Assembly (NCBI GenBank): GCA_026984045.1
Contig: JALSSV010000063.1
Span: 62,001 to 126,000, forward strand
Length of the DNA: 64,000 bases
Direction: 5' to 3'
From: Chromatiales bacterium
Lineage (GTDB): Bacteria; Pseudomonadota; Gammaproteobacteria; UBA6429; Thiohalophilaceae
Shown: positions 1-64,000 of the stretch, piece by piece
Numbering within the stretch: the stretch's first letter is position 1
How the letters are laid out: every line of letters begins with the position of its first letter
Made by a program: the position numbers and the translations under genes
Notes under the pieces: generated by a model
Seen by the model: only the letters and a program-made list of their open reading frames with translations
The model's database searches: none
Told to the model about the DNA's origin: nothing

Positions 1-1205
1 CAGGGAGGCACACGCCATTCCTGGAGCAGTTTCTTCAGGGCATGATGGTATTCACCCCGTCCCGCCGGGCGCAGGCGCTCGCCGCCCCGGCGGAATTCGA
101 TGCGGATATCCTCCCGTCCGCGCAGATCGGCGCGCAGACCCTCGCCCGTGATCTCGCGCACCGCCAGACAGCGGCCATCACCGAGCCGCAGGGGCTGACG
201 CAAATCCCAGGGCTGCGCGGACGGCCTGGCCGGCAGCGTCTCCGGCAACAGCCAGAGCCTGCCGTCATGACGCCGGATCCGGGCGCCGGGCCAGCGGACC
301 TCGGGCATGGCGTCAGGGGCGGCGGTCAGCACCTCTTCCAGGATCCGTTGCAGGTGCCGGGCATCGGGCAGCGGCCGGGCGTTGATCCGGCCGATCCAGT
401 AGCGCAACAGGCGCCGCTGCCTGGCCGCCGGCAGAGCCCGGAGTGCAGCCACGGCGATCCGATCGGGCGACGTTTCGGCCTGGCTTGCCCAGTCGGCCGC
501 CGCCTGCATGGCCAGATCATCGGCGGCCTCCCGCTGCAGGCGGGCGCCCCGCGCCAGCGCGGCATCGGCCGCCGGCCAGCGCGAACGCAGGCGCGGCAGA
601 ATCTCGTGGCGCAGGAAGTTGCGATCGGGATCGGTGCCGGCATTGGCCGGATCCTCGATCCACTCGAGCCCTTCCCGTCGAGCCCAGGCCTGCAGTTCGG
701 CGCGGGTGAAGTCCAGCAGGGGCCGGTACAGCCGGCCCGCCCCCAGCGGCCGGGAAACGGGCATGCCGGCCAGCCCCTCGGGGCCGGCGCCGCGCAGCAG
801 GCGCAGCAGCACCGTCTCGGCCTGATCGTCACGGTGATGGGCCAGGAACAGATGGTCACCCGCTCGCAGGACGCCGGCAAAGGCGGCGTAGCGCGCCTCG
901 CGGGCGCGCGCTTCCGGGCTCTCACCCGGGGCGGGCGCGGCATCCACTTCGATGACCCGGCAAGGGACCCCGCACGCCGCGGCGAAGCGCTGGCAATGGG
1001 CCGCCCAGGCGGCGGATTCGGGATGCAGGCGGTGATCGACGTGCAGGGCCTTGAGGGTGACCCCGGCAGGGCGCAGGCGGCTCAGGGCATGGAGGAGAAC
1101 GGCGGAATCGCAGCCGCCGCTGAAGCCGATCCACCAGCGCCCTTGCCGCGGCAGGGGGGCGAGGGCGGCGTCGAGGCGGCTCAGGCTGAAGCCCGGGCGC
1201 GGCAT
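1..1205 (-). CDS. tilS: tRNA(Ile)-lysidine synthetase, 3' end outside window
   Basis: TilS ligates lysine to C34 of the CAU anticodon of tRNA-Ile2, changing it to an AUA-reading lysidine anticodon. The visible 401 codons start MPRPGFSLSRL and carry the PP-loop ATP site FSGGCDSAVLL at about residues 28-38, followed by HHRDDQAET, typical of the family. Toward the left edge the frame reads KKLLQEWRVPP, a motif near the TilS C terminus, so little is missing. The ATG at 1203-1205 sits one base after the accA stop, so the two are translationally linked. The accA-tilS neighbourhood is a gammaproteobacterial arrangement. Identity is secure; the end is not seen. Confidence 0.95.
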   Translation of the reverse strand, partial: MPRPGFSLSRLDAALAPLPRQGRWWIGFSGGCDSAVLLHALSRLRPAGVTLKALHVDHRLHPESAAWAAHCQRFAAACGVPCRVIEVDAAPAPGESPEARAREARYAAFAGVLRAGDHLFLAHHRDDQAETVLLRLLRGAGPEGLAGMPVSRPLGAGRLYRPLLDFTRAELQAWARREGLEWIEDPANAGTDPDRNFLRHEILPRLRSRWPAADAALARGARLQREAADDLAMQAAADWASQAETSPDRIAVAALRALPAARQRRLLRYWIGRINARPLPDARHLQRILEEVLTAAPDAMPEVRWPGARIRRHDGRLWLLPETLPARPSAQPWDLRQPLRLGDGRCLAVREITGEGLRADLRGREDIRIEFRRGGERLRPAGRGEYHHALKKLLQEWRVPP

Positions 1206-1206
1206 C

Positions 1207-2163
<957 letters not shown>

Positions 2164-2531
2164 GAAAAGGTTCCGGGCATGAATATCAATATCTTACCGG
2201 GCATTCCTCCGGCAATTTGTTAAAATCTGGCACATCTCGGGCAGATTCTATCACTTCCTGTCACGGAACACAGGCCGCGGTTCACGACGGCGCCATCTGG
2301 ACCGACGGCCGGCGCTGCGGGAAGGATTCGATTGGGGGATGCCGGTAAAAGGGGCTTCGGCAAGCCGTCTGCAAATAACGCGGAGGGCGCAGAGACGCAG
2401 AGGACACCGAGTTTCCCCATTTGGTGAATGAGCATGGGCAGGGTTGAATGTCGTGAGATACGTCTCGCCCCCCGAATCACACTCTGCGTCTCCGCGTCCT
2501 CGGTGTGACTTCCACCATCACCGAAAGGAAC
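2164..2531. other. accA-dnaE intergenic gap with an inverted repeat
   Basis: This 368-bp stretch separates the dnaE stop from the accA start and holds no credible gene. Just upstream of accA it is AT-richer (2165-2260), a likely place for the accA promoter, though I cannot fix -35 and -10 boxes. The middle carries an imperfect inverted repeat, annotated separately. Confidence 0.6.
2384..2500. repeat. Imperfect inverted repeat, 19-nt arms
   Basis: The arm at 2384-2402 (agggcgcagagacgcagag) is the reverse complement of 2482-2500 except at two positions, and 79 bases separate them. The purine-rich cgcagagacgcagag wording resembles degenerate intergenic repeats scattered in many proteobacterial genomes. 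Its function is unknown. It could act as an mRNA hairpin between dnaE and accA transcripts. Confidence 0.6.
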
Positions 2532-5996
<3,465 letters not shown>

Positions 5997-6130
5997 GCGA
6001 CAAGTCTGCGGGGGAACGCGGAGCGATGCAATCACTCACCGCCCATACCAAAATATCTATTCTATCCTTGGGCGCATGTCGGTAGCATGGGGCCTTTCCA
6101 GAACCCTTCCAATCCGGGATTGAACAAAAA

Positions 6131-7141
6131 ATGAGCAACCCCACGATCCTCGTCACCGGTGGTGCCGGCTATATCGGTAGCCATGTGGTCAAGCAACTGG
6201 GCGAACAGGGTGAGACGGTCGTCGTTCTCGACAACCTGATCAAGGGGTTTCCCGAGGCCGTGACTCATGGCCAGCTGGTGGTTGGCGACACGGGAGATCG
6301 GGAGCTGGTATCACGCCTGCTCGCCGAACACCGGGTGGACACCATCATGCACTTCGCGGCCCACACCGTGGTGCCCGAGTCGGTAGCCAACCCCCTGAAA
6401 TACTACGGCAACAACACCTGCAACACGCGCAATCTCCTCGAATGCGCACAGAAGGCCGGGGTACGCCACTTCATCTTCTCCTCCACGGCCGCCGTCTACG
6501 GCATGCCCGAGGCCGAGCGGATCACCGAGGAGACCCCCACCGCCCCCATCAATGCCTACGGCACTTCCAAGCTCATGTCGGAATGGATGCTGCGGGATCT
6601 GTCGGCCATCTCCGATCTGCGCCACGTGAGTCTGCGCTATTTCAACGTGGCCGGCTCCGATCCGGAAGGCCGGATTGGCCAGTCCACCCCGGGCGCCACG
6701 CTGCTGACCAAGGTGGCCTGCGAGGCGGTGGTGGGCAAGCGCAGCCATGTTTCCATCTTCGGCACGGACTATCCCACCCCGGACGGGACTGGCGTTCGCG
6801 ACTACATCCATGTCACGGACCTGGCCGACGCCCACATCCGGGCCCTGCACTATCTACGCGCCGGCGGGGAATCGGTTACCCTCAACTGCGGTTACGGCCA
6901 TGGCTACAGCGTACGGGAAATCCTCGCCATGGTGCGGGAGGTCAGCGGGGTGGACTTCCCCATTCGCGAGGAGGCGCGACGTGCCGGCGATCCGGCCTTC
7001 CTGATCGCCGCGGCCGATCGCATCCGCGCGGTGCTGGGCTGGGAACCCCGTTACGACGATCTGCGCCGCATCGTGGAAACGGCCCTGAACTGGGAATACA
7101 AGCTGGCCGCCGGGGAAGGTTACGCCCGGCGCAGCGCCTGA
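6131..7141 (+). CDS. galE: UDP-glucose/UDP-hexose 4-epimerase
   Basis: This extended short-chain dehydrogenase interconverts UDP-glucose and UDP-galactose, or the N-acetyl forms, for surface polysaccharide. The 336-residue protein has the NAD-binding motif TGGAGYIGS at residues 9-17, the SSTAAVYG segment, and the catalytic YxxxK at Y143 and K147 (YGTSK). The length fits GalE. The ATG lacks a clear Shine-Dalgarno sequence, being preceded by an A-run. It sits between dnaE and rnhB, where many relatives have no insert, together with an ExeA-like ATPase. Whether it favours the N-acetylated sugar cannot be read from sequence. If it does, it could help supply UDP-GalNAc for Pel, since no pelX epimerase is present in the pel cluster. 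Confidence 0.9.
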   Translation: MSNPTILVTGGAGYIGSHVVKQLGEQGETVVVLDNLIKGFPEAVTHGQLVVGDTGDRELVSRLLAEHRVDTIMHFAAHTVVPESVANPLKYYGNNTCNTRNLLECAQKAGVRHFIFSSTAAVYGMPEAERITEETPTAPINAYGTSKLMSEWMLRDLSAISDLRHVSLRYFNVAGSDPEGRIGQSTPGATLLTKVACEAVVGKRSHVSIFGTDYPTPDGTGVRDYIHVTDLADAHIRALHYLRAGGESVTLNCGYGHGYSVREILAMVREVSGVDFPIREEARRAGDPAFLIAAADRIRAVLGWEPRYDDLRRIVETALNWEYKLAAGEGYARRSA

Positions 7142-7266
7142 GCAGGCATCGTCGGAACCTTGCTACGCCCGACGAGTCACAACATCGAAAGCCGGTTGTT
7201 GTAACCTCCAACAGGCTGCCAACGCATCCCCGAACCCGCGCGATTACCAAGACAACGACACGTACC

Positions 7267-8232
7267 ATGTATCTCGAACATTTCCAGTTCCAGGAAGAAC
7301 CCTTCCGGCTCACGCCGAACCCTCACTATCTCTACCTCAGCAACAAGCACGCCAAGGCCAAGACCTACCTGGACTTCGCCATCTGGAACCGGGACGGCTT
7401 TGCGGTTATCACCGGCGAGATCGGCTCGGGCAAGACCACCGTCCTCAACAAGGTGCTGTCGGAGGTGGACGAGGACGTTATCGTCTGCAAGATCCACCAT
7501 ACCCTGCTGAACGAGATCGAGCTGCTCAAGGCCGTGCTCATGAATCTGGGGATCCGGTTCGAGGGTCATGACAAGGTGGAGATGATCAACTCCCTCACCG
7601 AGTTCCTGCTCGAACAGTATCTGGAAGGCCGGCGGGTGCTATTGGTGATCGACGAGGCCCAGAATCTCAGCCCCAAGGCGCTGGAAGAGTTGCGGCTGAT
7701 GTCCGGTCTCGAATACGAATACGAAAAGCTGATCAACATCATCCTGGTCGGCCAACCGGATCTGAAGATCCTGCTCGAAAGCAAGCCTCTGGAGCAGCTC
7801 ACCCAGCGCATCCGCCTGAAATTCCATCTTCGCGCCCTGACGGAAGAGGAAACGGCCGCCTACATCCGACACCGCCTTGAAACGGCCGGCGCGCGGGATC
7901 TGGATATCTTTCCAAACGACCTGATGCCCATCCTCTACCGCTATACCGGCGGGATCCCCCGCCTCATCAACATTCTCTGTGACACGGCCCTGATCATCGC
8001 CTTCGCGGAGGGTCGCAAGCATGTGGATCGGGACATCCTCAAGGAAGCCATCAAGGAACTGCAGTGGGTCACCTACAAGCGGCGCAAGGCCAAATTGCGC
8101 AAGCCCCGCCAGGCACAACGCCAGCGGCATGAAACGAACCCGCATCTGGGCAAGTTCGACGGCCTGCCCCTGGACATCGACCTGGCCGCGATCAGTGACG
8201 AAGACGCGGCCGAGCCAACCGACAAGGAATGA
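7267..8232 (+). CDS. ExeA/GspA-family AAA ATPase
   Basis: The 321-residue protein has an AAA fold with Walker A GEIGSGKTT (K56) and Walker B LLVIDEAQ (D129, E130), followed by the sensor region and the GGIPRLINILCDTAL segment typical of ExeA, MshM and XrtA-associated ATPases. These proteins assist secretion-system or polysaccharide assembly, often with a peptidoglycan-binding partner. Here there is no C-terminal peptidoglycan-binding domain and no exeB-like neighbour. The C terminus instead ends in a basic stretch (about residues 278-290) and an acidic tail. The ATG at 7267 gives a canonical start (MYLEHFQFQEEPFRLTPNPH). The substrate system is unknown. It follows the galE-like gene after 125 bp and is probably transcribed with it. 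Confidence 0.85.
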   Translation: MYLEHFQFQEEPFRLTPNPHYLYLSNKHAKAKTYLDFAIWNRDGFAVITGEIGSGKTTVLNKVLSEVDEDVIVCKIHHTLLNEIELLKAVLMNLGIRFEGHDKVEMINSLTEFLLEQYLEGRRVLLVIDEAQNLSPKALEELRLMSGLEYEYEKLINIILVGQPDLKILLESKPLEQLTQRIRLKFHLRALTEEETAAYIRHRLETAGARDLDIFPNDLMPILYRYTGGIPRLINILCDTALIIAFAEGRKHVDRDILKEAIKELQWVTYKRRKAKLRKPRQAQRQRHETNPHLGKFDGLPLDIDLAAISDEDAAEPTDKE

Positions 8233-8410
8233 ATCGCCGCTTCGAATTTCCGTGCCTGTGGTGAGAGGCGTGAAGATGCCTCAACCGGCTGTTGAAAAAC
8301 GCCGTTTTTCGGCAGCCTGTGTGCAGTGCGGGAGGCATCGCCGTTTTCAGTGACGCCAGATCATTGAAAACGGGAAGGAACGGAAAACCGCGTTTCCGTT
8401 GCCGGGTGGG

Positions 8411-8433
8411 AAAAGCCCAGGGAGGGGCTTTTT
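8411..8433. terminator. Bidirectional intrinsic terminator
   Basis: The stem aaaagccc (8411-8418) pairs with gggctttt (8425-8432) around a 6-base loop, with T-runs on both strands. It lies between the converging ExeA-like ATPase gene (ends 8232) and HNH gene (ends 8482), where a two-way terminator is expected. Confidence 0.75.
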
Positions 8434-8462
8434 CCACAGTCGGTGGAAGACCGCCCGGATGG

Positions 8463-8477
8463 ATCCGGAACAGCGAT
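8463..8477. repeat. 15-bp repeat shared with 30353-30367
   Basis: The word atccggaacagcgat occurs identically here and at 30353-30367. In both places it lies immediately 3' of a minus-strand gene, 4 bases from the HNH stop and directly abutting the EamA stop. Related words occur at 35627-35647 and 35711-35732. Confidence 0.55.
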
Positions 8478-8481
8478 GGGA

Positions 8482-9027
8482 TCAGTGGCGGATCTGCATT
8501 TTCAGGAACGCCATCTGATCGCCCAGGATGCGGCGATTCTTCAGCAGCAGGTATTCGGCCAGATTGGGGATGTAGGGCACGGCCAGCAGGGGCATCCCGG
8601 CTTCGTCGGGGGTGCGGTTGCCCTTGCGGGCGTTGCAGCGCCGGCAGGCGGTGACCACGTTGCTCCAGCAATCGATGCCACCCCGGGACAGGGGCACGAC
8701 GTGGTCTCGGGTCAGTTCCTTGGCCCGGTGGGGTTTTCCGCAATACAGGCACAGGAGCTGATCCCGCAGGAACAGTTCGGTGTTGTTGAGCGGTGGCACC
8801 AGGGACAGCTGGCGGCGGAACTCGCCCCGGACGGCGATGATGGAGTTGATTTCCAGGCGGCTGCGTTCCCCATCGCGCCGCCGGATGCCGCCGGTGAGGG
8901 AAAAGCTGTGCTCCCCTGCCGTCCAGGCCACCCGCTCCCGGGCATAGAGGCAGGCCGCTTCCTGCCAGTCGATCCACTTGACCGGTTGGCCGGTGACATC
9001 GAGGCGCAGGATGAGCGGAATGGACAT
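8482..9027 (-). CDS. HNH endonuclease family protein
   Basis: The 181-residue protein has a clear HNH zinc-finger nuclease core: CLYCGK, then RDHVVPLSRGG with the catalytic histidine, then the asparagine and second CxxC in NVVTACRRCNARKGNR. Stand-alone proteins of this size and motif order are widespread in bacteria and their biological role is not defined. It starts 20 bp after the rnhB stop on the same strand, so the two are likely co-transcribed, which hints at nucleic-acid maintenance. No methylase or restriction partner is nearby, so a restriction-modification role is not supported. Confidence 0.9.
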   Translation of the reverse strand: MSIPLILRLDVTGQPVKWIDWQEAACLYARERVAWTAGEHSFSLTGGIRRRDGERSRLEINSIIAVRGEFRRQLSLVPPLNNTELFLRDQLLCLYCGKPHRAKELTRDHVVPLSRGGIDCWSNVVTACRRCNARKGNRTPDEAGMPLLAVPYIPNLAEYLLLKNRRILGDQMAFLKMQIRH

Positions 9028-9047
9028 GGGGCTTCCTCAGGCGGTTC

Positions 9048-9632
9048 TCATGATTCATTGGTCTCCAGTAGCCGGCGCACCGGTCCGAAACTGCGCCGGT
9101 GCACGGGGCTGACGCCATGTTCGGCCAGGGCCTGGAGATGCACCCGGGTGGGATAGCCCTTGTGCCGGGCGAACTGGTACTGGGGATAACATTCGTCGAG
9201 AGCGAGCATCTCCTTGTCCCGGGTGACCTTGGCCAGGATGGAGGCGGCGCTGATGGCTGGCACCGTGGCATCGCCCCTGACGATGGCTTCGGCGGGGCAG
9301 TCCAGTTCGGGACAGCGGTTGCCGTCGATGAGAGCCCGCCGGGGTCGCACCGTCAGGCCGTCCACCGCCCGGCGCATGGCCAGCAGGGAAGCCTGGAGAA
9401 TGTTGAGCCGATCGATTTCGTCCACCTCGGCACGGCCGATGGCCCAGGCGATGGCCACCTGGCGGATCTGCGTGGCCAGGGCTTCTCGGCGCGCCTCGCT
9501 CAGTTGCTTGGAATCGGCCAGGCCGTCGAGTCCGTGCCCGTCGGGGAGAATGACGGCGGCGGCGATCACCGGGCCGGCCAGGGGCCCTCGCCCTGCCTCG
9601 TCCACGCCTGCCGTACCCTTTCCGCCGACCAC
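9048..9632 (-). CDS. rnhB: Ribonuclease HII
   Basis: RNase HII removes ribonucleotides from DNA-RNA hybrids. The acidic active site is visible in [14 protein letters not shown] near the N terminus (the DEAGRGPL signature), with further aspartates in LADSKQLS and ALIDGN and the later [11 protein letters not shown] chose a GTG start at 9630-9632, because it has a GGGAGG ribosome-binding site 4-5 bases upstream and gives 194 residues, close to the 198 of E. coli. The longer frame from 9761 would add 43 residues unlike the family and leave little room for the divergent promoter. The conserved order lpxA-lpxB-rnhB-dnaE is kept here except that lpxB is inverted. Confidence 0.95.
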
Positions 9633-9658
9633 CCTGCCTCCCGTTGGTATCCGTTTGA

Positions 9659-9686
9659 TTGTAAGGCGGTTAAATGAGACTATTAT
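9659..9686 (+). promoter_or_regulatory. Candidate sigma-70 promoter for the gnnA-like operon
   Basis: A -35-like TTGTAA (9659-9664, 4 of 6) and a -10-like TATTAT (9681-9686, 5 of 6) are separated by 16 bases. They lie about 95 bases before the ATG at 9781, between divergent rnhB and the dehydrogenase gene. This is pattern matching only. Confidence 0.4.
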
Positions 9687-9780
9687 GACCGCCAGTTTCC
9701 TACATTCAGGGCACGGCCACAAGCCACGAAACGTGGACTGTGCGCATTTTTTGACCAACATTCCACACGGATCCCGCCAG

Positions 9781-10719
9781 ATGTCCAGACTCCGAACGGC
9801 CGTGGTCGGCGTGGGCTACCTCGGCCGCTTCCACGCGCAGAAATATGCCGCCCTCGACGACGCGGAACTGATTGCCGTCTGCGATACCAGCGACGAGGCC
9901 GCCCGCCGCGTTGCCGATGAACTTTCCACCCGGGCCATCGACGACTATCGCGAACTGCCCGAACAGGTCGATGCCGTGAGTATCGTGGTCCCCACCCAGA
10001 AGCATTACGAGGTGGCGCGACACTTCCTCGATGCCGGGGTGCATGTGCTGCTGGAAAAGCCCATCACCTCGAGTCTCGAACAGGGCCGCGAACTGGTGGA
10101 TCTGGCCCGGAAACGGGGCGTGGTGTTCCAGGTTGGGCATCTGGAGCGATTCAATCCGGCGGTGGTGGCCCTGGCCGACGTGCTCGAGCGGCCCAGGTTC
10201 ATCGAATCCCACCGCATTGCCCCCTTCAATCCCCGTGGTGCCGACGTCAACGTGGTACTGGATCTGATGATCCACGACATCGACATCATCCTCGATTTCG
10301 TGCGTTCGCCGGTCACCGAGATCCGCGCCAACGGGGTGCCGGTACTCTCCCGGGACACCGACGTGGCCAATGCGCGCCTGCAGTTCGAGAACGGTTGCGT
10401 GGCCAACGTCACCGCCAGCCGGGTGAGCCTCAAGAGCGAGCGCAAGATGCGCATCTTCCAGGACGACGCCTACCTGACCATCGACTTCCAGAACAAGACC
10501 CTCGGCGTGCACCGGCGCGGGGAGGGGGAAATGTTCCCCGGCATACCCGAAATCGACAGCCAGGAAATGGAATTCGAACAGGGCGACGCCCTGCTGGCCG
10601 AAATCCGCGCCTTTCTCGACAGCATCCGACAAGGCAAGCCACCGGTGGTCAGCGGCGAGGACGGTCTGCGGGCCCTCGAGACGGCCTTTACCATCACCGA
10701 CATTCTCGGCCGGACCTGA
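9781..10719 (+). CDS. gnnA: Gfo/Idh/MocA dehydrogenase, probable UDP-GlcNAc 3-dehydrogenase
   Basis: The 312-residue protein has an N-terminal Rossmann fold ([15 protein letters not shown]), the family signature LLEKPIT with K93, and the GHLERFNP segment. Together with the next gene it matches the GnnA-GnnB pair. GnnA oxidises the 3-hydroxyl of UDP-GlcNAc with NAD, and GnnB aminates the ketone to give the 2,3-diamino sugar used for lipid A with four amide-linked primary chains. In Acidithiobacillus ferrooxidans that pair lies between lpxA and lpxB, and here the order dehydrogenase-aminotransferase-lpxB followed by convergent lpxA is equivalent. Alternatives are WlbA/WbpB-type enzymes for O-antigen sugars. 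Family identity is certain; substrate is inferred from context. The ATG is followed 31 bp after the stop by the aminotransferase. Confidence 0.78.
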
Positions 10720-10750
10720 AACGGCCGCCCAGCAAGCAGGAGTCGAAACG

Positions 10751-11842
10751 ATGATTCCCATGGTGGATCTGAAAAACCAGTACCAGCGTCTCAAGGCGGA
10801 AATCGACGCCGAACTGGCCGGAGTGCTGGAGAGCACCCATTTCATCCTCGGGCCCAACGTGCAGGCCTTCGAGCAGGAAGCGGCCGAGTATCTCGGCGTG
10901 AAACACGCCATCGGCTGCGCCTCTGGCACCGATGCGCTGCATCTGGCGCTGCGGGCCGCCGGCATCGGCCCCGGTGACGAGGTCATCACGCCCGCCTTCA
11001 CCTTCATTGCCACCGCCGAGGCCATCCGCTACGTGGGCGCCACGCCGGTGTTCGTGGACATCCGGCCCGACACCTTCAACCTCGACGCGGATCAGGTGGC
11101 CGCCGCCATCAGCGAGCGGACCCGCGCCCTCCTCCCGGTCCACCTGTTCGGCCAGCCCGCCGACATGCCGGCGCTCATGGCGCTGGCCGAGAAGCACGAT
11201 CTGAAAGTCATCGAGGACTGCGCCCAGTCCTTCGGCGCCGACATCGACGGCCGCATGACCGGCGGCATCGGCCTGGCCGGCTGTCACAGCTTCTTCCCCA
11301 GCAAGAACCTCGGCGCCTATGGCGACGGCGGCATGGTCACCACCAACGACGACGCCCTGGCCGAACACCTGCGCAGCCTGCGCAACCACGGCAGCAAGGT
11401 GCGTTACCACCACGACGAGATCGGCTACAACTCGCGGCTGGACGAGATGCAGGCGGCGATCCTGCGGGTGAAGCTGCGCCACATCGACGAGTTCAACCAG
11501 GGCCGGCGGCGGGCCGCCCACGCCTACAGCGAGGCCCTGAAGGACGTGGTCACGCCACCGGTGGAAGACGGCCTCGGGACCCATGTCTATCACCAGTACA
11601 CCCTGCTCTCGGAGCGGCGTGACGACATCCAGAAGGCCCTACAGGCGGCGGACATCGCCTGCGCCATCTACTATCCCATCCCCCTGCATCAGCAGAAGGT
11701 CTTTGCCGACGAATGCGCGGGGCTCTCGCTGCCGGTCACCGAAGACGTGAGCCGCCGTTGCCTGTCTCTGCCCATTTTCCCGGAGCTGGCCGACGCGCAG
11801 ATCGAGACGATCGTTTCGACCATCCACCAGGTCTTCGTCTGA
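10751..11842 (+). CDS. gnnB: DegT/DnrJ/EryC1 aminotransferase, probable GnnB
   Basis: This is a 363-residue PLP-dependent sugar aminotransferase. The Schiff-base lysine is K185 in FFPSKNLGAYGDGG, and the cofactor-binding ASGTDALHLAL and EDCAQSFGA segments are present. The proposed reaction is transfer of the glutamate amino group to the 3-keto sugar made by the preceding dehydrogenase, yielding UDP-GlcNAc3N for LpxA. The start ATG has an AGGAG site upstream. lpxB begins 7 bases after its stop, so all three genes form one operon; this linkage to lpxB is the main reason for a lipid A assignment over an O-antigen one. Confidence 0.78.
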   Translation: MIPMVDLKNQYQRLKAEIDAELAGVLESTHFILGPNVQAFEQEAAEYLGVKHAIGCASGTDALHLALRAAGIGPGDEVITPAFTFIATAEAIRYVGATPVFVDIRPDTFNLDADQVAAAISERTRALLPVHLFGQPADMPALMALAEKHDLKVIEDCAQSFGADIDGRMTGGIGLAGCHSFFPSKNLGAYGDGGMVTTNDDALAEHLRSLRNHGSKVRYHHDEIGYNSRLDEMQAAILRVKLRHIDEFNQGRRRAAHAYSEALKDVVTPPVEDGLGTHVYHQYTLLSERRDDIQKALQAADIACAIYYPIPLHQQKVFADECAGLSLPVTEDVSRRCLSLPIFPELADAQIETIVSTIHQVFV

Positions 11843-11849
11843 GATCGCA

Positions 11850-13004
11850 ATGCCGGAAATCCTGATCGTCGCCGGCGAAGCCTCGGGCGATCTGCACGCC
11901 GCCCACATCGTGCGTGGCGTGCGCGAGCACCGGCCCGACGTGCGCTTCTACGGCATCGGCGGGAAGGACATGCGCGCCGCCGGCGCCGAAATCCTGATCG
12001 ACTCGGCCGAGCTGGCGGTCGTCGGCCTCTGGGAAGTGCTGGCCCATCGCAAGACCATCTTCGGCGCCCTCGAACGGATGCAACGCCTGCTGCGTGAACG
12101 GCGTCCCGATCTGATCGTGCTCACCGACTATCCCGACTTCAACCTGCGCCTGGCCAAAACGGCGAAGGCACTGGGGATCCCCGTGCTCTACTACATCAGC
12201 CCACAGGTCTGGGCATGGCGCGAGGGCCGCGTCCGGACCATCCGCGAGCGGGTCGACATGATGGCCGTGGTGTTTCCCTTCGAGGCCGACTTCTATCGCC
12301 GGCACGGCGTGCCGGTGCGCTACGTGGGGCACCCCCTGATCACCGAGGAACGCCCCCTCGAGGGGGATCGTGCCGCCATTCGCGAAAGCTTCGGCCTGGG
12401 TGACACCGATCGGGTACTGGGCCTCTATCCCGGCAGCCGCCGCAGTGAAGTGCGCCGTCTCCTGCCGGTGATCCTGGCCACCGCGGAGCAGATCCGGAAA
12501 ACGCTTCCGGACGTGAAATTCCTCCTCCCGCTGGCCTCGACCCTCAGCGAGACCGATCTCGAACCCTGGCAGGCAGAAATCCGGAATCTCGACATCCCGG
12601 TAATCCGCGATCGCACCCCGGAAGTCACGGTCGCCTGTGACGCCATCGTTACCGTCTCCGGCACCGTGACCCTGGAGATCGCCCTGGCCACGACGCCGAT
12701 GGTCATCATCAACAAGCTGGCCTGGCTCACCTGGCAGATCGTCCGCCGCATGGTGAAGCTCGAACACGTGGGCCTTTGCAACATCGTCGCCGGCGAGCGC
12801 CTGGTACCCGAAAGGCTGCAGCACGAGGCCACGCCGGAGCGCATCGCCGCCGATCTGCTGCCCATGCTGGAGGATGAAAACGTGAACCGGGAGTACCGGC
12901 AGCAGCTGGCTCGGGTACGGGACATCCTCGGCACCCCGCCGGAAGACGGCGACATCGTGGCGCTGACCCTGGCGATGCTGGAAAGGGGAAACAAATCCAC
13001 GTAG
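11850..13004 (+). CDS. lpxB: Lipid-A-disaccharide synthase
   Basis: LpxB condenses UDP-2,3-diacyl-glucosamine with lipid X to form the beta-1,6 disaccharide of lipid A at the inner membrane. The 384-residue GT19 enzyme shows the signatures ILIVAGEASGDLHAAHI at the N terminus and YYISPQVWAWREGR, VFPFEADFYRRHG and GLYPGSRRSEV. The gene is on the plus strand, opposite to lpxA, whereas these two are normally adjacent and co-directional. Its TAG stop (13002-13004) lies inside a REP-like palindrome that begins at 13001, so the repeat supplies the stop codon. Confidence 0.97.
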   Translation: MPEILIVAGEASGDLHAAHIVRGVREHRPDVRFYGIGGKDMRAAGAEILIDSAELAVVGLWEVLAHRKTIFGALERMQRLLRERRPDLIVLTDYPDFNLRLAKTAKALGIPVLYYISPQVWAWREGRVRTIRERVDMMAVVFPFEADFYRRHGVPVRYVGHPLITEERPLEGDRAAIRESFGLGDTDRVLGLYPGSRRSEVRRLLPVILATAEQIRKTLPDVKFLLPLASTLSETDLEPWQAEIRNLDIPVIRDRTPEVTVACDAIVTVSGTVTLEIALATTPMVIINKLAWLTWQIVRRMVKLEHVGLCNIVAGERLVPERLQHEATPERIAADLLPMLEDENVNREYRQQLARVRDILGTPPEDGDIVALTLAMLERGNKST

Positions 13005-13143
13005 GAGCGGTGCCCTCGCCGCGAACAGAAACCAACGAGCGAGGAACGCGCAAGGAAAATCGAAGCCGAAAACAAAACTTTTACTCGTCCCTCATCTCTC
13101 GACACTCGTCCCTTCCTGTTCGCGGCGAGGGCGCCGCTCCTAC
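13001..13143. repeat. REP-like inverted pair between lpxB and lpxA
   Basis: The element gtaggagcggtgccctcg...ccgcgaaca (13001-13027) reappears in inverse orientation at 13117-13143 with one mismatch in the core. About 90 AT-richer bases separate them. Each half is itself a hairpin (GAGCGGnGCCCTCGCCGC type). The pair sits between converging genes, so it may stabilise or end both transcripts. The same family occurs at 29631-29648 and 34958-35019. Confidence 0.8.
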
Positions 13144-13191
13144 CGGGATCTTGTGCAACGATTGCAGGGGGGTGGAACGGCGTGACGTTGT

Positions 13192-13215
13192 TTTCGCGGC
13201 TTGTGCCGCTCCTAC
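13192..13215 (-). repeat. REP-like element, variant stem
   Basis: Read on the minus strand this is gtaggagcggcacaagccgc followed by gaaa: the same gtaggagcgg head but a different stem (GCGGC acaa GCCGC). A further fragment, gcgcgagccgcgaaac, lies at about 13246-13261. These extend the repeat cluster up to the lpxA stop. Confidence 0.65.
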
Positions 13216-13269
13216 GGAAAATCGACGATTTGATCGCTGCAGGCGCGGCGCGAGCCGCGAAACGAACCC

Positions 13270-14043
13270 TCAACGCACGATGCCCCGTTCGGCGCGGGCG
13301 AGGAAGTCGGCCAGTTGCATGGCGTGTTGGTCGTCGGCGAGGGTTTCCCGGATCTGCTGGACGGCCTCGCGAACGGTCAGCCCAGAGCGGTAGATCAGCT
13401 TGTAGGCACGGCGCAGGTTCTGCAAGGTTTCCTTGTCGAAGCCACGCCGCTTGAGGCCTTCGAGGTTGAGGCCGCGGGCGTGGGCGGGGTTGCCGTCGGC
13501 CATGACGAAGGGCGGCACGTCCTTGCTGATGGCACTGCCCATGCCGCAGAAGGCATGGGCGCCGATCTGGCAGAACTGGTGGACCAGAGTGAAACCGCCC
13601 AGGATGGCGTGGTCCTCGACCACCACGTGGCCGGCCAGGGACGCGCCATTGGCAAAGATGGTGTGATCGCCGATCTGGCAGTCGTGAGCGATGTGGATGT
13701 AGGCCATCAGCCAGTTGTCGTCGCCGATTCGGGTGACGCCGCCCCCCTCCGCCGTGCCCCGGTTGATGGTGACGAATTCGCGGATGGTGTTGCCATCGCC
13801 GATTTCCAGGCGCGAGTCCTCGCCGTGATATTTCTTGTCCTGGGGGATTTCGCCAAGGGAAGCGAACTGGAAGATCCGATTGTTGGCGCCGATGGTGGTC
13901 GGGCCCTGGATCACCACGTGCGGGCCAATGACGCTGCCCGGGCCGATCTCCACCTCGGGGCCAATGATGCTGAACGGGCCGACCTGGACGTCTTCGGCCA
14001 GCCGTGCTGCCGGATCGACGAGCGCCCGGGTGTCGACGCTCAT
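13270..14043 (-). CDS. lpxA: Acyl-ACP:UDP-N-acetylglucosamine O-acyltransferase
   Basis: LpxA performs the first step of lipid A synthesis, acylating the 3 position of UDP-GlcNAc, or the 3-amino group if UDP-GlcNAc3N is available. The 257-residue product is a left-handed beta-helix of hexapeptide repeats ([20 protein letters not shown]) with the catalytic histidine in [11 protein letters not shown] and the [19 protein letters not shown] signature. I placed the start at the ATG 14041-14043, which overlaps the fabZ stop as ATGA; the longer frame adds seven residues absent from the family. If the neighbouring gnn-like genes act as proposed, this LpxA should accept the amino sugar. Confidence 0.96.
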
Positions 14044-14486
14044 TCCACGTTCCGCTCCGCACACATGAGCACGGCACTGCAGACCACGTTGTCGTCCACC
14101 CGGGCCTCGCCATCGAATTTCCAGATGCCGCGCCTCTCTCTTACGAAATCGACCTGTATGATGAGTTGATCACCGGGAATCACCGGCTGCTTGAAGCGAG
14201 CATTGTCGATGCCGACGAAGTAGTAGAGGGAACTGCCATCGGGCACGTGGCCGGCGGTCTTGAAGGCCAGAATGCCGGTGGCCTGGGCCATGGCTTCCAG
14301 GATCAGCACGCCGGGCATGATCGGTCGGCCAGGGAAGTGTCCCTGGAAGAACGGTTCGTTGTTGGTGACGTTCTTGAGTGCGGTGAGGGTCTTGCCGACT
14401 TCGTAATCCAGGATCCGGTCCAGTAACTGGAAAGGGTACCGGTGCGGCAGATGTTGCATGATGTCGTGGATGTCGAGCGTGTTCAA
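14040..14486 (-). CDS. fabZ: 3-hydroxyacyl-ACP dehydratase FabZ
   Basis: FabZ dehydrates beta-hydroxyacyl-ACP in fatty acid elongation and competes with LpxA and LpxD for the same acyl-ACP. The 148-residue hot-dog protein shows [13 protein letters not shown] and the active-site region [20 protein letters not shown] with the catalytic histidine and glutamate. The start codon is TTG (14484-14486), preceded by a TAGGA site; no ATG fits. It lies 4 bp after lpxD and overlaps lpxA by 4 bp. Confidence 0.97.
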
Positions 14487-14490
14487 GTTC

Positions 14491-15522
14491 CTACCCCTTT
14501 CCTTCGAGTTCTGCGAGTCGCTTTTCGAGTTGCTTCAACCGGCGCGCCATGGCATCGAGCTGGCGGAACCGGGCCTGGTTGCGGTGCCATTCCCGGACCG
14601 GCTCCAGCGGGGTGCCCGAGGCGTAGACCCCGGGTTCCCTGATGCTCTGGCGCACGTCGGCCCGGCCCGTGAGGACCACGTTGTCGGCAATCGTGATGTG
14701 CCCCACCACCCCCACCTCGCCGCCAAGCATGCAGTGTCGGCCCAGGGTGGTACTGCCGGCGATGCCGCTCAGGGCCGCGATCACCGTATCGGCGCCGATC
14801 CGCACATTGTGGGCGATGTGCACCAGATTATCCAGCTTGACTCCATCTTCGATCACGGTATCGGCAATGGCACCGCGATCGATACAGACATTGGCCCCGA
14901 TTTCCACATCATCGCCAATGAGCACGCGCCCGACCTGGGGGATCTTCAGCCAGCGACCCCCGTCGTCGGCCTGGCCGAAGCCGTCGCTGCCGATCACCGC
15001 CCCGGGATGGATCAGCACCCGCTTGCCGATCCGGCAACCGGCCTGGATGGTGACATTGGCCAGCAGTCGCCCCCCTTCGCCGATTGCCACATCCCTTTCG
15101 ATCACGCAGCCGGGCCCGATCACGCAACCGGCCGCGAGGCGGACGCCATTGGCAATGCTGCAGTGGGGGCCGATGGCGACATCGTCGGCGATCCGGCAAC
15201 CTTCTCCGATCACGGCGGAAGGATGAATGCCGGGGACCGGCCGTTCGATCGGATAGAGCAGCGTGGCCGCCCGGGCGAAGGCGGCATGGGGATTGTCCAC
15301 CAGCAGGGCATTGACCGGGCAGTGTTCCGCTTCCTTCGGCGACAGAATCACGGCCGTGGCCGCCGTGCGGCGCAGGGCCTCGCGATACTTGCCCTGGGTG
15401 AGGAAGGACAGATCCCCCGGACCAGCCGCCTCCAGGGTGTTGACGGCCTGGACGGTGGCTTCGCCACTCCCCCGCAGTTCGGCGTCGAGCGCCGTGGCCA
15501 GTTCCGCGAGCGTGAGCGCCAT
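14491..15522 (-). CDS. lpxD: UDP-3-O-acylglucosamine N-acyltransferase
   Basis: LpxD adds the second hydroxyacyl chain, to the 2-amino group, in lipid A synthesis. The 343-residue protein has an N-terminal uridine-binding domain ([16 protein letters not shown]) followed by a long hexapeptide beta-helix with [19 protein letters not shown] and the catalytic histidine region [13 protein letters not shown] short C-terminal coiled helix ([14 protein letters not shown]) completes it. The ATG overlaps the skp stop by one base (TGATG), implying translational coupling. Confidence 0.97.
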
Positions 15523-16085
15523 CAGCGGGCGTTCAGTCCGGGATCCTTGCCCGCCGCCGGCGTGGCACCGCCCTGCTTGCGCAAGCGCTCGAGCACCTTG
15601 TCGGTGATGTCGACTCGCTCGCTGGCATACAGAACGGTATCGCCCAGCACGATGTCATAGCCCGATTCGCGGGCGACATTGACAATGGCATCGGAGATGA
15701 GTTTCTGCAGCTTGCCCAGTTCCTCGTTGCGGCGCAGATTGAGATCCTCGAGGAACTCGTCCCGCGCCCGCTTGATGTCACGCTTGAGGCTGGTGATCTT
15801 GCGCTCCCGGGCAATGCGCACGCTGTCGCTGAGGATCTGGGCATTGCGGGCCAGATCCTCTTCCAGTTTCTTCAGTTCCTTCTGCATGGCCACGATCTTC
15901 TGATCCCGCGGCGCGAATTCGTTCTTCAACAGTTCCCGGGCCGCCTTGGCCTGGGGCGCCTTGTCCATCACCCGCTGGGTGTTGACGAAGGCCAGGCGGG
16001 CCTCCTGGGCCCATGTTGCCGGGGCAAGGCCCATGAGCAGCCCGGACAACAACAGCGTAACAAGACGGGGCGTGATCTTTTTCAT
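15522..16085 (-). CDS. skp: Periplasmic chaperone Skp/OmpH
   Basis: Skp is a periplasmic holdase that carries unfolded outer-membrane proteins to the BAM complex. The 187-residue precursor has a signal peptide (about residues 1-26, cut after ATWA) and then RLAFVNTQRVMDKAPQ, the OmpH start, and a long charged helical region (about 55-130) that forms the tentacles. The C terminus has a short extension rich in G, A and K beyond the usual end. It lies 2 bp after bamA and directly before lpxD, the standard order. Confidence 0.95.
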   Translation of the reverse strand: MKKITPRLVTLLLSGLLMGLAPATWAQEARLAFVNTQRVMDKAPQAKAARELLKNEFAPRDQKIVAMQKELKKLEEDLARNAQILSDSVRIARERKITSLKRDIKRARDEFLEDLNLRRNEELGKLQKLISDAIVNVARESGYDIVLGDTVLYASERVDITDKVLERLRKQGGATPAAGKDPGLNAR

Positions 16086-16087
16086 GT

Positions 16088-18361
16088 CTAGAATGCCGAT
16101 CCCATGGTGAACTGGAAAGCCTGTAGTCTATCACCATCCTGAGTGTTGAACGGTACCGCGTAACTGAATCGCAACGCACCGACCGGGCTCAGCCACAGCA
16201 GCCCGAGTCCTGCCGAGAAACGCAGGGAGTCGGCAGTGACCGGTTCCGCCTTGCCATACACGTTGCCCATGTCGATGAAGGCGGCCAGTCGCGTCGAGCC
16301 TTCCGTCTCGGTGAACGGATTGGGCAGAATCAGTTCCAGGTTGCCAATCAGTTTCCGGTTGCCCCCGGTTCGCACCCCCGTCACGGGATCCACGGGACCC
16401 AGGCTGTTGGCCTCGTAACCGCGCACGGTCCGGCTGCCGCCGGCATAATATTTCTTCCAGGGCGGCAGGCGACTCGTTTCCCCGAAGGCGTCACCATAAC
16501 CAAGATTGATCTTGGTGAGCAGGGTAATCCGCTTGCTCACGGGGAAATACTGCAGGTGCTGCAGGTTGACCTTATAATACTCCAAATCTCCGCCCGGTAT
16601 CGCGACCTCCGTCGAGAAACGGGTGGTCCCGCCCCGGGTCGCCAGGATTCGCCGATTCCGCGAATCCCGCGTCCAGGAGTAAATGGCCGGGAAATAGCCA
16701 TATTGATCCCCGTTTTCCGCCACGAAATCAACCACATCCTGCGAGACCAGCGAATCCCCCAGCACGATCTTCGAGTTCTCGTAACCCACCGTAATCCGTG
16801 ACGAGTCGATTTCGCTCAGGGGGAAGCCATAGCTCAGATTGGCGCCATAGCTGTCAGTGGTGTAATTGGAAATCTGGGCCTGGGCCGCATCGATGGCGCG
16901 ATAGTAGATGCTGAAACCGCGATTGATCCCGTCCAGGGTGTGATAGGGATTGTTGTAGTTGAAACTGTAGTTCTTGGTGACCTGGCTGTTGTCCACATTG
17001 ATGCTGACCCGCTTGCCGGTGCCCAGGAAGTTCTCCTGGCTGATGGAGAAATTGAACAGGGCCCCCTGGGTATCGGAATAGCCCAGCCCGGCAGAGAGAT
17101 TGCCGGTGGGGCGCTCGGCCACCTTGAAATTCACATCCACCAGATCCGGCGTGCCAGGTACCGCCGGTGTCTCCACCCCGACGGTTTCGAAGAAACCGGT
17201 ACGATCGAGACGGGTCTTGGACAGGGAAATCTTCTTGGTAGACATCCAGTCCCCTTCCATCTGGCGCAGCTCGCGGCGAATCACTTCGTCGCGGGTCTTG
17301 GTGTTGCCGCTGATGTTGATCCGCCGCACATAGACTTTCTGACCCGGATCGACGAACAGGGTCACCCCCACGGTACGCCGTTTGTCATCGATGTCGGGGA
17401 TGATGTTGACATTGGCGAAGGCATAGCCGATTTCCGCCAGCCGGTCGCTGATCCGCTTGGTGCTCTCAACCGCTTCCTTGCGCGAGAATACTTCACCGGG
17501 TTGCAGGGTGATCAGGGAACGGGCGACCGCCCGGGGAATGATCAGCTTGCCCGCGAGCTTCACCTCGCGCACCCGGTATTGTGCCCCCTCGGTGACATTG
17601 ATGGTGATGTAGACGTCCTGCCGATCCGGTGTCAGGGAAACCTGGGTGGACTCGATGTTGAAATGAATGTAACCCCGGTCCAGATACCAGGACTTGAGGG
17701 TCTCCAGATCCGCGGCCAGCAATTGCCGGGAATACCGGGCGCCGCCAGTGAAGAGGCTGCGCTGGCTCAGTTTCATGTGCGCCAGCAGTTCCCGATCGGA
17801 AAATGCCTTGTTGCCGACGATGTTGATGGCGTAGACGCTGGCTTCCGCCCCTTCCGCAATTTCAATACTCACTTTCACCCGGTTGCGTGCCAGGGGGGTG
17901 GTCGTGGCCTTGATCTGCACACCGTACTTGCCGAGGCTGTAATACTGGCGTTCCAGTTCGAGCTGGATCTTGTCGAGCAGGGCCCGATTGAGCACCTTGC
18001 CTTCACTGAGGCCAATCTGCTTGAGGGCTTCCCGCATCTGCTCCGTGGGAATGGCATCGTTGCCGGAGATGGTGATTTCGGCGATGGACGGCCGTTCGGC
18101 CACGAACACCACCAGGGTATCGCCATCCCGCTCGAGTCGCACATCCTTGAAGTAGCCGCTCTTGTAGAGGGCATGGATGATGCGGGCGCTGAGATTCTCG
18201 TCTACCCGGTCACCGATGCGCACCGGCAACTGGTTGAGCACGGCCCCGGCCGAGATCCGTTGCAGGCCCTCGATACGAATGTCCTTGACCGTGAACGGTT
18301 CGAAGGCCAGTGCCGGCAAGGCCAGCAGCAAAAAGGCGAGTACAGACAGAAAGCGTGGCAT
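16088..18361 (-). CDS. bamA: Outer membrane protein assembly factor BamA
   Basis: BamA is the central beta-barrel of the BAM complex, inserting outer-membrane proteins. I chose the ATG at 18359-18361 because it gives a clean signal peptide (MPRFLSVLAFLLLALPALA) before FEPFTVKDIRIEGL; the longer frame adds 16 residues. The 757-residue precursor has five POTRA domains (to about residue 420), then the Omp85 barrel with the conserved loop-6 motif GGSRTVRGYEANSLGP and a C-terminal phenylalanine (FTMGSAF) as the beta-signal. It is preceded by rseP, but a 232-bp gap containing a structured repeat lies between them, so it may also be expressed from its own promoter, as expected for an envelope-stress gene. 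Confidence 0.97.
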   Translation of the reverse strand: MPRFLSVLAFLLLALPALAFEPFTVKDIRIEGLQRISAGAVLNQLPVRIGDRVDENLSARIIHALYKSGYFKDVRLERDGDTLVVFVAERPSIAEITISGNDAIPTEQMREALKQIGLSEGKVLNRALLDKIQLELERQYYSLGKYGVQIKATTTPLARNRVKVSIEIAEGAEASVYAINIVGNKAFSDRELLAHMKLSQRSLFTGGARYSRQLLAADLETLKSWYLDRGYIHFNIESTQVSLTPDRQDVYITINVTEGAQYRVREVKLAGKLIIPRAVARSLITLQPGEVFSRKEAVESTKRISDRLAEIGYAFANVNIIPDIDDKRRTVGVTLFVDPGQKVYVRRINISGNTKTRDEVIRRELRQMEGDWMSTKKISLSKTRLDRTGFFETVGVETPAVPGTPDLVDVNFKVAERPTGNLSAGLGYSDTQGALFNFSISQENFLGTGKRVSINVDNSQVTKNYSFNYNNPYHTLDGINRGFSIYYRAIDAAQAQISNYTTDSYGANLSYGFPLSEIDSSRITVGYENSKIVLGDSLVSQDVVDFVAENGDQYGYFPAIYSWTRDSRNRRILATRGGTTRFSTEVAIPGGDLEYYKVNLQHLQYFPVSKRITLLTKINLGYGDAFGETSRLPPWKKYYAGGSRTVRGYEANSLGPVDPVTGVRTGGNRKLIGNLELILPNPFTETEGSTRLAAFIDMGNVYGKAEPVTADSLRFSAGLGLLWLSPVGALRFSYAVPFNTQDGDRLQAFQFTMGSAF

Positions 18362-18437
18362 CTTGGCAGCAATTCTTGTTCTAAATGGAAGTTCCAAATA
18401 CCGGATCACTTAAGCAAGGGTGTCCGAGCCCAATACC

Positions 18438-18549
18438 GCCCTCTGGGACAGGGAGTCGTTTCGTGACACGCCGTGAATACCTCCCTGTAGGCTCGACGGC
18501 CGCATCCCTGCGACCGACGGTCACGAAACGACTCCCTGTCCCAGAGGGC
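18438..18549. repeat. Structured inverted-repeat element, copy 1
   Basis: The arms 18438-18467 and 18520-18549 are perfect 30-bp reverse complements enclosing 52 bases. The left arm reads gccctc, then 13 variable bases (tgggacagggagt), then cgtttcgtgac. The interior begins acgccgtgaatacctccctg and contains taggctcgacgg. Copy 2 at 30160-30323 shares the outer 6 and inner 11 bases and much of the interior, but not the 13 middle bases. It sits between rseP and bamA. I know of no assigned function. Confidence 0.9.
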
Positions 18550-18593
18550 TCCGCGCAAACGATAAACCATGTTCTGTTATGTGGCAGGTTCAT

Positions 18594-19955
18594 TTAGGGT
18601 TGCAGGAGTCGGGCGATGTCGTTGTAGAACACGAACAGCATCAGGGCCAGCAGGATGGCCAGCCCGATGCGGGTGGCCATTTCCTGCACCGCCTCGGAAA
18701 CCGGACGCCGGGTGACCATCTCCACCAGATAGAACATCAGGTGCCCGCCATCGAGCACCGGGATCGGAAACAGGTTGATGATCCCAAGGCCCAGGCTGAC
18801 GGTGGCCAGGAATTCCATGAACCGGGAAAATCCGGCGCTGGCCGAGACGCCGGCATACACGGCGATGTTGATGGGGCCACTGAGATTGCGCACCGAGGCC
18901 TCGCCGGTGAGGATCTTGCCGAACATCTTCAGGGTCAGCAGCGTGTCGCGCCAGGTCTTGTCGAGCGAGCGGGCCACCGCGGACAGCGGACCATAGCGGT
19001 ATTCCGTGCGCATCGTCTCCGGCAACGACACCGGCTGGGGGCCAATGCCCATCCAGCCGATGATCTGGCCATCCTGCTCCCGGCTGGCGGTGTGCAGAAT
19101 CAGCTCGATCGGCCGCCCATCCCGTTCCACACGCAGGGTGATGGCCTGATCGGGGCGAGCCCGCACATGCTCGACCAGGTCCCGCCAGTCTTCGATGGGT
19201 TTGCCGTCGGCGGCCAGGATTCGATCCCCTTTCTGCAAGCCCGCCCGGGCTGCCGGTGAATCGGGCACCACCTGCCCCACCACCGGTTCGATGGGCGGAG
19301 CCCAGGGGCGGAAGCCCACCCGTTCGAACAGCTCGCCCGGTTCGAGCTTGCCGCTCACCTTGCCCAGATCGATCTCCACCTCGGTCGTGGTGCCTTCCGG
19401 CGTGCGAACGGTCATTGGCAGGCGGCGGCCATCGACGATGCCACTGACCAGCTCCTGGATCACCACGTCCCAGACCGGGGTCGGGCGGCCGGCGACGGCC
19501 ACGATTTCCTCGTCGGGCTGGAGGCCGGCCAGCGCCGCCGGGCTGGCCGGCGTCACCGCCCCGATGACCGGCTTCACCCCGCTGACCCCGACCACGAACA
19601 TCAGCCAGTAGGCCAGGATGGCGAACAGGAAATTGAAGGCCGGTCCGGCGAAGACGATGGCGAAGCGCCGCCAGAGGGTCTGGCGGTTGAAGGCCCGGTG
19701 CCGTTCCTCGGGCGGCACCGGGCCTTCGCGTTCGTCGAGCATCTTCACGTAGCCGCCCAGGGGCAGCGCGGCGATGACGAATTCGGTATCGTCGCGGCGC
19801 AGGGTCCGGCGCCACAGCGGCTTGCCGAAGCCGATGGAATAGCGCAGCACCTTCACGCCGATCCGGCGCGCCACCCAGAAATGACCGAACTCGTGCACGG
19901 CGATGAGGATACTGATGGCGACGAGGAAGGCCAGCAGACTGACGAGAATGCTCAT
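18594..19955 (-). CDS. rseP: RIP metalloprotease RseP (site-2 protease)
   Basis: RseP is an inner-membrane zinc protease that cuts anti-sigma factor RseA after DegS, releasing sigma-E, and also removes leftover signal peptides. The 453-residue protein has the zinc-binding HEFGH at residues 21-25 in the first membrane helix, two PDZ domains (about 125-200 and 205-290; [13 protein letters not shown] and [13 protein letters not shown]), and the second active-site motif [11 protein letters not shown] near residue 400. The length matches the 450 of E. coli. Its ATG overlaps the dxr stop by 3 bases. Confidence 0.96.
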
Positions 19956-21148
19956 GACGGTTTTGTATCCTCTTGCGCGAGCCGGTCACGCGCCGCCTCG
20001 CGGGCCTGCCGATCGGCGTACAGAATGGTTTCGAGATCGCTGGCGTCCACCGGCTCGACATGGTTCATCACGGCTTCGACCAGTTCGGCGATCCGGGTGA
20101 ACGGGATCCGCATCTCGAGAAAGGCCTCCACGGCCACTTCGTTGGCGGCATTGAGGATCGTCGGTGCCGTGCCCCCCTGCCGGGCCGCGGCTTCAGCCAG
20201 TCGCAGGGCCGGAAAGCGTTCCGGATCGGGTGCTTCGAAGTCGAGATTTCCGACCTGCCAGAAGTCCAGTGGTTCCACCCCGGCCGTCATCCGCTCCGGC
20301 CAGGCCAGGGCATGAGCGATGGGCGTGCGCATGTCGGGCTGGCCGAGCTGGGCCAGGACCGAACCGTCCACGTACTGCACCATGGAATGGATCAGGCTCT
20401 GGGGATGAACCACGATCCGCACCCGATCCGGCGTGGTGCGAAACAGCAGGCAGGCTTCGATCAGTTCCAGTCCCTTGTTCATCATGGTGGCCGAATCCAC
20501 GGAAATCTTGCGGCCCATGCTCCAGTTGGGATGGGCGCAGGCCTGCGCCGGAGTCACGTGTTCCAGCGCCTCCAGAGGCAGGGTTCGGAACGGGCCACCG
20601 GAGCCGGTGAGCAGAATCTGATCCACGCCCACCTGCTCCAGCCCCTGCTCGAAGTGCTCAGGCAGGCACTGGAAGATGGCGTTGTGCTCACTGTCGATGG
20701 GCAGCAAGCGGGCGCCACTTCGCTGGACGGCCTCGAGCAGCAGACTGCCGGACATCACCAGGGCTTCCTTGTTGGCCAGCAGGATGCGCTTGCCGGCCTC
20801 GGCGGCGGCCAGCGTCGGCAGCAGTCCGGCCGCGCCGACGATGGCGGCCATGACCTGCTCCACCGCCTCGTGACTGGCCACCTCGCTCAGCGCCGCGGCG
20901 CCGGAGCGCACTTCGGTGGGCAGGCCGGCCTGGCGAACCCGGTCGGCGAGCCGGCTCGCGGCCGTCGGCTCGACCATCACGGCCACCTCGGGTCGAAACG
21001 CACGGATTTGTTCGAACAGGCGCTCGACCTGACTGAAGGCGGTCAGGGCCACCACGCGATAGCGATCGTAATGACGGCGCAACACGTCGAGGGTGCTCAG
21101 GCCGATGGAGCCGGTGGAGCCGAGGACGGCAATGCCCTGTCGCTTCAT
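19952..21148 (-). CDS. dxr: 1-deoxy-D-xylulose-5-phosphate reductoisomerase
   Basis: Dxr makes 2-C-methyl-D-erythritol 4-phosphate, the committed step of the MEP isoprenoid pathway, which feeds the undecaprenyl carrier made by UppS upstream in this cluster. The ATG at 21146-21148 gives 398 residues, as in E. coli, starting [20 protein letters not shown] with the NADPH site. Later motifs are [25 protein letters not shown] (metal-binding) and [20 protein letters not shown]. The start overlaps the end of cdsA by 4 bases. Confidence 0.97.
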
Positions 21149-21969
21149 GGCGTGCGCACCAGCAGGTTGAGTCCCATGAGGAAGATCGGCGCCGCCGCCG
21201 TGAGGCTGTCGATTCGATCCAGGATGCCACCATGCCCCGGCAACAGGTGACTGCTGTCCTTCACGCCGGCGCGCCGCTTGAAGTAGCTTTCGTTCAGATC
21301 TCCGATCACCGAGAAGGCGACCGTGACCAGGGCCACGGCGAAAAAGACCGGCCAGCGTTCCCCCGGCAAGTCGAACCAGTAGGCACCGGCGGCGGCAATC
21401 ACGAGACCGGCCAGCAGCGCGCCGATTACCCCTTCCCAGGTCTTGCCGGGGGAGACGCTGGGCAGCAGCTTGTGACGGCCGAATGCCCGGCCGGCGAAAT
21501 AGGCTGCCGTATCGGCACCCCAGACCAGCAGCATGAGCAGAATGATGTAGGGATAGCCCAGACCGGCGCTGTGGCGCAGCAGCACGATGGCGAAATAGAC
21601 CCCGAGCAGCACCGGTATACCGCTGGCCAGAGCCGAGACCGGATGGACGCCGTGGGGCACCGGACGATGGCGAAAGCCGGCCAGCCGGAACAGCAACCCC
21701 AGCCACCACAGGCCTGCCAGCAACAGAACCGCCGCCTGCCAGCGTGACGCCGCTGGGACCACGAACAGCACGGCGATGAGTGCGGCGATGAACAGGGCGT
21801 AGATCACGGCCAGGCGCGCCGACAGCCCCCCCAGCCGGCCCCATTCCCAGGCGGCCAGGGCCACGAGCGCGCCCCAGGCCAGATTGAAGGCCGTCTCGGG
21901 CAGCGCCACGATCCCCCACAGGGCCAGCGGCGCGAGCACCAGCGCGGTGAGAACCCGCTGTTTAAGCAT
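21145..21969 (-). CDS. cdsA: Phosphatidate cytidylyltransferase
   Basis: CdsA makes CDP-diacylglycerol from phosphatidic acid and CTP, the branch point for membrane phospholipids. The 274-residue integral membrane protein has about eight hydrophobic helices and the C-terminal family signature [18 protein letters not shown] followed by ILDRIDS. I start it at the ATG 21967-21969 ([17 protein letters not shown]), since the 29 residues of the longer frame are arginine- and serine-rich and unlike the family. It overlaps the end of uppS by 8 bases. Confidence 0.95.
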
Positions 21970-22747
21970 TCCGCTGACGCTCCACCTGCTCGCCGGTCTG
22001 ACCGAAACGGCGCTGGCGATGGGAGAAGGAGATGAGCGCCTTCTCGAACTCCTCACGGTCGAAATCGGGCCAGAGCACCGGGGTGAAGTAGAGTTCCGTA
22101 TAGGCCAGCTGCCAGATCAGGAAATTGGAGATCCGTTGCTCGCCACCGGTGCGGATGAACAGATCCGGCTCGGGCAAATCGTGCAGGCAGAGCCGTTCCG
22201 CCAGGCGTTCGGGCGTGATCTCGGCCGGATCCAGTTCCCCGGCCTGGACCTGCTCGGCCAGTCGCCGGGCAGCCTCGGTGATGTCCCAGCGCCCGCCGTA
22301 GTTGGCGGCAATGTTGAGCTTGAGGCCGGTGTTGTTGCGGGTCAGAAATTCCGATTCCTCGATGCGCTGCTGGATCTTCTCGGGAAAGGCGCTGCGCTCA
22401 CCGATGATGCGCAGCTGGACATTGTGTCGGTGCAGCTTGCGCACCTCCCGCTCCAGGGCCATGAGGAACAGCTCCATGAGGAAACCCACTTCCCTGGCCG
22501 GGCGCCGCCAGTTCTCGCTGGAGAAGGCAAACAGGGTGAGCACCTCGATGCCCAGCTCGCCACAGGTCTGCACGAGCTGGCGCACGACCTCCACGCCGGC
22601 GCGATGGCCGGCCACCCGCGGCTTGTGCTGCCGCTGGGCCCAGCGGCCGTTGCCATCCATGATGATGGCCACGTGGCGGGGCAACCCTTCGGGGCCAAGC
22701 TGTTCCAGGCAACGACGGGCTGCATCGGTCAGTTTCGAATCGCTCAA
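21962..22747 (-). CDS. uppS: Undecaprenyl diphosphate synthase
   Basis: UppS extends farnesyl diphosphate in cis to the C55 carrier for peptidoglycan and O-antigen. The 261-residue protein has HVAIIMDGNGRWAQ with the catalytic aspartate, GHRAGVEVVR, FAFSSENWRRP, and the C-terminal PDLFIRTGGEQRISNFLIWQ signature. It begins with TTG (22745-22747), preceded by a GGAG site at 8 bases; no suitable ATG precedes the conserved core. It lies 40 bp after frr. Confidence 0.97.
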   Translation of the reverse strand: MSDSKLTDAARRCLEQLGPEGLPRHVAIIMDGNGRWAQRQHKPRVAGHRAGVEVVRQLVQTCGELGIEVLTLFAFSSENWRRPAREVGFLMELFLMALEREVRKLHRHNVQLRIIGERSAFPEKIQQRIEESEFLTRNNTGLKLNIAANYGGRWDITEAARRLAEQVQAGELDPAEITPERLAERLCLHDLPEPDLFIRTGGEQRISNFLIWQLAYTELYFTPVLWPDFDREEFEKALISFSHRQRRFGQTGEQVERQRNA

Positions 22748-22787
22748 GTTCTCACTCCGTCATCGCCGGCAGGGCCAACCGGTTCAT

Positions 22788-23345
22788 TCAGATTTCCATC
22801 AAATCCTTTTCTTTCGCCTCCACCAGCTTGTCCACCTCGGCCACGTACTTGTCGGTGATCTTCTGGATCTCGCCCTCGGCGCGGCGTTCATCGTCCTCGG
22901 TGATTTCCTTTTCCTTGAGCAGTTGCTTGATGTCGCCCAGCACGTCCCGGCGGATGTTGCGGATGGCCACCTTGGCGTTCTCGCCTTCCTGACGCACGAT
23001 GCGGATCATGTCCTTGCGCCGCTCCTCGGTCAGCGGCGGCAGGGGCACCCGGATCACCTCGCCGGCCGTGGCCGGGTTCAGGCCCATGTCCGAATCGCGG
23101 ATGGCCTTCTCCACCACCGACACCATGGGCTTCTCCCAGGGCGTGACCGTGAGGGTGCGGGCATCGGAGACGTTGATGTTGGCCACCTGGGACAGGGGCA
23201 CCCTGGAGCCGTAATACTCCACCGTGATGTGATCCAGCAGGCTGGTGTGGGCCCGCCCGGTACGCAGCTTGGCCAGCTCGTGCTTGAGCGCTTCGACGCT
23301 CTTGCTCATGCGGGTTTCGGCGTCCTTCTTCAGTTCCTCGATCAT
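22788..23345 (-). CDS. frr: Ribosome recycling factor
   Basis: RRF splits the post-termination ribosome together with EF-G. The 185 residues equal the usual length. Conserved pieces include [23 protein letters not shown], written here as [10 protein letters not shown] and HITVEYYG, and [16 protein letters not shown], with a C-terminal [16 protein letters not shown] helix. The ATG has an AGGGGA site upstream. It follows pyrH by 16 bp, as in most gammaproteobacteria. Confidence 0.98.
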
Positions 23346-23361
23346 GCGTCTTCCCCTTTCC

Positions 23362-24075
23362 TCATTCCACCAGGGTGCCTTCGTTCTCGCCCTGCACCAC
23401 GCGCAGCAAGGCCCCCGGCTTGTTCATGTTGTAGACCTTCACCGGCATGCGGTTGTCCCGGCACAGGACGATGGCCGTCGTATCCATGACCGCCAGCTTC
23501 TTCGCGATGACCTCGTCATAGGTCAGGCGTTCATAGAGAACGGCATCGGGATCGCGAACCGGATCCGCCGAATAGACCCCATCGACCTTGGTTCCCTTGA
23601 TGACCACATCGGCATTGCTCTCGATGCCCCGCAGGCTGGCGGCCGTGTCCGTGGTGAAGAACGGATTGCCGGTGCCGGCCGCGTAGATCACGATGCGCCC
23701 GGCCTCGAGATGGTGGATGGCCCGGCGGCGAATGTAATCCTCGCACACCCCGTGGATGGGGATGGCCGACATCACCCGCACTTCGAGGCCGGCGCTCTCC
23801 AGGCCATCCTGCAGGCCCAGGGCGTTGATCACCGTGGCCAGCATGCCCATGTGATCGCCGGTGACCCGATCGGTGCCGCCGGCCGAGAGGCTGATGCCGC
23901 GGAAGATGTTGCCGCCGCCGATGACCATGGCGATCTGCACGCCGAGCGCGTGCAGTTCACGGATTTCCCCGGCCAGCCGCTGCACCACCTGCGGATCGAT
24001 GCCGAAATCCTGCCCCCCCAGCAGGGCCTCGCCGCTGAGCTTGAGCAGGATCCGGCGGTATTTCAGGGACGCCAT
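23362..24075 (-). CDS. pyrH: Uridylate kinase
   Basis: UMP kinase of the amino-acid-kinase fold makes UDP for nucleotide and sugar metabolism. The 237 residues begin [20 protein letters not shown] and contain [11 protein letters not shown], the GTP/UMP-binding [13 protein letters not shown] and [15 protein letters not shown]. It follows tsf by 9 bp in the standard rpsB-tsf-pyrH-frr operon. Confidence 0.98.
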
Positions 24076-24084
24076 GGCGCCGCC

Positions 24085-24966
<882 letters not shown>

Positions 24967-25021
24967 GTGCGTATCCTCTTGCGTAAAGATGTTCGAAGTG
25001 TTCGGTGAAGATGCGGATTCG

Positions 25022-25049
25022 AAAAAGGGGGGCACGCCCCCCTTTTTTT
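25022..25049 (-). terminator. rpsB-tsf intergenic terminator/attenuator
   Basis: Read on the minus strand: seven A, six G, loop CGTG, six C, then five T. It begins 18 bases after the rpsB stop and lies 55 bases before the tsf ATG. An intrinsic hairpin here would reduce tsf relative to rpsB expression, in line with the known partial terminator at this place in E. coli. Confidence 0.8.
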
Positions 25050-25067
25050 CCGCTGCGGACGTGCCGG

Positions 25068-25925
25068 TTATTCGCCGGCCGGGGCCTCGGCTTTGGCGGG
25101 CGCCGCTTCCGCTGACGCGGCCTCGCCCTCGGCCGCCGGTGCTTTCTCGGCGGGCTTCTCGGCCGCCTTCTTGCTCACGGCCTTCTTGCGGGCCGGCTTG
25201 CTGCCTTCCTCGGCCGGCTTGTCGGCGGCGCGGCCGGTGGCGGCCGAGGCACGGCCTTCCAGAATGGCCTTGGCCGCACTCTGGGCGTAGAGGGTGATGG
25301 CGCGGATGGCGTCGTCGTTGCCGGGGATCACGTAATCGATCGGATCCGGATCATTGTTGGTGTCCACCACGCCGACCACCGGAATTCCCAGCTTCTTGGC
25401 CTCCTGCACGGCGATCTTCTCGTGACCGGTGTCGATCACGAACAGGGCGTCGGGCAGGCCGTTCATGTCCTTGATGCCGCCAAGGCTGCGCTCCAGCTTG
25501 GCCCGCTCGCGGGACAGTTGCAGCACTTCCTTCTTGCTCAGCCCCTCGAAGCCGCCTTCGGCTTCCATGGCTTCCAGATCCTTCAGCCGCTTGATGGACT
25601 TCTTGACGGTCTGGTAGTTGGTGAGCATGCCGCCCAGCCAACGGTGATTCACGTAGGGCATGTCGCAGCGCTGGGCCTCTTCCTGGATGATGTCCTGGGC
25701 GGCGCGCTTGGTGCCCACGAACAGGATGGTGCCCTTCTTTGCCGCCAGGGCGCCGAGGAAGTTCATGGCGTCCTCGAACAGCGGGAGGGTCTTCTCCAGG
25801 TTGATGATGTGGATCTTGTTGCGCTCCCCAAAGATGTAGGGAGCCATTTTGGGGTTCCAGAAACGGGTCTGGTGGCCAAAGTGCACGCCAGCCTCGAGCA
25901 TCTGGCGCATGGTAACGTCAGTCAT
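25068..25925 (-). CDS. rpsB: 30S ribosomal protein S2 with C-terminal Ala/Lys extension
   Basis: S2 is a 30S subunit protein needed for S1 binding and initiation. The ATG at 25923-25925 has an AGGAGAG ribosome-binding site. The product begins [20 protein letters not shown] and contains the diagnostic [20 protein letters not shown] and [14 protein letters not shown]. At 285 residues it is about 45 longer than E. coli S2 (241). The extra residues form a low-complexity tail of A, K, P and E after [17 protein letters not shown], a feature seen in some GC-rich relatives. The first gene of the rpsB-tsf-pyrH-frr-uppS series, it has its own strong promoter and a leader hairpin. Confidence 0.97.
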
Positions 25926-26021
25926 TGAGCGTCTCTCCTGTACGGGTTGGACCTCCATGTACCCCATCTGCCAACCCCTTCCGGGGCACCCGGGCAGACG
26001 TGACGGTACATGTGTGAATTT

Positions 26022-26058
26022 CGCCGATGACCGGTGGTCTGGCCACCGGTCATCGGCG
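26022..26058 (-). promoter_or_regulatory. Leader hairpin of rpsB
   Basis: The sequences 26022-26037 and 26043-26058 are perfect 16-bp reverse complements around a 5-base loop. No T-run follows on the minus strand, so it is not an ordinary terminator. It lies about 20 bases after the predicted rpsB transcription start and some 100 bases before the ATG. In gammaproteobacteria the rpsB leader is known to be structured and to mediate repression by S2, which is the likeliest role here. Confidence 0.6.
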
Positions 26059-26085
26059 GTTTGGATTTGCGTAAAACGCGCGCGC

Positions 26086-26114
26086 TTTATACCATAAACG
26101 GCTTTGAACGACAA
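26086..26114 (-). promoter_or_regulatory. Candidate rpsB promoter with GC-rich discriminator
   Basis: On the minus strand TTGTCG (26109-26114, 4 of 6 matches to -35) is followed after exactly 17 bases by TATAAA (26086-26091, 5 of 6). Immediately downstream is the alternating discriminator GCGCGCGCG. GC discriminators are typical of stringently controlled ribosomal promoters. The predicted leader is about 150 bases. Confidence 0.65.
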
Positions 26115-26212
26115 CGGACCCCCGCCTGCCACACCGCCTGCCGGGAACCTGTCTCCCCTGTCGCACTCCAATGGCCGACAGGCCAGTTCACCCACACAAG
26201 ACCACAAATTAT

Positions 26213-26983
26213 ATGAGCGTAAATATCAAGACGCCCGAAGACATCGAGAAGATGCGCGTCGCCGGCCGCCTGGCCGCCGAGGTCCTGGAGATGATCGAAC
26301 CCCACGTGCAGCCCGGCATCACCACTGCCGAGCTGGACCGGATCTGCCACGACTACATCGTCAACGAACAACGGGCCATTCCCGCGCCGCTGGACTATCA
26401 CGGTTTCCCGAAATCCATCTGTACCTCGGTCAACAACGTGATCTGCCACGGCATCCCCAACGAGAAGCGCCTGAAGAACGGCGATATCGTCAACATCGAC
26501 ATCACCGTGATCAAGGACGGCTTCCACGGCGACACCAGCAAGATGTTCTTCGTTGGCGAGCCCTCGAGCGAGGCCCGGCGCCTGTGCCGGGTGGCCTACG
26601 AATGCCTGCGCATCGGCATCGACCAGGTCCGGCCGGGCACCCGCCTGGGCGACATCGGCCACGCCATCCAGCAGCATGCCGAATCCCACCGCTATTCGGT
26701 GGTGCGCGAATACTGCGGGCACGGCATCGGCCGCAAGTTCCACGAGGATCCCCAGGTGCTTCACTACGGCACCCCCGGCACCGGCCTGGTGCTGGAGCCG
26801 GGCATGACCTTTACCATCGAGCCGATGATCAACGCCGGCAAGCGGCAGGTGAAACTGCTCAAGGACGGCTGGACGGTGGTCACCCGGGATCGCTCCCTCT
26901 CGGCCCAGTGGGAACACACCATCCTGGTCACCGAGACCGGTCACGAGGTGCTGACGAAACGGGCCGAGGAAGAGGACTTCTGA
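26213..26983 (+). CDS. map: Methionine aminopeptidase type I
   Basis: Map removes the initiator methionine from nascent proteins, using two divalent metal ions. I start at the ATG 26213-26215 ([20 protein letters not shown]), giving 256 residues against 264 in E. coli. Metal ligands are visible in [19 protein letters not shown] (two aspartates), the histidine in [12 protein letters not shown], the glutamate in FTIEPMIN and the later [10 protein letters not shown]. It is divergent from rpsB, the standard arrangement, and its TGA overlaps the glnD ATG by one base. Confidence 0.97.
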
Positions 26984-29628
26984 TGCCCGCCCCGCTCGAC
27001 GCGGAGCTGTTCGATGCCGAACGCTTCGATGCCGCGCTGGCCGCGGGCGAGGCGCCCCTGCCCCTGTTCCGGGACACGCTCAAGGCTGCCAACGCGGTGC
27101 TGGTGGAGCGCTTCCATGCCGGACGCGCGGCCACCGAGCTGGTGCCGGCCCGCGCCGCGCTGGTGGATGCCCTGCTCGCGCGGGCTTGGCGACTGTACCT
27201 GCCCGACGACTCGCCCGACCTCGCCCTGGTGGCGGTGGGCGGTTACGGCCGCGGCGAGCTGCATCCGGCCTCCGACATCGATCTGCTGATCCTCATCCGC
27301 GACGAGGACGATCCCTGGCACGAGGGGATCGCGGCCTTTCTCACCTTCCTCTGGGACATCGGCCTCGAAGTGGGCCAGAGCGTGCGCAACGTGGCCGAGT
27401 GCGTGCGTGAAGCCACCCGCGACATCACCGTGGCCACCAACATCCAGGAATCGCGCCTGCTGCTGGGTGCGCGGGATCTCTATCTGGAACAGAAACGGCT
27501 GTGCAGCCCCGCGCACATCTGGCCCGGCCCGACCTTCTTCACCGCCAAGTGGGAGGAGCAGATCGCCCGCCACGCCCGCTACCAGGACACCGGCTACAAC
27601 CTCGAGCCCAACGTCAAGGAAAGCCCGGGCGGCCTGCGCGACATCCAGATGATCGGCTGGGTGGCCAAGCGCCACTTCGGCGCCGACACCCTGGCCGAGC
27701 TGGTGGATCACGGCTTCCTCACCGCCGACGAACACCGCCTGCTGCACGAGGGCCAGGCCTTCCTCTGGCAGGTGCGTTTCGGCCTGCACGTGCTGGCCAA
27801 ACGGCGCGAGGATCGCCTGCTCTTCGACTACCAGCGCGAGCTGGCCCGCCAGTTCGGCTACCGCGACACCCCGCAGAAACTGGCGGTGGAACAGTTCATG
27901 AAGCAGTACTACCGCACGGTGATGGAACTGTCGCGGCTCAACGAGATGCTGCTGCAACTGTTCCAGGAAGAGATCCTGCAGCCGGACGAAGACGCCGCGC
28001 CGCAGCCCATCAACCGCCGTTTCCAGGCCCGCAAGGGCTTTCTGGAAGTGACCCACGACAAGGTCTTCCGCCGCTATCCCTTCGCCCTGCTGGAGGTCTT
28101 CCTGCTGCTGGAGCAGCACCCGGAACTCAAGGGCGTGCGTGCCAACACCATCCGCCTGATCCGCCGCGACCGGGAACTGATCGATCCCGACTATCGGGCC
28201 GATCTGCGCCACCTCAGCCTGTTCATGGAAATCATGCGCCAGACCGAAGGCGTGACCCACGAACTGCGGCGCATGAACCGCTACGGCATCCTCGCCGCCT
28301 ACCTGCCCGAATTCGGCCAGATCGTCGGCCAGATGCAGCACGACCTGTTCCACGTCTACACCGTGGACGAACACACCCTGATGGTGATCCGCAACCTGCG
28401 CCGCCTCACGGTGCCCGAGTTCCGCCACGAGTTCCCCTTCTGCAGCGAGCTGATCCAGACCATCCCGAAGCAGGAGCTGCTGCTCATCGCTGCCCTCTAT
28501 CACGACATCGCCAAGGGCCGCGGCGGCGACCACGCGAAGCTGGGCGCCGTGGACGCCGAAGCCTTCTGCCGGCGCCACGGCCTCTCCGACTACGACACGG
28601 CTCTGGTCACCTGGCTGGTGCGCAACCACCTGCTGATGTCCAGCGTGGCCCAGCGCCAGGACATTTCCGATCCCGACACCGTGCACGCCTTCGCCGAAAA
28701 GGTGGGGGAGAAGAACCGCCTCGACCATCTCTACCTGCTGACCGTGGCCGACATCCGAGGCACCTCCGACAAGGTCTGGAACGACTGGAAGGGGGCCCTG
28801 CTCAAGCAGCTCTACGACGCCACCCGCGACACCTTCCGCCGCGGCCTGGAAAACCCGGTGCTGCAGTCGGAACGGATCCGCGAAACCCGGCGCGTGGCCG
28901 GCGAACGCCTGGCCGCCGAGGGCCTCGACCCGGCCGTCGCCGAACGGCTCTGGCAACAGCTCGGCGAGGAATACCTGCTGCGCTTCCAGCCCGAGGAAGT
29001 GGCCTGGCACACCGCCGCCATCCTCGGCCGCCCCGACCGGGAAGCGCCGCTGGTGCTGGTGCGCGACCGCGCCCGCGGCGGCTCCGACGTGTTCCTCTAC
29101 ACCCGCACCCGGCCCGATCTGTTCCTGCTCGCCACCCGGGTACTGGAGCGGGCCGGCGCCTCGATCATGGATGCGCGGATCTTCGACACCGAGGACGGTC
29201 ACGCCCTCGACGCCTTCCGCGTGGTGGACGCCGAGGGCTGCCCCCTGGGCGCCGAGCGCGGGGCCGATCTGCAGCGGCGCCTGCAGCAGGCCCTGGCCGA
29301 TCCGGCGGCGCGGATTCCCGCCCCCTCGGCCAGCCTGCCCCGCCAGATCCGCCACTTCGACTTTCCGCCGGAGATCCGTTTCGAGGACGACGCGGCCCGC
29401 CAGCTGACCCGCATGCTGGTGCGCGCCGTGGATCGGCCCGGCCTGCTCTCGCGCATCGCCCAGGCCCTGCACGACTGTCACGTGCAACTGCGCAACGCCC
29501 GCGTGGCCACCTTCGGTGAAAAGGCCGAAGACTTCTTCTACCTGGTGGACGCCCGCGGCCGCCCTCTCGACGAGGCCACCCGCCAGTGCCTGCGCCAGCA
29601 GATCGATAAGGCCCTCGAAGCTGCCTGA
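26983..29628 (+). CDS. glnD: Bifunctional PII uridylyltransferase/uridylyl-removing enzyme
   Basis: GlnD senses glutamine and adds UMP to, or removes it from, PII proteins, controlling glutamine synthetase and nitrogen regulation. The 881-residue protein (E. coli 890) has the nucleotidyltransferase motif GGYGRGELHPASDIDLLIL near residues 85-103, the GlnD linker (KESPGGLRDIQMIGW), an HD domain (LYHDIAKGRGGDHAKLG) near residue 510, and two C-terminal ACT domains, the last starting VRAVDRPGLLSRIAQAL. The ATG at 26983-26985 overlaps the map stop. It precedes a dap gene cluster, also as in E. coli. Confidence 0.97.
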   Translation: MPAPLDAELFDAERFDAALAAGEAPLPLFRDTLKAANAVLVERFHAGRAATELVPARAALVDALLARAWRLYLPDDSPDLALVAVGGYGRGELHPASDIDLLILIRDEDDPWHEGIAAFLTFLWDIGLEVGQSVRNVAECVREATRDITVATNIQESRLLLGARDLYLEQKRLCSPAHIWPGPTFFTAKWEEQIARHARYQDTGYNLEPNVKESPGGLRDIQMIGWVAKRHFGADTLAELVDHGFLTADEHRLLHEGQAFLWQVRFGLHVLAKRREDRLLFDYQRELARQFGYRDTPQKLAVEQFMKQYYRTVMELSRLNEMLLQLFQEEILQPDEDAAPQPINRRFQARKGFLEVTHDKVFRRYPFALLEVFLLLEQHPELKGVRANTIRLIRRDRELIDPDYRADLRHLSLFMEIMRQTEGVTHELRRMNRYGILAAYLPEFGQIVGQMQHDLFHVYTVDEHTLMVIRNLRRLTVPEFRHEFPFCSELIQTIPKQELLLIAALYHDIAKGRGGDHAKLGAVDAEAFCRRHGLSDYDTALVTWLVRNHLLMSSVAQRQDISDPDTVHAFAEKVGEKNRLDHLYLLTVADIRGTSDKVWNDWKGALLKQLYDATRDTFRRGLENPVLQSERIRETRRVAGERLAAEGLDPAVAERLWQQLGEEYLLRFQPEEVAWHTAAILGRPDREAPLVLVRDRARGGSDVFLYTRTRPDLFLLATRVLERAGASIMDARIFDTEDGHALDAFRVVDAEGCPLGAERGADLQRRLQQALADPAARIPAPSASLPRQIRHFDFPPEIRFEDDAARQLTRMLVRAVDRPGLLSRIAQALHDCHVQLRNARVATFGEKAEDFFYLVDARGRPLDEATRQCLRQQIDKALEAA

Positions 29629-29630
29629 AT

Positions 29631-29648
29631 CGCGGCGAGGGCGCCGCG
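29631..29648. repeat. REP-like half element after glnD
   Basis: The palindrome CGCGGCG-aggg-CGCCGCG fills the 27-bp gap between converging glnD and the VOC gene. It matches the core of the REP-like family at 13001-13143 and 34958-35019, without the gtaggag head. Confidence 0.6.
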
Positions 29649-29655
29649 CCTCCTT

Positions 29656-30030
29656 TCACTCTGTGCCAATGAACTCCAGCGCGTTGCCGTCGGGGTCTCG
29701 GCAGAAGATCGCCGGCCGGCCCGAGCGGCTGCGGGTATAGGGCACCCCTGCGGCGTCGAGGGCCCGCACCAGGCCGTCGAAATCGCCCACGGCCAGCGCC
29801 ACATGCCGGTCGCGGCCGCCGTGTTCGGGCCGACCGGTGACCGGATCGGGATTGGGCAGTTCCAGCAGATGGATGCTGGCCTCCCCCACCTTCAGCCAGG
29901 CCCCGGGAAAACCCAGGTCCGGCCGCCCGGCATCCACTTCCAGGCCCAGCACGTCCCGGTAGAAGGACAGCGCCCGATCCGTATCGGCCACCAGCAGGCT
30001 GACGTGCAGAATGCGTTCGATTTGGAACAT
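29656..30030 (-). CDS. VOC-family (glyoxalase/dioxygenase-fold) protein
   Basis: The 124-residue protein is a two-repeat vicinal-oxygen-chelate protein. The metal-binding pattern is visible: HVSLLVADTDRALSFYRDVLG at the N terminus (written here as HVSLLVADTD and FYRDVLGLE), then IHLLELPNPDP, HVALAVGDFDGLV and the C-terminal DPDGNALEFIG. This H-E-H-E layout suggests a metal-dependent isomerase, lyase or dioxygenase of glyoxalase type, but the substrate cannot be told. I start at ATG 30028-30030, which has a GGAGAG site; longer frames run into a structured repeat. Confidence 0.85.
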   Translation of the reverse strand: MFQIERILHVSLLVADTDRALSFYRDVLGLEVDAGRPDLGFPGAWLKVGEASIHLLELPNPDPVTGRPEHGGRDRHVALAVGDFDGLVRALDAAGVPYTRSRSGRPAIFCRDPDGNALEFIGTE

Positions 30031-30159
30031 CCCACTCTCCTCAAACGATCCCATCCTAACCTTAATTTCTTCCGGTCCGGCACCAGACATGGCATGCCAC
30101 TGAAAATCACCATTCCAGACTCTCGAACCGTACTCAATTCCTGGCAAAACATCTGACAC

Positions 30160-30323
30160 GCCCTCGCGGCCGGTGAGACGTTTCGTGACACGCCGTAAAT
30201 ACATCCCTGTAGGCTCGACGGCCCGCTGTCGCTTCGGGCGTCCTGCCCTATCGCGACACTTGTGCATCCTGCACATCGTCCCTGCGGCCGACGGTCACGA
30301 AACGTCTCACCGGCCGCGAGGGC
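30160..30323. repeat. Structured inverted-repeat element, copy 2
   Basis: The arms 30160-30189 and 30294-30323 are perfect 30-bp reverse complements enclosing 104 bases. The left arm is gccctc, then gcggccggtgaga, then cgtttcgtgac. Outer 6 and inner 11 bases equal those of copy 1 (18438-18549), while the 13 between differ. The interior starts acgccgtaaatacatccctg and shares taggctcgacggc with copy 1 but has about 50 additional bases. Confidence 0.9.
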
Positions 30324-30352
30324 TCTGTGCTTCCATCAAGCGTATTTCCGGA

Positions 30353-30367
30353 ATCCGGAACAGCGAT
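30353..30367. repeat. 15-bp repeat abutting the EamA stop
   Basis: The word atccggaacagcgat is identical to 8463-8477. Preceding bases (tttccggaatccgg) make a small TTCCGGAAT palindrome, as also at 35627-35647. Confidence 0.5.
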
Positions 30368-31228
30368 TCAGTGCACCCGCCTGGCCGACAGCCAGGCCGC
30401 CAGAATCACCAGCGCGCCGCCGAACCATTCGGCCGGGCTCAGCGTCTCGTCGGTGAGCCACATGGAGGACACCGCCCCGGCGACGATCTCGAACAGCAGG
30501 ATCACCGCCGAGCGCTGCACCGGCATGTGAGTCACGCCATAGACCACCGACAGGGTCATCAGCACCAGGAAGGTGGCGCCGAGCCCGAGGGCGGCCTCCA
30601 CCGCCGGCAGACCGGCAGCCAGCGCCTCCTGCCCGGCCAGCAGCAGAATCCCGGCCATCACCACCACCCCCAGCCAGCCGGCCACGGTCTTCACCTGCAC
30701 CGAAATCCCCTGCAGATGGCGCAGCACCGTGTTGAGCGCGGCGAAGGCAAAGCCCGAAGACAACGCCAGCCAGTCGGCGCGGCTGGCCGGCCAGGGCAGG
30801 CCCAGCGCCGGGTTCCAGAGCATGATCACCGCGCCGGCCACCGCCAAGGCCAGGATCCCGAGGGTCGCCCCGTCGATCCGCTCGTGCAGGAACAGCCAGC
30901 CCAGCACCGTCGCCCAAAGGGGCGAGAGGTAGAACAACAGCAACACCCGCATCACCTCGCCTTCGAGCATCGCCAGCACGAAGGCGATGTTGGTCCAGCC
31001 GCTGCCCAGGGCCACCAGCAGCAGCCACAGCGGCGCACGCCGCCACTCGCCCATCCGCCCGCGCAACAGGAACGGCCAGGCCGCGGCCGTCCCGGCATAG
31101 AGGAACAGGGAACTCCACAACCCCGACAGGCCCTGCGCCTCGAGCAGGCGCAGCGGATACCAGAACACGCCCCAGAGGGTCGCAGCGGTGAGCAGCCCCA
31201 GCACGGGCAAGAGGCGGGAAGACGGCAT
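30368..31228 (-). CDS. EamA/DMT-family membrane transporter
   Basis: The 286-residue protein has about ten hydrophobic helices in two homologous EamA halves. The first half reads TAATLWGVFWYPLRLLEAQG and the second contains VVYGVTHMPVQRSAVILLFE, followed by a short basic C terminus (SARRVH). Drug/metabolite transporters of this type export amino acids or metabolites; the substrate is not evident. The ATG at 31226-31228 has a GAGGAG site 9 bases upstream, while the longer frame adds 44 arginine-rich residues. It is divergent from dapC. Confidence 0.88.
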   Translation of the reverse strand: MPSSRLLPVLGLLTAATLWGVFWYPLRLLEAQGLSGLWSSLFLYAGTAAAWPFLLRGRMGEWRRAPLWLLLVALGSGWTNIAFVLAMLEGEVMRVLLLFYLSPLWATVLGWLFLHERIDGATLGILALAVAGAVIMLWNPALGLPWPASRADWLALSSGFAFAALNTVLRHLQGISVQVKTVAGWLGVVVMAGILLLAGQEALAAGLPAVEAALGLGATFLVLMTLSVVYGVTHMPVQRSAVILLFEIVAGAVSSMWLTDETLSPAEWFGGALVILAAWLSARRVH

Positions 31229-31280
31229 GGCGAGTCGGACTCCTCGGAACGTGCCGGCATTGTACCGGGAACGGCGGCGG

Positions 31281-31310
31281 TGGTCGTCCCGACGCCGGGA
31301 CGCGTATAAT
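31281..31310 (+). promoter_or_regulatory. Candidate dapC promoter
   Basis: A perfect -10 TATAAT is at 31305-31310, 30 bases before the dapC ATG. The best -35 (TGGTCG at 31281-31286, spacing 18) is weak. Confidence 0.45.
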
Positions 31311-31340
31311 CCGCCGCTTTGCCGCGCCGCAATCGAAACC

Positions 31341-32537
31341 ATGAACCCGGATCTCGACAAACTGCACCCCTATCCCTTCGAGAAACTGCAGGCCCTCAAG
31401 GCCGGCGTCACGCCCCCCGCCGACCGGCCCCCTATCGCCCTGTCCATCGGCGAGCCACGCCAGCCGGCGCCGGCCTTCGTGCTCGAGGCGCTGCGCGAGG
31501 CCCTCGATGGCGCCGCCCGCTATCCGTTGACCAAGGGGGAAACGGCCCTGCGCGAGGCCATCGCCGGCTGGCTGGAGCGGCGCTTCCGGCTGCCCGCGGG
31601 CGGCGTGGACCCCGAATCCCAGGTGCTGCCGGTCAACGGCACCCGCGAGGCGCTGTTCGCCTTCGCCCAGGCCGTGGTGGACCGCGGCCGAGACGCCGCC
31701 GTGCTGCTGCCCAACCCCTTCTATCAGATCTACGAAGGGGCGGCCCTGCTGGCCGGCGCCGAACCGGTGTACCTCGACACCACGGCCGAAAACGGTTTCG
31801 TGCCCGACTTCGACGCCGTGCCCGACGCCGTCTGGGACCGCTGCCAGCTCCTCTACCTCTGCTCGCCCGGCAATCCCACCGGGGCCGTGCTGGGCCTCGA
31901 CACCCTGCGCAAGGGGCTTGAGCTGGCCGAGCGGCACGATTTCATCATCGCCGCCGATGAATGCTACTCGGAGATCCACTTCGACGAGGCCCACCCGCCG
32001 GTGGGGCTGCTGCAGGCGGCGGTGGCCGCCGGCAACCCCGAATTCCGCCGCTGCGTGGTGTTCCACAGCCTCTCCAAGCGCTCCAATCTGCCTGGCCTGC
32101 GCTCCGGCTTCGTGGCCGGCGACGCCGAGGTGCTGTCCCGCTTCCTGCGCTACCGCACCTATCACGGCTGCGCCCTGCCGCCCCACCATCAGGCCGCCAG
32201 CATCGCCGCCTGGGGCGACGAGGCCCACGTGGCCGAAAACCGCCGCCACTACCGGGAACGCTTCGACGCCGTGCTGGAGATCCTGGCCCCGGTGCTCGAC
32301 GTGCAGCGCCCCGAGGCCGGCTTCTATCTGTGGACGCCGACGCCAATCCCCGACACCGAGTTCGCCCGCGGCCTCTATGCCGCCGAGAACGTGACCGTGC
32401 TGCCTGGCAGCTTCCTCTCGCGGGAGACCGCCGGCGGCAACCCCGGCGCCGGGCGGGTGCGCATGGCCCTGGTGGCGGAGCTGGACGAATGCATCGAGGC
32501 GGCGCACCGCATCCGCCGGTTCACCGAATCCCTCTGA
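31341..32537 (+). CDS. dapC: Succinyldiaminopimelate aminotransferase
   Basis: DapC converts N-succinyl-2-amino-6-oxopimelate to N-succinyl-LL-diaminopimelate in lysine and peptidoglycan precursor synthesis. The 398-residue fold-type I aminotransferase starts [20 protein letters not shown], which is characteristic of the family, and has [11 protein letters not shown], the [12 protein letters not shown] aspartate, and the PLP lysine in [17 protein letters not shown]. Placement directly before dapD and dapE supports DapC over a generic aspartate aminotransferase. Confidence 0.92.
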
Positions 32538-32580
32538 CAAATCAAACCCAACCCGAAGCAACGACGGCCGGAAGACACCG

Positions 32581-32586
32581 TATAAT
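32581..32586 (+). promoter_or_regulatory. Candidate -10 box for dapD
   Basis: A perfect TATAAT lies 36 bases before the dapD ATG in the 85-bp dapC-dapD gap. No good -35 accompanies it, so an activator or read-through from dapC may matter. Confidence 0.35.
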
Positions 32587-32622
32587 GGCCCCGTTTCCGC
32601 CGCCCAACCGGAGATCCCATCC

Positions 32623-33444
32623 ATGAGCGACATTCAGAACATCATCGAAACCGCCTTCGAGAACCGCGCCGAGATCACCCCGCGCAACGTCGATACCATC
32701 GTCCGCGAGGCGGTCACCGAGGCCCTGGAGAAACTCGACAAGGGCGAGGCCCGCGTGGCCGAGAAGCAAGACGGCAAGTGGGTCGTCAACGAATGGCTGA
32801 AGAAGGCGGTGCTGCTGTCCTTCCGCATCAACGACAACAGCTTCATGAAGGGCGGCTTCACCAACTACTTCGACAAGGTGCCCGCCAAGTACGCCGACTA
32901 CAACTCCCGCGACTTCCGCAACGACGGCGTGCGGGTGGTGCCGCCGGCCAGCGTGCGCCAGGGGGCCTACATCGCGCCCGGCGTGATCCTCATGCCCTCC
33001 TACGTCAACATCGGTGCCTACGTGGATTCGGGCACCATGGTGGACACCTGGGCCACCGTCGGCTCCTGTGCCCAGATCGGCAAGAACGTGCACCTCTCCG
33101 GCGGCGTGGGGATCGGTGGCGTGCTCGAACCCCTGCAGGCCGCGCCCACCATCATCGAGGACAACTGCTTCATCGGCGCCCGCTCCGAGATCGTCGAGGG
33201 CGTGATCGTGGAGGAAGGCTCGGTGATCTCCATGGGCGTCTACATCGGCCAGAGCACCAGGATCTACGATCGCGAAACCGGCGAGATCCACTACGGCCGC
33301 GTGCCGGCCGGCTCGGTGGTGGTCTCCGGCAACCTGCCCTCGAAGGACGGCAGCTATTCCCTCTACTGCGCGGTGATCGTCAAGAAGGTGGACGAGAAGA
33401 CTCGCGGCAAGGTGGGCATCAACGAGCTGCTGCGGGACATCTGA
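32623..33444 (+). CDS. dapD: 2,3,4,5-tetrahydropyridine-2,6-dicarboxylate N-succinyltransferase
   Basis: DapD succinylates tetrahydrodipicolinate, the step before DapC. The 273-residue hexapeptide beta-helix enzyme (E. coli 274) has the N-terminal helical domain [14 protein letters not shown], the core [19 protein letters not shown]-like stretch (seen as [18 protein letters not shown]), and the repeated turns [14 protein letters not shown] and [18 protein letters not shown]. The TGA is followed at once by the GTG of the next gene. Confidence 0.98.
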
Positions 33445-34916
<1,472 letters not shown>

Positions 34917-34957
34917 AGGCAGAGGCAGGAGACAAGAGGAAAGAGACGAGGACGGTA

Positions 34958-35019
34958 TCGCGGCGAGGGCGCCGCTCCTACATGGTGCCATCCCCGTAGG
35001 AGCGGCGCCCTCGCCGCGA
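34958..35019. repeat. REP-like inverted pair after dapE
   Basis: The 24-base element at 34958-34981 is the exact reverse complement of 34996-35019 (gtaggagcggcgccctcgcc plus gcga), with a 14-base spacer containing the small palindrome atggtgccat. It lies between converging dapE and the DUF302-like gene and belongs to the family at 13001-13143. Confidence 0.85.
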
Positions 35020-35072
35020 CCAACTCGACAACTGCCAGGACAAACCCAATTTGCCGGCCGGGAAAACCCTGC

Positions 35073-35582
35073 CTACCGGCTCAAGGCCTCCTCGATCACC
35101 CGCACGATGTCCTGTTCCAGTTCCGTGGCCACGGCCTTCGCGGGGCTGTGGGCGGCGACCTGGGAGGGGCGAACGAAGAGCACCGAGGTGATGCCTTCCT
35201 TGTGAATCAGCGTGAGGTGCAGCGGGCAAAGGGCCAGCAGGTCCGGATCCCGGTTGCCGATCTCGTTGGCGTACCAGCCGTTGCAGAAGACGATGCTGCG
35301 AAACTGCTCCAGCATGCTGCGGTTGTAGTTCTCGCCCCAGCGCTGGGCGAAGTGGGCGAGATTCCTGCCCATGTTGGGCTCGAGGATCACGAAATAGCCG
35401 TTGTTCTCGAGGCCGGTGAACACCCGCTGGTAGGCGCGGGCGAAATCCATCTTCACGCGCTTGACATAGATCCGCGGTTCCGTGGGGGCAGGAGGGTCGG
35501 AAGCCGCCGCCGTCTCGGCGGCGCCGGCCGCCAGGGGCAGGTTCAGGGCCAACAGGAACAAAAGGGGGAACAGGAGTTTCAT
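35073..35582 (-). CDS. Secreted DUF302-like protein
   Basis: The 169-residue precursor has a signal peptide (MKLLFPLLFLLALNLPLAAG, cleaved near AGAAE) and then one domain containing the patterns AYQRVFTGLENNGYFVILEP, SIVFCNGWYANEIGNRDP and LCPLHLTLIHKEGITSVLF. These fit the DUF302 fold: a short strand-helix core with a nucleotide-like or metal-like site of unknown function. Two cysteines (CNGW and CPLH) could pair in the periplasm. The ATG at 35580-35582 was chosen for the signal peptide. No function is assigned. Confidence 0.7.
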   Translation of the reverse strand: MKLLFPLLFLLALNLPLAAGAAETAAASDPPAPTEPRIYVKRVKMDFARAYQRVFTGLENNGYFVILEPNMGRNLAHFAQRWGENYNRSMLEQFRSIVFCNGWYANEIGNRDPDLLALCPLHLTLIHKEGITSVLFVRPSQVAAHSPAKAVATELEQDIVRVIEEALSR

Positions 35583-35626
35583 GGCGGCACCTGCGTGGAA
35601 TGGGGAATGGATGCCAATCCCGAATG

Positions 35627-35732
35627 GCTGTTCCGAATTCCGGAACATCGGGTTTGTTTCAGCTACACAGCCCTTGAGGGCGTGCCGGATACCGGGCCAA
35701 CAGCCTCGGGCATTCGGAAATCCGGAACAGCT
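35627..35732. repeat. Inverted TTCCGGAA-type repeats upstream of the DUF302-like gene
   Basis: The segment 35627-35647 (gctgttccgaattccggaac) and 35711-35732 (cattcggaaatccggaacag) are imperfect inverted copies 63 bases apart, and both relate to 8463-8477 and 30345-30367. They fill the 196-bp gap between tsaB and the DUF302-like gene. Confidence 0.55.
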
Positions 35733-35778
35733 ATATGTGACTCGTCCAACGCTGTCAATGACTGCCGGCACAAAGGGA

Positions 35779-36450
35779 TCAGGCGGGCCGCTGCACCACC
35801 TGGTCACGCAGGTACACGGGCAGGGCCTGCTCGGCCGGCACGGCCGCCTCAAGGGGCAGCGCCGCGGCCAGGCGCGCCACGTCGGCGGCATGGGGCAGGG
35901 CCGGCTCGTCGGGCCGATCGGCGATGTGCAGATCGGGGTACAGGGTCAGGAACCGTTCCCGAAAGGCGTGCAGGCCGGTGCCGAGAGCGGCGAGCGGGCC
36001 TTCGTCGGGAAAGCGTACCGCCTGCGGCGGGGTGACGTGCTCTTCGCCGACCGGTTCGACCGTCTCGCCCCGGCGCCGGTACACGCCCCAGTACACCTCG
36101 TCCATGCGCGCGTCGATCATCGGCAGCGCCAGTCCCGGCGCCGTTACCTGCATGGCCAGCGCCGCCAGGCTGGAAACGGGATGCACCGGCAGATCCCGCG
36201 CCAGCGCCAGCCCCTGGGCCACGCCCACCCCGACCCGCACGCCGGTGAAGGAACCGGGACCGCGATCCACCGCCAGGGCATCGAGATCGCCAAGTTCGAT
36301 CCCGGCCTCAGCCAGCAGCGCCCCCACCATGGGCAGGATCAGCTCGGTATGGCGGCGCGGTTCCACCGCGAAGCGTTCGCGCACCTCGCCGTCGATCCAC
36401 AGGGCCGCGGAACAGGCTTCGGTGACCGTGTCGATGGCCAGGATCCTCAT
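35779..36450 (-). CDS. tsaB: tRNA threonylcarbamoyladenosine biosynthesis protein TsaB
   Basis: TsaB partners TsaD and TsaE to make t6A37 on ANN-reading tRNAs. The 223-residue ASKHA-fold protein begins MRILAIDTVTEACSAALW and contains RRHTELILPMV and the DRGPGSFTGVRVGVGVAQGL segment that is diagnostic. The C-terminal half is less conserved, as usual. The ATG overlaps the stop of the yoaA-like helicase gene, the same neighbour as in E. coli. Confidence 0.96.
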   Translation of the reverse strand: MRILAIDTVTEACSAALWIDGEVRERFAVEPRRHTELILPMVGALLAEAGIELGDLDALAVDRGPGSFTGVRVGVGVAQGLALARDLPVHPVSSLAALAMQVTAPGLALPMIDARMDEVYWGVYRRRGETVEPVGEEHVTPPQAVRFPDEGPLAALGTGLHAFRERFLTLYPDLHIADRPDEPALPHAADVARLAAALPLEAAVPAEQALPVYLRDQVVQRPA

Positions 36451-38393
36451 CCCCCCGCCTCCCTCGCCGGCGGCAGGCTCCCTTCGTCCATCAGGCGGAA
36501 AAAGCGCTGCACCACTTCGAGCTTGCGGGTGCGGGTCATGGGTGGCAGGGAATCGAGGAACAGGCTGCCATAGGGTTTTTCCACCAGGCGCGGATCGCCC
36601 ACCATCAGCACGCCGCGATCCGAGCGGTCGCGGATCAGCCGGCCGGCGCCCTGCTTGAGGGCGATCACGGCCCGCGGGAGCTGGTAGTCCAAAAAGGCGT
36701 TGACGCCCTCCTCCCGCATCCGGTCGATGCGCGCCCGGAGCACCGGATCGCCCGGCGAGGCGAAGGGCAGGCGGTCGATGATCACGCAGGAGAGGGCCTC
36801 GCCGCGCACGTCCACCCCTTCCCAGAAGGAACTGGTGCCGAGCAGCAGGGCCCGCTCGCTGCGCCGGAAGCGGCTGACCAGCTCGCCCCGGGGGGCCTCT
36901 CCCTGCACGAACAGGGTGTAGTCGGTCTCGAGCTCCAGGCGGTCGGCCGCCTCGCGCAGGGCGCGGTGGCTAGTGAAGAGCAGAAAGGCGCGCCCGCGGC
37001 TGGCCTCGAGCACCGGCAGGGCGGCGTCGAGCAGGGCATGGGTGTAGCCGGGATCGTTGGGCTGGGGCAGGCCTTCCGGCACGTAGAGCACCGACTGGTG
37101 GCGGTAGTCGAAGGGACTGTCCCACTTGGCGGTGCGCACCGCTTCGAGGCCGAGCTGCTCGGTGAAGTGATCGAAGCGCTCGCCCACCGCCAGGGTCGCC
37201 GAGGTGAAGATCCAGGCCGCCTCCAGCGCCTGCATCTGCTCGCGGAAGGCCGGCGCCACGTTCATGGGCGTCAGATGCAGGGTGAAGGAACGCTTGTGGA
37301 TCTCCAGCCAGTGGATGTGGCCCTCGGGCGTGGGGCCGGTGAGCCGCGCGAAGCGCTCACCCAGCTCGGCGCTGCGCCGGTGCACGTTGTCGAGCCCCTT
37401 GCCCCGCTCGGCCAGCGGCGCCAGCGCCGCCTGCAGTTCGTCCAGGGCCGCGCGCACCGCGGCGATGCCCTTCTCCACCGCCTCGCGCCCGGCGAAGGCC
37501 GACCACTCGCGGCGCTCGCCCGCCTCGCCCAAGGCCAGGCGCAAATCCCGCGCAGCCTTCTCCAGGGCGTCGGCCGCCGGCAAGGGCCCTTCCCCCTCGT
37601 TGACGGCCTTGATGTACTCCTCGCGCACGTCGCGGCCCAGCTCCAGAAGCTGATTGGCGGAGACGGCCTCGCCGAAGAAGCCGGTGGCGGTCTCCGGCAA
37701 CTGATGTGCCTCGTCGATGACGAAGGCATCGGCCGCCGGCAGCAGCTCGCCCACGCCTTCCTCGCGCAGCGCCATGTCGGCGAACAGCAGATGATGGTTG
37801 ACCACCACGATGTCGGCTGCCTGGGCGGCGCGCCGGGCCTGCATCAGGTGGCAGTCTTCGTAGTCCGGGCAGTCCTGCCCCAGGCAGTTGTCGCGGTTGG
37901 AGGTGACCTGTGGCCAGACGGGATCGTTCTCGTCGATGTCGGCGCACTCGGCGATGTCGCCGCTGCGGGTGCGCAGGGCCCAGTCACGGATCCGCCGGAT
38001 GAGACGGGCCTGGGTGCGGCTGGCGAAGGTGCTCTCCTCGGCCAGTTCCAGGCGGTGCAGGCACAGGTAGTTGGCCCGCCCCTTGAGCAGGGCCACCGAG
38101 ACCGGCACCGCCAGCGCCTCGCGCACCACCGGCACGTCGCGGTGGAAGAGCTGATCCTGGAGGTTGCGGGTGCCGGTGGAGATGATGATCTTGCGCCCCG
38201 AGAGCATGGCCGGCACCAGGTAGGCGAAGGTCTTGCCGGTGCCGGTGCCCGCCTCGGCCACCAGCACCGCCTTGTCGGCGATGGCCTCGGCCACCGCCTC
38301 GGCCATCGCCTGTTGCTCGGGCCGCGGGGCGAAGCCGTCCACGCGGGCGGCCAGCGGCCCGTTGGCGGCGAGGATGTCGGCAGGGGAATCCAA
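36447..38393 (-). CDS. yoaA: DinG/YoaA-family Fe-S DNA helicase
   Basis: The 648-residue XPD-like superfamily 2 helicase has Walker A AEAGTGTGKTFAY near residues 46-58, the DEAH box VIDEAHQLPE, motif III TSATLAVGERF, and motifs V and VI SSFWEGVDV and QGAGRLIRDRSDRG. Four cysteines, C111, C170, C175 and C181 (NYLC, NRDNC, GQDC, YEDC), form the expected 4Fe-4S site. YoaA in E. coli works with HolC in repair of stalled replication; length and the tsaB neighbour favour YoaA over DinG. The annotated start is TTG (38391-38393) without a clear ribosome-binding site, so the exact N terminus is uncertain. Confidence 0.92.
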   Translation of the reverse strand: MDSPADILAANGPLAARVDGFAPRPEQQAMAEAVAEAIADKAVLVAEAGTGTGKTFAYLVPAMLSGRKIIISTGTRNLQDQLFHRDVPVVREALAVPVSVALLKGRANYLCLHRLELAEESTFASRTQARLIRRIRDWALRTRSGDIAECADIDENDPVWPQVTSNRDNCLGQDCPDYEDCHLMQARRAAQAADIVVVNHHLLFADMALREEGVGELLPAADAFVIDEAHQLPETATGFFGEAVSANQLLELGRDVREEYIKAVNEGEGPLPAADALEKAARDLRLALGEAGERREWSAFAGREAVEKGIAAVRAALDELQAALAPLAERGKGLDNVHRRSAELGERFARLTGPTPEGHIHWLEIHKRSFTLHLTPMNVAPAFREQMQALEAAWIFTSATLAVGERFDHFTEQLGLEAVRTAKWDSPFDYRHQSVLYVPEGLPQPNDPGYTHALLDAALPVLEASRGRAFLLFTSHRALREAADRLELETDYTLFVQGEAPRGELVSRFRRSERALLLGTSSFWEGVDVRGEALSCVIIDRLPFASPGDPVLRARIDRMREEGVNAFLDYQLPRAVIALKQGAGRLIRDRSDRGVLMVGDPRLVEKPYGSLFLDSLPPMTRTRKLEVVQRFFRLMDEGSLPPAREAGG

Positions 38394-38399
38394 GATCGA

Positions 38400-38939
38400 T
38401 CAGGCGCGGTTGTCGAGGATCTCGTCGGTGATCCGGCCTTCCTGCGGCGTCCACACCAGGTGGCCAATGCGCCGGAAGCGGGCCACCGACATGGCCCCCC
38501 GGCGGCTGCGGGGCTTGCCGTCGCTGTCCTGCAAAGCCTCGATCACCGCCGAACGATCCGCTTCCAGGATCTCGGTGGTTTCGAAGGATTCGTCCATCAG
38601 CACCAGCATCACCACGTCCCAGTCCTGATCCAGCTTGAGCTGGCCGATCCGCTGGCCGGGCTTGCGCTCGTCGAAGATGGCCCGGCCCTTGATCTGCACC
38701 CGCCGCGGCGGGGCGAAGGCCGGATCCAGGGCATCGTAGCCCCCCACCCCGTCCACCGGCTCCAGCGCCAGCAGCCGGCAGGCATCGTGCCGCGCGATCT
38801 CCGCGCTCACCGCCAGCGACTTGCCCGTGGCCCGCCGGTACTCGGCCGCCAACCGCCGGGTTTCGCTGATCAGCCGATCCACCGAATAGACATCGGCGGC
38901 CTCCGGCGCAGCGGGCTTGCGGGGCTTGGGTTCGGACAT
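38400..38939 (-). CDS. Conserved hypothetical protein upstream of the YoaA helicase
   Basis: I do not recognise a named family with certainty. The 179-residue protein has a proline- and lysine-rich N terminus (MSEPKPRKPAAPE), then a helical segment LISETRRLAAEYRRATGKSL, then a core with DGVGGYDALDP and RRVQIKGRAIFDERKPGQRI followed by a hydrophobic strand DWDVVMLVLMD. The D...(Q)xK layout (GYDA, QIKGR) resembles restriction-endonuclease-like folds. The ATG at 38937-38939 is chosen since the longer frame is unlike a protein. Its stop is 6 bp before the helicase start on the same strand, so the two are probably one transcript. Confidence 0.6.
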   Translation of the reverse strand: MSEPKPRKPAAPEAADVYSVDRLISETRRLAAEYRRATGKSLAVSAEIARHDACRLLALEPVDGVGGYDALDPAFAPPRRVQIKGRAIFDERKPGQRIGQLKLDQDWDVVMLVLMDESFETTEILEADRSAVIEALQDSDGKPRSRRGAMSVARFRRIGHLVWTPQEGRITDEILDNRA

Positions 38940-39173
38940 GGGCGAGAGTATACGACGGGGCGCGGGGGTGGTGCCATTTTTCGGGAGATCCTGGAAAGGA
39001 ACATGGAGGGCACGGATACACGGAGATTCTTGTTTGAAGGAAGACTGGTGCTGTTTCATACCAGCCATGCCGGGGAGACGATCAATGAATATGGCGGGTC
39101 CGCTTCGCTTGACCCGCCCTACGGATTGTCCAACATCAAGTACACCCTCCGTGTTCCTTCCACCGAACCCGAC
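38940..39173. other. Gap with degenerate repeats and a small hairpin
   Basis: This 234-bp gap separates the hypothetical gene from the TPR lipoprotein gene. It carries a degenerate inverted pair (atggagggcacggatacacgg at about 39003-39023 and acaccctccgtgttcc at about 39142-39157) and an 8-bp stem GGCGGGTC/GACCCGCC at 39093-39118. No T-run follows the hairpin. I see no gene. Confidence 0.5.
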
Positions 39174-39632
39174 TCAGCGCCCCGCCTCGAGCCGTTCCGC
39201 CTCGGCTTCGGCCCGGCGGGCGCCTGCGGGGTCGCCGAGGCGGTCGCGGGCTTCGGCGATGAGGCGCCAGTTGGCGGCCTGCAGGCGGCGGTCGTCGCCG
39301 GCGAGGCTGTTGGCGCGGGCGGCCAGGCCGGCGGCCTGTTGCGGCTTGTCCTGGGCCAGGCGCAGGCGGGCCATGTAGTGCCACAGCACGGGGTTGCGGG
39401 GCTCGATGCGCAGGGCCCGTTCCAGGCGGGCGGCGGCGGTGAGGGCGTCGCCCGCCTCGATGGCGTCCCGGGCCTGGGCGATCAGCGTGAGCACGGCGCG
39501 GCTGGTGCCGGGCGGGGGCGGCACGGCAGCGGCGGCATCGGCGGGGCCGGCGCGAAAGCCTTTCCCGCCCGGCGGCGCGAGGGTGCAGGCAACGAGGAAC
39601 AGCAAGGTCAGCGCGAGGATCAGGATTCTCAC
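39174..39632 (-). CDS. TPR-type lipoprotein downstream of mrcB, LpoP candidate
   Basis: The 152-residue precursor begins with GTG (39630-39632), overlapping the mrcB stop as GTGA. It has a lipoprotein signal (MRILILALTLLFLVAC, lipid-modified cysteine 16) and then TPR-like helices: LTLIAQARDAIEAGDALTAA, LERALRIEPRNPVLWHYMAR, and NWRLIAEARDRLGDPAGARR. In Pseudomonas aeruginosa the lipoprotein LpoP, which has a TPR domain, activates PBP1b and is encoded next to it, so this gene is a good candidate for the same role. The identity rests on location, lipobox and TPR character, not on close sequence match. Confidence 0.75.
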   Translation of the reverse strand: MRILILALTLLFLVACTLAPPGGKGFRAGPADAAAAVPPPPGTSRAVLTLIAQARDAIEAGDALTAAARLERALRIEPRNPVLWHYMARLRLAQDKPQQAAGLAARANSLAGDDRRLQAANWRLIAEARDRLGDPAGARRAEAEAERLEAGR

Positions 39633-41998
39633 CGGAAGAGCCTCTTCAGCCAGTCGAAGGGGCCCCCGCCGTCGCCGGCGGGGGCGCGGCCGGTGGCGCA
39701 GTCGGCACGCTCGGCAGGCGCGGTGCCGCGCACGTAGGCCAGCTCCACCGCGCCGGGGCAGCCGGCATCTGCAAGCAGGCCGGTTTCGGCATCCACCCAA
39801 TGATACTCGACGGCGTCAGTGGCCGGGGGCAGGAGGCCGGTGGTGGGCAGGGCGGCGAAGAGATCGCCCCACACCCGCAGGGCGCCTCGGCTGCCGCTGA
39901 GGCGAATGGGGCCGTTGTCGTCGCGGCCCAGCCAGACCACGGCCAGGCGATCACCGCTGAAGCCGGCGAACCAACTGTCGCGCAGATCGTCGGTGGTGCC
40001 GGTCTTGCCGGCCACGTCCAGCCCCGGCAGGCGTTCCCGCAGCCAGCGGGCGGTGCCGCTGCGGGTGACTTCGCGCAGGACGCTGACCAGCGCCGCCACC
40101 GGCGCGGCCTCCAGGGTCTGCTCCACCTCGAGCGGATAGCGGCCGAGCGGCTCGCCGTCGGCGGTGGTCACCGCGCGGATGGCCCGCAGCGGCGTGCGGA
40201 AGCCGCCGGCGGCCAGGGTCTGGTACATGGCGGCCATCTCGTAGGGCGTGAAGCCCACCGCGCCGAGCAGCATGGAGGGATAGGCCGGTACCTTGCGGGT
40301 GGCGCCGAGCCGCTCGAGGGTGTCGGCGATGGCCTCGAAACCCAGGGTCATGCCCAGGCGCACGGTGGCCTGGTTGTAGGAGTGGATCAGGGCCCGGAAC
40401 AGGGGCACCGTGCCGTGGGAACGGCCGTCGTAATTGCGGGGTGACCAGACCCTGCCATCGGGCCCCTGGATGCGGATGGGGCCGTCGTCGATGGCGGTGG
40501 ACAGGCTGTAGTCGGCGCGCCGCAGGGCGGTGAGGTAGATCGCCGGCTTGATCAGGGAGCCGATGGGCCGCACCGCATCCAGCGCCCGGTTGAAGCCGGG
40601 ATAGCGGGGATCCCGATCTCCCACCACCGCAAGCACTTCGCCGGTGCGGGTGTCGGTGACGACCACGGCACCCTGCAGCTTTCCGCCCAGGCCACGGGCC
40701 CGGTCCAGCGCCCGCAGGCGCGTGGTCAGGGCCCGTTCCGCCGCGGCCTGCACCAGGGGATCGAAGGCGGTAAAGATGCGCAGGCCTTCCGAGGTGAGAT
40801 CCGCCTGCCGGTAGTCGCGCCGCAGTTGCCGGCGCACCAGGTCCAGGTAGGCGGGCCAGCGGCCGCCGGTCAGGCGGCCGCGCCGGATGCCGAGCCCCGT
40901 GCGCGCCGCGGCTCGGGCGCGGGCGGGCGCCACCACGCCCTGTTCGGCCAGGATCCGCAGCACCAGGTTGCGCCGTTCGAGCAGCCGCTCGGGATGGCGG
41001 CGGGGATCGTACCAGGACGGCCCGCGCACCAGGGCGATGAGGGTGGCGATCTGGGGCAGCGTCAGTTCCCCCACCTCCCGGTCGAAGTAGAAACGGCTGG
41101 CCAGGCCGAAGCCGTGAATCGCCCGGTCGCCATCCTGGCCCAGGTAGATCTCGTTGAGGTAGGCCTCGAGGATTTCGTCCTTGCCGTAGTGCCATTCGAG
41201 CAGGATGGCCATCACCGCCTCGTTGGCCTTGCGCCAGAGGCTGCGCCGGTTGCTGAGGAAGAAGTTCTTCACCAGTTGCTGGGTAAGGGTGCTGCCGCCC
41301 TGCACCGTGGCCCCGGCGCGCAGATTAGCCCACAGGGCGCGGGCGATGGCCCGGGGATTGATGCCGAAATGCGAACGGAAACGGCGGTCCTCCACCGCGA
41401 TGATCCCCTCGCGCAGTTCCCGTGGCGCCTGTTCCAGCCGGATCAGGATGCGATCCTCCCGGTGGGCCGGATAGATCCCACCAATCCGCGGTGGCTCGAG
41501 GCGCACCAGATCCACCGTGGCTCCGCTGTCGAGATCCCGCACCTGCCCGATGCGCCCGCCGTCGAAAACAATCTCCAGGCGGCGGGCGGGACCGGGCCCG
41601 TCGGGAAAGCGGAAGGCCCGCTTGTGGAGGCGGAAACGGCCACGGCGGACATGGAAGCTGCCCGGGGCGTCGAGAGCCTGGTCGAGGCGGTAGTCGAGCC
41701 GTTCCAGCTCGGCACGCAACTGGTCGGGACTCAGCCGCTGCCCGGCATACAGCTCCAGGGGTCGACCGTAGACCGTGGCCGGCAGCGCCCAGCGCTTGCC
41801 CTCGAATTCACTGCGGATCCGGTAGTCCAGCCAGCCGGTCCAGGCCAGGGCCGACACCAGCAGCGCGATGAGCACCGTTCGCCAGCGCGGGCCCCAGCGA
41901 CGCGACACGGGCCGCCGGCTTGCCCGCTGCTTTGCGCTGCGCTGCCGGCGCCGGCGGGGCGTGACCGGCTTGCGCCGGGCGGATTTCTTCTTCGCCAT
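39629..41998 (-). CDS. mrcB: Penicillin-binding protein 1B
   Basis: PBP1b polymerises and crosslinks peptidoglycan at the inner membrane. The 789-residue protein (E. coli 844) has a very basic cytoplasmic N terminus (MAKKKSARRKPVTPRRRRQR), one membrane helix (TVLIALLVSALAWTGWL), a UB2H-like domain, the GT51 glycosyltransferase with AVEDRRFRSHFGI and GGSTLTQQLVKNFFLS, and a transpeptidase with active-site S481 (GSLIKP), SYN and KTGTTDD. The ATG at 41996-41998 is chosen over a 171-codon longer frame. It overlaps the TPR lipoprotein gene by four bases and follows the GIDE-type gene by 7 bp. Confidence 0.95.
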   Translation of the reverse strand: MAKKKSARRKPVTPRRRRQRSAKQRASRRPVSRRWGPRWRTVLIALLVSALAWTGWLDYRIRSEFEGKRWALPATVYGRPLELYAGQRLSPDQLRAELERLDYRLDQALDAPGSFHVRRGRFRLHKRAFRFPDGPGPARRLEIVFDGGRIGQVRDLDSGATVDLVRLEPPRIGGIYPAHREDRILIRLEQAPRELREGIIAVEDRRFRSHFGINPRAIARALWANLRAGATVQGGSTLTQQLVKNFFLSNRRSLWRKANEAVMAILLEWHYGKDEILEAYLNEIYLGQDGDRAIHGFGLASRFYFDREVGELTLPQIATLIALVRGPSWYDPRRHPERLLERRNLVLRILAEQGVVAPARARAAARTGLGIRRGRLTGGRWPAYLDLVRRQLRRDYRQADLTSEGLRIFTAFDPLVQAAAERALTTRLRALDRARGLGGKLQGAVVVTDTRTGEVLAVVGDRDPRYPGFNRALDAVRPIGSLIKPAIYLTALRRADYSLSTAIDDGPIRIQGPDGRVWSPRNYDGRSHGTVPLFRALIHSYNQATVRLGMTLGFEAIADTLERLGATRKVPAYPSMLLGAVGFTPYEMAAMYQTLAAGGFRTPLRAIRAVTTADGEPLGRYPLEVEQTLEAAPVAALVSVLREVTRSGTARWLRERLPGLDVAGKTGTTDDLRDSWFAGFSGDRLAVVWLGRDDNGPIRLSGSRGALRVWGDLFAALPTTGLLPPATDAVEYHWVDAETGLLADAGCPGAVELAYVRGTAPAERADCATGRAPAGDGGGPFDWLKRLFR

Positions 41999-42005
41999 GC
42001 CGATC

Positions 42006-42932
42006 TCAACCGCTGCCCAGGCGCACGAGGAGCATCCACAGGGCCGCCGGCGCGGTGAGCACGAAGGCGCAGGTCCAGCCCAGCGCCTGCCAGCGATAGC
42101 GGCGGCCGAGGGCGCGCTGCCCGTGCACGGAAAGGATGAACGGCCGACCGTCGCGGCTGCGCCCCAGGGTGTGCAGCGGCGGCCGGCCGGCGTTCTCGAG
42201 CCGCTCGCGCAGCACCGCTTGGCGGGCCGCTTCCCGCGCCGCCTCCCACTCCTGCGGATCGATGCGGCCGTCGCCGTCGCGGTCGAAGCGGTGCAGCAGG
42301 GTTTGCGGATCCTGTTTCCAGGCCCGCAGCAGGCGGCCGGTGGCGGTGTGCAGATCCTCGCCGTCGCCGGCCGCGAGGGTGACGAACTCGCCGAGGGCAT
42401 AGAGGGGATCGCCGGCGTCGATGCGCTCTTCGGTATAACGGTAACGGCTGCCGCCGACGATCCCGCGCAGGCCGCTCGCTGCGCCACCCGAAGGCACCAC
42501 CGAGTTGCCATACCAGATCCGGCGGGTGCGGGGCAGCACCTCGGCGCCGCGCGGATCGATCAGGCACTCGCCGGTGCCGTCGAGCAGTTTCAGGGGCGCT
42601 TCGCTGCGCACCTCGCGCACCGTCTTCCAGCGGGAATGCTTGCCGGAGCGCACGTAACGCTCCACCGTGCAGTGATACCAGGCGCAGGGGCTGCCGGTCA
42701 GCGGCGTGCGCAGGGGGTCGGCGGCCGGCTCGCAGGTGCCGATCAGCTCCACGTAGCCCTGGTGGGCGGAGCGGATCTTCGAGGTGGGCGTGTTTTCGAT
42801 GGCCCGTACCCGGCGCAGGGCGCGCAGGGCGAGGAAGCCGGAAAACGGCGCCAGCAGGGCGAGCAGGCCCGTCCACAGCCAGAAACTGTCCGGCGGCGCA
42901 TGCAGGATCCAGGCATGCCAGTCGGCCAGCAT
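42006..42932 (-). CDS. GIDE-domain membrane protein with an EF-hand
   Basis: The 308-residue protein has an N-terminal membrane helix (WLWTGLLALLAPFSGFLAL), a GIDE-type domain (about residues 50-200; GYVELIGTCEP, CAWYHCTVERYV, GECLIDPRGAEV) as in E3-ligase-related proteins of bacteria, and a C-terminal membrane helix (ALGWTCAFVLTAPAALWML). Between them is a perfect EF-hand loop, D217-x-D219-x-D221-G-x-I-D225-x-x-E228, with ligands at positions 1, 3, 5, 9 and 12. This suggests calcium binding. Bacterial GIDE proteins are often found beside lemA, as here. It lies 16 bp after the lemA stop; function is unknown. Confidence 0.8.
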   Translation of the reverse strand: MLADWHAWILHAPPDSFWLWTGLLALLAPFSGFLALRALRRVRAIENTPTSKIRSAHQGYVELIGTCEPAADPLRTPLTGSPCAWYHCTVERYVRSGKHSRWKTVREVRSEAPLKLLDGTGECLIDPRGAEVLPRTRRIWYGNSVVPSGGAASGLRGIVGGSRYRYTEERIDAGDPLYALGEFVTLAAGDGEDLHTATGRLLRAWKQDPQTLLHRFDRDGDGRIDPQEWEAAREAARQAVLRERLENAGRPPLHTLGRSRDGRPFILSVHGQRALGRRYRWQALGWTCAFVLTAPAALWMLLVRLGSG

Positions 42933-42948
42933 GAGGGAAATCGGCGGC

Positions 42949-43527
42949 TCAGGCGTTGCCGAAGAGCTGTTTCATGTCCACGTCGCGCTTCTCGGCCTCG
43001 CTGAACTCGAGCAGGGGGCGGGCGGTGAAATGGAACAGGCGGGCGATGAGCACGTCCGGAAACTGCTCGATGCGCACGTTGTTGAGATTGACCGCCTCGT
43101 TGTAGACCTCGCGCCGATCAGCGATGGACTCCTCGAGCTGGCTGATCCGCGCCTGCAACTGGCGAAAACCCTCGTTGGCCTTGAGTTCCGGATAGTTCTC
43201 GGCCAGGGCGAAGAGATTGCCGAGACCCAGGCGCAGTTGGGTTTCCGCCTGCCCCAGGGCGGGAATGTCGCCCCGGTCCCGGGCCGAGGCCACCGCGGAG
43301 CGGGCCTGGATGATCTTCTCCAGGGTGTCCTTTTCGTACTGCATGTACTGCTTGCACACCTCCACCAGCTTGGGCAACTCGTTGTGGCGCTGCTTGAGCA
43401 GCACGTCGATGTTGGACCAGGCCTTGGACACCCCGTGCTTGAGCGACACGAGGTTGTTGTAGAGGAACACGGCATAGATGGCCACGACCAGGATCACGGC
43501 AAGCAGGATCAGGGCAGGCAGGCTCAT
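42949..43527 (-). CDS. LemA family protein
   Basis: The 192-residue protein has an N-terminal membrane helix (LPALILLAVILVVAIYAVFL) and then the LemA helical domain: YNNLVSLKHGVSKAWSNIDV, LKQRHNELPKLVEVCKQYM, and LNNVRIEQFPDVLIARLFHF. LemA proteins are envelope-associated helical bundles without a settled function. I start at ATG 43525-43527; the longer frame adds 40 residues. It is the first gene of lemA-GIDE-mrcB-TPR and is divergent from pelA. Confidence 0.92.
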   Translation of the reverse strand: MSLPALILLAVILVVAIYAVFLYNNLVSLKHGVSKAWSNIDVLLKQRHNELPKLVEVCKQYMQYEKDTLEKIIQARSAVASARDRGDIPALGQAETQLRLGLGNLFALAENYPELKANEGFRQLQARISQLEESIADRREVYNEAVNLNNVRIEQFPDVLIARLFHFTARPLLEFSEAEKRDVDMKQLFGNA

Positions 43528-43932
43528 GGCAATTCGACTCCGCTTCGCAACGCAGGGCAGGATGGGGAAGATAGCACAGGAACCGGCGGCAACCACCGGT
43601 GGATCGAGAGCATTCGGATTCGTGGCGCGGATCCGCGTAGCCGCCATGTGTGTTCGATAGTGCTCAACAATTCATCACAGGGCATTATCCATTATTGATA
43701 TTACACTTCAATATCGTTTTATATGCTTTTGTTTTATAAGTGTATTTTTAAATTCATTCACAAATTCACTTCCCGGAAATCGTCGAATATGCAGTTTGTC
43801 AGATTGTGTTCAAATATCTTCAATAGCTAATATAAACACTCGGATTTTCAGAAGGTTATCCATGATTCGGCTGCATCGATCCCCCCCCACCCGCACCACT
43901 CCCGACCGGAAAATTCGCCGCGCTGCCAGGCG
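43528..43932. other. AT-rich intergenic region upstream of pelA
   Basis: This 405-bp region lies between divergent lemA and pelA. The part 43660-43870 is strikingly AT-rich compared with both flanks, with runs such as ttttatatgcttttgtttta. It contains the small dyad GATATT-acacttc-AATATC (43697-43715). It is the only place for the pel promoter. I looked for GTCANTAAANTTGAC-type FleQ sites and a -24/-12 sigma-54 promoter and saw neither. Confidence 0.7.
43696..43724 (+). promoter_or_regulatory. Candidate sigma-70 promoter upstream of pelA
   Basis: TTGATA (43696-43701, 5 of 6 with the -35 consensus) and TTATAT (43719-43724, 4 of 6) are 17 bases apart. The -35 and spacer overlap the dyad GATATT/AATATC, so a repressor there would block it. 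The predicted leader to the pelA ATG is about 200 bases. Confidence 0.45.
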
Positions 43933-46731
43933 ATGCGCCGCGCTCTGTGGCCTGCGATACGCTTCGTGAAATCCCGGCTCCTGATTGTGCTGCTGGCATG
44001 GGGCCTGCCGGCACTGCCGGTCATGGCGGCTCCCACAGTGGCCTTCTGGTATGCGCCGGATCCCCCCCTGCATCTGCTTCGCCACTTCGACCGGCTGATC
44101 GTGGAGCCGGAAAATCTGCCGGCGACGGCCATTGCGGACTTCCAGCAGAACGGCCGGGAACTGCTGGCCTATGTCAGCATTGGTGAAGTGCATGCCGAAC
44201 GGGCCTGGTTCGGCAAGCTGAATCCGGCCTGGTTCCTCGGCCACAACCCCGACTGGGGCGGCGCCATTCTCGACCTGGCCAACCCGGCCTGGCGGACATG
44301 GCTGCTGCAACACCGTTTCCGGCCCCTCTGGGAAGCCGGTTACCGCGGCTTCTTTCTCGATACCCTGGACAGCTACCGCCTGGCGCTCTCCGACGGAGTC
44401 GCCCGGCGCCGCCAGGAGGCGGGCCTGGTGGCGCTCCTCACGCAACTGCGTCAGACGTTTCCCTCGGCCCGGATCCTCGTCAACCGGGGCTTCGAGGTGT
44501 TGCCCCGCATCGCACCCCTGATCGACGGCCTGGTGGCCGAATCCCTGTTCGCCGGCTGGGATGCGCAAAACCGGCGCTACGGGCCGGTAAGCGAAAAAGA
44601 TCGGCACTGGCTGCTGGCCCGTCTGCGCGAGGCCCGCGCCCTGCGCCCCGATCTCGACATCGTGGTCCTGGATTACCTCCCGCCGGGCGAGCGGGAGAAA
44701 GCACGGGAGCTGGCCCGCCGCATCCATGAGCTCGGGTTCACTCCCTGGATCTCCAGCATCGGCCAGGACATGGTCGGCGTGGGCGAAGTGGAAGTGCTGC
44801 CCAGGGAAGTGCTCATGCTCTACGACAGCCGGCATGCGTTCCAGGCAAATCTGGCGGATACCCCCATCCACCGGCTTGCCGCGATGCCGGTGGAATATCT
44901 CGGCTACGTGCCTGTCTATCACGACCTCGCCACCGGCCTGCCCGCCGGCCCCCTGCGAGGCAGGTATGCGGGCGTCATCGCCTGGCTGGCCGGGCCGGAG
45001 GCGACGCCGGGCTACGCGGCCTGGCTGCGCGACCGCCATCGGGAAGGGGTGCCGTTTCTGCTCCTGGGGGATCCGGGCATCCCGCCGGATTCGGAACTGT
45101 TCACCCGCCTGGGGCTCAAGGGCATCAGTTCCAGCGATCCTGGTCCGTGGCAGTCTGCGAACCATGCCGAGTGGATCGGCCTGGAAGCGCCGGTCCCCGC
45201 CCGTCTGGAACGAATTTCCGGCGTCCTGCCCCTGCCGGGCAGTGGCAACCGCGTTCATCTGCGGGTACGCAATGCACACGGAACCGAGCTGGCCACCGTG
45301 GTCACGGGCCGCTGGGGCGGACTGGCCCTTTCCCCGTGGGTGGTCGACACCGATCTCGACAACCGCAACCGCTGGCTGCCGGATCCCTTCGTGCTCATCC
45401 ACCAGGCCCTGCATCTGCCCGATCTGCCCCTGCCCGATGTCACCACTTTGAACGGACGGCGCCTGTGGCTCAACCACATCGATGGCGACGCCTTCGTCAG
45501 CCGGGCCGAATTCTGGGGCCGTCAGTGGGCCGCCGAAGTCATCCTGAATCGCATTCTCGCCCGCTTTCGGGTGCCGCATACCGTCTCGGTAGTGGAAGGG
45601 GAAATCAGCCCCGATGGGCTCTATCCCAAGGATTCGCCAGAACTGGAAGCGATTGCCCGGCGCATCTTCGCCCTGCCCCACGTGGAAGCGGCCAGCCACG
45701 GCTTCAGCCATCCCTTCGAATGGCACCGCTTTCGCGAAGGCCAGCCCGCCGGCGGCGACGTGACCCTGCCGATTCCCGGTTACCGGCTGAACCTGCGCCG
45801 GGAACTGCTCGGCTCGCTGGCCTACGTGAACCGCCTGTTGCCAGCCGGCAAGCGGGCCCGGGTGTTCCTCTGGACCGGCGACTGCCTGCCGCCGGCATCG
45901 GCCATCGCCCTGCTGGACGAAGCCGGTTATCTCAACATGAACGGCGGCGATACCGCGATCCGCAAGGCCCTGCCTCTGCTCGAAGCCGTCTCGCCCATGG
46001 CCCGGCCGCTGGGACGGCATGTGCAAGTCTACGCCCCCATCACCAACGAGAACATCTACACCCACAACTGGCATGGCCCCTTCTGGGGTTTCCGCCAGGT
46101 CATCGAAACCTTCGAGATGACCGACCGTCCCCGGCGCCTGAAACCCATCGACATCTACTACCACTTCTACTCGGGCACCAAGATCGCTTCCCTGCACGCC
46201 CTCGAGCAGGTTTACGCGTGGGTCGAGAAACAGGAAACCACCCCCGTGTTCGTCAGCGAATACGTGCCGCTGGTAAAGGCCTTCCGCCGCATCAGCCTCG
46301 CCCGGCGCCTGGACGGGCGGCTGCAATACCGGGGGATCGGACGCCTCCGCTCGCTGCGGCTGCGCAAGGGCGGCATCGATCTCGATCGCAGCCGGGGCGT
46401 GGCCGGCATGCGCCGCTTGCACGACGGCCTGTATCTGCATCTGTCCGATCTGCACCCCCTGATTGCCCTGACGGACAAACCCTCGGCCACCCACCCCTAC
46501 CTGCGCCAGGCCAACGGCCACTTGCGGGCCTGGAAAAGAGAAAGGAACGGCCGCATCCATCTGGCACTGACCGCCCACGTGCCGCTGCGTTTCGAAATCG
46601 CCGGCATCAAGCAAAGTTGCCGGCTGCAATCCCGCACGGGCGGCAAGCCCGTTACCCGCGCGGCCCGCAGCGGCAGGGTTTTCTTCGGTCTTCAGACGAG
46701 TCGTTTCGATGGCACCCTCGAATGCCAGTGA
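43933..46731 (+). CDS. pelA: Pel polysaccharide deacetylase/hydrolase PelA
   Basis: PelA is the periplasmic enzyme that deacetylates and trims Pel, a cationic GalNAc-rich polymer. The 932-residue precursor (P. aeruginosa 948) has a signal peptide (ending LPALPVMAAP), a GH114-like hydrolase domain (about 35-290; E203 in LVAESLFAG is the likely catalytic glutamate), a middle domain, and a deacetylase domain. The metal-site residues D517, D519 (HIDGDAF), H589 and H593 (SHGFSHPFEW) have exactly the spacing of D528, D530, H600 and H604 of P. aeruginosa PelA. The ATG 43931-plus start at 43933 is weakly supported by a ribosome-binding site; a GTG at 43966 would also leave a signal peptide. Its 3' end overlaps pelB by 23 bp. 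Confidence 0.95.
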   Translation: MRRALWPAIRFVKSRLLIVLLAWGLPALPVMAAPTVAFWYAPDPPLHLLRHFDRLIVEPENLPATAIADFQQNGRELLAYVSIGEVHAERAWFGKLNPAWFLGHNPDWGGAILDLANPAWRTWLLQHRFRPLWEAGYRGFFLDTLDSYRLALSDGVARRRQEAGLVALLTQLRQTFPSARILVNRGFEVLPRIAPLIDGLVAESLFAGWDAQNRRYGPVSEKDRHWLLARLREARALRPDLDIVVLDYLPPGEREKARELARRIHELGFTPWISSIGQDMVGVGEVEVLPREVLMLYDSRHAFQANLADTPIHRLAAMPVEYLGYVPVYHDLATGLPAGPLRGRYAGVIAWLAGPEATPGYAAWLRDRHREGVPFLLLGDPGIPPDSELFTRLGLKGISSSDPGPWQSANHAEWIGLEAPVPARLERISGVLPLPGSGNRVHLRVRNAHGTELATVVTGRWGGLALSPWVVDTDLDNRNRWLPDPFVLIHQALHLPDLPLPDVTTLNGRRLWLNHIDGDAFVSRAEFWGRQWAAEVILNRILARFRVPHTVSVVEGEISPDGLYPKDSPELEAIARRIFALPHVEAASHGFSHPFEWHRFREGQPAGGDVTLPIPGYRLNLRRELLGSLAYVNRLLPAGKRARVFLWTGDCLPPASAIALLDEAGYLNMNGGDTAIRKALPLLEAVSPMARPLGRHVQVYAPITNENIYTHNWHGPFWGFRQVIETFEMTDRPRRLKPIDIYYHFYSGTKIASLHALEQVYAWVEKQETTPVFVSEYVPLVKAFRRISLARRLDGRLQYRGIGRLRSLRLRKGGIDLDRSRGVAGMRRLHDGLYLHLSDLHPLIALTDKPSATHPYLRQANGHLRAWKRERNGRIHLALTAHVPLRFEIAGIKQSCRLQSRTGGKPVTRAARSGRVFFGLQTSRFDGTLECQ

Positions 46732-49700
46732 CCGCGAACGCCTGGTCAGTCCGGTGGGCCTGGCAATCATGCTGCTCGTGGTCCTGACCGTGCTGTGGTT
46801 CCTGCTGCCGGAACAGGCCCGTTTCCAGACCCGCCAGGCCATGGAGAAACCGGATGCGCTGTCGCTCGCCTATCTGCGTGCGGTGTTGCGCGGCGACCCC
46901 GAGCGGGACGATCTGCGCCTGAACCTCGTTCGCCAGTTGCTGGCGCTCGGCCAGCTGGACGAAGCCGCACGCCTCCTGGACCGCAAGCCGCCCAAGGCAC
47001 CGCAACTCGCCAGCCAGGCGCGTCTGTTGCAGGCCGAGCTGCGCCTGCGCGAGGTCATGGCCGGCACGCCGGGGCATGGTCGTGATCACCTGCGCGAGAC
47101 GCTGTTGCCCATGTTGGCGGAACTGCCTGCCTCGAAGGCGGTACGTACCGAACTGGCCCGCCTGGCGGAACTGGCCCTGCAGGCCGGCGAACCCGGCCTG
47201 GCAGCCGGGATCGCGCGCCTGATCGCGCGCGACGAAACAGCGACAGCTCCCCGGTGGTGGCGACGCGCAGGCCGATGGGCGCTGGCCGCCGGCGAGCCAC
47301 TGGCCGCCAGCGCCGATTTCACCCGCGCCGCCGAAACGGGCGACGACCGGCAAGCGGCCATCGCAGCCATCGACGCGGCCCTGGCTGCAGCCCGACCCGA
47401 TCGGGCCCTGCGCCTGGCGCGGCGCTTTCTCGCCCGCTGGCCGGATGCGTCGGATCTGCTCGCGCGTGGCGTGGACGTGGCCCTGCAGGTCAACCGACAG
47501 CAGGACGCGGCCCGCTGGAACCGTCGCTATCTGCGCCATCACCCGAACGACCTCGCCGCCCTGCGCCGCCAGCGGGACATCGAACTGGCACTCGGCCAAC
47601 TCGAGACCGCCGCCCGGCTGGCGCGACGGGTCGCCGGGCACCCGAACGCCACGCGCGAAGACCGGCTCCGCCTGGCGCGGATCCTCGAATGGAACGGCGA
47701 TCCGGAAGGCGCGCTGGCTGCCTGGCAGCGTCTCGCCGACGGCCGGCCTGCCGTCGAGGGGGAAGTGCGCCGTCTGGCGCGCATGCTGCTCGATCCGGAT
47801 GCCGAAATCGCCAGCCTGCGGCGCGAGCAACGGCACACGGGGCACCTTTCGCGGCGCAAGCTGCTGCGCCTTGCCAGTCTCTACGAACAGCGCGGCGAAC
47901 CGGAACGTTCCCTGACGGTGCTGAGCCGGCTGCTCGAGCGGCATCCTGACGACGCACGGGCGTGGCGAGCACGGTTGCGACTGCTGGTGCAGACCGGCCG
48001 GGAGGAGCGGGCGCTGGCGCTACTGGCCGAGCGTCAACGCCGGGAAGGCGCAAGCGACGCGCTGCACCGGCAACGGATGCGCCTCTTCTGGCTGCTGTTG
48101 CGCGAAAAGGAGGCGTGGCGCGAAGCACAGCGGATCCGCACCCCCCTGGCCTTCCGCGATCCCGCCGACGGCGCCCTGCACGCGGAGCTGGCCTTCCGGC
48201 ATGGCGATCTCGCCCTGGCCGAACGGCTCTACGCCCGACTCTATACCATGTATGCCAACCACCGGCTGACAACGGCCCATCCCGACGATGACATCCGGGA
48301 ACGGATCCGCATCATCCACGAACGGCTGATCCGTCTGGCCGACCGGCGCGGCGACGTGCAACGGGCCACCGCAGTGGGCCTGCACGGCTGGCGACAACTG
48401 GGCGATCCGAACCTGTTGTGGCTGAGCCTGCAAGTGGCCGCCCGGCATGACGATGTTGCGGCCCTGGAAAGGTTGCTGAAACTGGCAATGAATCTCCCCG
48501 ATACCCAGGGCCAACTCGTGACGACCCTGCTGGAGATCGCCGACTGGAAACAGCGCCATGGCCAATTCCGCGATGCCGAAGCGCTGTACCGACGGGTGCT
48601 GACACGCAACCCGCGCCGGCCCGAGGCGCGGCTGGGGCTGTTGTGGCTGTATATCGACACCCGGCAGCATGCACCGCTGCGCCGCCGTCTGCTCGCCTGG
48701 CAGCAGGAGGCCCTGGACGACAGCCGCTACTGGCCGGCCTTCGCCGCCGGCTGGTCGGCGCTGGGCGAACCGGCCCGTGCCCTGCCCTGGATCGAACGCC
48801 GGGTGCGGCTCGATCCCCGCGATCCGCTCTGGCTGCTGACCTGGGCCGACACCCTGGATGCCCTGGGACGGCGCGACTCGGCCTTTCGCGTGCGCCGCCA
48901 CGCCCTGGATCTCGGCAGCGGCGGGTTGCGTCGACATCTGCTGACCCGGCGCAAGCTGGACGAAACCGACCGAGCGCTGCTGCAGGCCCTGCAGCGGGAA
49001 TTCGGCCTCGCCCGTCTCGAGCCACTGATCACCGGCCTGGCCGGGGACCGGCTCGATGCGGTGTTCCTGGCCGGCTGGTATCTGAGTGGAGAGCGTGACG
49101 TGCGGGCTCGCGCCTGGCTGTTGCAACGCCAGGCGTCCCGCCTGGCCCAGCCGGCCTGGCAGGCCATCAGCCTGGCCCTGCTGGACAACGATCCGAGCCG
49201 CATCGCCGCGCTGCTGGAGGGCCCGGGACTTTCGCCGCTCGACCGGGTCCGGGGGCTGGCCCGGCTGGGACGGCGCAACGAAGCGTTGGCGCTGGCCCTG
49301 TCCCAGGTGCGCGATGCAGGCGGCAGCGACGCGCGGCAGGCCGCCACCGCCTGGTCCGCCGAACTGTACCGCGATCTGCCCACCAGCCTCACCGCCGCCC
49401 ACCTGAGTCGGCGGATCGGCGCGCTGGACATCTTCACCCAGGCGCTTTCCCTGCGCTTCAGCCGCCGCAACCTTTCGCTTCACGGGCGGCTGGAGACCGG
49501 CCGCCTGGAGCTCGATCCGGCCCGCTACGATCTCACCGGCCGGAACACGGAACGGATCCTCGCCGGCGGGCTCGAATGGCAGGGACGCCGCCATCGCCTG
49601 TGGTTCGAATACGGCCAAAACCGGCGCGACGATCGCACAACGCCGCTGAGGCGCCTCGGCTGGCGTCTCCGCCTGGCCCGCGAGGGCGAGTTGCGGCTCG

Positions 49701-50314
49701 AGGCCGGTCGCGGCCTGCGCAGCGACGCCAGCGAGGCAATCCGTGCCGACGCCCTGAAGAACGAAGAACGAGTGACCTGGTACCAGCCCCTTACCGGACG
49801 CACGAGCCTGCAAATCGCGCTCGGTCGGCACGACTTCCGCAGCCGCGGCGACCACCCGCTCGCCCGTGGCCGCTTCCTCGATGCGAGCCTCGGCGAACAG
49901 TTGGCGATGGGCACCAACGATCTGCAGATCCGCCTGCAGGGCACCTGGATGGCCAACGATCTGGCCGCCATCCTCCCCGCGGACATGGCCGCCCGCCTGC
50001 CCGCCGGCGCCACGGTGGCGGATGTGATTCCGGCCGACTATGCGGCCCTGGGCCTGGGAGGGTCACTCGCGCGGGGCGCGCTTGCCGATCGCGCCCCGCG
50101 CGTCGGCGGCCTGCGCTACCGGCTCGATGGCTGGGTGGGACCGGTGTGGCCGGAAAACCGGCTGGGCTATGCCCTGGAAGCCTCGCTCGGCACCCGCCTG
50201 CTGGGCTCCGATGAACTGAGTCTGGGCGTTGCCTACAGCGACGTGCTCAACGTCGTCGCCGGCCAGGCCAACGCCCGGCTGCAAGTGCAATACCGCTATT
50301 TCTTCGGCCGCTGA
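46709..50314 (+). CDS. pelB: Pel outer-membrane export protein PelB
   Basis: PelB spans periplasm and outer membrane: TPR repeats bind PelA and guide the polymer, and a C-terminal barrel exports it. The 1201-residue protein (P. aeruginosa 1193) has an N-terminal membrane helix (VGLAIMLLVVLTVLWFLL), many TPR-type helix pairs between about residues 50 and 850 (for example LNLVRQLLALGQLDEAARLL), and a C-terminal porin of alternating strands (from about 900), ending LQVQYRYFFGR with a terminal-strand aromatic pattern. Order, overlap with pelA and length agree. Confidence 0.93.
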   Translation: MAPSNASDRERLVSPVGLAIMLLVVLTVLWFLLPEQARFQTRQAMEKPDALSLAYLRAVLRGDPERDDLRLNLVRQLLALGQLDEAARLLDRKPPKAPQLASQARLLQAELRLREVMAGTPGHGRDHLRETLLPMLAELPASKAVRTELARLAELALQAGEPGLAAGIARLIARDETATAPRWWRRAGRWALAAGEPLAASADFTRAAETGDDRQAAIAAIDAALAAARPDRALRLARRFLARWPDASDLLARGVDVALQVNRQQDAARWNRRYLRHHPNDLAALRRQRDIELALGQLETAARLARRVAGHPNATREDRLRLARILEWNGDPEGALAAWQRLADGRPAVEGEVRRLARMLLDPDAEIASLRREQRHTGHLSRRKLLRLASLYEQRGEPERSLTVLSRLLERHPDDARAWRARLRLLVQTGREERALALLAERQRREGASDALHRQRMRLFWLLLREKEAWREAQRIRTPLAFRDPADGALHAELAFRHGDLALAERLYARLYTMYANHRLTTAHPDDDIRERIRIIHERLIRLADRRGDVQRATAVGLHGWRQLGDPNLLWLSLQVAARHDDVAALERLLKLAMNLPDTQGQLVTTLLEIADWKQRHGQFRDAEALYRRVLTRNPRRPEARLGLLWLYIDTRQHAPLRRRLLAWQQEALDDSRYWPAFAAGWSALGEPARALPWIERRVRLDPRDPLWLLTWADTLDALGRRDSAFRVRRHALDLGSGGLRRHLLTRRKLDETDRALLQALQREFGLARLEPLITGLAGDRLDAVFLAGWYLSGERDVRARAWLLQRQASRLAQPAWQAISLALLDNDPSRIAALLEGPGLSPLDRVRGLARLGRRNEALALALSQVRDAGGSDARQAATAWSAELYRDLPTSLTAAHLSRRIGALDIFTQALSLRFSRRNLSLHGRLETGRLELDPARYDLTGRNTERILAGGLEWQGRRHRLWFEYGQNRRDDRTTPLRRLGWRLRLAREGELRLEAGRGLRSDASEAIRADALKNEERVTWYQPLTGRTSLQIALGRHDFRSRGDHPLARGRFLDASLGEQLAMGTNDLQIRLQGTWMANDLAAILPADMAARLPAGATVADVIPADYAALGLGGSLARGALADRAPRVGGLRYRLDGWVGPVWPENRLGYALEASLGTRLLGSDELSLGVAYSDVLNVVAGQANARLQVQYRYFFGR

Positions 50315-50394
50315 AAATGCATCTTTTCAATAACCATCAAGACAGATCGAACCATGATCACGGTAAAATCGCCCGCAAACCGAGGAACATCCCC

Positions 50395-50922
50395 ATGAAA
50401 CGCTGGCTGCTTCCGTTACTCCTGCTCCTGAGTGCCTGTTCCAGCCAACAGGTCCAGAACGGCGTCACCCTGCCCCGTGACGCCCGCTGGGCACTGCTGC
50501 CCATCGTCAACCTCTCCGAAGCGCCACGTGCCGGCGAACGGGCCCGGCGACTGGTGGAAACCGCGCTGCGCGCTCGCGGCGTGTCGCCGTTGCTCGCCCC
50601 GACGCCACAGCAAAAGGAAGCGCTGCCCCTGCTCGATGACCACGTTCGGCTCGACGAGGCACTCGCCTGGGCGCGCCGGGAACGGATCCGCTATGCCGTG
50701 ACCGGCTCGGTGGAGGAATGGCGCTACAAGAGCGGTCTCGACGGCGAGCCGGCCGTGGGCCTGAGCCTGCGCATCATCGAGATCCCGAGCGGACACGTGG
50801 TCTGGGCCGCCTCCGGCGCCCGTACCGGCTGGGGCTATGCCAACCTCGCCGGCACGGCGGCCAAAGTCATCGACGGCCTGCTCGATGCCCTGCGCCTGGA
50901 TTCCGCTGCGCCTGTGCCCTGA
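50395..50922 (+). CDS. pelC: Pel export lipoprotein PelC
   Basis: PelC forms a ring of lipoproteins at the inner leaflet of the outer membrane that funnels Pel to PelB. The 175-residue precursor (P. aeruginosa 172) has a lipoprotein signal ending LLLLLSAC and an alpha/beta TolB-like domain beginning WALLPIVNLSEAPRAGERAR, with AVTGSVEEWRYKSG. The ATG at 50395 has a GAGGA site; an upstream ATG at 50317 would spoil the lipobox. An 80-bp gap separates it from pelB. Confidence 0.93.
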   Translation: MKRWLLPLLLLLSACSSQQVQNGVTLPRDARWALLPIVNLSEAPRAGERARRLVETALRARGVSPLLAPTPQQKEALPLLDDHVRLDEALAWARRERIRYAVTGSVEEWRYKSGLDGEPAVGLSLRIIEIPSGHVVWAASGARTGWGYANLAGTAAKVIDGLLDALRLDSAAPVP

Positions 50923-50934
50923 GTCAATCCAGGC

Positions 50935-52308
50935 ATGTCAATCCTGTTCCCCGATCCACGGCAAATGACCGCCCGGCGGCGCCGCATAGGCGCTTGGCTG
51001 GAGACCCTGCTCATCCTGCTGGTCTTCCTGCTGGCCGGCTTCTGGATCGATCCCGACGATCCCTTCTTCCTGCGGGCCGGATTTCCCTGGCTGATCCTGG
51101 CGCCGCTCCTGCCGGCGCTGCGCTACGGCTTCAGCCACGGCTTCCTCTCCGCCCTGCTGCTGGTCGCCCTGCTGGCGCTGGCCTGGCAGGAAGGGGTGTT
51201 CACGGGGCCGCGTTTCCCGGCCGAAATGGCCGTGGGCATGCTGATCATCGGCATGCTCAGCGGCGAGTTCACCGACAGCTACAACCGGCGTCTCAGCCAG
51301 CAACGGGTCATCAACGACTACCAGCGCCTGCGCCTGGACGAGTTCACTCGCAACTACCACCTGCTCAAGGTGTCCCACGATCGCCTCGAACACCGGCTGG
51401 CCGCGTCCGGCCATTCCCTGCGGGGCGCGCTTCTGGAGTTGCGCAAGCATCTCTCCCTGGGCAGGGGTGACGATCTGGCTTCACAGGCGCAACGCATCAT
51501 GGCCATCTTTACCGCCTTCGGCTGGGTGCAGGTGGCCGGCCTGTATGCCGTGCGCAACCGGCGCATGGTGATCCGGCCGCTGGCCATGATCGGCCGGATC
51601 GGCGCCGTGGATCCCTTCGATCCCATGGTGCGTCGTGCGCTGGTGGAAGGCCGCATGGCCACCCTGGCCCAGGAACGGCTGAACGACGAAGAGGCCGCCG
51701 AACGGGAGCTTCTGGCCGTCGTGCCGCTGGTCGATGTCAGCGGCGAAATCTGGGGCATCGTCTGCATCCGCGAAATGCCCTTCATCGCCCTGCAGGAGGA
51801 AAACCTGCGGCTGTTCGCCGTGCTCGGCGGGCACATCGGCGACATCCTGGCTGCCGCGCAACGCCAGCTCGGTACGGAAGCGGACCCGGAATCCTCGGCC
51901 TTCATGACCGAGCTGCGCCGGGCCCTGGCCGATCATCGCCAGTACGGCCTGCCAGCCCTGGTGGTGGCCATCGCCTTTCCCCCGGCCCATCCCGACGCGG
52001 CGCAGATGCAGCAGCTGTTCATCGCTCAAACCCGCGGCCTCGACCGGATCTGGCAACCGGAAGAGGCACCTCATCTGCTCTTCCTGCTGATGCCGCTGAC
52101 TCACCCGGAAGAACTCACCCCCTACCGCCAGCGCATGGAACGGGCCCTGGCGGAACGCTTCGGACAGGGCATGGCGGAACTGGGCATCCGCCTCGTCAGC
52201 CATGTTCTGCAACGACGCGACGAACCGGAAACCCTACTGGAGAACCTGCGTGAAACCGTGGCCATCGCTGGGCGCACCGACGCTGATCTTCGCCGCCCTG
52301 ACGCTTGA
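50935..52308 (+). CDS. pelD: c-di-GMP receptor PelD
   Basis: PelD is the inner-membrane receptor that turns on Pel synthesis when it binds c-di-GMP. The 457-residue protein (P. aeruginosa 455) has four membrane helices (about 20-110), a coiled stalk, a GAF domain (about 170-310) and a degenerate GGDEF domain. The inhibitory-site motif is RGLD at R367 to D370, the very residues and numbers that bind c-di-GMP in P. aeruginosa, with arginines at 398, 400 and 403 near the further contact (R402 there). No active GG(D/E)EF motif is present, so it is a receptor, not a cyclase. Confidence 0.95.
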   Translation: MSILFPDPRQMTARRRRIGAWLETLLILLVFLLAGFWIDPDDPFFLRAGFPWLILAPLLPALRYGFSHGFLSALLLVALLALAWQEGVFTGPRFPAEMAVGMLIIGMLSGEFTDSYNRRLSQQRVINDYQRLRLDEFTRNYHLLKVSHDRLEHRLAASGHSLRGALLELRKHLSLGRGDDLASQAQRIMAIFTAFGWVQVAGLYAVRNRRMVIRPLAMIGRIGAVDPFDPMVRRALVEGRMATLAQERLNDEEAAERELLAVVPLVDVSGEIWGIVCIREMPFIALQEENLRLFAVLGGHIGDILAAAQRQLGTEADPESSAFMTELRRALADHRQYGLPALVVAIAFPPAHPDAAQMQQLFIAQTRGLDRIWQPEEAPHLLFLLMPLTHPEELTPYRQRMERALAERFGQGMAELGIRLVSHVLQRRDEPETLLENLRETVAIAGRTDADLRRPDA

Positions 52309-53272
52309 CCTGGCCGGGACGCTGAGCCTGCTTCCCGGGGTGCCGCTCGCCTCCGGCGGCTGGCCCGTGTTTCTCGTGCTGCACCTGGCGGCCGCCATGA
52401 GCACGGCCCTGGTGCTGTTCCGGCTGTTTCCCCGGCCCTATCGCCGACCGCGCCGGCGCAGCGCCGTGACCCTGTTCGTGCTGTGTGCCAGCATTCCCGT
52501 GTTTGGTATTCCCGGCCTGCTGTTCGGCATTCTCGCGGCCCTCTACCTGCCCCGCCGTGAATCCCCCTCGCCCTTCGTGACGGTGGAGATTCCCGAACTG
52601 CCCTTCCGGCCGCTGGCCGTGAGCGAACAGCCGCTGTACGGCAGCGGCGGCCTGATCGGCATCCTGCGCAACGCCCCGGATCCGGAAAAACGCATTCAGG
52701 CCGTGATGGCTACCCGCCAGCTCCGGGATCAGGATGCGGTGCCGATCCTGCGCGTGGCCCTTCGGGACCCGGAAGACGATGTGCGGCTGCTGGCCTATTC
52801 CCTGCTCGATGGCAAGGAGCAACGCATCAACGAGCAGATCCGCCGCCTCCTGGACGAACTGGCCACCGCCAGCGGTCAGCGGGCCGGACTGCTCCATCGC
52901 CAGGTGGCCAACCAGTATTGGGAACTGGCCTATCTGGGCCTGGCCTCCGGCGACGTGTACGAACACGTTCTCCAGCAGGTACTCGAACACGGCGATGCGG
53001 CCATCGCCCAGCTCGGCCGGGAACAGGGACTGCTCTACCAGCGCGGGCGAGTGCTGCTGAAGCTGGGCCGGGGAGACGAGGCCGAGGCCGCCTTCCGCGA
53101 GGCGCTGGAGCGCGGCATGGGCGAGGCCGACGTGCTGCCCTATCTGGCCGAAACGGCTTACCTGCGCCGGGACTGGGCGGCCGTGCAGGCCTGTCTGCAA
53201 CGCCTCGAGCCGCAGGTGCTGGCCGAACCGCCGCTGTCACTGGTGGCCCGCTTCTGGGGTGTGTCCGCATGA
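52250..53272 (+). CDS. pelE: Pel synthase complex protein PelE
   Basis: PelE is an inner-membrane protein of the Pel synthase, thought to link PelD to the others. The 340-residue product (P. aeruginosa 329) has two membrane helices in the N-terminal 110 residues and a cytoplasmic helical/TPR-like region (AVPILRVALRDPEDDVRLLAY; YQRGRVLLKLGRGDEAEAAF). I start at the GTG 52250-52252, which has a GGAG site and overlaps pelD by 59 bases; the ATG at 52202 gives 16 extra residues without homologous character. The end overlaps pelF (ATGA). Confidence 0.9.
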   Translation: MKPWPSLGAPTLIFAALTLDLAGTLSLLPGVPLASGGWPVFLVLHLAAAMSTALVLFRLFPRPYRRPRRRSAVTLFVLCASIPVFGIPGLLFGILAALYLPRRESPSPFVTVEIPELPFRPLAVSEQPLYGSGGLIGILRNAPDPEKRIQAVMATRQLRDQDAVPILRVALRDPEDDVRLLAYSLLDGKEQRINEQIRRLLDELATASGQRAGLLHRQVANQYWELAYLGLASGDVYEHVLQQVLEHGDAAIAQLGREQGLLYQRGRVLLKLGRGDEAEAAFREALERGMGEADVLPYLAETAYLRRDWAAVQACLQRLEPQVLAEPPLSLVARFWGVSA

Positions 53273-54819
53273 GAAACTGGCAGGAGGTGATCGACCGCCG
53301 CGAGCCGGCCGACGTGGTCTTCCTGCTCGAAGGGACCTACCCCTACGTCAGCGGTGGCGTGTCGAGCTGGGTTCACCAGATCATCCGGGGCTTCCCGGAA
53401 TTGCGCTTTTCGCTGATCTTCCTGGGCGGCAGCCGTGAAAACTACGGCGCAATCAAGTACCCCCTCCCCGACAACGTCTGCCACCTGGAGTGCCACTATC
53501 TCACCGATTCCTGGCGCAAGATCGTGGCCCGCCCCCGGATCGGCAACCGGCAGGCCTTCGCCGTCACGATGGAAATGCACGCCGCGCTGCGCCGCCGCGG
53601 CCAGCCTCTGCCCGAGGCGGTGCTCGATCCGGCCCTTCGCGGCCTTGGGCAGCCCGATGCGCTCACCCGGGAGGACTTCCTGTTCAGCGAAGCCGCCTGG
53701 GAGCAGATCACCGAACACTACGAACGGTTCTGCACCGATCCCTCCTTCGTGGACTATTTCTGGACCGTGCGCACCATGCACGGCCCCCTGTTCCTGCTGG
53801 CGGAAATCGCCGATCGCCTGCCGCCGGCGCGCATGCTGCACGCGGTGTCCACCGGCTATGCCGGCATGCTCGGGGTGCTGGCCCGGCGCCGCAAGGGCCT
53901 GCCGCTGCTGCTCTCCGAACACGGCATCTACACCAAGGAGCGCAAGATCGATCTGGCCCAGGCCGACTGGATCAGCGACGCCCGGGAAACCTTCGGCGGC
54001 ACCCTGGACGACGACGTGAGCTACATCCGGCGCCTGTGGATCCGCTTCTTCGAAGGCCTGGGACGCATGGCCTACGACTCGGCCGAAACCATCGTCGCCC
54101 TCTACGAGGGCAACCGCCAGCGCCAGATCGCCGACGGGGCCGATCCCGCCCGCTGCCGGATCATTCCCAACGGCATCGACGTGCAGCGTTTCCTGCCGGT
54201 ACGCGAGACCCGGCCCGCCACCCCGCCGCCGATCCTGGGGCTGATCGGACGGGTGGTGCCCATCAAGGACATCAAGACCTTCATCCGCGCCATGCGCGGC
54301 GTGTGCAATGCCATTCCGAGCGCCGAGGGCTGGATCATCGGACCCGAGGACGAGGATCCGGAATACGCCCGCGAATGCCGCAACCTGGTGACCAGCCTCG
54401 GCCTGGAAGGCAAGGTGAAATTCCTGGGCTTTCGCAAGGTGGAGGAAATCCTGGCGCAAATCGGGCTGCTGGTACTGACCTCCATCTCCGAGGCCCTGCC
54501 CCTGGTGATCCTGGAAGGCTTCGCCGCCGGCGTGCCGGCCCTGGCCACCGAGGTCGGCGCCTGCGCCGAACTCATCGAGGGCAATGGCGATGAGGATCGG
54601 GCCATCGGCACGGCCGGGGCGGTGGTGCCCATCGCCAACCCGGACGAGACCGCCGCGGCCGCCATCGCCCTGCTCGACGATCCCCAACGCTGGCAGGCCG
54701 CCAGCCGGGCCGCGATCACGCGGGTGGAACGGTACTACGACCAGCGCCGCATGTTCGACGAATACCGTCAACTCTACCGCCAGTGCCTCGGCCAGCCCGC
54801 CACGGAAGGGACAGACTGA
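53269..54819 (+). CDS. pelF: Pel glycosyltransferase PelF
   Basis: PelF is the cytoplasmic GT4 polymerase that uses UDP-GalNAc or UDP-GlcNAc to make Pel. The 516-residue protein (P. aeruginosa 507) shows EGTYPYVSGGVSSWVHQII at the N terminus, LLSEHGIYTKERKIDL, IPNGIDVQRFLPV, and the GT4 EX7E motif with E408 and E416 (SEALPLVILEGFAAG). Its TGA overlaps the pelG ATG by one base. Confidence 0.96.
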   Translation: MRNWQEVIDRREPADVVFLLEGTYPYVSGGVSSWVHQIIRGFPELRFSLIFLGGSRENYGAIKYPLPDNVCHLECHYLTDSWRKIVARPRIGNRQAFAVTMEMHAALRRRGQPLPEAVLDPALRGLGQPDALTREDFLFSEAAWEQITEHYERFCTDPSFVDYFWTVRTMHGPLFLLAEIADRLPPARMLHAVSTGYAGMLGVLARRRKGLPLLLSEHGIYTKERKIDLAQADWISDARETFGGTLDDDVSYIRRLWIRFFEGLGRMAYDSAETIVALYEGNRQRQIADGADPARCRIIPNGIDVQRFLPVRETRPATPPPILGLIGRVVPIKDIKTFIRAMRGVCNAIPSAEGWIIGPEDEDPEYARECRNLVTSLGLEGKVKFLGFRKVEEILAQIGLLVLTSISEALPLVILEGFAAGVPALATEVGACAELIEGNGDEDRAIGTAGAVVPIANPDETAAAAIALLDDPQRWQAASRAAITRVERYYDQRRMFDEYRQLYRQCLGQPATEGTD

Positions 54820-56195
54820 TGGCGGGGATCGGTTTCGAGCTGCGCCGCCTCCTGCGCAAGGAATCCTACCTCGGCCTGCTTGAGGCCTACGGCTATGCCG
54901 GCCTGATCAGCTCCGGGCCGTGGGTACTGTCCATCGTGGGCGTGTTGCTCATCGGCCTGTTGAGCCTTGGCACCAGCAGCGATCGGGGCGAGGTGGTTCA
55001 GTTCCTGGTCTCGGTCACCTGGCTGATGGCCGGATCCCTGATCCTCACTGGCATCCTGCAACTGCTGTTTACGCGGTTTCTCGCCGATCGCCTGTTCGAA
55101 GAACGATCCGAGGTGGTCGTGCCCAACCTGATGGGCGCCCTCACGCTCACCAGCCTGGCGGCCGTGGCCATCGGCATCCCGGTGCTGCTGTCGGGCTTCC
55201 AGGCCCCGCCTCTCTACGAACTGAGTCTGCTCGCCACTTTCGTGGTGCTCAGCGACATCTGGATCGTGGTGGTGTTTCTGGCCGGCATGAAGTCCTACCG
55301 GATCATCCTGCTGGTGTTCCTCGCCGGTTATGCCACCTCGGTGGTGGCCGCCCTGTTCCTGGCCGAACAGGGCACCGGCCTGGCCGGACTGATGTTCGGC
55401 TTTCTCAGCGGTCAGGCCCTGCTGCTGTTCCTGCTGCTGTGGCTGGTGATCCGCCAGTATCCCGGAGAACGGTTCGTGGAATACCGCTTTCTCGACCGGC
55501 GGCAGGTGTACTGGAGCCTGGCCGGCACGGGGCTGTTCTACAATCTCGCCATCTGGGCCGACAAGTTCATGTTCTGGTTCAATCCGGCCACTTCCGAAGC
55601 GGTGATCGGCCCCTTCCGTGCCTCCGTGATCTATGACATTCCCATCTTCCTTGCCTACCTCTCCATCATCCCGGGCATGGCCGTGTTCCTGGTGCGCATC
55701 GAGACCGACTTCGCCGAGATCTACGATCGCTTCTACGATTCGGTACGCGAAGGCGACACGCTGGAACACATCCGCCAGTACAAGCAACGCATGGTGCAGA
55801 TCGTGCGCCAGGGAATCTACGAGATTTTCAAGATCCAGGGCCTGACCGTGGTCATCCTGTTCCTGCTCGCCCCCCACATTCTCGACGCCCTGGGCATCTC
55901 CCGGCTGTATCTGACCCTGTTCAACATCGATCTGGTGGGGGTTGGCGTTCAGGTCCTGCTGCTGGCGATCCTGAACGTCCTGTTCTATCTCGACCTGCTC
56001 TGGATCGCCTTTTCCGTGTGCCTGCTGTTTCTGGCCAGCAACGTCCTGTTCACCTGGCTGACGCTGCTGGCCGGCCCCGAATTCTACGGGCTGGGCTTTG
56101 CCGCGGCGGTGATTCTCGCCAGCCTGGTGGGCTTGGCTCTGCTCTCGCGGCAACTGGCGCGGCTGGAATACGAAACCTTCATGTTGCAGGGATAA
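54819..56195 (+). CDS. pelG: Pel transporter PelG
   Basis: PelG is a polytopic inner-membrane protein of the Wzx-like exporter superfamily that moves Pel across the membrane with PelD, PelE and PelF. The 458-residue protein (P. aeruginosa 456) starts MAGIGFELRRLLRKESYLG and has about twelve hydrophobic helices (for example YAGLISSGPWVLSIVGVLLI). I start at ATG 54819-54821, sharing a base with the pelF stop. Confidence 0.95.
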   Translation: MAGIGFELRRLLRKESYLGLLEAYGYAGLISSGPWVLSIVGVLLIGLLSLGTSSDRGEVVQFLVSVTWLMAGSLILTGILQLLFTRFLADRLFEERSEVVVPNLMGALTLTSLAAVAIGIPVLLSGFQAPPLYELSLLATFVVLSDIWIVVVFLAGMKSYRIILLVFLAGYATSVVAALFLAEQGTGLAGLMFGFLSGQALLLFLLLWLVIRQYPGERFVEYRFLDRRQVYWSLAGTGLFYNLAIWADKFMFWFNPATSEAVIGPFRASVIYDIPIFLAYLSIIPGMAVFLVRIETDFAEIYDRFYDSVREGDTLEHIRQYKQRMVQIVRQGIYEIFKIQGLTVVILFLLAPHILDALGISRLYLTLFNIDLVGVGVQVLLLAILNVLFYLDLLWIAFSVCLLFLASNVLFTWLTLLAGPEFYGLGFAAAVILASLVGLALLSRQLARLEYETFMLQG

Positions 56196-56240
56196 CCTCC
56201 CGGTTTGCATTGCCGGCCCACCTGGGCTAAACAGAAACCC

Positions 56241-56717
56241 ATGACCGCAACGCGCTTTGCCCTCGCCCTCCTCCTGTTCGGCCTCGTCCTGCTCGGCGGC
56301 TGCAGCAGCGCGCCCGTGCGCGACGCTGCCGGCGGCAAGGCGGAACGGGAACGCCTGCTGGCCACGGCAATGGATCTGCTGGGCACGCCCTACCGCTATG
56401 GTGGCCGCTCGCCCCGGGAAGGCTTCGACTGCAGCGGCTTCGTCCAGTACACCTTTCACCGCGTCGGCATTACGGTGCCGCGCACCACCCGCGCCCAGTA
56501 CAACGCCTCACGGCCCGTCTCCCGCCGCCAGTTACGCCCCGGCGATCTGGTGTTCTTCCGCACCGGTGGGCGGCGCATCGCCCACGTGGGGATCTACCTG
56601 GGCGAGGGCCGCTTCATCCATGCCCCCGCCAGCGGCAAGCGCGTCTCCACCGCCCGGCTGGACGATCCGTGGTGGCGGCGGCATTATTCGGGGGCCGGGC
56701 GCTTCGTGGGACCATAG
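56241..56717 (+). CDS. NlpC/P60 family lipoprotein
   Basis: The 158-residue precursor has a lipoprotein signal (ALALLLFGLVLLGGC) and one NlpC/P60 cysteine peptidase domain: C64 in GFDCSGFVQYTF, H115 in IAHVGIYLG and H127 in FIHAPASGK form the usual catalytic set. Such enzymes cut peptide stems of peptidoglycan, as MepS (Spr) does in E. coli. It begins 45 bp after pelG on the same strand and may be in the pel transcript, possibly to open peptidoglycan for the export machine, but it could also be unrelated. Confidence 0.9.
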   Translation: MTATRFALALLLFGLVLLGGCSSAPVRDAAGGKAERERLLATAMDLLGTPYRYGGRSPREGFDCSGFVQYTFHRVGITVPRTTRAQYNASRPVSRRQLRPGDLVFFRTGGRRIAHVGIYLGEGRFIHAPASGKRVSTARLDDPWWRRHYSGAGRFVGP

Positions 56718-56827
56718 ACACGCCACGGCATTCCGGCCTCCCGGATTGCGCTTGCGCTGCATCCGGGCCAAGGTATCCCTTCATCCGTCCCGTGCCGACA
56801 TTGCAAAGCCACAACAAGGAGAACGTC

Positions 56828-57064
56828 ATGAGTGAACCCGTCATTGCTGCAAAGGAACCGAAAGTCATGGAGCTGGAGCCGGGCACCTATTACTGGTGCG
56901 CCTGCGGCCGTTCGAAGAACCAGCCCTTCTGCGACGGCGCCCACGAGGGCACCGGCATCGAGCCGGTGGCCTTCGAGATCAAGGAAAAACAGCAGGTGGC
57001 CCTGTGTCTGTGCAAGCATACCGCCACCCCACCCTTCTGCGACGGCAGCCACAAGTCGCTTTGA
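56828..57064 (+). CDS. CDGSH-type iron-sulfur protein, tandem motif
   Basis: The 78-residue protein has two CDGSH iron-sulfur motifs: CACGRSKNQPFCDGAH (about residues 24-39) and CLCKHTATPPFCDGSH (about 60-75). Each provides three cysteines and one histidine to bind a 2Fe-2S cluster. Small bacterial tandem CDGSH proteins are thought to act in electron transfer or cluster handling. The ATG has a strong AAGGAG site. It lies 110 bp after the NlpC/P60 gene. Confidence 0.93.
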   Translation: MSEPVIAAKEPKVMELEPGTYYWCACGRSKNQPFCDGAHEGTGIEPVAFEIKEKQQVALCLCKHTATPPFCDGSHKSL

Positions 57065-57105
57065 CAGTCTGACAACAGCGCGGGAAGGCGGGCAAAACGG
57101 CGAAT

Positions 57106-59082
57106 TCAGCCGAGCCGGGAGCGGTAAACGCCGGCATCGACGAAGATCCGGAACAGGTCGCCGTCCAGCTTGCCCTCATTCACTTCGTTGTCGAGGATGG
57201 CCAACGCCAGATCGGTGCTGATCCCCTCGCGGTAGGGACGATCCCCGGCCGTCAGGGCGTCGAAGATGTCGGCAATGGCCATGATCTTCGACTGCACGGG
57301 GATTTCCTCGGCGGAAAGCCCGAGCGGATAGCCGGTGCCGTCGAGCTTTTCGTGGTGGGCATGGGCGATTTCCGGGATCCGGGCCAGCGGCCGCGTCCAG
57401 GGAATCAGGCTCAGGAATTCGAAGGTGTGGCTCACGTGGGATTCGATCTCCCGCCGCTCCTCGGGGTTGAGGCTGCCGTGGGCGAAGCTGAGCACCGAGA
57501 ACTCGTAGTCGCCGATCAGGGGCAGGGATGCTCCATCCCGATCGGTGAAGCGGTATTCGCGGATGGCCTGCAGGCGACCGGTGTTCTTGTCGTAGTAGTA
57601 ATCGGGCTCGTTGACCTCGATGATGGTCTCGAGAAAGCGATCCAGCTTGCGGATCTCCTCCCGAACCTGCGCTTCCACTTTCTCCCGGTGACGGCGGAAT
57701 TCCGCCGGGCTCATGGTGCCGGCTTGCGAAAGATCGAGCAGATCGCGCCAGGCCTGGCGTTCCAAGCAGGCCTTGGCATACTGGAAACGCAGGCGCAGTT
57801 CACGCAGTTCGTAGGGATAGAGCTTCTTGGCCTTGGTCAGCACCCGTTCGCGCACGCCCACCTTGCCGAAGTCGTGCAGCAGGGCCGCATAGCGGATCTC
57901 CTGGATCTGCTCGCGGTCGAAACGCACCGCGCGCAGCGCCGGCAGATCGGCCCGATCCACGGCCATGGCCAGGCGTTCGGTGTAGTCGGCCACCCGGAAG
58001 GAATGGCCGGCGGTGGTGGGATCCCGCGCTTCGATGGCCTGCACCGAGGCCTTGACGAAGCCTTCGAACAGCCCCTCGATGTCCTCGTAGAGGCGGGCGT
58101 TCTTCATGGCGATGGCCACCTGGGCGGAGATGCCGGTGAGGATTTCCAGGTCCTCGCTGGAGAAGGCCTCCGGTCCCTGGCGGGTGTCCACCTGGATCAG
58201 CCCCAGCACTTCCTCGTCGTGCAGCAGGGGAGCACACATGACGCTGCGAATGGCCAGGTTCACCACCGAGTCCTGCGCCCCGTAATGGCGATCCTCCAGC
58301 GCATCCATCAGCAGCAGGGCATTGCCCTGCTCCACCACTTCCCGCACGATGGTCCGGGACAGGGCGTATTCGCCGGTCGCCAGTTCGCCCTCCCGGGAGC
58401 GGCGGACCAGGGTCCGGTAGCGTCCGGAACGGCGGTCGAGGGCCACCACGAAGACCCGCTCGGCACCGGAGAAGATTTCGAACAGCAGATCCGCGATGCG
58501 CCGGTACAGTTCCTGCCGATCGGTGATGGCCCCGAGTGCCACACTGACCTGCACGATGGCCTGCATGCGCTTGAGCAGGGCATCGTCGGCCGCGGCCTCT
58601 TCCTCCCGTGCGGCCCCGCGCAGGCGCTGCAGCAGGCGGGAGGCATCCACCACCATGCTCACGTCCGGCTGGAAATCCCGCTCGGAGACGATGGCCAGCC
58701 CCTCGCCGTCGCTGCCCGCGGCCAGATCGAAGTCGGCCATCTGGCCGGTGTCCGTCGCCTCCGGCACGCTGCGCAGGCGAAACACGGCCTGGGTGTTGCC
58801 GAAGAAGATTTCGTCGCTGTCGGCCAGCTCACGGGGCTGTCCCGGCCGCAGAAAGCGTCCGTGCATCAGGGTGCCGTTGGTGGAGCCGAGATCCTCGACG
58901 AACCAGCGCGCCCCGTCCCGGAAGAGGCGCACATGGCGGCGGCTGATCTCGGCATCTCCGAGACTCAGAAACCCCTCGCGCAGCCCGCTGCCGACCCGCG
59001 AAGAGCGCCCGATGACCAGTTCGTCAGCCAGCTTGACGCGGGTTCCCGAATCGGGCCCCCGTCTGATAATCAGTTCGGCCAA
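57106..59082 (-). CDS. FHA-GAF-HD-GYP signalling protein
   Basis: The 658-residue cytoplasmic protein has an FHA domain (about residues 1-105; VIGRSS, EISRRHVRLF, DLGSTNGT) that reads phosphothreonine, a GAF domain (about 180-335; CAPLLHDEEVLGLIQVDTRQ), and an HD-GYP domain: the metal pair H403-D404 (LLHDFGKVGV), H576-H577 and the GTGYP at 582-586 (HHEKLDGTGYPLG). HD-GYP enzymes hydrolyse c-di-GMP. A stretch of about 110 extra residues (about 420-530) separates HD from HH, so catalytic activity is not certain. It starts with TTG (59080-59082). It converges with the CDGSH gene and is divergent from the kinase cluster; placed between pel and pil genes it may lower c-di-GMP for PelD. Confidence 0.88.
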   Translation of the reverse strand: MAELIIRRGPDSGTRVKLADELVIGRSSRVGSGLREGFLSLGDAEISRRHVRLFRDGARWFVEDLGSTNGTLMHGRFLRPGQPRELADSDEIFFGNTQAVFRLRSVPEATDTGQMADFDLAAGSDGEGLAIVSERDFQPDVSMVVDASRLLQRLRGAAREEEAAADDALLKRMQAIVQVSVALGAITDRQELYRRIADLLFEIFSGAERVFVVALDRRSGRYRTLVRRSREGELATGEYALSRTIVREVVEQGNALLLMDALEDRHYGAQDSVVNLAIRSVMCAPLLHDEEVLGLIQVDTRQGPEAFSSEDLEILTGISAQVAIAMKNARLYEDIEGLFEGFVKASVQAIEARDPTTAGHSFRVADYTERLAMAVDRADLPALRAVRFDREQIQEIRYAALLHDFGKVGVRERVLTKAKKLYPYELRELRLRFQYAKACLERQAWRDLLDLSQAGTMSPAEFRRHREKVEAQVREEIRKLDRFLETIIEVNEPDYYYDKNTGRLQAIREYRFTDRDGASLPLIGDYEFSVLSFAHGSLNPEERREIESHVSHTFEFLSLIPWTRPLARIPEIAHAHHEKLDGTGYPLGLSAEEIPVQSKIMAIADIFDALTAGDRPYREGISTDLALAILDNEVNEGKLDGDLFRIFVDAGVYRSRLG

Positions 59083-59375
59083 GGAAGCCCCCCGTCGGCA
59101 ATGGGGATTGGCGTATCGGACATCCGCAATATCCTCGTGGAGACGGCGCCAATCACGGGAAAAGATTGCGTCATCTGCATGCCCCTTGCAAGCGCGGCCG
59201 GGCGTCTGGCATTTTTTCGGTTTATAACCAATGACCTACAGACACCCGGCGACAGCTTGTCCAGACTCGGCCCCGGAGCGACTTCCGGCGCAGTCCAAAA
59301 TACATAAAAATTTCAAAATATTAGAGATACCGATATAATCCATTACAGGCAGGGAGACAAGAGGACGGAAGGCCG
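59083..59375. other. Divergent promoter region of FHA-HD-GYP and kinase cluster
   Basis: This 293-bp gap has no gene. Its right end, 59288-59345, is AT-rich and holds the candidate promoter for the rightward genes. On the left, a leftward promoter for the HD-GYP gene must lie within 59083-59250 but I cannot identify it. Confidence 0.55.
59311..59339 (+). promoter_or_regulatory. Candidate promoter for the kinase-PilT cluster
   Basis: A perfect TATAAT (59334-59339) follows a weak -35-like TTTCAA (59311-59316) with 17-base spacing. The predicted start is about 30 bases before the ATG at 59376. Confidence 0.55.
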
Positions 59376-59849
59376 ATGGAGAACCCGGATCTGAAGATTC
59401 CCAAGATCCGCAAGCAGGTCAATCTCTGGGTACACCCCGAAGGCCGGGTCGTCGGCTCGCTGTTCCTGCGCGAGCAGAGCGTCCACCATGCCGGCCCGGA
59501 ACGGCCCGATGAGGTGCTGAACCAGGACAGCCCCTTCGTCGTCCTGTATCGCGAGGATCCCGCCGAGCTGCGCTTCTACAATCGCCGCGCCATCGTGCGG
59601 GTGGAATATGCCGACGACGCCCTGCCGGAAAGTGCGCACCTGACCATCCTGCCCTGCCGGCTGGATCTGATGGATGGCAGCCGCCTGGAAGGGGAAATCC
59701 GCGAAATCCTGCCCGCCGACCGGGCCCGGCTGTTCGATTACCTGAACCGGCCCGACGTGCGTTTCCTGCGCCTGCATCTGCCGGAGGGAGGGATCTGCCT
59801 GGTCAACAAGGCCTACGTCATCCATGTCACCACGCCAGGCAATGGCTGA
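59376..59849 (+). CDS. Conserved hypothetical protein before the HEAT kinase
   Basis: The family is not recognised. The 157-residue product has no signal peptide or membrane segment. It is rich in beta-strand-like stretches (KQVNLWVHPEGRVVGSLFL, FVVLYREDPAELRFYNRRAI, LTILPCRLDLMDGSRLEGEI and GICLVNKAYVIHV), suggesting a small beta-barrel, with a charged loop LPADRARLFDYLNRPD between. It is 18 bp before the HEAT-kinase gene, in one transcript with it and the PilT-like genes, so a part in kinase or pilus control is likely by association. Confidence 0.75.
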   Translation: MENPDLKIPKIRKQVNLWVHPEGRVVGSLFLREQSVHHAGPERPDEVLNQDSPFVVLYREDPAELRFYNRRAIVRVEYADDALPESAHLTILPCRLDLMDGSRLEGEIREILPADRARLFDYLNRPDVRFLRLHLPEGGICLVNKAYVIHVTTPGNG

Positions 59850-59867
59850 GGCCGCGAACACGCTATC

Positions 59868-62255
59868 ATGAGTCTGCTGGGTTCCTTCAAGATCAACAAA
59901 GCCATCGGGGTGCTGATCGGGGCCCAGCACGCCTCGCCCCAGGAACTCAGGGAAGCCATCGCCAAAATCAAGAGCACCGGCCGCAGCGCCATTCCCAAAC
60001 TGATCGAGGCGCTGGCCGACGCCCCCAACAACCCGCACATCGAGGGCCTGCTGATCCAGCTGCTGGACAACAAGACCCTGCCCGAATACATCGACGGCCT
60101 GGCCGACGAGGACAAGCGCATCGTCACCGGCGTGATGCGGGTACTGGCCAGGGCCCGTTCCTTCGACGCCAACCGGCTGTACGATCTGTTCGAGGATCCG
60201 GACATCCCCAAGGCGGCCCTGGTGCAGATCCTCCTGGCCCACAAGGACGAACTCAACGCGCGGACCCTGCTCGGCCTGCTCGAACGGGTCGACAAGGACG
60301 TGCGCCAAATGGTCTTCCGGGTGCTCGACCAGGTGGCCAAACCCGACATGATCCCGGATCTGATCCGCTACAGCCGCAGCAAGGATCCGGTGGTCCGCCT
60401 GCACGTGGCCCGCACCCTGTCGCGCTTCAGTACCGAGCCGGTGCGCGACGCCCTGCTCAACCTGCTCAAGGACAGCCACAAGGGCGTGCGCCAGATCGCC
60501 ATCGAGGGGCTCGGCCGGCTCCAGGTCAAGGTGCCCGCCCGGCCCATCGTCCAGCTCCTGCGCGATCCGGATCTCACCGTCCAGGCCAAGGCCATCGACA
60601 CCCTGATCAGCATCCGCGATCCGGAAACGGTCAAGTACCTCATTCCCATCCTCCAGGACGATTCCGAATACATCCGCCGCGCCGCGGTGGAAGTGCTCAA
60701 CGAGGTGGGCGATCCCCGCGCCATCAAGGATCTGCTCAACGCCATGCGCGATCAGGACTGGTGGGTGAAGGTGCGGGCCGCCGACGCCCTCGGCTCCATC
60801 GGTGGCCCCAAGGTGGTGGATGCCGTGATCGGCCTGATCAACGAGAAGGACGAGTTCCTGCGCCGCACCGCGGTGGAGATCCTCAACTCCATCAAGGACG
60901 AGCGGGCCGTCACCCATCTGATCGGCGCCCTCAAGGACAAGGACTGGTGGGTGCGCGAACGGGCCGCCGACGCCCTGGCCAAGATCGGCGACAAGCGGGC
61001 CGTGCCGGCGCTGGTGGAAATGCTGCGCGAACAGCCCGAATCGGCCAGCATCGCCATCAAGGCCCTGGCCGAGCTGGGCGACCCGGCGGCCATCGAACCG
61101 CTCATCGAAGTGCTCAACCACCCCGACGACGTGACCAAGAAGGAAGCCATGCGGGCCCTCCAGCAGCTCACCGACGAAGCCCACTACGAACAGGTCCAGG
61201 AAGCCATCCGCAAGGCCCTGGTGGGCGCCAAGCGCGACGTGGCCGACGTGGGCAACGCCACCATGAAGACCGTGGTGGCCCGCTTCGCCAGCGGCGGCGC
61301 GCCCGAACCGTCCTCGGGCGAACCCTCCGACGCCACCCGGGTCGCCAGCCAGCCGCCGCCTTCCGCCGAAGTGGCGGCCACGCCGCCCTCCGAGATCATC
61401 GTCGACGCCGACAACCTCAAGCCGGGCGACATCCTCGACGACCGCTACAAGGTGATCCGCACCGTGGGCAAGGGCGCCTTCGGCGTGGTGATGCTGGTCG
61501 AGGACACCATGGTCCAGGAACAGATCATCCTCAAGTTCCTCAATGCCCACATGGCCGCCGACGAGAGCGTGATCCAGCGCTTCGTGCACGAACTGCGCTT
61601 CACCCGGCGCATCACCCACCCCAACGTGATCCGGATCTACGACTTCATCACCATCGGCAAGTCCTACGCCATCTCCATGGAGTATTTCGAGAGCCACTCC
61701 CTGGCCCAGGAGATCCGCGCCAAGCGCACCAAGGATTTCGCCCGCAACCTGCGCCTGCTGATCGACATCTGCAAGGGCCTGTCGGTGGCCCATCACCTGA
61801 ACGTGGTGCATCGCGACATCAAGCCGGCCAACATCCTGGTCAACAAGGACGACCTGGTGAAACTGGTGGACTTCGGCCTCGCCGCGGCCGCCAGCCAGGG
61901 CGACGGCTCGCGAATCACCAAGAGCGGTATCCTGGTGGGCACCCCCACCTACATGGCGCCCGAGCAGGTCCGCGGCCGGGCCATCGACACCCGCACCGAC
62001 ATCTACAGCCTGGGGATCGTCATGTACGAGATGTTCACCGGCCGCCCGCCCTACAAGGAAAAGGATCACATGGCCACCCTGTTCAAGCACGTGGAAGGCA
62101 AGGCGCCCCCCGCCAGCGAGAAGAACCCGGCCATCGACGAAAAGCTCAATGCCATCATCATGCGCGCCATCCACGTGGACCCCGAAAAGCGCTACCAGAC
62201 CATCGACGAGCTGCAGAAGGATCTGGAAACCTACGTGCAGGAGGCCGCCGCCTGA
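59868..62255 (+). CDS. HEAT-repeat Ser/Thr protein kinase
   Basis: The 795-residue protein has an N-terminal array of HEAT or PBS-lyase-type repeats (about residues 20-460; for example DQDWWVKVRAADALGSIGGP and KDWWVRERAADALAKIGDKR), a low-complexity linker, and a eukaryote-like kinase domain (about 525-795). The kinase has the G-loop GKGAFGVV, K556 in IILKFL, HRDIKPANI with D650, D668-F-G and APEQVRG. No transmembrane helix is evident, unlike many bacterial kinases with sensor domains. It overlaps pilT by one base (TGATG), so kinase and pilus ATPase are co-expressed. HEAT arrays bind partners, here perhaps pilus ATPases. Confidence 0.92.
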   Translation: MSLLGSFKINKAIGVLIGAQHASPQELREAIAKIKSTGRSAIPKLIEALADAPNNPHIEGLLIQLLDNKTLPEYIDGLADEDKRIVTGVMRVLARARSFDANRLYDLFEDPDIPKAALVQILLAHKDELNARTLLGLLERVDKDVRQMVFRVLDQVAKPDMIPDLIRYSRSKDPVVRLHVARTLSRFSTEPVRDALLNLLKDSHKGVRQIAIEGLGRLQVKVPARPIVQLLRDPDLTVQAKAIDTLISIRDPETVKYLIPILQDDSEYIRRAAVEVLNEVGDPRAIKDLLNAMRDQDWWVKVRAADALGSIGGPKVVDAVIGLINEKDEFLRRTAVEILNSIKDERAVTHLIGALKDKDWWVRERAADALAKIGDKRAVPALVEMLREQPESASIAIKALAELGDPAAIEPLIEVLNHPDDVTKKEAMRALQQLTDEAHYEQVQEAIRKALVGAKRDVADVGNATMKTVVARFASGGAPEPSSGEPSDATRVASQPPPSAEVAATPPSEIIVDADNLKPGDILDDRYKVIRTVGKGAFGVVMLVEDTMVQEQIILKFLNAHMAADESVIQRFVHELRFTRRITHPNVIRIYDFITIGKSYAISMEYFESHSLAQEIRAKRTKDFARNLRLLIDICKGLSVAHHLNVVHRDIKPANILVNKDDLVKLVDFGLAAAASQGDGSRITKSGILVGTPTYMAPEQVRGRAIDTRTDIYSLGIVMYEMFTGRPPYKEKDHMATLFKHVEGKAPPASEKNPAIDEKLNAIIMRAIHVDPEKRYQTIDELQKDLETYVQEAAA

Positions 62256-63349
62256 TGGCCCGCCTCGATGCCTTTCTCAAGCTGGGCCGCGAGCAGGGCT
62301 GCTCCGACATCCACCTGGCAGTGGGCACCCCGCCCATGATCCGCCTGCATGGCGAGCTGCAGCCCATCAAGTACCGGGATCTCAGCCGCGACGAGCTGCA
62401 CGACCTGATCTACGAGATCCTCGAACCGGAACAGCAGACGGTCTTCGACCAGGGCGAGGATCTCGACATGTCCTACGTGGACGAGGACGGCGGACGTTAC
62501 CGGGTCAACCTGTTTCGCAAGATGACCGGCGTGGCCGGGGTGTTCCGGGTGATTCCGCCGAAGATCCCCACCATGGCCGAACTGGGGCTGCCCCCGGTGG
62601 TCGAGAAGATGCTGCATGCCAACCAGGGGCTGATCCTGGTCACCGGCGCCACCGGCACCGGCAAGACCACCACCCTGGCGGCGATGATCGACTGGCTCAA
62701 CCGCAACCGCCGCTACAACATCATCACCCTGGAAGATCCCATCGAGTTCATGCACGAGAGCAAGGAATCGCTGGTGGTGCAGCGCAGCGTGGGGGTGCAC
62801 GTGAAGAGCTTCAGCGAAGGGCTCCACGACGCCCTGCGCGAGGATCCGGACGTAATCCTGGTGGGCGAGCTGCGCGATCCCGAAACCATCGGCCTGGCCA
62901 TGACCGCGGCCGAAACCGGCCATCTGGTGCTGGGCACGCTGCACACCACCTCGGCGGTCAAGACCCTGGATCGGATCATCGACGCCATGCCCACCGAGCA
63001 GAAGCCGCTGGCCGCCACCTTCCTCGCCCAGCACCTGCAGGGCGTGATCAGCCAGAAGCTGGTGCGCACGGCCGACGGCCGCGGGCGCAGGGCGATCCTG
63101 GAAATCATGGTCAACACCCCCGGCATCGCCAACCTGATCCTCAACCGCAAGATCTTCCAGATCCCCGCCAGCCTCCAGACCGGCCGCGAGCTGGGCATGC
63201 AGCTCATGGATCAGGCCCTGCTGGAGGCCATCCAGCGCAAGGAAATCGACCCGGACGACGCCTACGTGCACGCCACCGACAAGAAACAGTTCCAGCGCTT
63301 CGTCACCAACCCGGAGCTGCTGCCCCAGGTCAACCTGGCGGTGAGCTGA
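62255..63349 (+). CDS. pilT: PilT-family type IV pilus retraction ATPase (first paralogue)
   Basis: The 364-residue hexameric ATPase powers pilus retraction. It shows the N-terminal GCSDIHLAVGTPPMIRLHGE, Walker A GATGTGKTTTLAAM, the Asp box TLEDPIEFMHESK, Walker B ILVGELRDPETI and the His box TGHLVLGTLHTTSA. The C terminus lacks the exact AIRNLIRE motif of canonical PilT and reads IANLILNRKIFQIPASLQTG, which is nearer to PilU-type retraction ATPases. A second paralogue follows 6 bp later. Confidence 0.9.
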   Translation: MARLDAFLKLGREQGCSDIHLAVGTPPMIRLHGELQPIKYRDLSRDELHDLIYEILEPEQQTVFDQGEDLDMSYVDEDGGRYRVNLFRKMTGVAGVFRVIPPKIPTMAELGLPPVVEKMLHANQGLILVTGATGTGKTTTLAAMIDWLNRNRRYNIITLEDPIEFMHESKESLVVQRSVGVHVKSFSEGLHDALREDPDVILVGELRDPETIGLAMTAAETGHLVLGTLHTTSAVKTLDRIIDAMPTEQKPLAATFLAQHLQGVISQKLVRTADGRGRRAILEIMVNTPGIANLILNRKIFQIPASLQTGRELGMQLMDQALLEAIQRKEIDPDDAYVHATDKKQFQRFVTNPELLPQVNLAVS

Positions 63350-63355
63350 GACGCC

Positions 63356-64000
63356 ATGGCCCGCATCAACGCCTTCCTGGAACTGGTGGTCAAGCAGAAG
63401 GGATCGGATCTGCATCTGATCTCGGGCAACCCCCCACGGCTGCGGCTCAACGGCGAGACCTTCCCGGTCAAGTACCGGGAACTGACCGCCGACGAGACGC
63501 GGGATCTGCTCTACGAGATCATGACACCCCTGCAGCGCCAGCACTTCGAGCAGGAAAACGGCGTGGACTTCGCCTACGAGGCCGAAGGGCTGGCCCGCTT
63601 CCGGGTCAACGTCTTCGAACACCTGCGGGGCATCGGCGCCGTGTTCCGGGTGATTCCCACCGAAGTGCAGAGCCTGCAGAAGCTGGGCCTGCCGCCGGTG
63701 CTCAAGAACTTCTGCCGCCAGCGCAAGGGCCTGATCCTGGTCACCGGGCCGACCGGCTCCGGCAAGTCCACCACCCTGGCGGCGATGATCGATTTCATCA
63801 ACCGCGAGCGCAAGGGCCACATCATCACCATCGAGGATCCGGTGGAGTTCCTGCACAAGAACCGCAACTGCCTCATCTCCCAGCGGGAGGTGGGCAGCCA
63901 TACGCCCTCCTTCGCCAGCGCCCTGCACTCGGCCCTGCGCGAGGATCCGGACGTGGTCCTGGTGGGCGAACTGCGGGATCTCGAAACCATTCACCTGGCC
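63356..64000 (+). CDS. PilT/PilU-family ATPase (second paralogue), 3' end outside window
   Basis: The 215 visible codons start MARINAFLELVVKQKGSDLH and carry LISGNPPRLRLNGE, Walker A GPTGSGKSTTLAAM, the Asp box TIEDPVEFLHKNR and Walker B VLVGELRDLETI. It resembles the first paralogue but differs at many positions (Walker A P-T-G-S, for example), so it is an old duplication rather than a recent copy. The window ends before the His box. PilT-PilU pairs are typical of twitching systems. Confidence 0.9.
   Translation, partial: MARINAFLELVVKQKGSDLHLISGNPPRLRLNGETFPVKYRELTADETRDLLYEIMTPLQRQHFEQENGVDFAYEAEGLARFRVNVFEHLRGIGAVFRVIPTEVQSLQKLGLPPVLKNFCRQRKGLILVTGPTGSGKSTTLAAMIDFINRERKGHIITIEDPVEFLHKNRNCLISQREVGSHTPSFASALHSALREDPDVVLVGELRDLETIHLA

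Follow-up and report, generated by a model that had tools for sequence, protein, structure and literature searches.

In the last part of the window, by which we mean the whole 64,000-nucleotide stretch of DNA that was analysed, the gene of an FHA-GAF-HD-GYP protein faces an operon whose first gene is termed DUF157 here, and which continues with a HEAT-repeat Ser/Thr kinase and two motor ATPase paralogs, PilT1 and PilT2 (Table 1). In agreement with the original prediction, Pfam and TIGR01420 matches and the gene coordinates place an FHA-HD-GYP gene divergent from a HEAT Ser/Thr kinase gene that overlaps a pilT-like gene, the kinase stop TGA and the PilT1 start ATG being joined as TGATG. Of the claim that all of these genes lie just after pel, the upstream position of pel stands, whereas an NlpC/P60 gene and a CDGSH gene intervene; the former is probably outside the switch. 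In the only other genome of this genus, PelG is perhaps adjacent to the block too; a contig ends there. Two parts were overlooked in the first reading, namely the 157-aa gene before the kinase and a tandem-FHA gene, FHA2, that starts 528 bases past the window end. The sigma-70-like site directed toward the kinase operon (TTCAAA-16-TATAAT) has 10/12 matches, with a mean of 0.2 in shuffles. For RNA elements, Rfam gave no match in the region and just a t44 far from it, and no phosphatase gene is present inside the operon.

Table 1. Coordinates of the block and its flanks, in window positions unless prefixed L002
Feature	Position	Strand	Remark
pel genes	PelD 50935-52308, then PelE, PelF, PelG to 56195		upstream of block
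NlpC/P60 gene	56205-56717	+	flank of block, conserved in the order
CDGSH gene	about 56822-57064		between NlpC/P60 gene and FHA-GAF-HD-GYP gene
FHA-GAF-HD-GYP gene	57106-59082	-	Pfam matches above cut-offs
Divergent intergenic region	59083-59375		between FHA-GAF-HD-GYP gene and kinase operon
Sigma-70-like site	59312-59339	+	
DUF157, operon gene 1 (157 aa)	59376-59849	+	
HEAT-repeat Ser/Thr kinase gene	59868-62255	+	HEAT and Pkinase profiles
Kinase domain	~61446-62201		
PilT1, PilT/PilU-family motor ATPase paralog (364 aa)	62255-63349	+	TIGR01420
PilT2, second PilT/PilU-family motor ATPase paralog	63356-64000	+	TIGR01420; window end cuts gene
PilT2, whole gene	L002:7357-8478		ends at window-equivalent 64477
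FHA2, tandem-FHA gene	L002:8529-9200 = window-equivalent 64528-65199		next after PilT2, beyond window

The FHA-GAF-HD-GYP protein (658 aa, TTG start) is composed of an FHA domain (residues 23-95, 53 bits), a GAF domain (188-326), an HD domain (358-419) that is interrupted by an insertion of ~105 residues, and an HD_5 domain (531-643, 118 bits), all four matches exceeding the Pfam cut-offs. The HHExxDGTGYP motif occurs once in the window (chance expectation 0), and the HD and HHExxDGxGYP motifs and the metal ligands that characterize an HD-GYP phosphodiesterase are present, with H360, H403, D404, K407, H549, H576, H577, E578, D581, G582, G584, Y585, P586 and D605 invariant in 19/19 orthologs. 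Structures matched by the HD-GYP part in the PDB are 4mcw and 5z7c, the latter a cGAMP phosphodiesterase. Its FHA domain has the GR, S-x-x-H and N-G signature of a phosphothreonine reader in 19/19 orthologs, where G25, R26, S47, R48, H50, S67 and N69 are invariant. The protein, which is the sole HD_5 match of the source genome, is predicted to be a c-di-GMP phosphodiesterase gated by phosphothreonine.

The kinase protein matches HEAT repeats (206 bits) and Pkinase (179 bits), and a Pfam search found no further domains in it besides HEAT-type repeats and kinase. The VAIK-type Lys, HRD, DFG and APE motifs of a Hanks-type (PknB-like) Ser/Thr kinase are found in 63/63 sequences, with the catalytic K556, HRD 648-650, D668, G670, P698 and E699 as well as activation-loop T684 invariant; the exceptions are a Tyr in place of the Phe of DFG in one sequence and a Ser in place of the Ala of APE in some. 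As the essential residues of FHA, kinase and HD-GYP are invariant, a phospho/c-di-GMP link is plausible. The source genome encodes four kinases over the cut-off, 11 FHA domains and three PP2C phosphatases, and the true partners may therefore be others. An anti-phage defence kinase (PD-T4-6 and others) was considered and rejected: the matches are just to the kinase domain, as for any Hanks kinase, and to one HEAT, and the neighbours are motor genes. DUF157, of which 46 orthologs lie immediately 5′ of the kinase, matches DUF6812 at 20.4 bits, below the cut-off of 27.1; its halves are weakly similar to each other, and its predicted model, built from a shallow alignment, has a mean pLDDT of 51.

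PilT1 (432 bits) and PilT2 (466 bits) are above the TIGR01420 cut-off of 319 and carry the Walker A/B, Asp and His boxes of type IVa motor ATPases of the PilT/PilU family. In the tree, PilT1 is monophyletic (support 100/100) and outside canonical PilT and PilU, and PilT2 is likewise monophyletic (99/94) and apart from both, i.e. each forms its own clade and neither is a canonical PilT or PilU ortholog, though they may act like one or the other. The NLIRE stretch of canonical PilT is lost from PilT1 and partly kept in PilT2. A canonical PilT/PilU pair is present too in 8/8 operon genomes checked.

The first FHA domain of FHA2 conserves the core residues (GR, S-x-x-H, N-G), and the C-terminal half is FHA-like by sequence search and is without these residues; a Foldseek search with the predicted model (shallow alignment, mean pLDDT 53) returned FHA domains with the aligned range not given, so that it is the sequence search that identifies the second FHA. 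The short tail after the first FHA domain contains tandem motifs around T103 and T113, both invariant (36/36); position -2 is E/D in 100% and 94%, respectively, and positions -3, +2 and +3 are hydrophobic in 97-100%. These motifs fit the self-phosphopeptides of GarA, OdhI and DgcB, and FHA tails that bind themselves follow a published pattern of a hydrophobic residue at -3, Glu at -2 and hydrophobic residues at +2/+3 (PMC6733907). The self-motif has a frequency of 0.4% among the Thr of window proteins, and when all six protein families were scanned, T103 and T113 were the sole conserved Thr sites of this kind, such a motif being absent from the FHA-HD-GYP protein, the kinase, the motors and DUF157. 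FHA domains favour phosphothreonine; the motif-like site in the linker of the FHA-HD-GYP protein is always Ser142 and never Thr. FHA2 would be the likeliest phospho-substrate.

Orthologs of the kinase are found in 27/40 genomes of the order, plus a 5′ end in G021, and in 46/370 genomes of the class, two of the 46 (27-29% identical) being without the operon. PilT1 comes after the kinase in 24/24 order loci whose sequence continues past the kinase and in 36/40 class loci, DUF157 precedes the kinase in most loci, and the gene order DUF157-kinase-PilT1-PilT2 is kept across about 25 gammaproteobacterial families. FHA2 follows PilT2 in all order loci that reach that far and is missing from many families, in several of which a nucleotide cyclase-FHA gene adjoins PilT2. 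The FHA-HD-GYP gene occurs in 13 genomes of the order; as roughly half of the order's operon genomes are without it and many families are without FHA2, neither is essential to the core. In the class, full-length FHA-HD-GYP is found in seven of the 370 genomes, from five families, all of which have the kinase (7/7) and carry the gene divergently beside it (7/7), and at these class loci FHA2 is always present if the contig extends far enough (5 vs 0). The co-occurrence has a p of about 3e-7 assuming independent genomes, a statistic that kinship of the genomes inflates. The gene is away from the kinase in 2/19 genomes (G028 and G016), and the same insertion-bearing HD domain is found without FHA in six other genomes. 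The genes of the block are associated, and the original prediction, which a lack of co-occurrence across genomes would have refuted, is supported on this point, though only in part as a whole: the kinase-PilT1-PilT2 core is kept in many families, and full-length FHA-HD-GYP is nearly always divergent beside it.

The gene order, orthology, intact active sites and invariant motifs suggest a Ser/Thr-phosphorylation module acting on a second, dedicated PilT-like motor pair, in which FHA2 is phosphorylated and read and motors and second messenger are tuned, a reading that we hold tentatively, at a little under even confidence. The cytosolic HEAT-repeat kinase would phosphorylate FHA2 at Thr103 and/or Thr113, and the phosphothreonine would then be bound by an FHA domain, whether FHA2's own, that of a neighbouring FHA2 or that of the HD-GYP protein, as in GarA, OdhI and DgcB. 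The resulting rearrangement of FHA2 would alter its engagement of PilT1/PilT2 and hence change the action of the spare motors on type IV pili. In some lineages, the source included, the divergent FHA-GAF-HD-GYP protein would be added, such that the phospho-signal also alters c-di-GMP hydrolysis near the motors, whereas in others a nucleotide cyclase-FHA protein beside PilT2 would take the place of the HD-GYP protein; local c-di-GMP or cAMP would be tuned where such an enzyme is present. Who phosphorylates whom, the FHA ligands and the pilus output are what we infer from the sequences. More broadly, and with somewhat greater reserve, we consider it possible that this is a widespread, undescribed Hanks-kinase/FHA system of Gammaproteobacteria that controls a second retraction-type motor pair, with interchangeable FHA enzymes (c-di-GMP phosphodiesterase or cAMP-type cyclase) coupling the second messenger.

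The original prediction extended the module to PelD, i.e. the module would set the c-di-GMP seen by PelD and switch Pel polysaccharide against pilus retraction. The pel genes lie ~1 kb from the block here, PelD aligns with the solved c-di-GMP receptor domain of P. aeruginosa PelD, and 31 GGDEF domains in the genome indicate that c-di-GMP signalling exists. PelG, however, is found in 6/40 genomes of the order, adjoins the block only in the source genome and is unlinked wherever visible outside it, and most FHA-HD-GYP genomes (10/13 in the order) have no PelG. The conserved linkage of a Pel-linked c-di-GMP system is thus not observed, the distribution over genomes leads us to reject pel as part of the system, and the Pel neighbours are incidental to the block; the PelD link was not upheld, and we give the model very little credence.

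Closer to the preferred reading, the kinase-PilT-FHA2 operon may be the real unit and FHA-HD-GYP a mere neighbour that acts on the general c-di-GMP pool, its FHA reading phosphoproteins of other kinases. Its absence from about half of the order's operon genomes, the unlinked copies in G028 and G016, and the three other kinases over the cut-off and many FHA proteins of the genome are in line with this, but all full-length copies in the class sample share the divergent position across five families, HD homologs without such linkage are also without FHA, and the protein is the genome's only HD_5 match, such that we regard this alternative as rather unlikely. The HD-GYP domain might instead dock rather than hydrolyse: its GYP motif would bring other proteins to the PilT-like motors, with docking made phospho-dependent by the FHA. 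In Xanthomonas, RpfG controls pili via a complex of HD-GYP, GGDEF and PilZ proteins bound to PilT and PilU, and this control does not depend on the GGDEF partners making c-di-GMP (PMC3749722); yet the expected metal ligands and GYP loop are all invariant (19/19), as for an active enzyme, and the block has no PilZ gene, so docking seems distinctly unlikely. A further alternative, that PilT1/PilT2 drive not the ordinary type IV pilus but a different apparatus (a secretion system, or a minor or competence pilus) and that the kinase module controls this apparatus, draws on their distinctness from canonical PilT and PilU, the lack of the NLIRE stretch in PilT1 and the absence of pilin or assembly genes from the block. 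It is quite improbable in view of their scores above the PilT/PilU family cut-off, the tree, where both are nearer one canonical clade than the other, and the canonical PilT/PilU pair carried by all operon genomes checked.

Under the module reading, the block has the look of a previously undescribed switch that governs pili by phosphorylation; in a literature search on PilT with FHA, HEAT and Ser/Thr kinase, outside which most subscription journals lay, the set is nowhere described. Known inputs to pilus retraction motors are c-di-GMP receptors, two-component and chemosensory pathways. If the reading is true, pilus behaviour would have a new input in the form of a eukaryote-like kinase with phosphothreonine readers, genetically tied to a dedicated motor pair in about 25 gammaproteobacterial families; the system would also be a natural case of one phospho-signal wired to different second messengers by lineage. 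Its predictions are concrete: two threonines, one kinase and two motors.

The closest parallel to the phospho-switch is GarA/OdhI with PknB/PknG in actinobacteria, which shares with this block a PknB-like kinase domain and a tail motif E-x-T-x-hydrophobic-hydrophobic adjoining an FHA domain (ETTSVF around pThr22 of GarA). In FHA2 the tail motif (36/36, known here from sequence) is placed after the FHA rather than before it, with two motifs and a second FHA-like domain; the kinase here has HEAT repeats, and the link is to PilT-type motors instead of 2-oxoglutarate metabolism. DgcB of Bdellovibrio bacteriovorus, an FHA-GGDEF protein interpreted as a second-messenger enzyme under phosphothreonine control (PMC6733907), likewise has an FHA on a c-di-GMP enzyme, but it synthesizes c-di-GMP, whereas the FHA-GAF-HD-GYP protein is predicted to degrade it, contains a GAF domain, itself lacks a Thr tail motif, and is linked to kinase and motors. 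The RpfG-GGDEF-PilZ-PilT/PilU complex of Xanthomonas campestris also ties an HD-GYP protein to PilT/PilU motors (PMC3749722), although there the input comes through a two-component phosphorelay and a PilZ adaptor, without Ser/Thr kinase or FHA. Finally, PilT1 and PilT2 share family (TIGR01420) and intact ATPase motifs with the canonical PilT/PilU retraction ATPases, and differ from them in forming separate clades and in lying in their own operon with a kinase and an FHA protein, in genomes that hold both sets.

The window forms a 64-kb piece of contig C63 of the source genome (2.98 Mb, 99% complete), and the genes named in the original prediction are real, with domain-level matches for FHA-HD-GYP, the HEAT-repeat kinase, PilT1 and PilT2 (table below). 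A sigma-70-like site found by sequence scan is oriented towards the 157-aa gene, and an inverted RND efflux operon comes after FHA2. Between the NlpC gene and FHA-HD-GYP lies a small gene for a CDGSH-type iron-sulphur protein, assigned by its repeated C-D-G-x-H motif (the stretch tested gave 0 Pfam matches), and a t44 RNA is the sole Rfam match in the window.

Coordinates of the kinase block and of other features discussed in the text (L, locus with its own coordinates; C, contig)
Feature	Position	Strand	Remarks
FHA-GAF-HD-HD_5 gene (FHA-HD-GYP)	57106-59082	-	domain matches
157-aa gene	59376-59849	+	DUF6812 match weak, under cut-off
HEAT-repeat Ser/Thr kinase gene	59868-62255	+	domain matches
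PilT1 gene	62255-63349	+	start overlaps kinase stop
PilT2 gene	from 63356, truncated by window end	+	remainder read in sequence past window
FHA2 gene, 223-aa product	50 bases after PilT2, outside window		N-terminal FHA domain, 75 bits
CDGSH-type gene	about 56822-57064	+	
t44 RNA	25946-26034	-	Rfam RF00127, 74.8 bits
Cyclase-FHA fusion gene	L131:12662-13552; L144:12627-13514		also L134, L135, L136, L140, L141
Kinase, PP2C phosphatase and FHA genes	C56, about 1277-3913		source genome; L201, L205, L212
Unlinked FHA-HD-GYP with neighbouring genes	L170 (G028 contig C15) 6598-11056		adjoins PilB/GspE-like ATPase and PtsP-like gene

The kinase, whose key residues are invariant in the ortholog alignment, is single-copy in 27/40 order genomes and present in 46/370 genomes class-wide. 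PilT1 and PilT2 lie downstream of it in the 24 order loci where the contig continues, with FHA2 next wherever the contig extends far enough. Kinase-PilT1 is likewise retained in 36/40 further class loci, nearly all with PilT2 and most with the 157-aa gene ahead. As gene order recurs at both ranks, the core is an operon maintained across roughly 25 families, and for this core the neighbourhood conservation on which the original prediction was to be checked is borne out. PilT1 (100/100) and PilT2 (99/94) each form a clade of their own when placed in a tree alongside the canonical PilT and PilU of nine genomes; the two canonical clades were distinguished by gene order and sequence, not named references. 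The canonical pair is also present in 8/8 operon-bearing genomes checked, and a closely related genome lacking the operon has that pair only. ATPase motifs are intact in both paralogs; the NLIRE stretch is lost from PilT1 and partly kept in PilT2.

Full-length FHA-HD-GYP orthologs occur in 13/40 order and 7/370 class genomes, with all key FHA and HD-GYP residues invariant in the alignment. The kinase is present in 7/7 of these class genomes (p about 3e-7 if independent, a value overstated by the relatedness of the genomes, though five families are represented), and in 15/19 distinct genomes FHA-HD-GYP lies next to the 157-aa gene or kinase in divergent orientation. In two of the remainder the contig breaks on the kinase side and the other side has the NlpC gene as usual; two more (G028, G016) carry FHA-HD-GYP elsewhere, in G028 next to a PtsP-like gene and an ATPase resembling PilB/GspE. 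Between the HD motif and the GYP half sits an insertion, near-constant at about 105 residues (also in loci L163-L168), that is common to homologs from other families. Because these class matches, confined to the catalytic half (residues about 270-655, insertion included), bear other N-termini, with no FHA by eye in the 6/7 that were readable, fusion of an FHA to this type of HD accompanies the kinase operon within the sample. FHA-HD-GYP is the only HD_5 protein of the source genome, versus 31 GGDEF domains.

Immediately C-terminal of the FHA domain, FHA2 orthologs share [YF]-E-x-T-M-F-[ILV]-x-A-E, followed ten residues later by [hydrophobic]-[ED]-x-T-x-[hydrophobic]-[hydrophobic]; both threonines are invariant in 36 sequences. 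The motif matches the consensus reported for FHA domains whose ligand is their own tail (GarA, sequence verified against PDB; OdhI; Bdellovibrio DgcB), except that +1 is Met or Gln in FHA2 rather than Ser (PMC6733907). The motif background is 0.4% of Thr in window proteins. When the conserved Ser/Thr columns of the six protein families were all scanned, no other Thr fitted; the two other flagged sites are Ser, one in a kinase HEAT helix and one Ser142 of FHA-HD-GYP. A sequence search shows that FHA2 carries a degenerate second FHA as its C-terminal half. From these motifs, FHA2 is the likely kinase substrate. A tandem-FHA paralog on contig C56, with one tail motif (FESTVIL), adjoins another kinase and PP2C phosphatase, which suggests that this FHA type accompanies kinases in general; a further FHA gene of that cluster carries ETTAIY.

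In seven FHA2-less class loci (families f109, f53, f57, f75, f41), PilT2 has as its neighbour a gene that fuses FHA to a class III adenylate/guanylate cyclase domain; an aspartyl-protease-like gene intervenes in L131, with a similar one in L144. In the sampled class loci, each counted singly whatever its clade, FHA2 and cyclase-FHA never co-occur, and FHA-HD-GYP is found only with FHA2. This pattern supports the idea of an FHA-read phospho-signal coupled to a second messenger that varies by lineage. Another FHA-cyclase lies on contig C79 of the source genome, and such proteins are thus not confined to PilT2 loci.

The Pel component of the original prediction finds no support as a general function: PelG is found in 6/40 order genomes and absent from 10/13 of those having FHA-HD-GYP; its linkage to the block is seen in no genome but the source, save possibly the genus's one other, where contigs break. 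PelD of the source strain could still sense changed c-di-GMP.

Beyond the observed gene set, order, orthology, conserved active sites and threonine motifs, we propose that the kinase, with the HEAT repeats and 157-aa protein as candidate sources of input, would phosphorylate FHA2; FHA domains, including that of the HD-GYP protein, would bind phosphothreonine in cis or trans, the state of FHA2 would alter PilT1/PilT2 action, and c-di-GMP may be altered locally. The literature searched gave no precedent for the whole chain, only for single links: one is provided by DgcB, and another by RpfG-PilT/PilU (PMC3749722).

Follow-up and report, generated by a model that had tools for sequence, protein, structure and literature searches.

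The question raised by this locus is whether a soluble protein kinase encoded directly upstream of two pilus-type motor ATPases acts on those motors and, if so, which motors of the cell they are. Several bacteria have more PilT-like motors than one pair, and, to our knowledge, how retraction motors are switched on and off is poorly understood. The window, that is, the whole stretch of Chromatiales DNA analyzed here (64,000 nucleotides), contains a block of forward-strand genes in the order UP157, HEAT-kinase, PT1, and PT2, an order conserved across loci. The first gene (59376..59849) encodes the 157-residue protein UP157, and the second (59868..62255, ATG start) the 795-residue HEAT-kinase. 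PT1 (62255..63349) is a 364-residue PilT/PilU-family ATPase with a conserved C-terminal tail, whose frame lies within a longer open frame starting at 60761 in the list of open reading frames. PT2 (63356..64000) is a second ATPase of this family and is interrupted by the window end, its full length being 373 residues (L005 5357-6478). Outside the window, 3′ of PT2, the same genome encodes a 223-residue FHA protein (L005 6529-7200; FHA domain, 6e-21). No phosphatase gene was recognized at the HEAT-kinase locus.

A soluble kinase carrying a HEAT solenoid

Pfam assigned HEAT_2 (PF13646) to five stretches of the HEAT-kinase (6.8e-62; 206.2 bits against a cut-off of 27.7) and Pkinase to residues 527-778, encoded at 61446..62201 on the forward strand (1.2e-52; 179.4 bits against a cut-off of 31.7). 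The AlphaFold model (mean pLDDT 84.1) is helical up to residue 474, and with a PF13646 score above the cut-off and a helical solenoid in the model, the protein is a HEAT-repeat protein. Between the solenoid and the kinase fold lies a low-confidence stretch (476-509), and residues at about these positions are predicted to form a disordered linker. K556, E575, the HRD motif at 648-650 (with D650), N655, and D668 are invariant across the 29 aligned kinase rows; judged by its sequence, with a Pkinase domain, catalytic Lys, HRD motif, and DFG-type Asp, the protein is a Hanks-type Ser/Thr kinase.

A scan of 19-residue hydropathy found no membrane segment in the HEAT-kinase (maximum, 1.23), and values above 1.6 were reached in only 5 of 53 homologues (highest, 1.96), in every case within the HEAT or kinase parts. 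The best PDB matches of the kinase domain are Hanks kinases of the PknB type, for example 6i2p (PknB with GarA; 31% identity). However, PknB-type kinases have membrane and PASTA parts, where the HEAT-kinase carries its solenoid instead, and the PASTA-kinase model NF033483 matched the kinase part only, with 276.1 bits against a cut-off of 450. Thus, the preliminary description of a soluble kinase with an N-terminal HEAT array of about 440 residues was correct, the array being slightly longer (helices to 474), as was its observation of a TGATG stop/start overlap with the downstream pilT-family gene, located at 62253..62257 on the forward strand.

The fusion of HEAT array and kinase was also considered as a possible assembly accident; this was rejected, since 17 of the 24 other genomes in this family encode near-full-length homologues, one of which is cut at residue 731. 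Partial homologues lie at contig ends in two more genomes (G003 and G010), and none was found in the remaining same-family genomes G002, G005, G013, G023, and G024.

PT1 and PT2 as a second motor pair

PT1 (431.4-431.6 bits) and PT2 (466.4 bits) both pass the cut-off of the PilT/PilU-family model TIGR01420 (319.1). Another adjacent pair of PilT-family genes is present in the same genome (C66:43948-46035), and its first gene ranks best against the PilT profile (511.9), followed by PT2 (466.4), the second gene of that pair (449.7), and PT1 (about 431.4). The start of the first gene of the C66 pair resembles the Pseudomonas aeruginosa chain 3jvu; the textbook-like PilT/PilU labels used here rest on score, adjacency, and this likeness, and the name PilU on position and score. 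In a tree of 56 rows, two of them ungrouped, 18 PT1, 18 PT2, nine PilT, and nine PilU sequences were each set off by a supported branch (support 100/100 and 99/96 for PT1 and PT2, 97/99 for PilT, and 100/100 for PilU). The tree took in 18 of 53 PT1 and 18 of 52 PT2 sequences; the poorly scoring PT2 of L132 (73.6 bits) was kept out. A PT1 profile separates the groups similarly, with all 53 PT1 sequences at 621.7 bits or more, PT2 at 465.8 or less, and the textbook-like PilT and PilU at 408 or less.

Measured against PilT and PilU of the same genomes, neither PT1 nor PT2 groups as an ortholog of canonical PilT or PilU. The identification of PT1 as the textbook-like pilT was therefore rejected, the best-scoring pair lying elsewhere in the genome and PT1 and PT2 falling into separate clades, and the kinase thus adjoins a second motor pair. 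Among 28 additional genomes (G177, G287, and 26 that carry both kinase and PT1), 26 gave a match of more than 490 bits, as is typical for textbook-like PilT, the exceptions being G109 and G295, in the latter of which the match is interrupted by a contig start. As for the architecture of the pair, the PilT/PilU motors of type IVa pili are likewise two adjacent ATPases of the family, but PT1 and PT2 each fall into a separate clade. Their group consensus sequences retain the regions that we take to be the Walker and His-box motifs. In several genomes, a third PilT-family gene also lies directly beside the textbook-like pilT-pilU genes (for example, G149:C8 and G110:C1).

Conservation and co-inheritance of the block

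PT1 lies directly 3′ of the kinase in 53 of 55 kinase loci. The two exceptions, L141 and L143, encode kinases of 27-29% identity, and were excluded from the junction and clade counts and used as a contrast for the HEAT region. The 53 junction loci are on 53 different contigs, and each gene was assumed to begin at the start codon closest to its aligned position. Of these loci, 26 show a kinase-PT1 overlap of 1 or 4 bases, and in 47 the two genes are at most 30 bases apart, overlaps included; UP157 and the kinase overlap in none of 43, and PT1 and PT2 in five of 52. (The PT2 gene of L112 was lost to an overlap filter in the neighbor survey, and is present in the junction survey.) Alignments covered 28 of 53 PT1, 29 of 53 kinases, 26 of 42 UP157, and 25 of 34 FHA copies. 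The preliminary description had read the junction as coupling to PilT at a fixed stoichiometry. A recurring, tight link to a pilT-family gene is indeed seen, but the C66 pair and the separate clades indicate a partner other than the textbook-like PilT. The fixed stoichiometry was not borne out: an overlap exists in just 26 of 53 loci, and G186 and G387 retain both the kinase and the PT1-PT2 pair but have them on separate contigs, each next to other genes.

Among 369 genomes of the same class, the kinase was detected in 50 (E 1e-90), PT1 in 45 (E 1e-150), and UP157 in 37 (E 1e-8), with the kinase present in all 45 PT1 genomes and all 37 UP157 genomes. The PT1 genomes span 24 families, and the Fisher test of co-occurrence ignores relatedness; the genome sets were matched via identifiers transferred by hand. 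The kinase occurs without PT1 in G177, G287, G322, G334, and G307. The kinase match ends close to a contig start in G322 (174 bases away) and G334 (54 bases away), and in G307 a run of N lies inside the kinase frame and a motor gene is absent from the stretch examined. G177 (L141) and G287 (L143) carry divergent HEAT-kinase homologues in PT1-less genomes, indicating that the kinase is able to exist without these motors; by eye, both kinase genes adjoin a ClpB-like gene and have no PilT neighbors.

The co-inheritance of kinase, PT1, and PT2 as a genomic module is well supported. That the pair is a mere marker of pili was considered and rejected, since PilT-family matches (1e-100) were found in 29 of 30 sampled kinase-negative genomes. 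In a phylum-wide draw the kinase was found in one of 398 genomes, namely its own, a rate that disagrees with the 50 of 369 in the class draw; because of this mismatch and the unclear make-up of the phylum draw, no claim is made of its absence outside the class.

A conserved patch in the HEAT array

Conservation in the kinase protein is concentrated in part of the HEAT array, with 55 of 160 columns at least 90% conserved in residues 221-380, versus 69 of 280 in residues 516-795. The patch at residues 262-370 (60651..60977, forward strand) contains two D-x-D-W-W copies spaced by 62 residues, within alternating RRxAxExxN and DxDWWVxxRxxDAL repeats. About 50 HEAT positions are near-invariant, and in a leave-one-out comparison at least 94% of them were kept by every PT1-linked kinase, including those of G186 and G387. 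The kinases of the PT1-less genomes G177 and G287 keep 36% and 44% of these positions, respectively; for the near-invariant positions of the kinase part, the figures are 91% and 95%. This decay suggests that the patch may be a docking surface lost together with its partner. However, HEAT identity is 20-21% in these two kinases versus at least 41% in the 12 other rows listed, and given this greater overall divergence the loss of the patch may also reflect general drift.

The FHA partner and second-messenger neighbors

Of 53 loci, 32 have an FHA homologue after PT2 (34 copies in all), with a motif E[PS]TMF directly after the FHA domain in 33 of the 34 copies, the divergent FHA protein of L118 being without it; in L112 and L136, two tandem copies lie 3′ of the motor genes. 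Across 25 aligned rows, E101, T103, M104, F105, and T113 in the linker and R27, S41, H44, and N63 in the FHA core are invariant. An FHA gene after PT2 was not found in the other 21 loci, three of which (L037, L126, and L139) are on contigs that stop inside PT2 or no more than 400 bases from it. The close FHA type (at least 312 bits) occurs in 17 of 369 same-class genomes, all 17 with kinase and PT1, and the weaker type (below 205 bits) is broadly distributed, the two together being found in 90 of the 369.

The GarA/OdhI phospho-switch likewise uses a small FHA protein whose conserved threonines lie outside its core, and GarA has an ETTS motif and binds itself according to the available part of PMC5448819. 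The threonines of the FHA partner, however, follow the FHA domain, whereas those of GarA and OdhI precede it, and the partner has a further C-terminal region. By analogy with GarA, T103 and T113 are likely kinase targets. In the same genome, a paralogous, weaker-type FHA protein clusters with a CHASE2-bearing kinase and a PP2C phosphatase (L146 1202-5746, C56), with FEST in its linker versus EPTM at the PT2 locus and no motor gene recognized among the neighbors listed. Since a related protein thus belongs to a generic kinase/PP2C/FHA cluster, the FHA partner may be under the control of a different kinase. The L146 cluster also encodes a small FHA-like protein that has an ETT motif close to its end.

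Five of the 21 loci in which the usual FHA gene was not found contain another FHA-pattern frame (L127, L135, L123, L128, and L132). Near the block, L127 and L135 encode proteins that combine FHA with a class III cyclase domain (Pfam), and L123 appears similar by eye. In the window, a gene on the reverse strand upstream of the block (57106..59082) encodes an FHA-GAF-HD protein with an HHEKLDGTGYP motif, which we take to be of the HD-GYP type. A counterpart in this position and orientation occurs in 13 of 55 loci (long matches, at least 500 bits). With FHA-cyclases near the block in a few lineages and FHA-GAF-HD genes upstream in some, cAMP or c-di-GMP may be linked to the module.

Proposed mechanism and alternatives

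The reading that we favor, with a probability of roughly 0.5, is that the module serves as a Ser/Thr-kinase/FHA switch dedicated to an auxiliary, retraction-type motor pair. Judging from the anatomy of the proteins, the HEAT arm would dock on the PT1/PT2 motors via the near-invariant patch (residues about 262-370), bringing the kinase domain within reach of these motors; the kinase would then phosphorylate T103 and T113 in the linker of the FHA partner, and perhaps also the motors. The FHA domain might bind phosphothreonine, its own or that of another protein, and such phospho-dependent binding could alter the timing or strength with which the auxiliary motors contribute to retraction. PilU reportedly functions only together with PilT (PMC6762196), and loss of PilU in P. 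aeruginosa raises cAMP (PMC12607626); as far as the accessible text of these papers goes, both points make a kinase-controlled auxiliary pair plausible. Because the kinase always accompanies the PT1 pair in the sample, the proposal supplies a specific partner along with candidates for the docking surface (262-370) and the phosphosites (T103/T113), and is directly testable.

The same patch may instead be an internal regulator, by which the HEAT array autoinhibits its own kinase and senses something else, with PT1 and PT2 as co-regulated neighbors without contact. The presence of HEAT array and kinase in one chain with a disordered linker between them, their separation from the motors in G186 and G387, and the kinases without PT1 in G177 and G287 would all fit this arrangement, but PT1 without the kinase was not found in 369 genomes, and it is the HEAT patch, not the kinase core, that differs in the kinases of the PT1-less genomes; autoinhibition thus appears rather unlikely. 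The direction of signaling might also be the reverse, with PT1 and PT2 sensing load or state and the kinase reporting it via FHA proteins to second-messenger enzymes. The FHA-class III cyclase proteins near the block in L127 and L135, the three further FHA-pattern frames in loci without the usual gene, the upstream FHA-GAF-HD genes, and the high cAMP of P. aeruginosa pilU mutants (PMC12607626, as available in part) are consistent with such reporting, which is nevertheless doubtful, as cyclase and HD neighbors occur in a minority of loci.

A related and similarly speculative proposal, for which we see a small chance, is that the HEAT-kinase would be a motor-mounted sensor, in which the HEAT array grips PT1/PT2 and retraction load or state is converted into threonine phosphorylation read by FHA proteins, some few of which are fused to a cyclase or an HD-type enzyme. 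If true, this would constitute a Ser/Thr-kinase route of surface sensing separate from Pil-Chp, the known histidine-kinase route. Finally, that the same genomes already hold textbook-like PilT and PilU could mean that PT1 and PT2 power a different, kinase-regulated type IV filament system, not the standard pilus. Yet no filament, pilin, or platform gene was recognized by eye among the neighbors listed for L005, six distant loci, and the split loci, and both motors pass the PilT/PilU cut-off, leaving this the least probable of the alternatives and very unlikely.

Relation to known motor control

Returning to the kinase/FHA switch, its motors may be likened, by description, to Neisseria PilT2, an extra PilT-family motor modulating retraction; the available parts of PMC6762196 and PMC12607626 report no kinase or FHA link for such paralogues. 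A review of assembly-motor control discusses histidine kinases and second messengers, with no mention of HEAT in its accessible portion (PMC11656802). The literature search, which covered its sources in part, found no published HEAT-kinase, or other Ser/Thr kinase, tied to PilT; the parts of the module are of known kinds, and the combination of a HEAT-kinase with a second motor pair was not found in that literature. The module suggests that pilus motors have an associated phosphorylation system that has received little notice. If the proposal is true, type IV pilus motors would join the machines under FHA-linked Ser/Thr kinase control, of which type VI secretion is an example.

UP157 and upstream genes

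A search with the fold of UP157 gave no match at E ≤0.001, the weak hits being Hfq/Sm-like barrels below the trusted level (best Z, 3.9), and DUF6812 scored 20.4 bits, under its cut-off of 27.1. The model of UP157 (pLDDT 92) comprises two small beta-barrels in tandem, and a role as an adaptor would be a guess. Close upstream of the block, the window contains genes for PelD and PelG (a pel polysaccharide locus), followed by an NlpC/P60 gene (50935-56717, forward strand), and, together with the FHA-GAF-HD gene, the pel locus gives the block c-di-GMP-flavored surroundings.
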